From positions 1-22,459 of IMG/VR virus record IMGVR_UViG_3300006108_000533: a DNA stretch of 22,459 nucleotides. One strand, given 5' to 3'. The translations under genes and the position numbers were made by a program. The stretch's first letter is position 1. Each line of letters opens with the position of its first letter. This document shows, in pieces, positions 1-22,459 of the stretch. Under the pieces are notes generated by a model. It searched no databases and was not told the origin of the DNA. It saw only the letters and a list, made by a program, of their open reading frames with translations. Source of the stretch: a virus.

Positions 1-497
1 GCTATTATATTCGTCGCGTACGGTCTGACAACAAAGATCCCCTTACTAAACATCTTATCGATGCTGGCGTTCCTCATGAGCCTGATGTTACTAAGCCTCA
101 CTCTACTACTGTCTTTTCGTTTCCAATGAAACTACCAGAAGGCTCAATAGTAAGAGAAGAAGTAGACGCCATTAAGCATCTAGAGCTCTGGTTGAAGTAC
201 CAGCGTCACTGGTGTGAGCACAAGCCTTCCGTCACCATCAACGTGAAAGAGGAAGAGTGGCCAAGAGTCGGCGCTTGGGTATACGATCACTTTGAGGAGA
301 TGTCTGGCGTGTCGTTCCTTCCATACGACGGCGGCACTTATAGACAGGCTCCATACGAGACTATCACTAAAGAAGAATACGAAGCTGCTATTATAAATAT
401 CCCAACAACGGTCGACTGGGACTCTCTAATCGAGTTGACTGATCAAGTTGAAGGGGCGCAGACGCTAGCGTGCACAGCTGGGAGTTGTGAGATATGA
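1..497 (+). CDS. nrdJ: Adenosylcobalamin-dependent (class II) ribonucleotide reductase, C-terminal part
   Basis: The reading frame is open from the window edge (first whole codon at position 3), so this is a 5'-truncated gene with about 164 C-terminal residues visible. It reads through an internal ATG at 126 without interruption. The visible part has the class II signatures: RRVRSDNKDPL, then GVSFLPYDGGTYRQAPYE, and a redox-active tail CTAGSCEI whose two cysteines (CX4C) re-reduce the active site. The enzyme makes deoxynucleotides from ribonucleotides using B12 and needs no oxygen. The glutaredoxin at 6079 is a plausible electron donor. Class II rather than the usual T4 class I enzyme suggests a host that takes up or makes cobalamin. 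The stop overlaps the next start (ATGA), so the two are probably translationally coupled. Confidence 0.93.
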   Translation, partial: YYIRRVRSDNKDPLTKHLIDAGVPHEPDVTKPHSTTVFSFPMKLPEGSIVREEVDAIKHLELWLKYQRHWCEHKPSVTINVKEEEWPRVGAWVYDHFEEMSGVSFLPYDGGTYRQAPYETITKEEYEAAIINIPTTVDWDSLIELTDQVEGAQTLACTAGSCEI

Positions 498-685
498 ACG
501 ACGACTGGAACAACGGCTATAAAGCTGGATACGAAGAAGGGTATAGAACAGCTGTGTCCGACATTAAGATCGCCTCTTCTAAAGAAGTTAAGATACAAGA
601 TCCAGGCTGCCTAGAAGACTTCTATGAAGAGGCGTATGGCGCTGCTGTCTATAGGAAAATGAAAAAGGAACATGACAGGGAATAG
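494..685 (+). CDS. Small hypothetical protein, 63 aa
   Basis: I do not recognise a family. The start overlaps the nrdJ stop in an ATGA arrangement and the end overlaps the next ORF by 14 bases, so it sits tightly in the nrdJ transcription unit. The N-terminus has a repeated aromatic/glycine pattern (NNGYKAGYEEGY) and the protein is acidic overall with a charged tail. No signal peptide or membrane segment is visible. The packing and frame supply the support for it being a gene. Confidence 0.7.
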   Translation: MNDDWNNGYKAGYEEGYRTAVSDIKIASSKEVKIQDPGCLEDFYEEAYGAAVYRKMKKEHDRE

Positions 686-893
686 TAAGATAATCCTACT
701 CACTGATATCTATGAGACTAAGGCTAGAAAAGAAAAAGAGCTAGCATATTATAAAGAACAGCTGGAGATCCTAAATCAAAAGATGTTCTTTATAAGAAAA
801 GATATTGAAATAACAACGATTTGTATCAACCTTATAGAGAATGAAATGGTGGTGGATATAAAACAATTAATAGAAGAGAAAAAGAATGATTAA
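672..893 (+). CDS. Small coiled-coil hypothetical protein, 73 aa
   Basis: No family recognised. Most of the chain from about residue 15 to 70 is charged and helical with heptad-like spacing of Leu/Ile (KELAYYKEQLEILNQ onward), which suggests a short coiled coil. It overlaps the preceding ORF by 14 bases and the following secreted nuclease by 8 bases, as expected for a tightly packed phage operon. Function unknown. Confidence 0.65.
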   Translation: MTGNSKIILLTDIYETKARKEKELAYYKEQLEILNQKMFFIRKDIEITTICINLIENEMVVDIKQLIEEKKND

Positions 894-1398
894 TAGATTT
901 AAATTCGCAGTCTTATTTGCTTTCTTATCGTGTGGTACTGCTTTTGGCGATCCAATAGTAGTATCGCCTATTCTACCTAATCCAGTGATGACTCCTGGAG
1001 TTGCGGATCCAAGAGGAACTAGAGAGAACATCTGTCTTTCTGGCTATTCTGGATCTGTAAGAAACGTTTCGAGTAGAACTAAGCAGCAGGCTTTCGACTT
1101 GTATCATCTAGATCGCACTAGAGAGAAGTTTGAGATTGATCATCTCATCTCGCTAGAACTCGGCGGTTCTAACGATATTAAGAATCTATGGCCGCAGTCT
1201 TATGAGACCAAGCCGTGGAACGCCCACGTTAAAGATAAGCTAGAGAATAGACTGCATCGTGAGATCTGTGACGGTATCATCACTGTAGACGAAGCACAAG
1301 AAATGATTAAGACAGACTGGATCAAGACGTATTGTGGAAAGTTTGACGACATGGAAGAACAGTGCTCGGACTATCTTAATAAGGAGAAGAACAAATGA
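886..1398 (+). CDS. Secreted HNH-type nuclease
   Basis: A 170-residue protein with a Sec-type signal peptide (hydrophobic residues 5-20, small residues AFG before the likely cut near residue 21). The body carries an HNH-like core at about 83-104: EIDHLISLELGGSNDIKNLW. D85-H86 is the conserved DH pair and the GGSNDIKNLW segment matches the loop and helix of beta-beta-alpha-metal nucleases. C50, C128, C149 and C160 could form disulfides, consistent with a periplasmic location. Similar secreted HNH proteins are known in proteobacteria. A phage copy could degrade DNA in the periplasm, for example incoming competitor DNA, or help scavenge nucleotides. The role is inference; the nuclease fold and export signal are seen. 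It overlaps its neighbours on both sides (886-893 and 1395-1398). Confidence 0.85.
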   Translation: MINRFKFAVLFAFLSCGTAFGDPIVVSPILPNPVMTPGVADPRGTRENICLSGYSGSVRNVSSRTKQQAFDLYHLDRTREKFEIDHLISLELGGSNDIKNLWPQSYETKPWNAHVKDKLENRLHREICDGIITVDEAQEMIKTDWIKTYCGKFDDMEEQCSDYLNKEKNK

Positions 1399-1580
1399 AG
1401 GTAGACGCAGAACTGTTTGATCTCTGTAGAGAATTTATTAGAGATAATAAGATCACAGAAGACGATGACGAGCTAGATGGTATAGACATATCAGACATCC
1501 ATGAATTTATTTCGAACATATGTGGGTTGGTAGGTTACTACGAAGACATCGACCAAGAAGAACTCGACTTTGATGAGTGA
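1395..1580 (+). CDS. Small acidic hypothetical protein, 61 aa
   Basis: Very acidic (runs such as EDDDELDGID and EDIDQEELDFDE) with no export signal or membrane segment. The start overlaps the stop of the secreted HNH nuclease by 4 bases (ATGA), so the two are probably co-translated. Strong acidity could fit a DNA mimic or an inhibitor of the neighbouring nuclease, but the nuclease is exported and this protein is not. No family recognised. Confidence 0.65.
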   Translation: MKVDAELFDLCREFIRDNKITEDDDELDGIDISDIHEFISNICGLVGYYEDIDQEELDFDE

Positions 1581-1585
1581 TAAAT

Positions 1586-1606
1586 ATCCCGAAGGAGATT
1601 CGGGAT
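1586..1606. terminator. Perfect 8-bp hairpin between convergent genes
   Basis: ATCCCGAA (1586-1593) and TTCGGGAT (1599-1606) pair perfectly around the loop GGAGA. The hairpin lies between the rightward gene ending at 1580 and the leftward homing endonuclease ending at 1615, so it could stop transcription from both sides. Neither side has an immediate T-run, so an RNA-end stabiliser is an alternative. The loop carries a ribosome-binding-like AAGGAG seven bases before an ATG at 1605. Confidence 0.5.
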
Positions 1607-1614
1607 GTCATGGA

Positions 1615-2175
1615 TTAATCCTTTTTCTTATAAGGGCCACGTTTTTTACCAGTTAGAGCTTTTGATCTTTTTAAATTACTTTCTATAGATTGTTTTTTGC
1701 CAATTTTGGCTAATCTCATTTTTTCTATAGTTTCTTGAGAGAAAATTCTTCCTTTTAATTTACTGGTCCTTTTTATTATATGATCTTTTGATTGTTTTTT
1801 GCCTTTGTTACCAGAAGCATTATGATTCCCGATCATGGCGGTAGAAGTTCCAGGTTTTGGAACTGAAGCAGATTGTATGGAAATTGCGATATTATCTGTT
1901 TGATTTATAAAATCTTCTCTTAAAACAACTTTCAATCTTCGAAGAACTTTAGTTTCCCATATTCTGGCGTTGTTTTCGTTTGTAAAAGTTTTACGGATTT
2001 GGATAATATCAGGCTCGCCATATTCTGATCGAGCCTTTTTAACAAGTTTTGAAGAAGTGAAATAAGATGTCCATAAATCTGAGGGTTGACATCCTTTGGC
2101 GTATCTTACGCCATAATACCATATATTGTATTTTGACCATCCAATAAGATAGGTATATGGAATATAAATAATCAT
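1615..2175 (-). CDS. GIY-YIG-like homing endonuclease with NUMOD3-type DNA-binding repeats
   Basis: About 186 residues on the strand opposite to all its neighbours. The N-terminal part has YTYLIGW (about 7-13), YYGVRYAKG (20-28), a basic R61 and ETKVLRR near 74-80, the pattern of phage GIY-YIG-like homing enzymes. The C-terminal part (about 125-186) repeats GKKQSKDHIIK, GRIFSQETIEKM, GKKQSIESNLK and GKKRGPYKKKD, typical of NUMOD3 DNA-contact modules. The longer frame starts at 2190, but GGAGG lies inside that extension, 8 bases before the ATG at 2175, so I use 2175. The gene is visibly richer in A+T than its flanks, as expected for a mobile intruder. A TATAAATA box and a hairpin lie upstream, recalling the late expression of T4 homing genes. 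Confidence 0.85.
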   Translation of the reverse strand: MIIYIPYTYLIGWSKYNIWYYGVRYAKGCQPSDLWTSYFTSSKLVKKARSEYGEPDIIQIRKTFTNENNARIWETKVLRRLKVVLREDFINQTDNIAISIQSASVPKPGTSTAMIGNHNASGNKGKKQSKDHIIKRTSKLKGRIFSQETIEKMRLAKIGKKQSIESNLKRSKALTGKKRGPYKKKD

Positions 2176-2201
2176 ATGCTGATCCTCCATGCAGGGTTAG
2201 A

Positions 2202-2231
2202 GTAGATGAGAGTTCCCGCTCTGCGATCTAC
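2202..2231 (-). promoter_or_regulatory. Leader hairpin of the homing endonuclease
   Basis: GTAGAT (2202-2207) pairs with ATCTAC (2226-2231), with an inner GAGAG/CTCT pairing around TTCCCG. The structure lies between the late-type box at 2236-2243 and the GGAGG of the leftward gene. T4 homing endonuclease genes are known to carry 5' RNA structures that restrict translation. A similar role here is inference. Confidence 0.4.
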
Positions 2232-2235
2232 GTTT

Positions 2236-2243
2236 TATTTATA
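2236..2243 (-). promoter_or_regulatory. T4-late-type promoter box TATAAATA
   Basis: On the minus strand the sequence reads TATAAATA, the complete T4 late -10 consensus. Transcription would start near 2230, giving a leader of about 55 bases before the homing endonuclease ATG at 2175. The position just upstream of a gene supports a real promoter. Whether this phage has the gp33/gp55/gp45 late machinery cannot be seen here, although a gp44/gp62 clamp loader is present. Confidence 0.5.
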
Positions 2244-2257
2244 TTTTAGGATATCTT

Positions 2258-2662
2258 ATGACTTGGTTTTATGAAGAAAAAGTATTGGAGAATATACCCG
2301 AAAAGTTTATTGGATTCGTCTATATAATAGAAAATCTCCGCACCAAACGCAAATATATCGGCAAAAAGAACTTCTACTTCGCCAAGACTAAACAGATAAA
2401 AGGCAAGAAGAAGAGGTACAAGGTAGAGTCTGACTGGAAAGAATACTACGGCTCTAACGATAAATTAAATGAAGACGTCAACCTACTAGGAAAACATAAT
2501 TTTAGTAGAGAAATTATAAGGTTCTGCTCTTCTAAGGGTGAGATGACATACTTCGAGGCAAAATACCAGTTCGAAAATAGCGTGTTAGAGTCAGATGACT
2601 GGTATAACTCTTGGATAATGTGTAAAGTGAGAAAGAATCATTTGACATTTCTAAAGAAGTAG
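2258..2662 (+). CDS. GIY-YIG family endonuclease (Seg-like)
   Basis: 134 residues. The catalytic GIY-YIG core is visible: GFVYII (about 19-24), KYIGKK (32-37), a downstream arginine in FSREIIRFC and a glutamate in the YFEAKYQFE segment. It lacks the long C-terminal DNA-binding repeats of the homing enzyme at 1615-2175. This stand-alone form is widespread in T4-like phages, often annotated as Seg-like homing endonuclease, but it may be a resident repair or recombination nuclease. The start at 2258 follows AGGATATCTT. A consensus sigma-70 promoter for the next gene overlaps its last codons. Confidence 0.85.
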   Translation: MTWFYEEKVLENIPEKFIGFVYIIENLRTKRKYIGKKNFYFAKTKQIKGKKKRYKVESDWKEYYGSNDKLNEDVNLLGKHNFSREIIRFCSSKGEMTYFEAKYQFENSVLESDDWYNSWIMCKVRKNHLTFLKK

Positions 2663-2670
2663 TGTATAAT
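2642..2670 (+). promoter_or_regulatory. Perfect sigma-70 promoter
   Basis: TTGACA (2642-2647), 17-base spacer, TATAAT (2665-2670): a full match to the vegetative consensus. The -35 lies in the last codons of the GIY-YIG gene. Transcription would start near 2677, 20 bases before the oxygenase ATG at 2697, so it serves that gene and the tRNA-Met behind it. This strength fits a phage early promoter read by host RNA polymerase. Confidence 0.85.
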
Positions 2671-2696
2671 ACGCAAATAGTCAATTAATAGGTTAT

Positions 2697-3272
2697 ATGA
2701 TGATTCAACGTGAAAACGCTCTGCCAAGACAGCTATTTGACAGATTCAAGAATGAAGTATTTGATAGAAACTTTCCTTGGTTTTATAATGAGACCACGTA
2801 TAGGTCTAATGAGGATAAGTTTAGCTACAGCTTCTATCACCTAGCTTACTTTGATGGAAGAAGTAATTCTCAAATTACAAACTTAGCGGAAGCGTGTATT
2901 CTGCATCTGGCTGATACCGCCGGATATAAAGTCAACGCTATTCTTAGAATTAGATTGACTATGCTGCAGATTAATCCTATTGGCCATATTCATCCACCAC
3001 ACGTAGACATGGATGATAGACATATGACTGGGCTGCTATATTTTAACAACAATGATGGTGATACCATACTGTATAATGAGTTTTATAATCCGGACGACGG
3101 TCAGCCGGCTGATTTCTACCTACAAGAAGTATTAAAAAATAATGTCACAGAGTTTACTAGGGTATCACCAAAAGAAAACTCTTCAATCTTCTTTAATGGG
3201 CATCAGTATCATTCTAGTAGCTCACCGACCTACACCAACAGAAAAGTGGTGTTAAACTTTAACTTCATCTAA
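2697..3272 (+). CDS. 2-oxoglutarate/Fe(II)-dependent oxygenase
   Basis: 191 residues with the complete double-stranded beta-helix signature: HVD at 102-104 (HxD iron ligands), GDTILY strand at 121-126, distal histidine near 172 (GHQYHSS) and the 2OG-binding arginine at 182 (NRKVVLNF). These enzymes hydroxylate proteins, nucleic acids or small molecules using O2, Fe(II) and 2-oxoglutarate. Many T4-like phages carry several, mostly with unknown substrates. Two ATGs in a row (2697, 2700) follow only a weak AGG-type ribosome site. A perfect sigma-70 promoter stands just upstream and tRNA-Met begins one base after the stop. Confidence 0.88.
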   Translation: MMIQRENALPRQLFDRFKNEVFDRNFPWFYNETTYRSNEDKFSYSFYHLAYFDGRSNSQITNLAEACILHLADTAGYKVNAILRIRLTMLQINPIGHIHPPHVDMDDRHMTGLLYFNNNDGDTILYNEFYNPDDGQPADFYLQEVLKNNVTEFTRVSPKENSSIFFNGHQYHSSSSPTYTNRKVVLNFNFI

Positions 3273-3273
3273 T

Positions 3274-3350
3274 ACTCCTGTAGAACAATTGGTCAGTTCT
3301 CGCTGCTCATAACAGCGCGGTTACAGGTTCGAGTCCTGTCAGGAGTACCA
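3274..3350 (+). tRNA. tRNA-Met (anticodon CAT)
   Basis: A full 77-base cloverleaf with encoded CCA: acceptor ACTCCTG/CAGGAGT, D stem GAAC/GTTC, anticodon stem CGCTG/CAGCG around CTCATAA, and T arm ACAGG-TTCGAGT-CCTGT. The CAT anticodon could be elongator Met or Ile2 (after lysidine modification). The GGTTACAGGTTCGA stretch looks more like elongator Met. A1-U72 and the D arm are not those of a canonical bacterial initiator. It begins one base after the stop of the oxygenase gene, so it must be processed from that mRNA. Confidence 0.93.
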
Positions 3351-3369
3351 ATATCTGAAAGGCTATAAT

Positions 3370-3783
3370 ATGAAATACGTGATTTTTATAATGGCGCTTG
3401 TGTTTGGTACGTGGAATACCGCTCAGGCCGGATTTGTAGATGATCTATTTGGAGGATCTCAGATAGAACAGGTGAGTCAAGGTAAACACTCTAAACATAT
3501 AAATATCTATTCCACTGGGCGTCATAACGCCTCGTGGTATAATGACCGAAGTGGACGGACAGCTTCGGGTATGAGAGCCACCTATGGTGTAGCTCATAGA
3601 ACTCTTCCGTTTGGTACTAGGGTATTGATTACCAATCCCGCCAACGGAAGGACAGTAACAGCCGTCGTAACCGATAGAGGGCCATTCGTCAGAGGTAGAA
3701 CACTCGACGTAAATCAAAACGTAGCCAATGCTCTCGGCTTTAAATCCCATGGAACAGCACGATTACATATGCAAGTGCAGTGA
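3370..3783 (+). CDS. Secreted RlpA-like double-psi beta-barrel protein (cell-wall enzyme)
   Basis: 137 residues with a signal peptide ending AQA before G21. The RlpA core runs from about 54 to 136: ASWYND, SGRTASGMRA, AHRTLPFGTRV, NGRTVTAVVTDRGPFVRGRTLDV. RlpA is a lytic transglycosylase acting on glycan strands lacking stem peptides. H76 and D102 match residues considered important in RlpA, but the usual SGE is SGM here (residues 66-68), so activity may be altered. There is no C-terminal SPOR domain, so it would not be targeted to the septum that way. It is followed by another secreted wall enzyme; the pair may aid lysis or remodel the wall during infection. Confidence 0.87.
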   Translation: MKYVIFIMALVFGTWNTAQAGFVDDLFGGSQIEQVSQGKHSKHINIYSTGRHNASWYNDRSGRTASGMRATYGVAHRTLPFGTRVLITNPANGRTVTAVVTDRGPFVRGRTLDVNQNVANALGFKSHGTARLHMQVQ

Positions 3784-3817
3784 CTTAGTCGGTTACGCAT
3801 AAAAGAAAGGTAAATAT

Positions 3818-4360
3818 ATGAAGAAGATTATCCTAGCTGCGACTGTAGCTACTATGGTTTTCGCGATAAGCGAAACTGCAGAAGCAAGAGTCAGTCACAG
3901 CAAGAATACTCAGTATTCAACAAACTTAGAAGAGACTTATGAGAACCCGTTCGCCGAGCTACTCGGTGGCACTTCATCGAATGGAGAAGAGTGGTCCGTT
4001 AGTCCACGTGTTAAATTTCGCACAAGAAAACAAGCACGTGCTTATCAACAACACGAAGAAGAGCAGTATGGTTTCGGACATGCTTCAGGTTCGCTTGTAG
4101 CATACGGATACGAACTGCAGCATAGAGGCTTCCGCGTATCTGAACATCCGTCTTTTGGTGGAGTTCATCACGTACACGCACATCATTCGGCGCACTACTC
4201 CGGTAATGCGATCGATATTAATGTCGGCCGTGGCGTGCGTGAAGCCAGTTCACAATATGCGCATAGATTTGATCAGCTAGCGGCTGAAGCAAGAGCTGCT
4301 GGTTACACGGTTCTCTGGAGAGTGCCTGGTCATTACGACCACATTCATATTCAGAAATAA
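3818..4360 (+). CDS. Secreted M15-type peptidase-like protein (D-Ala-D-Ala carboxypeptidase/endopeptidase fold)
   Basis: 180 residues with a signal peptide (MKKIILAATVATM, ending AEA near residue 23). The catalytic part is C-terminal: H126-x6-D133 in HYSGNAIDIN and a final DHIHIQ (H175, H177), which is the zinc-ligand pattern of the LAS/M15 peptidases that cut peptidoglycan peptides. The middle is rich in histidine (GVHHVHAHHSAH). With the RlpA-like gene 34 bases upstream it forms a glycan-cutting plus peptide-cutting secreted pair. It could be an exported endolysin or a wall-remodelling enzyme. The gene is followed immediately by a strong terminator. Confidence 0.82.
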   Translation: MKKIILAATVATMVFAISETAEARVSHSKNTQYSTNLEETYENPFAELLGGTSSNGEEWSVSPRVKFRTRKQARAYQQHEEEQYGFGHASGSLVAYGYELQHRGFRVSEHPSFGGVHHVHAHHSAHYSGNAIDINVGRGVREASSQYAHRFDQLAAEARAAGYTVLWRVPGHYDHIHIQK

Positions 4361-4367
4361 ACAACTA

Positions 4368-4394
4368 GGGAGGCAATGTCCGTGCCTCCCTTTT
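4368..4394 (+). terminator. Rho-independent terminator
   Basis: GGGAGGCA (4368-4375) pairs perfectly with TGCCTCCC (4383-4390) across a 7-base loop and is followed by TTTT. It lies 7 bases after the stop of the M15-like gene and closes the transcription unit with the two secreted wall enzymes, separating it from the ClpP-led operon. Confidence 0.9.
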
Positions 4395-4416
4395 CACCCG
4401 ACAATGGAGAAGATAC

Positions 4417-4983
4417 GTGAGTCTAGACAAAGAAAAAGAAAAATCAGAAATTCCAGACATCGAAGACTTTCATTACTATCTTTTTAATTCTACGTTTGAC
4501 GCTTCTTCAACTGGAGACGCTTTAAAATATATACTTGCTAGAAATTTGATGAGAAAAGATAGACCAAAACAGATTAAAATGATCATCAATTCTCCTGGCG
4601 GTGAAGTTCCTTCTGCGTTCGCACTCATCGATACGATGAAGGGTTCTAGAATACCTATATACACATATGGACTAGGTGAGATCGCGTCGTGCGGTCTGTT
4701 GACGTTCATAGCCGGCGCTAAAGGACATAGATATATTACAAGAAACACTGCGATCTTATCGCACCAGTTTTCTTGGGGTTCTATTGGCAAAGAACACGAA
4801 TTAATGGCTCAAGTTAAAGAGTTCAATAATACCAGTCAAAGGATTGTAGAACACTATAAGCGTTGTACTGGTCAGACAGAAGCTAATATAAAGAAATATT
4901 TACTGCCAGCAGAAGACGTCTGGTTAACACCAAAAGAAGCAATCAAGTTTGGAATAGCTGACGAGATCGTTGATTTTTACTAA
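4417..4983 (+). CDS. ClpP-like serine protease
   Basis: 188 residues starting with GTG after a well-placed GGAGA. The ClpP fold is evident: INSPGGEV (about 57-64, oxyanion region), GEIASCG with nucleophile S91, ILSHQFS with H116, and D167 in EDVWLTPKEA followed by FGIADEIV. The catalytic triad is therefore complete. ClpP works as a barrel fed by AAA+ unfoldases, and this copy lies outside any capsid operon, so it is less likely to be a head-maturation protease. It lacks the usual bacterial N-terminal loop sequence, so which unfoldase it pairs with is unclear. It may act alone or replace or poison host ClpP. It is the first gene of the operon running to 10775. Confidence 0.88.
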   Translation: MSLDKEKEKSEIPDIEDFHYYLFNSTFDASSTGDALKYILARNLMRKDRPKQIKMIINSPGGEVPSAFALIDTMKGSRIPIYTYGLGEIASCGLLTFIAGAKGHRYITRNTAILSHQFSWGSIGKEHELMAQVKEFNNTSQRIVEHYKRCTGQTEANIKKYLLPAEDVWLTPKEAIKFGIADEIVDFY

Positions 4984-4995
4984 GTGGAGAACAAA

Positions 4996-5700
4996 ATGAC
5001 CGTGATTAGATTTAATCCTGATGAAGTTTTTAATACTGACAGTACCGAGTATGAGATTCTAGTAGACGCAGTTCCTGTTATCAAAGGTGTTGAGGGCGCT
5101 GTAGTTGAGATCGGTACTCGCCGCGGCGGATCGGCCAGAATGGTCATGGACTGTTTAGAGCACAGCGGTGATACTAACCGATCGATGTTCTGTATCGATC
5201 CATATGGAAACATCGATCTCGAGATCACAAACATCAATGCATCTATTCACTATCCTGGTAAACATCAGGTAGAAGGTGATCCGATGTCTAAAGATGTTTC
5301 ATTTTCAACGAAGTTTGATTACACAAACACGATGCGAAATAGAGTAATTCCATCTCTATACTACTATGGTTTCTCTAAAGGACTTAACTTTACTTTCTTC
5401 TGTCTTGAAGATACTGAGTTTTTTGCTCGCTATCCGGACGGTGTTCCAGTGTATGACGAAGAAAAGAAGTTAGAAGATAAGTTCGCGTTCGTCTTCTATG
5501 ACGGTCCCCACACCAATCAGGCTGTGATCGATGAGCTAAATTATTTCTTGCCAAAGTCACCGGTAGGGTCAGTCTATGTGTTTGACGATATCTGGATGTA
5601 CGACCACGATATGATTGAGAGAGACTATCTCTTCATTAATGGATTTGAGACCCTTCGAAAAGGAAATGTGAAGGCATCTTATGTCAGAAAGATCAAGTAA
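4996..5700 (+). CDS. SAM-dependent methyltransferase (Methyltransf_24/TylF-like)
   Basis: 234 residues from the ATG at 4996. An in-frame GTG exists at 4984, but GGAG at 4986-4989 sits correctly for 4996. The Rossmann motif I is VVEIGTRRGG (about 36-45), motif II-like FCIDPYGN follows at 65-72, and FVFYDGPHTN (166-174) and YVFDDI (194-199) resemble the metal-assisted catalytic loops of small-molecule and sugar O-methyltransferases. The gene lies between the ClpP-like protease and the nucleotide-sugar genes, so a sugar or glycan substrate is plausible but not shown. The end overlaps the next gene by 20 bases. Confidence 0.78.
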   Translation: MTVIRFNPDEVFNTDSTEYEILVDAVPVIKGVEGAVVEIGTRRGGSARMVMDCLEHSGDTNRSMFCIDPYGNIDLEITNINASIHYPGKHQVEGDPMSKDVSFSTKFDYTNTMRNRVIPSLYYYGFSKGLNFTFFCLEDTEFFARYPDGVPVYDEEKKLEDKFAFVFYDGPHTNQAVIDELNYFLPKSPVGSVYVFDDIWMYDHDMIERDYLFINGFETLRKGNVKASYVRKIK

Positions 5701-5926
5701 GATATTTGTCGTTATAGAATGGCTGGCGACTGTAACACTAGTCGCCGGCGTAGCTCTTACGTCTTTTAATATCTTTCCGCTCAACATCTATATCAGCCTG
5801 GTTGGAAACCTACTGTGGTTTATCATGGGCGTGCACTGGAAAAAGTGGTCTCTTATAGTAATTCAGATATTCATAACTATAATATATGGGATCGGAATAA
5901 TCAAGTATTTTTTTGTTGACATCTGA
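5681..5926 (+). CDS. Small three-helix inner-membrane protein
   Basis: 81 residues with three clear hydrophobic segments at about 8-28, 33-51 and 56-76, separated by short polar turns (VHWKKWS at 51-57). Similar small membrane proteins with WLATVTLVAGVALT and NIYISLVGNLLW recur in T4-like phages; I believe they are in a DUF family (DUF6552-like), with unknown function. The gene starts inside the end of the methyltransferase gene. Its last codons contain a TTGACA -35 element for the next unit. Confidence 0.75.
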   Translation: MSERSSKIFVVIEWLATVTLVAGVALTSFNIFPLNIYISLVGNLLWFIMGVHWKKWSLIVIQIFITIIYGIGIIKYFFVDI

Positions 5927-5949
5927 TATCGAGTGTGATAATATAAATA
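5916..5949 (+). promoter_or_regulatory. Overlapping sigma-70-like promoter and T4-late-type box
   Basis: TTGACA (5916-5921) is followed at 15 bases by GATAAT (5937-5942), or at 17 bases by TAATAT. TATAAATA (5942-5949) directly abuts and matches the T4 late box. Either would start transcription close to 5950-5956, upstream of the 38-codon ORF at 5973 and the glutaredoxin/nucleotide-sugar genes. The arrangement suggests that this unit can be read both early and late. Confidence 0.6.
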
Positions 5950-5972
5950 CAGGTCTAAATATGGAGAAATAT

Positions 5973-6089
5973 ATGTGGAAGAGTGATCTAGAAATTTTAG
6001 TAGAGAATGATATGGCTTCGAAGGGATATGATCCTAAGTTGATCACGTCCATTAGAGAGTATTGGGAGGCGTATTTCAATGGCTATTGA
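5973..6089 (+). CDS. Small hypothetical protein, 38 aa
   Basis: A short ORF starting MWKSDLEILVEN and ending EYWEAYFNGY. GGAG at 5963-5966 lies six bases before the ATG at 5973, and the stop overlaps the glutaredoxin start (6079) by 11 bases. The end of this ORF also contains the GGGAGG ribosome site of the glutaredoxin gene. The good ribosome site, promoter and overlap support it as coding. Function unknown. Confidence 0.6.
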   Translation: MWKSDLEILVENDMASKGYDPKLITSIREYWEAYFNGY

Positions 6090-6351
6090 GATCTATTCAA
6101 AAGACGGTTGTCCTAACTGTGTGAAGGCTAAGCAGCTGTTAAACACACACGGTAAAGATTTCTTTGAGTACAAGCTTAATGAAGACTTTACTCGAGAGAT
6201 TCTTCTATCAAAGTTTCCAGAAGCTAAGACTTTCCCGGTGATCGTCATCGATGGTATGAATATCGGTGGCTATGAGCAGCTGTTCAAGTGCATCACCGAA
6301 GAGAGACTAGACAATCGCAAGCTTCTAGTTGAAGACTATTTTGGAGCTTAA
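6079..6351 (+). CDS. Glutaredoxin
   Basis: 90 residues with the thioredoxin-fold layout: IEIYSKDGCPNCVKAKQLL with the CPNC redox pair at about 11-14, cis-proline segment TFPVIVIDG (about 51-59) and GGYEQL (63-68) for glutathione binding. It would pass electrons from glutathione, most likely to a ribonucleotide reductase. T4 encodes the similar protein NrdC. It is part of the operon with the DUF2693-like protein and sugar cassette. CPNC rather than the common CPYC is within the range seen in phages. Confidence 0.92.
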   Translation: MAIEIYSKDGCPNCVKAKQLLNTHGKDFFEYKLNEDFTREILLSKFPEAKTFPVIVIDGMNIGGYEQLFKCITEERLDNRKLLVEDYFGA

Positions 6352-6352
6352 A

Positions 6353-6631
6353 ATGACTGTTAAATATGATCGCGACGTACTCTTAAACGATCTCACTGAA
6401 AACGTGTGTGAGGTCTATTTTACTAAAGTGAATGGTGAGAAGAGAGCTATGAGATGCTCGCTTCGTCCGGACGTGCTTCCTGAGTCTTATACGAACTCAG
6501 AAGCGCCAAAGGTGAAAGATTTTCATACGCAGAATAAAGACGTACTTGCGGTATGGGATCTGCAGAACGCAGGTTGGAGATCGTTTCGCGTCGATTCTGT
6601 AGAATACGTACAGGTGATAGATAACTACTAG
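6353..6631 (+). CDS. SH3-like barrel protein, DUF2693-like
   Basis: 92 residues from the ATG at 6353, one base after the glutaredoxin stop. A longer in-frame start at 6329 lacks a ribosome site, while GGAG at 6343-6346 fits 6353. The pattern VYFTKVNGEKRAMRCSL, DVLPESY, then LAVWDLQNAGWRSFRVDSV matches the DUF2693 family of small phage beta-barrel proteins. These are common in T4-like phages, function unknown. The position among core nucleotide-metabolism genes does not define a role. Confidence 0.78.
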   Translation: MTVKYDRDVLLNDLTENVCEVYFTKVNGEKRAMRCSLRPDVLPESYTNSEAPKVKDFHTQNKDVLAVWDLQNAGWRSFRVDSVEYVQVIDNY

Positions 6632-6641
6632 AAAGATAAAC

Positions 6642-7064
6642 ATGATAGTAGGTATAACTTTTGGGGCGTTTGATCTTCTACACGTAGGTCACATCGCCAT
6701 GCTTACAGAAGCAAGAGATAATTGTGACTGGCTTAATGTTGGTCTACATACTGATCCGACTGTAGATAGACCCTACTCAAAGAACAAGCCCTCTCAGACT
6801 GTATTTGAGAGATATGTTCAGCTTAGCGCACTCAAGTGTGTGGATAATATTATCCCATATGACACAGAAAAAGATCTAGTCAATATATTATCTTTGCTAG
6901 ATCTTCAAAAGAGGTTTATTGGCGCTGACTATTCTGATAGGAATAAACCAATAACTGGCATAGATATCTGTAAAATTAGAAATATCGATATAGTATTCTT
7001 AGACAGATACCACAGCTATTCAACTACAGAACTGAGAAACAGATGTGCAAAGCCGTATTTTTAG
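6642..7064 (+). CDS. HxGH nucleotidyltransferase (heptose-phosphate adenylyl- or glycerol-phosphate cytidylyltransferase-like)
   Basis: 140 residues, the length of a single cytidylyltransferase-fold domain. The first motif is TFGAFDLLHVGHI (6-18) with H14 and H17; the last is STTELRNR (127-134), the ISTT-like signature closing the nucleotide site. The family includes TagD (CTP plus glycerol-3-P) and the C-terminal half of HldE (ATP plus heptose-1-P). The following phosphatase, kinase and isomerase genes favour heptose-1-phosphate as substrate. No ribokinase-like half of HldE is fused; instead a GHMP kinase is present at 8579. It overlaps the phosphatase gene by 22 bases. Confidence 0.82.
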   Translation: MIVGITFGAFDLLHVGHIAMLTEARDNCDWLNVGLHTDPTVDRPYSKNKPSQTVFERYVQLSALKCVDNIIPYDTEKDLVNILSLLDLQKRFIGADYSDRNKPITGIDICKIRNIDIVFLDRYHSYSTTELRNRCAKPYF

Positions 7065-7603
7065 ATAAAGATGGTGTAATCAATAGTCTAGTGCTAAGAT
7101 CAGACGGCAGAATGACTTCACCATGGACGCTCGCTGAATTTAAAGATAGACTATATCCACATGTCAAAGAATCGATTACACGATTAAAAGACATGGGCTT
7201 TTCTGTGTTCGTAGTGACAAATCAGCCTGGCGTATTAGACGGTGAGATGTTTATAGTAGAGCTTGACTCTATCTGCGAATATCTTGAAGAAGAACTAGGT
7301 GTGAATCACGTGTTATACGCGCTTAAGAAAGATACTAATCTTTATAAGCCAAACACGGGTATGATCGACTCACTCATGCGCATCTATGAGATCAATTCTC
7401 AGGGTAGTTATATGATCGGTGATAGATGGAAAGACATCGTTCCAGGAAACAAGTGTATGCTGACGACAATACTAGTCGGTAACGAACACGCGTATGATCC
7501 ACCAGAAGAATATATAGATATGAGTGAACCTTATCATGTCGCGTCGGATTTAGCCGCCGCAGTTGCTATAATTGAAATGGAGTTTAAGAATGGCGTTCGT
7601 TGA
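7043..7603 (+). CDS. HAD phosphatase, GmhB-like (heptose-1,7-bisphosphate 7-phosphatase candidate)
   Basis: 186 residues with all HAD motifs: FLDKDGVIN (D8, D10), VVTNQPGV (T59), K102 in YKPNTGM, and GDRWKDI (D127, D131). The DKDGVIN/TNQ/KPxxGM/GDR combination is that of GmhB and histidinol-phosphatases. The zinc-binding cysteines that precede KPxxGM in standard GmhB are absent (the stretch is ALKKDTNLYKP). It may therefore be a zinc-free variant or have a shifted substrate. In the heptose pathway it would remove the 7-phosphate after the kinase step. It overlaps the gene upstream by 22 bases and the glycosyltransferase by 14. Confidence 0.82.
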   Translation: MCKAVFLDKDGVINSLVLRSDGRMTSPWTLAEFKDRLYPHVKESITRLKDMGFSVFVVTNQPGVLDGEMFIVELDSICEYLEEELGVNHVLYALKKDTNLYKPNTGMIDSLMRIYEINSQGSYMIGDRWKDIVPGNKCMLTTILVGNEHAYDPPEEYIDMSEPYHVASDLAAAVAIIEMEFKNGVR

Positions 7604-8582
7604 AGAAAATGAAATCTCTGCTAAGTCTCACGGCGGCACTGAGATTACAAAGAGAAGCATCGGTAAGTATATTCCTGAAGAGCTAGGAAAAGAATTTCAG
7701 ATCGTGCCTTCTCGTATTAGAGATCTAGAAGAAGATAAGATTAGAATCTATTGGGCTCACGACCTCGCTCACGATCCTGAGTGCGCGCACTTTAAAGAAG
7801 AAAACAGCAGAAATCGTTTTCATAAGATGGTGTTCAGCTCTAACTGGCAGCTTCAGGAGTTTAATAATAGACTCGGTATCCCGCTAGACTCAAAGGTTCA
7901 GGTCATTGAGACCCCGGTCGAACCTATTGAGCTCGTAGCAAAAGATCCAGATAAAGTAAATTTGATCTATTTCTCTACCCCACAACGCGGTCTAGAACTG
8001 TTGATTCCTGTAGTAGACGCGCTAGCGCAGAAGCACAAGAACGTTCATCTTGACGTGTTCTCTAGTTTTAAGATCTACGGCTGGGACGAGGCAGATCAGC
8101 ACTTTGAACCCCTGTACGACAAAATTCGCAACCATCCAAATATGACATACCACGGCTTTGCCCCGCAGGAGAAGCTTAAAGAGCATATTCAGAAAGCGCA
8201 TATTCTTGCCTACCCGTGCGTATGGCCTGAGACGTCTTGTAGGGTACTAATTGAATCGATGTCTGCTGGACTACTTGCAGTTCATCCAAACCTAGCCGCG
8301 CTTCCTGATACTTCTGGTGGTACGACGTTCATGTATCAGTTTAGTCAGAAGCCAGAAGAGCACGCACAGACGTTTTATAAGTACCTTGACAAGGCTATTC
8401 AGGAGGTGAATAACCCTGATCTTCAGAACTATATGAAGTTTGTTAAGGCATATGCTGATACGCGATTCAATCTAAAGAAGATAAGCGCGCAGTGGGAGTC
8501 ACTCATGCTTGAGCTGAGAGAACAGTATCCTACCGCAGAGTCTAGAAAGACCCCATCAGAGATGTTTACGTATAGAACATGA
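7590..8582 (+). CDS. GT-B glycosyltransferase (GT4-like)
   Basis: 330 residues from the ATG at 7590, chosen because GGAG at 7579-7582 is well spaced; the in-frame ATG at 7572 is not. The N-terminal SHGGTEI (13-19) is the glycine-rich acceptor-side loop. The C-terminal nucleotide-sugar site is typical: VNLIYFSTPQRGLELL (123-138), FAPQEKLKEHIQKAHILAYP (190-209) and PETSCRVLIESMSAG with the EX7E pair E214/E222. It is embedded between the genes that would make its donor sugar, so the cassette both makes and transfers a sugar. The acceptor (DNA base, virion protein, LPS) is not evident. There is no signal peptide or membrane anchor. Its stop overlaps the kinase start (ATGA). Confidence 0.86.
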   Translation: MAFVEENEISAKSHGGTEITKRSIGKYIPEELGKEFQIVPSRIRDLEEDKIRIYWAHDLAHDPECAHFKEENSRNRFHKMVFSSNWQLQEFNNRLGIPLDSKVQVIETPVEPIELVAKDPDKVNLIYFSTPQRGLELLIPVVDALAQKHKNVHLDVFSSFKIYGWDEADQHFEPLYDKIRNHPNMTYHGFAPQEKLKEHIQKAHILAYPCVWPETSCRVLIESMSAGLLAVHPNLAALPDTSGGTTFMYQFSQKPEEHAQTFYKYLDKAIQEVNNPDLQNYMKFVKAYADTRFNLKKISAQWESLMLELREQYPTAESRKTPSEMFTYRT

Positions 8583-9553
8583 TCGTAACAAAAACACCAC
8601 TCAGAATCTCCTTCTTTGGAGGAGGTTCTGACATTCCACAGTTCTATGAGAACAACGAGGGAATGGTCGTATCTACAGCGATTAATAGCTACATATATCT
8701 GGCTGTTAATCGCTGTGTCGCAAATCATATCAGGGTCATCTATTCGGTACTAGAGCAGACCGATAAATTAGAAGACGTTAAACACGACAGGGTCAGAGAG
8801 ACTCTTAAACATTTTGAATTCCCATCAAACATTGAGATAGCGTCGTTCTCAGACGTTCCCACCAAAGGAACGGGACTAGGGTCTTCGTCCACATTTACTG
8901 TAGGACTAATAAACGCTGTCTATAGAATCATACACAACAAGAACATAGATCACAAAGAGCTCGCTGAACTTGCTTCGTACATCGAGATAGTAAGATGCAA
9001 TGAACCAATCGGCAAGCAGGATCAGTATGCGGCTGCTTATGGCGGGTTTAATACGATATACTTCCACGGCAATGAGACTAGAATTAAGCCTGTAGATATC
9101 GATCCAAGCGCCATGTATGAGCTCGATAGTAATCTACTAGCTTTTAACACCGGCATAAACAGACAAGCTTCTTCTGTTTTAACAAAACAGGTTGAAAACT
9201 TAAAGAACAACGTCAATATAGAGCAGACGAAGTCTATGGTAGAACTAGCTAAGACGTCTGTTAAACTGCTGCAAAAGAAGAAGATAGATGACTTTGGAAG
9301 TCTACTTGATCAGGGCTGGCAGATAAAGAAGAAGTTGTCAGATAACGTAAGTAATCCGCATATCGATGAGATGTATGACAAAGCCATGCGTAACGGCGCG
9401 CTTGGTGGAAAGATTCTAGGCGCAGGTGGAGGTGGATACTTGCTAGTCTATGTTCCTGATAAATACAAGAATAGAGTGAATGAAGCTATGAAGCAGCACG
9501 AGAGATTTAAGTTCAGGTTTGCCAAACATGGATCTACTCTGGAGACTATTTGA
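8579..9553 (+). CDS. hddA: GHMP kinase, D-glycero-alpha-D-manno-heptose-7-phosphate kinase (HddA-like)
   Basis: 324 residues. N-terminal TPLRISFFGGGSDIPQFY (6-23) is the sugar-binding start of HddA/fucokinase-type GHMP kinases. GTGLGSSST (97-105) is the ATP-binding motif 2, GKQDQYAAAYGG (145-156) is a conserved HddA segment, and GGKILGAGGGGYLL near residue 280 is motif 3. HddA phosphorylates heptose-7-phosphate at C1 to give the alpha-1,7-bisphosphate used in GDP-heptose synthesis. GmhA-like and GmhB-like neighbours match this pathway, but no HddC-type guanylyltransferase is in view. Fucokinase-like specificity is an alternative, less likely given the neighbours. Confidence 0.88.
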   Translation: MIVTKTPLRISFFGGGSDIPQFYENNEGMVVSTAINSYIYLAVNRCVANHIRVIYSVLEQTDKLEDVKHDRVRETLKHFEFPSNIEIASFSDVPTKGTGLGSSSTFTVGLINAVYRIIHNKNIDHKELAELASYIEIVRCNEPIGKQDQYAAAYGGFNTIYFHGNETRIKPVDIDPSAMYELDSNLLAFNTGINRQASSVLTKQVENLKNNVNIEQTKSMVELAKTSVKLLQKKKIDDFGSLLDQGWQIKKKLSDNVSNPHIDEMYDKAMRNGALGGKILGAGGGGYLLVYVPDKYKNRVNEAMKQHERFKFRFAKHGSTLETI

Positions 9554-10137
9554 TGTTTAAAGAATATCAGAAGATGATTGACGAGGCTCTCGATACGGTC
9601 GATGAAGTCGTATTAAAAACTGTAACAGACCACATCGTAGAATGCGCTAAACAAAGAAAACAAATCCTCACAATCGGTAACGGTGGATCAGCGGCTATCG
9701 CAGAACACTGGTCGTGCGACCATACTAAGGGCGTCGGTGAAGACACGTACATCTGGCCAAACGTCACTAATCTAGCAAGCAACATGGCTCTAATGACCGC
9801 GATCGCTAACGATATGAGTTATGAGCAGGTGTTCTCTAAGCAGATCGAGTATCACCAGTCAGACCTAGCCACGGTAGTTGCTATTACTTCTTCAGGTAGC
9901 TCTCCGAACATCATTAAAGCTCTAGAGCAGGCAAAGTATGAAGAGTATACCACCATCGCGTTCGTCGGATTTGATGGCGGTCAGATTCTAAGAAGAAATC
10001 TTGCAGATCATATAGTTCATGTTAAGTCTAATAACTATGGCGTCGTTGAAGACTGTCATCAGATCCTAATGCATGCCATGGCTCAGTATATGAGAAAGCA
10101 GTTTACAGTAAAGGATTTAAAGAGCTTAAAACTATGA
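9553..10137 (+). CDS. gmhA: Sedoheptulose-7-phosphate isomerase (GmhA-like, SIS domain)
   Basis: 194 residues from the ATG at 9553, which shares its A with the kinase stop (TGATG); GGAG lies at 9541-9544. The SIS-fold signatures are GNGGSAAIAEHWSCDHTKG (42-60), AITSSGSSPNIIKAL (110-124) and GVVEDCHQILMHAMAQ (163-178), where the last matches the conserved glutamate/histidine catalytic helix of GmhA. GmhA turns sedoheptulose-7-phosphate into D-glycero-D-manno-heptose-7-phosphate, the first committed heptose step. Supplying this step means the phage can draw heptose directly from the pentose phosphate pool. It overlaps the next gene by 4 bases. Confidence 0.9.
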   Translation: MFKEYQKMIDEALDTVDEVVLKTVTDHIVECAKQRKQILTIGNGGSAAIAEHWSCDHTKGVGEDTYIWPNVTNLASNMALMTAIANDMSYEQVFSKQIEYHQSDLATVVAITSSGSSPNIIKALEQAKYEEYTTIAFVGFDGGQILRRNLADHIVHVKSNNYGVVEDCHQILMHAMAQYMRKQFTVKDLKSLKL

Positions 10138-10775
10138 TTAGAAATCTATGGGAAACTAATCTTCTTTACGAAAAATACGCTGCAGAAGTTACACCTGAAT
10201 TTATAAAGGATATAATAGATATTGGCGAAGAGTATGAATCTCTTCACCCTGAGGCGCATCTACCAAAAGAGATGCGTAAAAATCCAGAAACTTCTTATAA
10301 TCTATTGTCCGATCCTCGTCCTTCTTGTCAACTATTTAAGAAGATGCTAAAAGATCGCATGCTAGAGATGGCTAAATCTGAAGGATTCTTTGATCCAGAA
10401 AAAATAGTGTTTGAAGCAATTACTAATTTAAGAAAGTTTAAGCATTTACAGTATTCTAAACCACATACACATAGATCAGTGGACTACGTAGCAGTTCTGT
10501 TCGTGCAAGTAGGAGAATGCCTTACTAAAGAAGGTGAAAAAACACATCAAAAGATGGCAGGAAACCGTCTCCATCTCTTAGATCCTATACCACAGCGTAG
10601 TAGATATCTTAATCACAACATGTTACACGCTATAAGACCATATGCTGGTACTTTTATTATACACCCAGCATATGTATTTCACACTACAGAGTTAAACTTC
10701 TCTCACACAGATCTACTAGCACTAGTAACTAATATCAAAGTCGTAGACGACGTAAGAAACTATGAAAGACTATAA
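10134..10775 (+). CDS. Putative DSBH (2OG-Fe(II) oxygenase-like) protein
   Basis: 213 residues, translationally coupled to gmhA (ATGA). The C-terminal half has a cupin/DSBH pattern: SKPHTHRSVDYVAVLFV (108-124; H111, H113 and D117 as ligand candidates), RLHLLDP (145-151) and GTFIIHPAYVFHTTEL (172-187; distal H183). This resembles the phage oxygenase family with pHtH, G-x-L-x-x-x-DP and FP-x-x-x-H segments. The arginine that normally binds 2-oxoglutarate after the distal histidine is not obvious (FSHTDLLALV). It is more A+T-rich than the genes before it. Placement at the end of the heptose cassette suggests it may act on the sugar product or acceptor, but this is speculation. Confidence 0.65.
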   Translation: MIRNLWETNLLYEKYAAEVTPEFIKDIIDIGEEYESLHPEAHLPKEMRKNPETSYNLLSDPRPSCQLFKKMLKDRMLEMAKSEGFFDPEKIVFEAITNLRKFKHLQYSKPHTHRSVDYVAVLFVQVGECLTKEGEKTHQKMAGNRLHLLDPIPQRSRYLNHNMLHAIRPYAGTFIIHPAYVFHTTELNFSHTDLLALVTNIKVVDDVRNYERL

Positions 10776-10778
10776 ATA
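10771..10778 (+). promoter_or_regulatory. T4-late-type box TATAAATA
   Basis: A full TATAAATA directly after and partly within the stop codon of the oxygenase-like gene, 39 bases before the ATG at 10817. It lies just upstream of the sigma-70 promoter at 10782-10810, so the downstream replication genes could be read both early and late. The region is A+T-rich, so chance occurrence cannot be excluded. Confidence 0.4.
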
Positions 10779-10781
10779 TAA

Positions 10782-10810
10782 TTTACAATTAATGGAAAAT
10801 ATGGTATAAT
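10782..10810 (+). promoter_or_regulatory. Sigma-70 promoter placing +1 at the start codon
   Basis: TTTACA (10782-10787), 17-base spacer, TATAAT (10805-10810). Only one -35 base differs from consensus. The expected start of transcription is at about 10817, exactly the A of the ATG of the next gene, and no ribosome site lies between. This would give a leaderless mRNA. Confidence 0.75.
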
Positions 10811-10816
10811 ATAATC

Positions 10817-11197
10817 ATGAGCAACAATGTAATCCTCTTTCCAAAAGAAAATAAGAATCTAAGTAGGATGATCTCTATAGATGAGATCGACCACAACGTC
10901 GAGCAGATGAATCTCTATCACATTCAAGAGACCATCGCCACCATCATTCCAATTATCTTTACTCATCTGGACATCGCTGGGTTTTATCCAGACGAAGAAG
11001 ATCTAGAGACAGATATCAAGGACGGGGCTTTCTTCGTAGAGGCTCTACGATCGATGTTGTGTAAACACTATGATATATATCATCCGTTTCAGAAAATAAC
11101 TGAAAATATATTCTTAGACGATGCGGATGAAGAGGGTGCTCTTAAGATAGCAGATAGTATAACTATAGATCTGAAAGAACACAAAAGCGAGGAATAA
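10817..11197 (+). CDS. Conserved-type phage hypothetical protein, 126 aa
   Basis: 126 residues beginning MSNNVILFPKENKN. The middle contains a hydrophobic helix (ETIATIIPIIFTHLDIAGF, about 38-56), too interrupted for a clear membrane span, followed by acidic segments (PDEEDLETDIKDG, DDADEEGA). The VILFPK start recurs in unknown proteins of T4-like phages. It is the first gene after the 10.8-kb promoter and has no Shine-Dalgarno sequence, so it may be translated from a leaderless transcript. It is followed after one base by the RNase H gene. Function unknown. Confidence 0.72.
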   Translation: MSNNVILFPKENKNLSRMISIDEIDHNVEQMNLYHIQETIATIIPIIFTHLDIAGFYPDEEDLETDIKDGAFFVEALRSMLCKHYDIYHPFQKITENIFLDDADEEGALKIADSITIDLKEHKSEE

Positions 11198-11198
11198 A

Positions 11199-12059
11199 GT
11201 GATTATCGTCGATTTGAATCAGGTGATGCTGTCCAATCTTATGGTTCAGCTTGGTAACCATCTAAATGCCCACGTGGAAGAGGCGATGGTTAGACATATG
11301 GTACTAAACTCCATACGCTCGTATAAGCAGAAGTTCTCAGCAGAGTATGGAGAACTGGTAATAGCGTGTGACAACACCAACTACTGGCGCAAGCAGCTGT
11401 TTCCATACTACAAGGCTAACCGTAAGAAAGCCATAGCCGAGTCAGAATTAAACTGGAAAGATATCTTCGAGTGCATGAACAAGATCAGGGCTGAGCTCAA
11501 AGAGTTCTTTCCTTATAGGGTAATAGACGTTGAGTCTGCTGAGGCTGACGACATTATTGGCACTCTCGTGGCTGAATTTGGTCAGAATATAAATACCGGT
11601 ATGAAGATCCTCATCCTATCAGGAGATAAAGATTTTATACAGCTTCATAAGTTTGCTAATGTTAGTCAATATGATCCAGTCAGAAAGAAAGTCATTAGCC
11701 ATAATGATCCGGATAGGTTCTTAAGTGAGCATATCATGAAGGGTGATGCTGGCGATGGTGTTCCAAACGTACTCTCAGACGATAACTGTTTTGTCGTCGG
11801 TACGAGGCAGAAACCAATGACCGCTAAAAAGATGGAGCAGCTATTAAATAGTATTCCGGGAAAAGACTACGACGAGAAAACATATCGCAACTTCTGTCGT
11901 AATAGACAACTTATCGATCTAAGTTACATCCCAAACGAAATCAAAGAAAAAGTATTGAATCAGTACAATGAGCAGGTCGGTAAAGATCGCTCAAAACTAA
12001 TGAATTATTTTATAGTCAACAAGCTAAAGAACCTAGCTGAATACATCAGTGAATTTTAA
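11199..12059 (+). CDS. rnh: T4-type RNase H / 5'-3' exonuclease (FEN family)
   Basis: 286 residues starting with GTG after GAGGAA. The FEN-family acidic metal ligands are visible: D5 in IIVDLNQ, D58 in VIACDNT, ESAEADDII (112-120), LSGDKDF (140-146), and the helix-3-turn-helix GDAGDGVPNVLS (182-193). In T4 this enzyme removes RNA primers and adjacent DNA from lagging-strand fragments, working with gp32 and the clamp. The replication link fits the gp44/gp62 genes at the window end. The length is near the T4 protein (about 305). The next gene starts 10 bases downstream after AAGGAGA. Confidence 0.92.
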   Translation: MIIVDLNQVMLSNLMVQLGNHLNAHVEEAMVRHMVLNSIRSYKQKFSAEYGELVIACDNTNYWRKQLFPYYKANRKKAIAESELNWKDIFECMNKIRAELKEFFPYRVIDVESAEADDIIGTLVAEFGQNINTGMKILILSGDKDFIQLHKFANVSQYDPVRKKVISHNDPDRFLSEHIMKGDAGDGVPNVLSDDNCFVVGTRQKPMTAKKMEQLLNSIPGKDYDEKTYRNFCRNRQLIDLSYIPNEIKEKVLNQYNEQVGKDRSKLMNYFIVNKLKNLAEYISEF

Positions 12060-12069
12060 GGAGAGTTAG

Positions 12070-12486
12070 ATGGTAATTAGTCTATATGAATTTCTCGAGA
12101 AAGTGTCAAAATTAAAAAGAACACAAGAGAAGATCGACGCGATTAAACACAATGATAGTTTACCCTTACGTATTATTCTACAGGGCGCGTTCGATCCAAG
12201 TGTCGAGTGGCTTCTTCCTCCCGGTGAGCCTCCATACAAGCCAAACGACCTCGTAGACCAGCAACACGTTCTAATCAAAGAGTGTGAAAAACTTCGCTAC
12301 TATATTAAAGGCTTTCATGACACGCTCAACCAGAACAAGCGTGAGACTATGTTTATCGAGCTACTTGAGAGAGTAGATCCAAACGACGCAAAACTATTAT
12401 GTGCTATTAAAGACAAGAAGATGCCGTTCAACGGTATCACACTTCAACATGTAAAAGAAGGACTACCGGGGTTAATCAATGAGTAA
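12070..12486 (+). CDS. Conserved T4-like phage protein (DUF6433-like)
   Basis: 138 residues. The layout SLYEFLEKVSKLKRTQEKI, LPLRIILQGAFDPSVEWLLP, PPYKP, then RYYIKGFHDT, KRETMFIELLERVDPNDAKLL and GITLQHVKEGLPGL matches a family shared by T4-like cyanophages and relatives, which I recall as DUF6433. Its function is unknown, but it regularly sits among replication genes. AAGGAGA is correctly placed before the ATG. It overlaps the next ORF by 8 bases. Confidence 0.8.
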   Translation: MVISLYEFLEKVSKLKRTQEKIDAIKHNDSLPLRIILQGAFDPSVEWLLPPGEPPYKPNDLVDQQHVLIKECEKLRYYIKGFHDTLNQNKRETMFIELLERVDPNDAKLLCAIKDKKMPFNGITLQHVKEGLPGLINE

Positions 12487-12679
12487 ATCGACTTTGAAGA
12501 AATTTAGAAAGAATGACTTCAGCGAGAATGAAGAGTTTAATCATTCGACGAGTGCGTATCTCGTAAAGAGAAAAGAAAAAAGAGTAGAGCACGCTCTTCG
12601 CACTAAGAACATCGATGAGCTTCTAGAAGCTGAAGACGATTACAACGAAGAATACGACAAAGATTGGTTTGAAAAGTAA
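12479..12679 (+). CDS. Small charged hypothetical protein, 66 aa
   Basis: Highly charged: a basic first half (STLKKFRKND, VKRKEKRVEHALRTK) and an acidic tail (LLEAEDDYNEEYDKDW). No membrane segment or signal peptide. It overlaps the previous gene by 8 bases and shares a base with the next start (TAATG). The basic/acidic split suggests a nucleic-acid- or protein-binding adapter, but no family is recognised. Confidence 0.68.
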   Translation: MSKSTLKKFRKNDFSENEEFNHSTSAYLVKRKEKRVEHALRTKNIDELLEAEDDYNEEYDKDWFEK

Positions 12680-12906
12680 TGCCTATTTACAGACTACTTA
12701 ACACACAGACACAAGAAGAGTGGGAAGAGTTCATGACGATCTCTGAGATGGAAGCAAAGATCGAGAAGTACCCTCACGTTCAAGTTCTCATCAACGGCGC
12801 ACCTATGGTCGTTGGCACGATGGGAAAGAATTCTCACATGGCTAAGAAGAAGCCGCTCGACGCGACTTCTATAAAGAAACCATATCTAGACTCGACGAGC
12901 GTTTAA
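12679..12906 (+). CDS. Small phage protein, first of a tandem paralogous pair
   Basis: 75 residues. MPIYRLLNTQTQEEWEEFMTISEMEAKIEKYPHV aligns with the next protein's MPTYKFLNNDTGEEYEEFMSISALDTYLDENPNV, and both continue with a NGAP motif. The fold start resembles FmdB-type small proteins but without the zinc-ribbon cysteines. The C-terminal halves differ: this copy ends in a lysine-rich tail and lacks the KPDAGFRDLL segment of its sister. It likely arose by tandem duplication and divergence. The stop is directly followed by the ATG of the second copy. Confidence 0.75.
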   Translation: MPIYRLLNTQTQEEWEEFMTISEMEAKIEKYPHVQVLINGAPMVVGTMGKNSHMAKKKPLDATSIKKPYLDSTSV

Positions 12907-13149
12907 ATGCCTACTTACAAGTTTCTAAACAATGACACCGGTGAAGAGTATGAGGAGTTCATGTCGATCTCCGCACTTGATACGTATTTGGATGAAAATC
13001 CAAATGTCACTCAACTAGTAAACGGAGCTCCTTTGATCTCTTCTGGCAGAGGTATGGCAAAACCCGACGCGGGTTTCCGTGACTTGCTTAAAAATATTAA
13101 GAAAGAGCATTCTAAAGGTTTTACAAGGAGCACCGTGAATACGTTTTAG
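12907..13149 (+). CDS. Small phage protein, second of a tandem paralogous pair
   Basis: 80 residues. It shares the N-terminal MPTYKFLN/EEFMSIS/NGAP pattern with the preceding gene and continues with GMAKPDAGFRDLLKNIKKEHSKG and a TVNTF end. That C-terminal pattern recurs in a family of about 80-residue proteins of T4-like phages, so this copy appears to be the ancestral form. Like its sister it has no zinc-ribbon cysteines. Function unknown. It begins immediately after the stop of its paralogue, with only a weak ribosome site. Confidence 0.77.
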   Translation: MPTYKFLNNDTGEEYEEFMSISALDTYLDENPNVTQLVNGAPLISSGRGMAKPDAGFRDLLKNIKKEHSKGFTRSTVNTF

Positions 13150-13160
13150 TAAGGGCAGTA

Positions 13161-13925
13161 ATGGAAGACGAACCAAGAACAAGAAGATTAACGCGCAGGG
13201 AAAAGAGACTTCTTAGACAAGGAAACGATCATCATCAACAAAAAGACAACTATCAAGAAAAGTTAAACTATAGACTTAAAAACATAGAACCGCTAACTGA
13301 CAATCAAAGATTGACGTTTAACGCGTTTGAAGACGAAAAGAATCTCATGCTACATGGGATTGCTGGTACCGGTAAATCTTTCTTATCTATGTACCTTTCT
13401 CTTAAACAGATATTAAGCGGTTCTGAACTCTATAAAAAGATAGTTATAGTTCGTACTGTTGTTCCAACTAGAGACATGGGTTTTCTTCCAGGTAATACTA
13501 AAGAGAAGACCAAAGTGTATGAAGCCCCATACTATGCTATATGTACTGAGTTGTTTGGCCGCGGAGACTCTTATGAGTATTTAAAGAGTAAGGGTTTAAT
13601 TGAGTTTATATCTACCTCGTTCATCAGAGGTATTACGCTGAATGACTGTATAGTCATTGTCGATGAGATGCAGAACGCCACACTACACGAGTTAGACTCT
13701 GTCATCACGCGTATTGGCCATAACTGTAAGATTATATTCTGTGGCGACTTTAGACAGACTGACTTTACTAGAGAGCATGAGAAGAATGGTCTAACAGACT
13801 TCATGCACGTGGTAAAGAGAATGAGATCTTTTGAGTTAATAGATTTTGATGCAGATGACATTGTCAGATCTGCTCTTGTTAAAGAGTACATCATTCTTAA
13901 AGATAAGATGAAGATCATAACATGA
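13161..13925 (+). CDS. phoH: PhoH-like P-loop ATPase
   Basis: 254 residues. A basic N-terminal tail (RTRRLTRREKRLLRQ) precedes LTDNQRLTFNAF (46-57), Walker A GIAGTGKS (66-73), RTVVPTRDMGFLPG (98-111), Walker B IVIVDEMQN (164-172) and GDFRQTD (195-201), all PhoH hallmarks. PhoH proteins are superfamily-1-like ATPases, probably RNA/DNA helicases, and are very common in T4-like phages outside enterobacteria. The position between replication and exonuclease genes fits a nucleic-acid role. The stop overlaps the next start (ATGA). Confidence 0.93.
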   Translation: MEDEPRTRRLTRREKRLLRQGNDHHQQKDNYQEKLNYRLKNIEPLTDNQRLTFNAFEDEKNLMLHGIAGTGKSFLSMYLSLKQILSGSELYKKIVIVRTVVPTRDMGFLPGNTKEKTKVYEAPYYAICTELFGRGDSYEYLKSKGLIEFISTSFIRGITLNDCIVIVDEMQNATLHELDSVITRIGHNCKIIFCGDFRQTDFTREHEKNGLTDFMHVVKRMRSFELIDFDADDIVRSALVKEYIILKDKMKIIT

Positions 13926-14572
13926 GTAACACGTACTTTGTTCCATCTTATTGGCCGTCACCCGAATATGGAAAGATCAGCACTTTCACATATAAAGCGG
14001 TTGATGGATCAATGTCCGACATCGTTGCATACTTCTTATTATCAGATGATAAGAAAGACATGCTGTATGTAGAGTACAATTCTGTCATGCAGTGGCAGGA
14101 TACTTGGTATATGAGATATACTCCAGGACAGGGTATAATGGAATGGAGAGACGATTATCCTAAGGGTGGACTATTTGGCGGCCGCAAAAAGGTCGTGATG
14201 AACCCACCTATAGGTTGGGGTGAGTGGGCGACTATAGGAAACTTCTATCAGAATCGCCCTAAGATGGATCCGCTGTCGTGTAATCCTCCGGCCTTTCAGA
14301 CTGGGACGCAGACGGTGATATGGGAGTCCTGGCTGCCTGAGCTCACTCTGAGCAACGGCGATAAATACCTAGACATTCTTACTATAGTCTATCAACAATC
14401 TTGGGGTAAGACTACGACCGGCGCAAGATATTATTTGGCAAAAGGAATTGGTCCTATTGCTCTTCAGTGGGTAGCACCATCTCCAAGCAGACCGGGTAAT
14501 TATATTACCACTGCTAGAATGGATGCGAAATATACGGTGATTAATGGGTACCAGAAAGATATTCAAGCATAA
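13922..14572 (+). CDS. Hypothetical protein, 216 aa, aromatic-rich
   Basis: No family recognised. The protein is rich in Trp, Tyr and Pro (YFVPSYWPSPEYG, MQWQDTWYMRYTPG, GWGEWATIGNFYQNRP, IWESWLPELTL), with alternating beta-like stretches, no signal peptide and no membrane segment. Such composition is common in beta-sandwich, lectin-like or virion proteins. It is coupled to phoH by ATGA and its end overlaps the exonuclease gene by 29 bases, so it is expressed with them. Which process it serves cannot be told from sequence alone. Confidence 0.7.
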   Translation: MSNTYFVPSYWPSPEYGKISTFTYKAVDGSMSDIVAYFLLSDDKKDMLYVEYNSVMQWQDTWYMRYTPGQGIMEWRDDYPKGGLFGGRKKVVMNPPIGWGEWATIGNFYQNRPKMDPLSCNPPAFQTGTQTVIWESWLPELTLSNGDKYLDILTIVYQQSWGKTTTGARYYLAKGIGPIALQWVAPSPSRPGNYITTARMDAKYTVINGYQKDIQA

Positions 14573-15203
14573 CTTAGTTCCTGAAGTAAGTCTAACTACA
14601 GAGAACACTGATAATGGAAGATTCTATGTGTTACCGGACGGAAGTAAATTTCGTTCGGTGACTACAGTTTTAGGTGAAAAGCTCGATAAGACTGGTCTTT
14701 TAGAATGGAGGAAGAGAGTTGGAGAAGAGCAAGCTAATAAGATTTCCACACAAGCGGCTAGACGTGGTACCTCAGTCCACTCCATGGCTGAGAGATACGT
14801 ACTCAATGAAGAAGATTATATCAAGGGAGGAATGCCTTCTGGTGTGGACGCTTTCCATTCTATTAAACATCTTCTTGATAAGCATGTTGATAACCTTCTC
14901 GGTATAGAACTACCGCTGTATTCTAAAGTGTTGAAGACGGCGGGAAGGTGCGATCTCATCGCAGAGTTCGACGGGGTGCCTTCAGTTATAGACTTTAAGA
15001 CGTCTCGCAAACTAAAGAAAGAAGAGTGGATCGAGTCCTACTTTCTCCAGACTACCGTCTATTCTATGATGTTCGAATGGATGTATAAGATTGCGATTCC
15101 ACAGATAGCAATAATGATAGCTGTAGATCATGAAGAACCACAGCTGTTTGTTAAAAATAGATCTGATTATGTCGCAAGAGTAATAGAAATATTTACTACT
15201 TAA
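14544..15203 (+). CDS. PD-(D/E)XK exonuclease (Cas4/RecB/MGME1-like)
   Basis: 219 residues. SVTTVLGEKLDKTGLLEWR (38-56) and AARRGTSVHSMAE (71-83; motif H79) precede the catalytic block: GIELPLYS (E122), GRCDLIAEFDG (D137), VIDFKTS (D150, K152) and YFLQTTVYSMMF (Q169). This order matches the RecB-type exonuclease family that includes Cas4 and mitochondrial MGME1. There is no iron-sulfur cysteine cluster, so it is closer to MGME1 than to Cas4. In T4-like phages such proteins are believed to process DNA ends during replication or recombination. The start lies inside the previous gene; the stop overlaps the convergent gene by 8 bases. Confidence 0.87.
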   Translation: MGTRKIFKHNLVPEVSLTTENTDNGRFYVLPDGSKFRSVTTVLGEKLDKTGLLEWRKRVGEEQANKISTQAARRGTSVHSMAERYVLNEEDYIKGGMPSGVDAFHSIKHLLDKHVDNLLGIELPLYSKVLKTAGRCDLIAEFDGVPSVIDFKTSRKLKKEEWIESYFLQTTVYSMMFEWMYKIAIPQIAIMIAVDHEEPQLFVKNRSDYVARVIEIFTT

Positions 15204-15654
15204 CTTCGTGCTTTTCCATATCTCTGAGAAGATTAAAGTCTTTCTCATCTTTATAAGGTGTCATGTCAAGACTGGATGACACCTTTTGAAGTTTCTCGTG
15301 TGAACATCCCTTTATGAACTTATTATAGTGCTTCTCGTACGCACTCCACTCCAGCCCACCTTTAGCTACAGCTTCTTTTTCCTGCTCCATAGCTATATGA
15401 TGGGCGTGCTGATAGTCTAATCCAAATAGATCTATAAGCGCTTTCTCTGTCTTCTCATGAACTAAGAGATAAGGCTCAATATCATGCTCGTCTTTCATCT
15501 TTAATAGATGACGATCCACGAAGATAGTCTTACCATCCTTTGAATAACCAGCAACGTATGGCACGTCATGATTTCTATCTATGTTGACTTTTTCTGCCAT
15601 ACGCTGCTTGAACTTAGGATCATTTACATACTTGTGAATCTTGAATGAATGCAT
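15196..15654 (-). CDS. Putative metalloprotein, 152 aa
   Basis: Family not named with confidence. The centre contains LLVHEKTEKALIDLFGLDYQHAHHIAMEQEKEAV (about 63-96), where VHE-x2-E, then HAHHIA and a later glutamate, form a helix-rich set of possible metal ligands. The spacing resembles small VHE..E/AH..A..E phage and bacterial proteins that look like zinc proteases without the full HEXXH. No signal peptide is seen. It overlaps the upstream leftward gene by 35 bases and the convergent exonuclease gene by 8. A perfect inverted repeat within its last third is a terminator for the opposite strand. Confidence 0.65.
   Translation of the reverse strand: MHSFKIHKYVNDPKFKQRMAEKVNIDRNHDVPYVAGYSKDGKTIFVDRHLLKMKDEHDIEPYLLVHEKTEKALIDLFGLDYQHAHHIAMEQEKEAVAKGGLEWSAYEKHYNKFIKGCSHEKLQKVSSSLDMTPYKDEKDFNLLRDMEKHEVK
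15255..15287 (+). terminator. Rho-independent terminator inside the convergent gene
   Basis: AAGGTGTCAT (15255-15264) pairs perfectly with ATGACACCTT (15276-15285) across an 11-base loop and ends in TTTT (15284-15287) on the plus strand. It lies 52 bases after the stop of the exonuclease gene, so it should end the rightward operon. It is coding sequence for the leftward gene, which reads through it in the other direction without a T-run. Confidence 0.8.
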
Positions 15655-16336
15655 TACTCAACTCTTCTAATGTATTAATGTTAGAATCTCTTTCTAAAAT
15701 ACTAAACAACTCATGCTCATCTTTTGACCAGTTCTCTCCATCCCACCATTCGAACCCGCTAAAGTTCATTTTATAGATAGAGTTCATTCCATATACCGGC
15801 CCGATATAAAGATATTTATGCCCAAGCGCTCTAGTTGCTTCTATCTCATAGTCTACTAGATATTTGCCTATAGAAGCTTTTGGCTCAGAATAATCCCATA
15901 CAGTAAATTGACTCTCGATACCACCGTCATACTTTACCATCTTGGTGTATGCCACTAGTTCTTTATCTTTATTATATACGAATACCCCAGAACTTCTTTC
16001 CATATCTGTTTCTAATGGATAGAACTTTTTAAACTTCTTAATCTCTAAAAACCTATTATATACTTTTAGAACAGAATCATCTATTATAAACTTATCTTTA
16101 TATTCAAAAGAGTAATTCTTTACTTTCTTCTTTGAACTAGAAGAATTAATCTGATTTATATATTCATCGACATTTATTCTAGACGATCTGCAAGTATACC
16201 ATACATTATCATACACCAGCCAGCCTTTATCAAGGGCTTCTGATTCTTTTGATGTTTCTAGGTCAAGCGATAGTTTGATAATCTGTAAGTCTAGATCTTC
16301 TTGATTGCCGAAGAAATGGCTTATCTTAGTTTTCAT
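15620..16336 (-). CDS. GNAT-fold protein resembling the C-terminal domain of arginyl/leucyl-tRNA-protein transferases
   Basis: 238 residues. The C-terminal half has SSGVFVYNKDKELVAYTKMV (115-134), ASIGKYLVDYEIEATRALGHKYLYIG (154-179) and SIYKMNFSGFEWWDG (186-200). The order of these strands and helices parallels the GNAT-type C-terminal domain of ATE/Bpt enzymes, which attach Arg or Leu to protein N-termini as a degradation tag. The N-terminal cysteine region of ATE1 is not evident. The similarity is by pattern only, so an ordinary acetyltransferase is possible. The gene is A+T-rich. Upstream lie an AAGGGAAG ribosome site, a 12-bp perfect hairpin and a late-type box. Confidence 0.55.
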   Translation of the reverse strand: MKTKISHFFGNQEDLDLQIIKLSLDLETSKESEALDKGWLVYDNVWYTCRSSRINVDEYINQINSSSSKKKVKNYSFEYKDKFIIDDSVLKVYNRFLEIKKFKKFYPLETDMERSSGVFVYNKDKELVAYTKMVKYDGGIESQFTVWDYSEPKASIGKYLVDYEIEATRALGHKYLYIGPVYGMNSIYKMNFSGFEWWDGENWSKDEHELFSILERDSNINTLEELSNAFIQDSQVCK

Positions 16337-16344
16337 CTTCCCTT

Positions 16345-16379
16345 TCTCTGTTGAATGAGCATAATCTATTCAACAGAGA
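16345..16379 (-). promoter_or_regulatory. 12-bp perfect hairpin in the leader of the GNAT-fold gene
   Basis: TCTCTGTTGAAT (16345-16356) pairs perfectly with ATTCAACAGAGA (16368-16379) around an 11-base loop. It ends 9 bases before the leftward start codon at 16336, just ahead of AAGGGAAG. There is no T-run, so it is not a simple terminator. A translational control element, an RNase processing site or a 5'-stabilising stem are possible. Confidence 0.7.
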
Positions 16380-16404
16380 CAAGTTTAAGGCGCACGCTGC
16401 CTAC

Positions 16405-16412
16405 TATTTATA
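16405..16412 (-). promoter_or_regulatory. T4-late-type box TATAAATA
   Basis: A complete TATAAATA on the minus strand immediately downstream of the terminator at 16411-16455. Transcription would start near 16399 and run through the 12-bp hairpin into the GNAT-fold gene at 16336. Its flanks repeat those of the box at 16468-16475 (TACTATTTATA on the plus strand in both). Confidence 0.55.
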
Positions 16413-16455
16413 CAAAAAGAAAACCGACTCTTGATCTTTTGATCAGAGGAGTCGG
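16411..16455 (-). terminator. Rho-independent terminator after the lipoprotein gene
   Basis: On the minus strand a CCGACTC...GAGTCGG stem (16449-16455 with 16424-16430) is extended by GATC-AAAA-GATC and followed by TTTTCTTTTT (16423 down to about 16413). It ends the leftward unit of the holin-like, unknown and lipoprotein genes. Confidence 0.88.
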
Positions 16456-16467
16456 CCTTGTTAATAC

Positions 16468-16475
16468 TATTTATA
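16468..16475 (-). promoter_or_regulatory. T4-late-type box TATAAATA before a terminator
   Basis: A second complete TATAAATA, 7 bases downstream of the lipoprotein stop and directly upstream of the terminator. A transcript from it would be stopped almost at once, giving a short RNA, or it is a duplicated copy of the functional box at 16405-16412. The context TACTATTTATA is the same in both. Confidence 0.35.
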
Positions 16476-16481
16476 TAAAAA

Positions 16482-16826
16482 TTATTTTGTGAAATAACCA
16501 TTCACGACAACAACTCTACCATCTACTTCTAGTAGAATAGGACTAATTGCTTTACTTGCTGCTTTCGTGGTAGTTGGAGTGGCATTAACAGCCTGGCAGA
16601 TTATCTGTGCAATTTGAGCTGCAGTTAGAACTGTTGAAGATGCATTTAGAACTTGAGCGATCGTAGTTGCAGCAGGAACAAATCCACAAGCAGTCTTTGT
16701 GACAGCGGCGACGTCATTAACGACAGTTGTGGTCGTTGATATGACTGTGCCGGTTGAGGGCGCATTACAACCAGCAACTGCCAGTCCTAAAGCACCTGCT
16801 GTTAGTAGTGCAATATATTTTCTCAT
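16482..16826 (-). CDS. Small lipoprotein
   Basis: 114 residues from the ATG at 16826, chosen because AAGGAG lies 7 bases upstream and a signal sequence starts here; the open frame extends further back to 16889. MRKYIALLTAGALGLAVAGC gives a basic start, hydrophobic core and lipobox with C20 as the lipidated residue. The rest is Thr/Val/Ala-rich (TVISTTTTVVNDVAAVTKT), contains two further cysteines and ends VVVVNGYFTK. It would be membrane-anchored on the periplasmic side. As the third gene of a late-type unit behind a holin-like gene it could be an outer-membrane spanin or an immunity-type lipoprotein. Neither is proven. Confidence 0.8.
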   Translation of the reverse strand: MRKYIALLTAGALGLAVAGCNAPSTGTVISTTTTVVNDVAAVTKTACGFVPAATTIAQVLNASSTVLTAAQIAQIICQAVNATPTTTKAASKAISPILLEVDGRVVVVNGYFTK

Positions 16827-16827
16827 C

Positions 16828-17181
16828 TCATTCTCCTTGATTATTTGGAACCCAACCATATAGCATATCCCAATGATATCCAGGAACATCGTATGGTTGA
16901 GCGGGATGCGTGTGTTTAGATAAAAATATTAGAAATTCTATAACACCAACCGCTAAAGCGGCTTGTGGTACAAATGGAGCGATAATCTTCGCTACATCTT
17001 CTGCCGTAGTTAATACAGCCAGCTGTTCGTCTTTATTTTCGATTATTTTTACTAAACTAGACCAATCAATATCTTTTACAAGTTCTAACGCCTGAATGAT
17101 CTGGCTCATTGTTACTGAGCCAGATGGAATATGAAGAGCACCTTTATGCTCCGATAGATTGTTTACAATATATTGGGTCAT
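16828..17181 (-). CDS. Hypothetical protein, 117 aa, one hydrophobic segment
   Basis: Family not recognised. The chain has a hydrophilic N-terminal half (ALELVKDIDWSSLVKIIENKDEQ), a hydrophobic stretch at about 67-90 (IIAPFVPQAALAVGVIEFLIFLS) and a short aromatic tail (PGYHWDMLYGWVP). It starts directly after the stop of the holin-like gene and ends one base before the lipoprotein ATG region, so the three are co-transcribed. A helper of lysis or a membrane-associated protein is conceivable. Confidence 0.65.
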   Translation of the reverse strand: MTQYIVNNLSEHKGALHIPSGSVTMSQIIQALELVKDIDWSSLVKIIENKDEQLAVLTTAEDVAKIIAPFVPQAALAVGVIEFLIFLSKHTHPAQPYDVPGYHWDMLYGWVPNNQGE

Positions 17182-17415
17182 TTATTTCTTTTTTATAACT
17201 GGTTTTGGATTTGGCTTTGGTGGGTCGGTATATAACGCTTCTTTGACAGTGGTGATCTGAGTGATCGATCTCATGATTGCCATGATCACGGCAGACGCAA
17301 GAGCTACCCAACCGGCTTTTGGATCGTTAAGAAAACCATTCCAGTCATACTGTGCAAGAACACCAAAAACTGCGATTAGTGTGGCAACAATATATGTCTT
17401 ATAACCATTTAACAT
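17182..17415 (-). CDS. Holin-like small membrane protein
   Basis: 77 residues starting MLNGYKTYIVATLIAVFGVLAQ. There are two membrane segments (about 8-22 and 34-49), a short loop DWNGFLNDPKAG, and a basic proline-lysine tail (PPKPNPKPVIKKK). This layout is common among small class II holins of phages (KTYIVA... start, positively charged C-terminus). Class II holins make the membrane lesions that trigger lysis. AAGGAG precedes the start and a TATAAATA box lies about 50 bases upstream, fitting late expression. Absence of a cytoplasmic endolysin nearby leaves the call tentative. Confidence 0.65.
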   Translation of the reverse strand: MLNGYKTYIVATLIAVFGVLAQYDWNGFLNDPKAGWVALASAVIMAIMRSITQITTVKEALYTDPPKPNPKPVIKKK

Positions 17416-17445
17416 AATATTATCTCCTTAGATGATAAAACCACT

Positions 17446-17883
17446 TCACGTGGATATGCTATTTATACTAATAAATTTTCTATCCTCGTCGGTAGAAAAT
17501 ATTACTTTTTTAATTTTAAAATGACTTATGGCCTGCTTACAGCCGGGACACGGCTCAGAGTAACCATCTACCCAGTCAATCGAGTCTTTTGAACGTCTTT
17601 TAACTCTATAAACGTAAAGAGTAGCTTTACACAACTTATCGGCATCGACATGTCTAAGAGCGTTGATAATACAGTCTACCTCCGCGTGCTTAAATATAGA
17701 CTCTATGTGCTTTGAGAATCTCTTCTGGAGTGGGTGAGACTTATAAGAATTCTGGCCAATAGATATTATATCGTTACGAACGACTATGCACGCAGCGAGT
17801 TTTGCTCTAGTCTGCGAGTCGACGTTATCTATGGCTAGTCTTCTTACGAAGGCCATATGCTTCTTATCTTTGGAAGTAATCAT
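17446..17883 (-). CDS. Deoxycytidylate/cytidine deaminase family protein
   Basis: 145 residues from the ATG at 17883 (a GTG 24 bases further up is also open). The zinc site is complete: HAEVD (H66, E68) and PCPGC (C112, C115), with ACIVVRNDIISIGQNSY (31-47) as the preceding strands. dCMP deaminases supply dUMP for dTMP synthesis, fitting a lytic phage with its own ribonucleotide reductase. The insert RVKRRSKDSIDWVDGY before PCPGC differs from standard dCMP deaminase, so another base or nucleotide is possible. Its start overlaps the stop of the amidinotransferase-like gene (TAATG). The late-type box for the holin-like gene lies in its last codons. Confidence 0.82.
   Translation of the reverse strand: MITSKDKKHMAFVRRLAIDNVDSQTRAKLAACIVVRNDIISIGQNSYKSHPLQKRFSKHIESIFKHAEVDCIINALRHVDADKLCKATLYVYRVKRRSKDSIDWVDGYSEPCPGCKQAISHFKIKKVIFSTDEDRKFISINSIST
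17460..17467 (-). promoter_or_regulatory. T4-late-type promoter box TATAAATA
   Basis: A complete TATAAATA on the minus strand inside the last codons of the deaminase gene. The start of transcription would be near 17453, about 38 bases before the holin-like ATG at 17415, which carries AAGGAG. This is the best-placed late promoter in the window because it precedes a lysis-like gene. Confidence 0.6.
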
Positions 17884-18674
17884 TAGTCCAGATGCAGTAC
17901 CAGGCACTTACATGCGCCGCCAGACTTCATGAATTCTGACATGTCAAACTCATGGACGGTATAGTTCAGCGTGTTTCTTAGTATATTTGCTACAGGCTTA
18001 CACTTAGGCATGAATATGTTTTCACCGACTACTACCGCGTTGCAGCAGAAAGTCAATGCCTCTTCTTCAGTGACATCTACAGCAGTATCAAAGTTATTCG
18101 TGATAAATTTTCTGCTATTCTCATCGAAGGCTTCTGGATAATACAGCACTTCGCCGTTATTCAGCGGGCAGAAACACGTGTCTAGATGATAGAAACGCGG
18201 GTCCACTAGCTTTAGAGGCATGTTGTCTATATCAAAAGAACTAAGCACGCCGTGAAACTCTTGACGAGTTCTGAAGCCGTGTGAGATATATTGATAAGGA
18301 TATTCTTTGTCTCTTAGACAGTCTCCCTCACCCTCGAAGTTGTGTTTGCCCTGCTCTATTACGTTCCAGCCGTTCTTCAGGAACCATTCTCTAAAATACT
18401 TCTCTTCTTTCTGTCTCTGGCTGTGCGCAAATCTAGAGAGAAAAAACTTGTTGTTCACTACTAGACCGGCGTTGGCGGTGAACACCATGTCCGGTAGACC
18501 CGGTACCGGATCTATGAGTCTAACGACGGCGACCCTGCTGAGTGCATTATATAGATCTGTCCACTGTGACAAGGCCTTATCAGAATTTACGTTTCCGATT
18601 TGATCTTCCATCCATGGGTTAATCACATAGTCCACACCAAATAGGTCCGGACTGCACATCAGCAGCTGCGCCAT
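17883..18674 (-). CDS. Amidinotransferase/dimethylargininase (DDAH)-like hydrolase
   Basis: 263 residues with the guanidino-group modifying superfamily layout: MCSPDLFGVDYVINPWM (6-22), LPDMVFTANAGLV (60-72), NFEGEGDCL (112-120), FYHLDTCFCPL with catalytic H163 (161-171), and a C-terminal SGGACKCLVLHL where C257 is the likely nucleophile (GGxxxC). Relatives hydrolyse dimethylarginine or arginine to citrulline, or transfer amidino groups. It seems intact. A phage copy could provide ammonia or ornithine precursors, disarm an arginine-derived signal, or alter modified arginines. The gene is coupled to a 38-residue membrane protein upstream and the deaminase downstream. Confidence 0.85.
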   Translation of the reverse strand: MAQLLMCSPDLFGVDYVINPWMEDQIGNVNSDKALSQWTDLYNALSRVAVVRLIDPVPGLPDMVFTANAGLVVNNKFFLSRFAHSQRQKEEKYFREWFLKNGWNVIEQGKHNFEGEGDCLRDKEYPYQYISHGFRTRQEFHGVLSSFDIDNMPLKLVDPRFYHLDTCFCPLNNGEVLYYPEAFDENSRKFITNNFDTAVDVTEEEALTFCCNAVVVGENIFMPKCKPVANILRNTLNYTVHEFDMSEFMKSGGACKCLVLHLD

Positions 18675-18790
18675 TAATTACCACCATCTAGCATGTTTAA
18701 ATCACCGGCGATAAAACCAATCGTCATCATTAAAAGAACGAACACGACCATTCGAAATATTGCCTGCCTGCGTAGAAGATCTTCATTCAT
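18674..18790 (-). CDS. Small single-span membrane protein, 38 aa
   Basis: A short ORF MNEDLLRRQAIFRM followed by a hydrophobic stretch VVFVLLMMTIGFIAG and a short tail. AAAGGA lies 7 bases before the ATG at 18790, and its TAA shares a base with the ATG of the DDAH-like gene (TAATG). The basic residues before the span predict a cytoplasmic N-terminus. It begins 18 bases downstream of the tRNA-Thr, from whose primary transcript it may be released. Confidence 0.6.
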   Translation of the reverse strand: MNEDLLRRQAIFRMVVFVLLMMTIGFIAGDLNMLDGGN

Positions 18791-18808
18791 GATATATCCT
18801 TTGAGGAG

Positions 18809-18884
18809 TGGTGCTGCTGGAGAGATTCGAACTCCCGACCTAGGCATTACTAATGCCTTGCTCTGCCAGCTGAGCTACAGCAGC
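18809..18884 (-). tRNA. tRNA-Thr with unusual anticodon AGT
   Basis: A complete 76-base cloverleaf with encoded CCA: acceptor GCTGCTG/CAGCAGC, D stem GCTC/GAGC, anticodon stem AGGCA/TGCCT around TTAGTAA, T arm GGGAG-TTCGAAT-CTCTC. The anticodon is AGT, read for Thr codon ACT. G1-C72, C2-G71 and G35-U36 fit threonine identity. Bacteria normally use GGT, TGT or CGT for Thr and keep A34 almost only in tRNA-Arg(ACG), so this is odd. It lies between the proline-rich secreted gene and the 38-residue membrane gene. Confidence 0.92.
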
Positions 18885-18890
18885 TTACTC

Positions 18891-19235
18891 TTAAAAACAA
18901 ACTCTTACATACATATAGTCTACTACAGTACCATACACAGGATCTACTAGAGGCTGCGCCCTCTGCATGCGACAACGTGGAATATATCCTGGCATCGCTG
19001 ATGCTGGTACTGCGACGACTGGTGCCGGAACTGGATAAGGTTGTGGTACTGGAACTGGTACCGGCACTTGTTTTACGATTGTCCTATTCTTAACTATAGT
19101 CTTACGCTCTACGACTCGACGATTGTCGATGTAGTTGTATTGACCAATATCTGGATCGATCATTAGATCTCCATTAGCGCTAGCCGCAGAGGTCAGAGCT
19201 AGAATAGAGAACGCAGTCAAGAATAACTTTTTCAT
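18891..19235 (-). CDS. Secreted proline/valine-rich protein, 114 aa
   Basis: The start at 19235 is chosen because MKKLFLTAFSILALTSAASA is a clean signal peptide; the open frame goes further back but over the neighbouring gene. After a basic stretch (RRVVERKTIVKNRTIVKQ) comes a PV-repeat linker (VPVPVPVPQPYPVPAPVVAV, about 58-77) and a compact end with two cysteines (PRCRMQRAQ...VRVCF) that could form a disulfide. A rigid proline linker in the periplasm is reminiscent of spanins and TonB-like spacers. No family recognised. It follows the Gly/Tyr-rich gene by one base and is followed by tRNA-Thr. Confidence 0.75.
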   Translation of the reverse strand: MKKLFLTAFSILALTSAASANGDLMIDPDIGQYNYIDNRRVVERKTIVKNRTIVKQVPVPVPVPQPYPVPAPVVAVPASAMPGYIPRCRMQRAQPLVDPVYGTVVDYMYVRVCF

Positions 19236-19236
19236 C

Positions 19237-19539
19237 TTACCACCCGTAGTAGCCACCATAAGGATAACCATAGATAGGACGGCCATAAGGACCGTAGTAA
19301 CTGCCGCCATAAGGATAGTAACCACCATAGTAGCCACCACCGTTAGCGATCGCGCCGCCGATAATACCACCTAGCAGTGCGGCACCAGCGCCGATACCTA
19401 GTGCGGCACCGTAACCGCCATAGCCGTATCCGCCATAGTAGCCACCACCCCAGCCTCCGCGATACCAAGCACTAGCTGGTGAGATCGCCGCGATTGAGAT
19501 ACCAATGACTGTGAGTAGTGCGATAACTTTCTTTTTCAT
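19237..19539 (-). CDS. Secreted glycine/tyrosine-rich protein with glycine zipper
   Basis: 100 residues. MKKKVIALLTVIGISIAAISPASA is a signal peptide. The mature part begins with GGWGGGYYGGYGYGGYG, then a glycine-zipper helix (AALGIGAGAALLGGIIGGAIANGG, about 45-68), then more GGYY/PYGG repeats. Such proteins occur in the periplasm or outer membrane of many alphaproteobacteria. A phage copy is unusual and suggests acquisition from a host. It may insert in or coat the envelope. AGTTAATTGT/CTGGAGAAAGACT-type leader with GGAG precedes the start; a sigma-70 promoter lies at 19605-19632. Confidence 0.75.
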   Translation of the reverse strand: MKKKVIALLTVIGISIAAISPASAWYRGGWGGGYYGGYGYGGYGAALGIGAGAALLGGIIGGAIANGGGYYGGYYPYGGSYYGPYGRPIYGYPYGGYYGW

Positions 19540-19604
19540 AGTCTTTCTCCAGTTAATTGTGAGCTAACCATGGACTCACGCGAGTCTATTGAGCGACTAA
19601 CCTT

Positions 19605-19632
19605 ATTATACAACATCTTGAGTAAAAGTAAA
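19605..19632 (-). promoter_or_regulatory. Sigma-70-like promoter for the secreted-protein pair
   Basis: Minus strand TTTACT (19632-19627), 16-base spacer, TATAAT (19610-19605). Transcription near 19598 leaves a leader of about 60 bases with a small GACTC-GCGT-GAGTC hairpin (19573-19586) before the Gly/Tyr-rich gene. The -35 is imperfect; the -10 is perfect. Confidence 0.65.
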
Positions 19633-19644
19633 TTACTCTTTTAG

Positions 19645-19720
19645 TGGCTCCCCGACTTGGACTCGAACCAAGGACCAAGTGATTAACAGTCACCTACTCT
19701 ACCAACTGAGCTATCGGGAA
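19645..19720 (-). tRNA. tRNA-Asn (anticodon GTT)
   Basis: A 76-base cloverleaf with encoded CCA: acceptor TTCCCGA/TCGGGGA (one T-G pair), D stem GCTC/GAGT, anticodon stem GGTGA/TCACT around CTGTTAA, T arm CTTGG-TTCGAGT-CCAAG. Anticodon GTT specifies Asn. It sits in the gap between the zinc-ribbon-like membrane protein and the promoter of the secreted pair. Confidence 0.93.
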
Positions 19721-19733
19721 ATAAACTAACATG

Positions 19734-19928
19734 CTATCTAGAGCCAAACATGGCGTAGCCCCAAAAAGCAAACCAACCGATTATCAAAACAATTGACAAT
19801 ACCAAACCAAACACATTATCTTGCAGCCAATCATGCTTTACTGGGCAATCTTTTTTATCACAAAATATTGGATAGTTGCTAGTAGATCTCGTGCATTTTC
19901 TACATCTATACCTTGTAGGCCAACCCAT
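19734..19928 (-). CDS. Small zinc-ribbon-like membrane protein, 64 aa
   Basis: Two cysteine pairs (C9/C12 in RCRKC and C23/C28 in FCDKKDC) form a possible zinc knuckle, followed by a single membrane span at about 39-60 (VFGLVLSIVLIIGWFAFWGYAM). The cysteine part would face the cytoplasm. No family recognised. AAGAG precedes the start at 19928 and the terminator-like hairpin at 19958-19983 lies in its upstream gap. tRNA-Asn follows 13 bases downstream. Confidence 0.68.
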   Translation of the reverse strand: MGWPTRYRCRKCTRSTSNYPIFCDKKDCPVKHDWLQDNVFGLVLSIVLIIGWFAFWGYAMFGSR

Positions 19929-19957
19929 AATAATCTCTTAAAAAATATTTAAAGTAT

Positions 19958-19983
19958 GTTGAGGCAACCGAAGCTGCCTCAAC
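19958..19983 (-). terminator. Hairpin terminator after the HTH gene
   Basis: GTTGAGGCA and TGCCTCAAC pair perfectly (19975-19983 with 19958-19966) around the loop GCTTCGGT, in which CTTCGG can form a stable tetraloop. It lies 12 bases after the HTH stop. The T-rich tract on the minus strand comes about 20 bases later, so termination may be partial. Confidence 0.7.
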
Positions 19984-19994
19984 TATATATATTA

Positions 19995-20249
19995 TTAGAA
20001 ACCAGCAGTCAGAGCGCGATAACCAGCCGCAACGACCTTGCGTGAAGGCGTACCAATGCGATACTTAGTAAGCGTCTCACCCTTTGAGTTCTTGCGTTCG
20101 TTTAGATACACGGCGTAACCTAGGTTCGAACGAATATAGTGAATAGCCGCAGTTACGTTAGCGATACCAAAGCGCGAACGAATCTGAGCCGAAGTAAGTT
20201 CTTCACCATTCTTGAGTGCATTAACTAGTGCATTAGTCTTAGTCGTCAT
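19995..20249 (-). CDS. Small winged-helix/HTH DNA-binding protein, 84 aa
   Basis: The first half is a helix-turn-helix: NALVNALKNGEELTSAQIRSRFGIANVTAAIHYIRSNL (about 6-43), then a strand pair GYAVYLNERKNSKGETLTKYRIG forming a possible wing, and a C-terminal RKVVAAGYRALTAG. Similar short HTH proteins are frequent in T4-like phages. It is a natural candidate for the repressor that binds the twin palindromes upstream of the neighbouring gene at 20697-20728. The start at 20249 has GGAG six bases upstream. Its own promoter may be the one inside the preceding gene at 20503-20531. Confidence 0.8.
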   Translation of the reverse strand: MTTKTNALVNALKNGEELTSAQIRSRFGIANVTAAIHYIRSNLGYAVYLNERKNSKGETLTKYRIGTPSRKVVAAGYRALTAGF

Positions 20250-20268
20250 TCATTTCTCCATCTTATAT

Positions 20269-20685
20269 TCAACCCCTACGAGATAGGGTACCAATTTTAG
20301 TTAGATCGTCAGAAGGTGATAGTAGCTGCAAACCACCTTTGTTATAGAGCGGCATCACGCGTGACGCTTTCTCTAATATAGCCTCTCTGACTTCAGGCTT
20401 TTCTTTATGAAGGTTGGCCATAACGCCACGCTTGGCGCAGGCAGACTTAGAACCTGACAGACCTGCGGAAACATAACCGCTACGATCAACCTTCATAGAT
20501 TCATTATAATCTGTTTTCCAGTTCTTGTCAACTGATTTTTTTAATTTGATTTGCTCTGGGTGCACGCCGTTCTTAAGAAGCCACTGGTCGTGCTTAGATA
20601 CTAGAGCTTTAGACGTGTTAGATTTCTTGCCGCGTTTCTTAGTATTTGTGGTGGTATACCAAGGACCTAAGAGGTGCATAGACAT
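20269..20685 (-). CDS. Hypothetical early-type phage protein, 138 aa
   Basis: From the ATG at 20685 with GGAG six bases upstream; a TTG at 20697 is open but not needed. The start MSMHLLGPWYTTTNTKKRGKK recurs in unknown phage proteins (HLLGP-YTTTNTKK). The chain is basic and helical with YVSAGLSGSKSACAKRGVMANLH in the middle. Its promoter has a perfect -35 and -10 flanked by twin palindromes. A second perfect promoter lies inside the gene at codons near 50-60. Function unknown, expression probably early. Confidence 0.75.
   Translation of the reverse strand: MSMHLLGPWYTTTNTKKRGKKSNTSKALVSKHDQWLLKNGVHPEQIKLKKSVDKNWKTDYNESMKVDRSGYVSAGLSGSKSACAKRGVMANLHKEKPEVREAILEKASRVMPLYNKGGLQLLSPSDDLTKIGTLSRRG
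20503..20531 (-). promoter_or_regulatory. Perfect sigma-70 promoter inside a coding region
   Basis: Minus strand TTGACA (20531-20526), 17-base spacer, TATAAT (20508-20503). Transcription would begin near 20496, which is exactly an in-frame ATG (Met64 of the 138-residue protein). It could drive a 75-residue C-terminal product and the HTH gene behind it. Confidence 0.65.
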
Positions 20686-20695
20686 GTCGATCTCC

Positions 20696-20729
20696 AATCT
20701 ATAGATATATTATACCATATCTATAGATT
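20696..20729. promoter_or_regulatory. Twin palindromic operator around a -10 box
   Basis: AATCTATAGATAT (20696-20708) and ATATCTATAGATT (20717-20729) are exact reverse complements, 8 bases apart. Each holds the perfect palindrome ATCTATAGAT, at 20697-20706 and 20719-20728, 22 bases apart (about two helical turns). The -10 box of the leftward promoter (20709-20714) lies between them. A dimeric repressor bound at both sites would block polymerase. Confidence 0.7.
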
Positions 20730-20736
20730 TTGTCAA
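20709..20736 (-). promoter_or_regulatory. Perfect-hexamer sigma-70 promoter
   Basis: TTGACA (20736-20731), 16-base spacer, TATAAT (20714-20709) on the minus strand. The TGA of the -35 is the stop codon of the upstream gene. The start of transcription near 20702 leaves about 17 bases before the ATG at 20685. It is embedded in the twin palindrome. Confidence 0.85.
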
Positions 20737-21095
20737 CTATTATCTTCCGAGGCTTGGATATCGTGTTCTTGGTACTTGTTGTCTACTATGATGTAGTTGG
20801 CTTCTGGGTCTAGCTCCATATCGGCTTCAAGAATCTTTCTAATCTTAATTAGTCTGTCTATCGCGTCTTGGATAGTATTCTGAACCGGGGCGTCTGCGTA
20901 ACCCTCTCTGATATCATACAAGGCTGAATCTAGATTCATATCGATGGTGTAGTCCACCTGATACTTCAACATCTCACCTGATTCTTTATCTGGTACTTCT
21001 TTTGTCTCAGAAGGTGGAAACAGGATATTCTTAATTTCTTCGAGCTTCTGCTCCGCAGGAGTCTCTACTTTCTTCTTCACTGTAAATCCAAACAT
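20733..21095 (-). CDS. Hypothetical protein, 120 aa
   Basis: Acidic and mostly helical: MFGFTVKKKVETPAEQKLEEIKNILFPPSE at the start, then YQVDYTIDMNLDSALYDIREGYADAPVQNTI and DAIDRLIKIRKILEADMELDPEANYIIVD. No signal or membrane segment. It lies directly downstream of regA in the clamp-loader unit, 15 bases after its stop, with GGAG before its start. It is likely a conserved accessory gene of the replication unit; function unknown. Confidence 0.72.
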   Translation of the reverse strand: MFGFTVKKKVETPAEQKLEEIKNILFPPSETKEVPDKESGEMLKYQVDYTIDMNLDSALYDIREGYADAPVQNTIQDAIDRLIKIRKILEADMELDPEANYIIVDNKYQEHDIQASEDNS

Positions 21096-21110
21096 AATAT
21101 AGTTTCTCCA

Positions 21111-21515
21111 TTAGTTCACTCGTTTACGACCTATTTGATACTTAGCTTCTAGAGTCCATTCATTCTTTTCTTTATAGTTTAATACTTTAATCTGATTCAT
21201 AGGAGCCAGTGGAGACTTGATCTTTTCTTCGTCTAGCACCGTTAATAGGCCCCAGTCCTGAAGTAGTTCTGCGATCTTATTTCTACGACCCATATCTTCT
21301 TCTGAGAAGTTTGACGGCTTTCCGTCGATGATAAACATTTCCTTAAAGTGTACTATGTAATAGTGTCCTTGTTTATGGAAGATATGGCAAGATTGATAGA
21401 GTTTATTCTCTTTCCGAGAAGCCACGCCAATTCTAGTGAGGGTCTCTTTGATCTTTAAGAAGGACTCTTCTCCATCGATCTTTACCTCTACTAGAGATTC
21501 TAAAATATTGTTCAT
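21111..21515 (-). CDS. regA: RegA-type translational repressor
   Basis: 134 residues. The block FLKIKETLTRIGVASRKENKLYQSCHIFHKQGHYYIVHFKEMFIIDGK (19-66) is very close to T4 RegA, followed by MGRRNKIAELLQDWGLL (75-91) and KEKNEWTLEAKYQIG. RegA binds the start-codon region of many phage early mRNAs and blocks ribosomes, including its own. The order gp44-gp62-regA is the same as in T4. The start is preceded by AAGG, and the A/U-rich leader AAGGTTTAACTATG would suit self-repression. The N-terminus is about ten residues longer than in T4. Confidence 0.93.
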   Translation of the reverse strand: MNNILESLVEVKIDGEESFLKIKETLTRIGVASRKENKLYQSCHIFHKQGHYYIVHFKEMFIIDGKPSNFSEEDMGRRNKIAELLQDWGLLTVLDEEKIKSPLAPMNQIKVLNYKEKNEWTLEAKYQIGRKRVN

Positions 21516-21547
21516 AGTTAAACCTTTTCTTATTATTATGCACTGAT

Positions 21548-21555
21548 TATTTATA
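21548..21555 (-). promoter_or_regulatory. T4-late-type box TATAAATA before regA
   Basis: A complete TATAAATA on the minus strand in the 51-base gap between gp62 and regA. The start of transcription near 21541 leaves about 26 bases of leader. RegA is an early/middle protein in T4, so a late box is not expected here; the A+T-rich gap could give it by chance. Confidence 0.35.
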
Positions 21556-21566
21556 ATTCATAAGAA

Positions 21567-21929
21567 TTAATCCTTTGGAGTTACTTTGTCTACAATATAG
21601 TCTATCTGTTTCTTAGTTAACAGCCTAATTGCCTCTTTGGCCTGATCAGGTCCATAGTTATAGTATTTCTGCACACACTCTAAGATATCAGACTTTTCTT
21701 TCTTTGCCCACTTTGTCTTTCTCTTACTCTTACGGAGCGAGTGAAAGTAGTAATCGTGCTGCAGCCTCTTATCAAGATTTGATTTCATATTCATCTGGTT
21801 TGCAAAGAATATGGAATCACCAAAGTATGAGAAGTGGTTATTGACTATATATGGTATATAATCTTTATCATCTTCTAGTATGTATCTCTTAGCGTATGAT
21901 ATATCGTTAATTATGTCGAACGGGTTCAT
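21567..21929 (-). CDS. 62: Sliding-clamp loader small subunit gp62
   Basis: 120 residues, shorter than T4 gp62 (about 187). Strongly typical start MNPFDIINDISYAKRYILEDD, then YIPYIVNNHFSYFGDSIFFANQMN, LDKRLQHDYYFHSLRKSKRKTKWAKKEKSDILECVQKYYNY and a helical end. gp62 joins four gp44 subunits to load the gp45 clamp on DNA. The shorter form is common in T4-like phages of non-enteric hosts. It overlaps the gp44 stop by ATGA, which ensures coupled synthesis. Confidence 0.9.
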   Translation of the reverse strand: MNPFDIINDISYAKRYILEDDKDYIPYIVNNHFSYFGDSIFFANQMNMKSNLDKRLQHDYYFHSLRKSKRKTKWAKKEKSDILECVQKYYNYGPDQAKEAIRLLTKKQIDYIVDKVTPKD

Positions 21930-22459
21930 GCGTAGAATCCTTCAAGCATCACCTGAGCGAAGAACGCCATCAGGTTGATCTCTTGATCTGCGACAAACGC
22001 GGCCTGATACTGATACCGGCTGATAAGAAGGATAAATGCAGGAACCTCGTTTGGCTTTAGATATTCTGAAGACGTGTCATACAACTTACGAAAAAGCTCA
22101 TTGACGTTGTAGTCTAGATTCTCTACGACCCACTTACGAACCTCTGTGAAGTTTTTATCCTTTAGAAGCTCAATGAGCTGCTTGATGGAAGTCTCTTTAA
22201 GATTGGCAAGAATACCAGAATCAATGCTGCCAGTAGCAGAATATCTTTGCAGCTCGTTAAGTACCCGGCGCCAGTCTGGAAAATGTTTGTTGATAACTTC
22301 TGCAACGACCGCTTTGTCATATGTTATTCCTTCCTGTTCGAGTATTGTGCAGCAGCGCTTAAAGAACTGAGCTGCTAGCTTCGCTGTCGCTTTCTTGTTG
22401 ATCTTAAAATCTATGACAGAGCACCGAGAATGTAACGGTTCGATAATTCTATTTTTGAA
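21926..22459 (-). CDS. 44: Sliding-clamp loader large subunit gp44, C-terminal part
   Basis: The frame is open to the window edge on the minus strand, so the N-terminal ATPase part lies outside. The 177 visible residues begin FKNRIIEPLHSRCSVIDF, where SRC is the arginine-finger/sensor motif of clamp-loader AAA+ proteins. Then come FKRCCTILEQEGITYDKAVVAEV, FPDWRRVLNELQRYS (lid helices) and a C-terminal collar domain ending AFFAQVMLEGFYA. T4 gp44 has the same order (SRC, FPDFRK, LDSYS). It is followed by gp62 with a 4-base overlap. Confidence 0.93.
   Translation of the reverse strand, partial: FKNRIIEPLHSRCSVIDFKINKKATAKLAAQFFKRCCTILEQEGITYDKAVVAEVINKHFPDWRRVLNELQRYSATGSIDSGILANLKETSIKQLIELLKDKNFTEVRKWVVENLDYNVNELFRKLYDTSSEYLKPNEVPAFILLISRYQYQAAFVADQEINLMAFFAQVMLEGFYA

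Follow-up and report, generated by a model that had tools for sequence, protein, structure and literature searches.

A predicted activated-heptose cassette around a conserved glycosyltransferase gene in T4-like phages

The window, a stretch of 22,459 nucleotides of viral DNA (IMG/VR record IMGVR_UViG_3300006108_000533), carries a cassette of genes that probably makes an activated heptose and transfers it, a reading that concerns the cassette and its pathway and leaves the acceptor aside. Hundreds of related environmental phages have variants of this locus, and the donor genes have repeatedly been gained or lost around a constant glycosyltransferase (GT).

Organization of the locus

The window is 100% identical to a section of G001, a T4-like contig of 125.5 kb. 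The five contiguous, overlapping genes of named families reported in the preliminary description, open reading frames on one strand between positions 6642 and 10137, are all present at the coordinates first given, and their families were matched. They encode an HxGH nucleotidyltransferase (6642-7064), a HAD-IIIA phosphatase (7043-7603), the GT (7590-8582), an HddA-like GHMP kinase (8579-9553) and a SIS-domain isomerase (9550-10137), with successive overlaps of 22, 14, 4 and 4 nt. These genes, like the other genes described here from the window, lie on the plus strand. The gene order is real rather than a product of chance, since the same order is found in independent contigs at 60-90% identity. 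A sixth gene (10134-10775), encoding a 2OG-Fe(II) oxygenase-like protein (phrog_81, 1.5e-10), joins the chain by a 4-nt overlap with the isomerase gene. In a survey of 85 non-redundant related intervals, it occurs at the locus only in that of the window’s own strain and is absent from the relatives.

The locus is framed by conserved landmarks. Upstream are a glutaredoxin (6079-6351; PF00462, 1.7e-12), which also adjoins the GT block in phages Cr30, phiM12, phiN3 and DLP6, and a small conserved protein of phrog_1086 (6329-6631), whose phiM12 counterpart is annotated as DUF2693. Downstream are a conserved acidic protein of 126 aa (10817-11197), which has no PHROG match, and a homologue of T4 RNase H (11199-12059; PF09293 and PF02739; T4 rnh, 2.3e-46). 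The phrog_1086 protein and the acidic protein are each present in 76 of the 85 intervals. Further upstream, a SAM methyltransferase of the sugar O-methyltransferase type (Methyltransf_24/TylF/CmcI; 4984-5700; PF13578, 1e-9; PF05711, 5.4e-5) has relatives within or beside the GT block of many related contigs; elsewhere, TylF-type and other methyltransferases are found inside the block. A role of this enzyme in tailoring the heptose is possible.

Predicted donor enzymes and pathway

Judged by family membership, the GmhA-like isomerase would convert sedoheptulose-7-phosphate to heptose-7-phosphate, the HddA-like kinase would produce heptose-1,7-bisphosphate, the HAD phosphatase would strip off the 7-phosphate, and the HxGH enzyme would turn the dephosphorylated heptose-1-phosphate into NDP-heptose. 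O-methylation may come next, before the GT, a GT4-type enzyme of the early region, would transfer the sugar to its acceptor. We infer the enzyme specificities, the anomer and the nucleotide of this pathway. All NCBIfam matches to named heptose enzymes lie under the curated equivalog cut-offs, and therefore give support at the family level rather than proof of specificity.

The isomerase matches GmhA models down to 1.1e-29 (NF010546, below the equivalog cut-off), and its best solved relative is the phosphoheptose isomerase of C. jejuni (PDB 1tk9, 1.5e-21). The kinase matches GlMnHpPKinHddA (NF049969, 7e-48; 163.8 bits against a cut-off of 600), has the motifs GLGSSS and GAGGGG, and has heptose-7-phosphate-kinase-like proteins as its best solved relatives (PDB 4usm, 3k85 and 4n3o). 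It belongs to the GHMP family, and so is not of the PfkB type found in HldA and HldE-N. The phosphatase has intact HAD motifs, and the solved relatives found for it are exclusively D,D-heptose-1,7-bisphosphate phosphatases; the Cys-rich zinc loop (CxH/CxC) of E. coli GmhB is absent. The nucleotidyltransferase (PF01467, 6.8e-12; phrog_7878, 1.9e-28) has HVGH at residue 14 and STTELR at residue 127, and scores 70 bits against TIGR02199 (cut-off 181.5), a match at the family level only. Since cytidylyltransferases are also among its relatives, its family does not fix the nucleotide that it uses.

The phage-encoded activated-heptose cassette put forward in the preliminary description gains further support from gene content. 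A transaldolase (PF00923, 1.5e-39) lies within the cassette in 21 of the 85 intervals, always with the nucleotidyltransferase, isomerase, phosphatase, GT and kinase. Because transaldolase makes sedoheptulose-7-phosphate, it supports the heptose reading independently. The kinase and isomerase, present in 67 and 68 of the intervals, respectively, occur almost exclusively together, and bacterial relatives of the kinase sit with GmhA, GmhB, epimerase and HddC-type genes. That the product is instead another sugar, such as a pentose or hexose derivative, with the heptose labels misleading, is quite improbable: the sub-threshold scores and the many substrates taken by GHMP, SIS and HxGH families would allow it, but heptose enzymes are the best characterised relatives of the isomerase, kinase and phosphatase, and the transaldolase accompanies these three.

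As far as the enzyme families indicate, the donor route is a hybrid rather than a textbook pathway, with an HddA-type kinase, as for GDP-heptose, and an HldC-type nucleotidyltransferase, as for ADP-heptose. With the GDP-heptose (hdd) pathway, exemplified by Cj1423-1425 of C. jejuni, the cassette shares a GmhA-type isomerase, an HddA-type GHMP kinase and, in the phosphatase without the zinc loop, a candidate GmhB-type enzyme, but it has the HxGH enzyme in place of an RmlA-type HddC. With the ADP-heptose (hld/gmh) pathway of LPS synthesis it shares GmhA, a putative GmhB-like phosphatase and an HxGH nucleotidyltransferase of the HldC/HldE-C type, whereas its kinase is GHMP rather than PfkB-type and no HldD-type epimerase lies within the window. 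The GGxGTRL motif of the RmlA-type HddC guanylyltransferase occurs at 53 of 80 bacterial kinase loci versus none of 76 phage kinase loci, and no ORF with this motif was found in G1-G6. The pairing of an HddA-type kinase with an HldC-type nucleotidyltransferase occurs at one of the 80 bacterial loci. HddA-type kinases yield the alpha-1-phosphate (PMC10680097), while HldC-type enzymes use the beta-1-phosphate (PMC7993394), so the two phage enzymes may be mismatched unless one of them has changed its specificity.

The conserved glycosyltransferase and the changing donor genes

The GT has domains of the Glycos_transf_1/Glyco_trans_1_4 type (phrog_2170, 1.3e-42) and an EX7E motif, ETSCRVLIE. Its ORF had been drawn from a TTG at 7572 to 8582; the gene is confirmed, but homologues begin at an ATG equivalent to position 7590, which is probably the true start. 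The AlphaFold model (pLDDT 92.1, pTM 0.89) has a GT-B fold, consistent with a GT4-like, retaining-type enzyme, and its top Foldseek matches are TarM, SdgB, SenB and HepE, all GT4-like neighbours. The fold cannot name the acceptor, and does not single out DNA, because many GT4 enzymes that match with near-equal scores act on different acceptors. Protein charge is equally uninformative about DNA binding: the GT has a median of about -6, but T4 AGT is acidic too. The lack of a membrane anchor, once taken to point to a dedicated phage use, does not discriminate either, because LPS is also built by cytosolic GTs.

Relatives in IMG/VR number at least 586 for the GT and at least 273 for the kinase. 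The GT is the fixed element of the locus. In T4-like phages of Alphaproteobacteria (Cr30, phiM12, phiN3 and RHph_I1_18) it has glutaredoxin on one side and RNase H on the other, and it is kept in both sequence and place in phages of Caulobacter, Sinorhizobium, Rhizobium, Ochrobactrum and Stenotrophomonas. Genes of nucleotide metabolism surround it, and tail fibre genes are not nearby. On the GT tree, donor-free loci require about eight changes, at least six of which are forced by well-supported branches; one contig (G003) has a GT at 71% identity and no donor genes at all. Phrog_11903 is not an obligatory partner of the GT, since it was not found in G1-G5 and is present in only 16 of the 85 intervals. 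Vibrio phages that match the nucleotidyltransferase do not have the cassette in their annotation.

The closest cultured parallel is Caulobacter phage Cr30, in which gp006, gp008-gp010 and gp178 are annotated as isomerase, D,D-heptose 7-phosphate kinase, GT, epimerase and nucleotidyltransferase. Near its glutaredoxin gene, the isomerase, kinase and GT genes follow the same order as in the window, with products at 39-48% identity, and its nucleotidyltransferase is 42% identical to that of the window. Cr30 differs in having an SDR epimerase beside the GT in place of the nucleotidyltransferase and phosphatase genes, a nucleotidyltransferase gene that adjoins RNase H on the other side, and phrog_11903 with a Tet_JBP/TAGT module.

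Candidate acceptors and implications

The preliminary description had offered DNA, virion protein and host LPS as acceptors. Our single best guess, a tentative one, is a phage-borne target other than DNA, of which a virion protein would be the simplest. The reasons are that phages of very different hosts keep the GT alike in sequence and position, and that it occurs in phages without detected hydroxymethyl-pyrimidine genes: neither HMase nor Tet_JBP was detected in the GT-bearing phages phiM12, phiN3, RHph_I1_18 and OC.

It is somewhat doubtful that the GT, working on the cytosolic side, places heptose on the LPS core or on some other glycan of the envelope, so that the receptor is altered and superinfection prevented. 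The gene neighbours of the bacterial kinases are arranged as in surface-polysaccharide clusters, among them that of the C. jejuni capsule (PMC10680097), the same role has been proposed for pelagimyophage GTs and rfaE-like genes (PMC7029224), and the varying content of methyltransferases and epimerases would fit an arms race in surface sugars. The objections are that the GT is conserved across hosts whose surface glycans differ, that its gene lies among those of nucleotide metabolism and away from tail fibres, and that Pfam finds in it only Glycos_transf_1-type domains, not the Glyco_transf_9 domain of the GT9 LPS heptosyltransferases WaaC and WaaF.

Heptosylated DNA is possible but not favoured. 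The phage does have a cytosine-hydroxymethylation module, but this has its own T4-BGT-like enzyme, encoded in the HMase operon, and the two sets of genes can occur apart, so DNA is only one among several acceptor candidates. The GT could place heptose on a 5-hydroxymethyl-pyrimidine, for instance forming heptosyl-hydroxymethylcytosine, or could lengthen a sugar already attached by the BGT-like enzyme, with an NDP-heptose wholly of the phage's own making and possibly O-methylated. The heptose would then protect the phage DNA against restriction and CRISPR, the role that arabinose has in RB69; we consider this reading unlikely. In its favour, G001 encodes a T4 gp42-like dCMP hydroxymethylase outside the window (53515-54165; 61.7% identity; PDB 1b49, 1e-88), Tet_JBP and/or TAGT occur in heptose-positive G002, G009, G010, G011, G014 and Cr30, and in the window’s closest clade the two modules are present together in G1, G2 and G4 and are both missing from G3. 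RB69, with arabinosyl-hmC, and the Shewanella phage Thanatos, with pentosyl-C, are T4-like precedents for donor genes beside GT candidates (PMC6024577; PMC12838424), encoding a SIS-type isomerase and a pyrophosphorylase, respectively; they differ in that the sugar is a pentose, the enzyme families are others, and the genes are tied to the DNA-modification region, whereas the window’s block is apart from the HMase module. The T4 system of gp42 and alpha/beta-GT is likewise echoed in G001 by the gp42 homologue and the BGT-like fold protein alongside it, but the window’s GT4-like enzyme is elsewhere in the genome, has no sequence similarity to T4 AGT or BGT, and has neither in its Foldseek top 50. 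Strict linkage of heptose and hydroxymethylation genes fails both ways, since no HMase or JBP was found in G012, G013 or G033, which carry the cassette, and G044 has HMase and the GT with the kinase absent, and phages of the phiM12 type have the GT without hydroxymethylation genes. The lean of heptose genes towards DNA-hydroxymethylation phages is weak and non-significant (11/15 versus 1/5; Fisher p 0.11, kinship uncontrolled).

A phage-made sugar donor with its transferase is an already known kind of system. Phages making their own donor are few in the literature searched (RB69 and Thanatos), and no paper on phage heptose was found that describes this cassette. The predicted non-canonical pathway, with an HddA-type kinase feeding an HldC-type enzyme, can be assayed directly, and the acceptor can be sought in culture with Cr30 on Caulobacter crescentus CB15. 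The locus is a common one, in which the transferase stays constant while the route to the donor is exchanged, lost and restored, one version making its own sedoheptulose-7-phosphate. A fixed GT with a shifting donor pathway implies that selection acts strongly on which sugar is used.

Predicted heptose cassette of the window

The window is identical over its full length to positions 25570-48028 of G001, a 125.5-kb IMG/VR contig that encodes T4-like gp43, gp41, gp61, gp44, gp46, gp47, gp55 and gp17. The five overlapping genes of the preliminary description, for an HxGH nucleotidyltransferase, a GmhB-like phosphatase, a GT4-like glycosyltransferase (GT, which starts at 7590 as judged from its homologues), an HddA-like kinase and a GmhA-like isomerase, are confirmed at 6642-10137 on the + strand, and the last of them is overlapped by a sixth, 2OG-Fe(II) oxygenase-like gene (10134-10775, +). 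Three of the enzymes (kinase, isomerase and phosphatase) have heptose enzymes as their closest Protein Data Bank relatives, and the core motifs of the cassette enzymes are intact; E. coli GmhB has a cysteine loop that is missing from the phosphatase. Since all equivalog scores lie below their respective cut-offs, the enzyme specificities are predicted ones.

The phage pairing of an HddA-type kinase with an HxGH enzyme is unusual, because the known HddA product is an alpha-1-phosphate (PMC10680097), the substrate of HldC, the HxGH enzyme of the ADP-heptose pathway, is the beta form (PMC7993394), and the pairing is rare in bacteria, where the HxGH model matches one of 80 kinase loci. Genes for GmhA, GmhB and epimerases adjoin the bacterial kinase relatives. 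HddC-type enzymes have a GGxGTRL motif, which is present at 53 of the 80 loci and at none of 76 phage kinase loci.

Elsewhere in the window, tRNA genes for Met, Thr and Asn are located at 3274-3350, 18809-18884 and 19645-19720; the ORF at 18693-18950, which overlaps the tRNA-Thr gene on the opposite strand, is probably spurious. The gene for an arginine dihydrolase/dimethylargininase-like protein, unusual for a phage (17883-18674, -; NF052232, 4e-85), overlaps that of a dCMP-deaminase-like protein (17446-17907, -; phrog_174). Two adjacent short ORFs of similar sequence at 12679-13149 (+), 'MPIYRLLNTQT..' and 'MPTYKFLNNDT..', are tandem paralogues.

Variation of the locus among phages

IMG/VR holds at least 586 relatives of the GT and at least 273 of the kinase. 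Gene order was counted in 85 non-redundant complete intervals. Of the most frequent orders, nucleotidyltransferase-isomerase-GmhB-transaldolase-GT-kinase is found in 21, nucleotidyltransferase-epimerase-GT-kinase-isomerase in 20, GT alone in 16 and the window's order, nucleotidyltransferase-GmhB-GT-kinase-isomerase, in nine, with the kinase present in 67 and the isomerase in 68. A protein of about 365 aa with no Pfam match (phrog_11903) is encoded directly 3' of the GT or isomerase gene in 16 of the 85 (L029, L002, L005 and others). One GT locus without a nucleotidyltransferase (L069) encodes an AdoMet-decarboxylase-like domain fused to a TylF-type methyltransferase (8577-9536, +). Transaldolase, represented in such related cassettes by a PF00923 protein (1.5e-39), forms sedoheptulose-7-phosphate, the substrate for the predicted first step of the cassette pathway. 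Methyltransferases, TylF-type and others, lie repeatedly within or adjoining the GT block across related contigs, which suggests that the cassette sugar is O-methylated.

In Caulobacter phage Cr30, the isomerase, kinase, epimerase, GT and nucleotidyltransferase are all in the corresponding region. Two Sinorhizobium phages, phiM12 and phiN3, and the Rhizobium phage RHph_I1_18 have no heptose genes at the locus but retain the GT, with RNase H on one side and glutaredoxin or its neighbour on the other; the GT is also retained in Ochrobactrum phage OC and Stenotrophomonas phage DLP6. On the GT tree, GTs without donor genes require about eight changes, at least six of them forced by well-supported branches; one such GT, which is 71% identical and comes from the related contig G003, is nested within the window's own clade. 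What stays constant at the locus is the GT; the donor genes around it turn over. Phage-made glycosylation donors are already known from RB69 and Thanatos (PMC6024577, PMC12838424), and the annotations of Cr30 and other phages include individual heptose genes; a literature search, mostly outside subscription papers, found no description of a complete modular heptose locus.

DNA-modification modules

The dCMP hydroxymethylase (HMase) gene of G001, 5.5 kb past the window end, encodes a protein 61.7% identical to T4 gp42 (PDB 1b49, 1.1e-88). Its operon (50449-54165, L369) also encodes a C5-cytosine-methyltransferase-like protein and a 364-aa protein (phrog_14998) whose predicted fold is nearest to T4 beta-glucosyltransferase (BGT). 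This linkage is kept in IMG/VR (C5-methyltransferase at 37 and HMase at 32 of 38 loci), and this widespread module, in which no named GT family is represented, apparently serves DNA hypermodification. The equivalent slot in the related contig G002 (44780-46935, L046/L047) contains Tet_JBP and TAGT genes. Between gp46 and gp45/gp44, whole modules are swapped among close relatives, the slot being of HMase type, of Tet_JBP/TAGT type or empty.

Cr30 encodes a Tet_JBP protein and a protein that matches TAGT more weakly, and its DNA is probably hypermodified. Within positions 55518-60681 of its record (L006), gp129 is a Tet_JBP dioxygenase that carries the annotation 'SNF2 DNA repair protein', and the gene for gp122, TAGT-like below the cut-off, adjoins that for an inositol-1-phosphate synthase. 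Since HMase, BGT-like and Tet_JBP/TAGT modules are all found, DNA is very probably modified in this phage group by a glycosyltransferase other than the cassette GT.

Acceptor of the sugar

Many GT4 enzymes match the structure model of the GT (pLDDT 92.1) about equally, TarM and SdgB first. Transfer to the host envelope is a possible but rather unlikely reading. DNA as acceptor is less probable still: the association of the cassette with DNA-modification modules is weak (Fisher p 0.11, limited by the incomplete contigs in the set), three related contigs (G012, G013 and G033) have heptose genes with neither HMase nor JBP detected, and another (G044) has HMase and GT but no kinase. Ahead of both we would tentatively place a protein of the phage itself, probably one in its virion. 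The conservation of the GT across phages of very different hosts, even where hydroxymethylation genes were not detected, suggests that its acceptor is either carried by the phage or universal among hosts.
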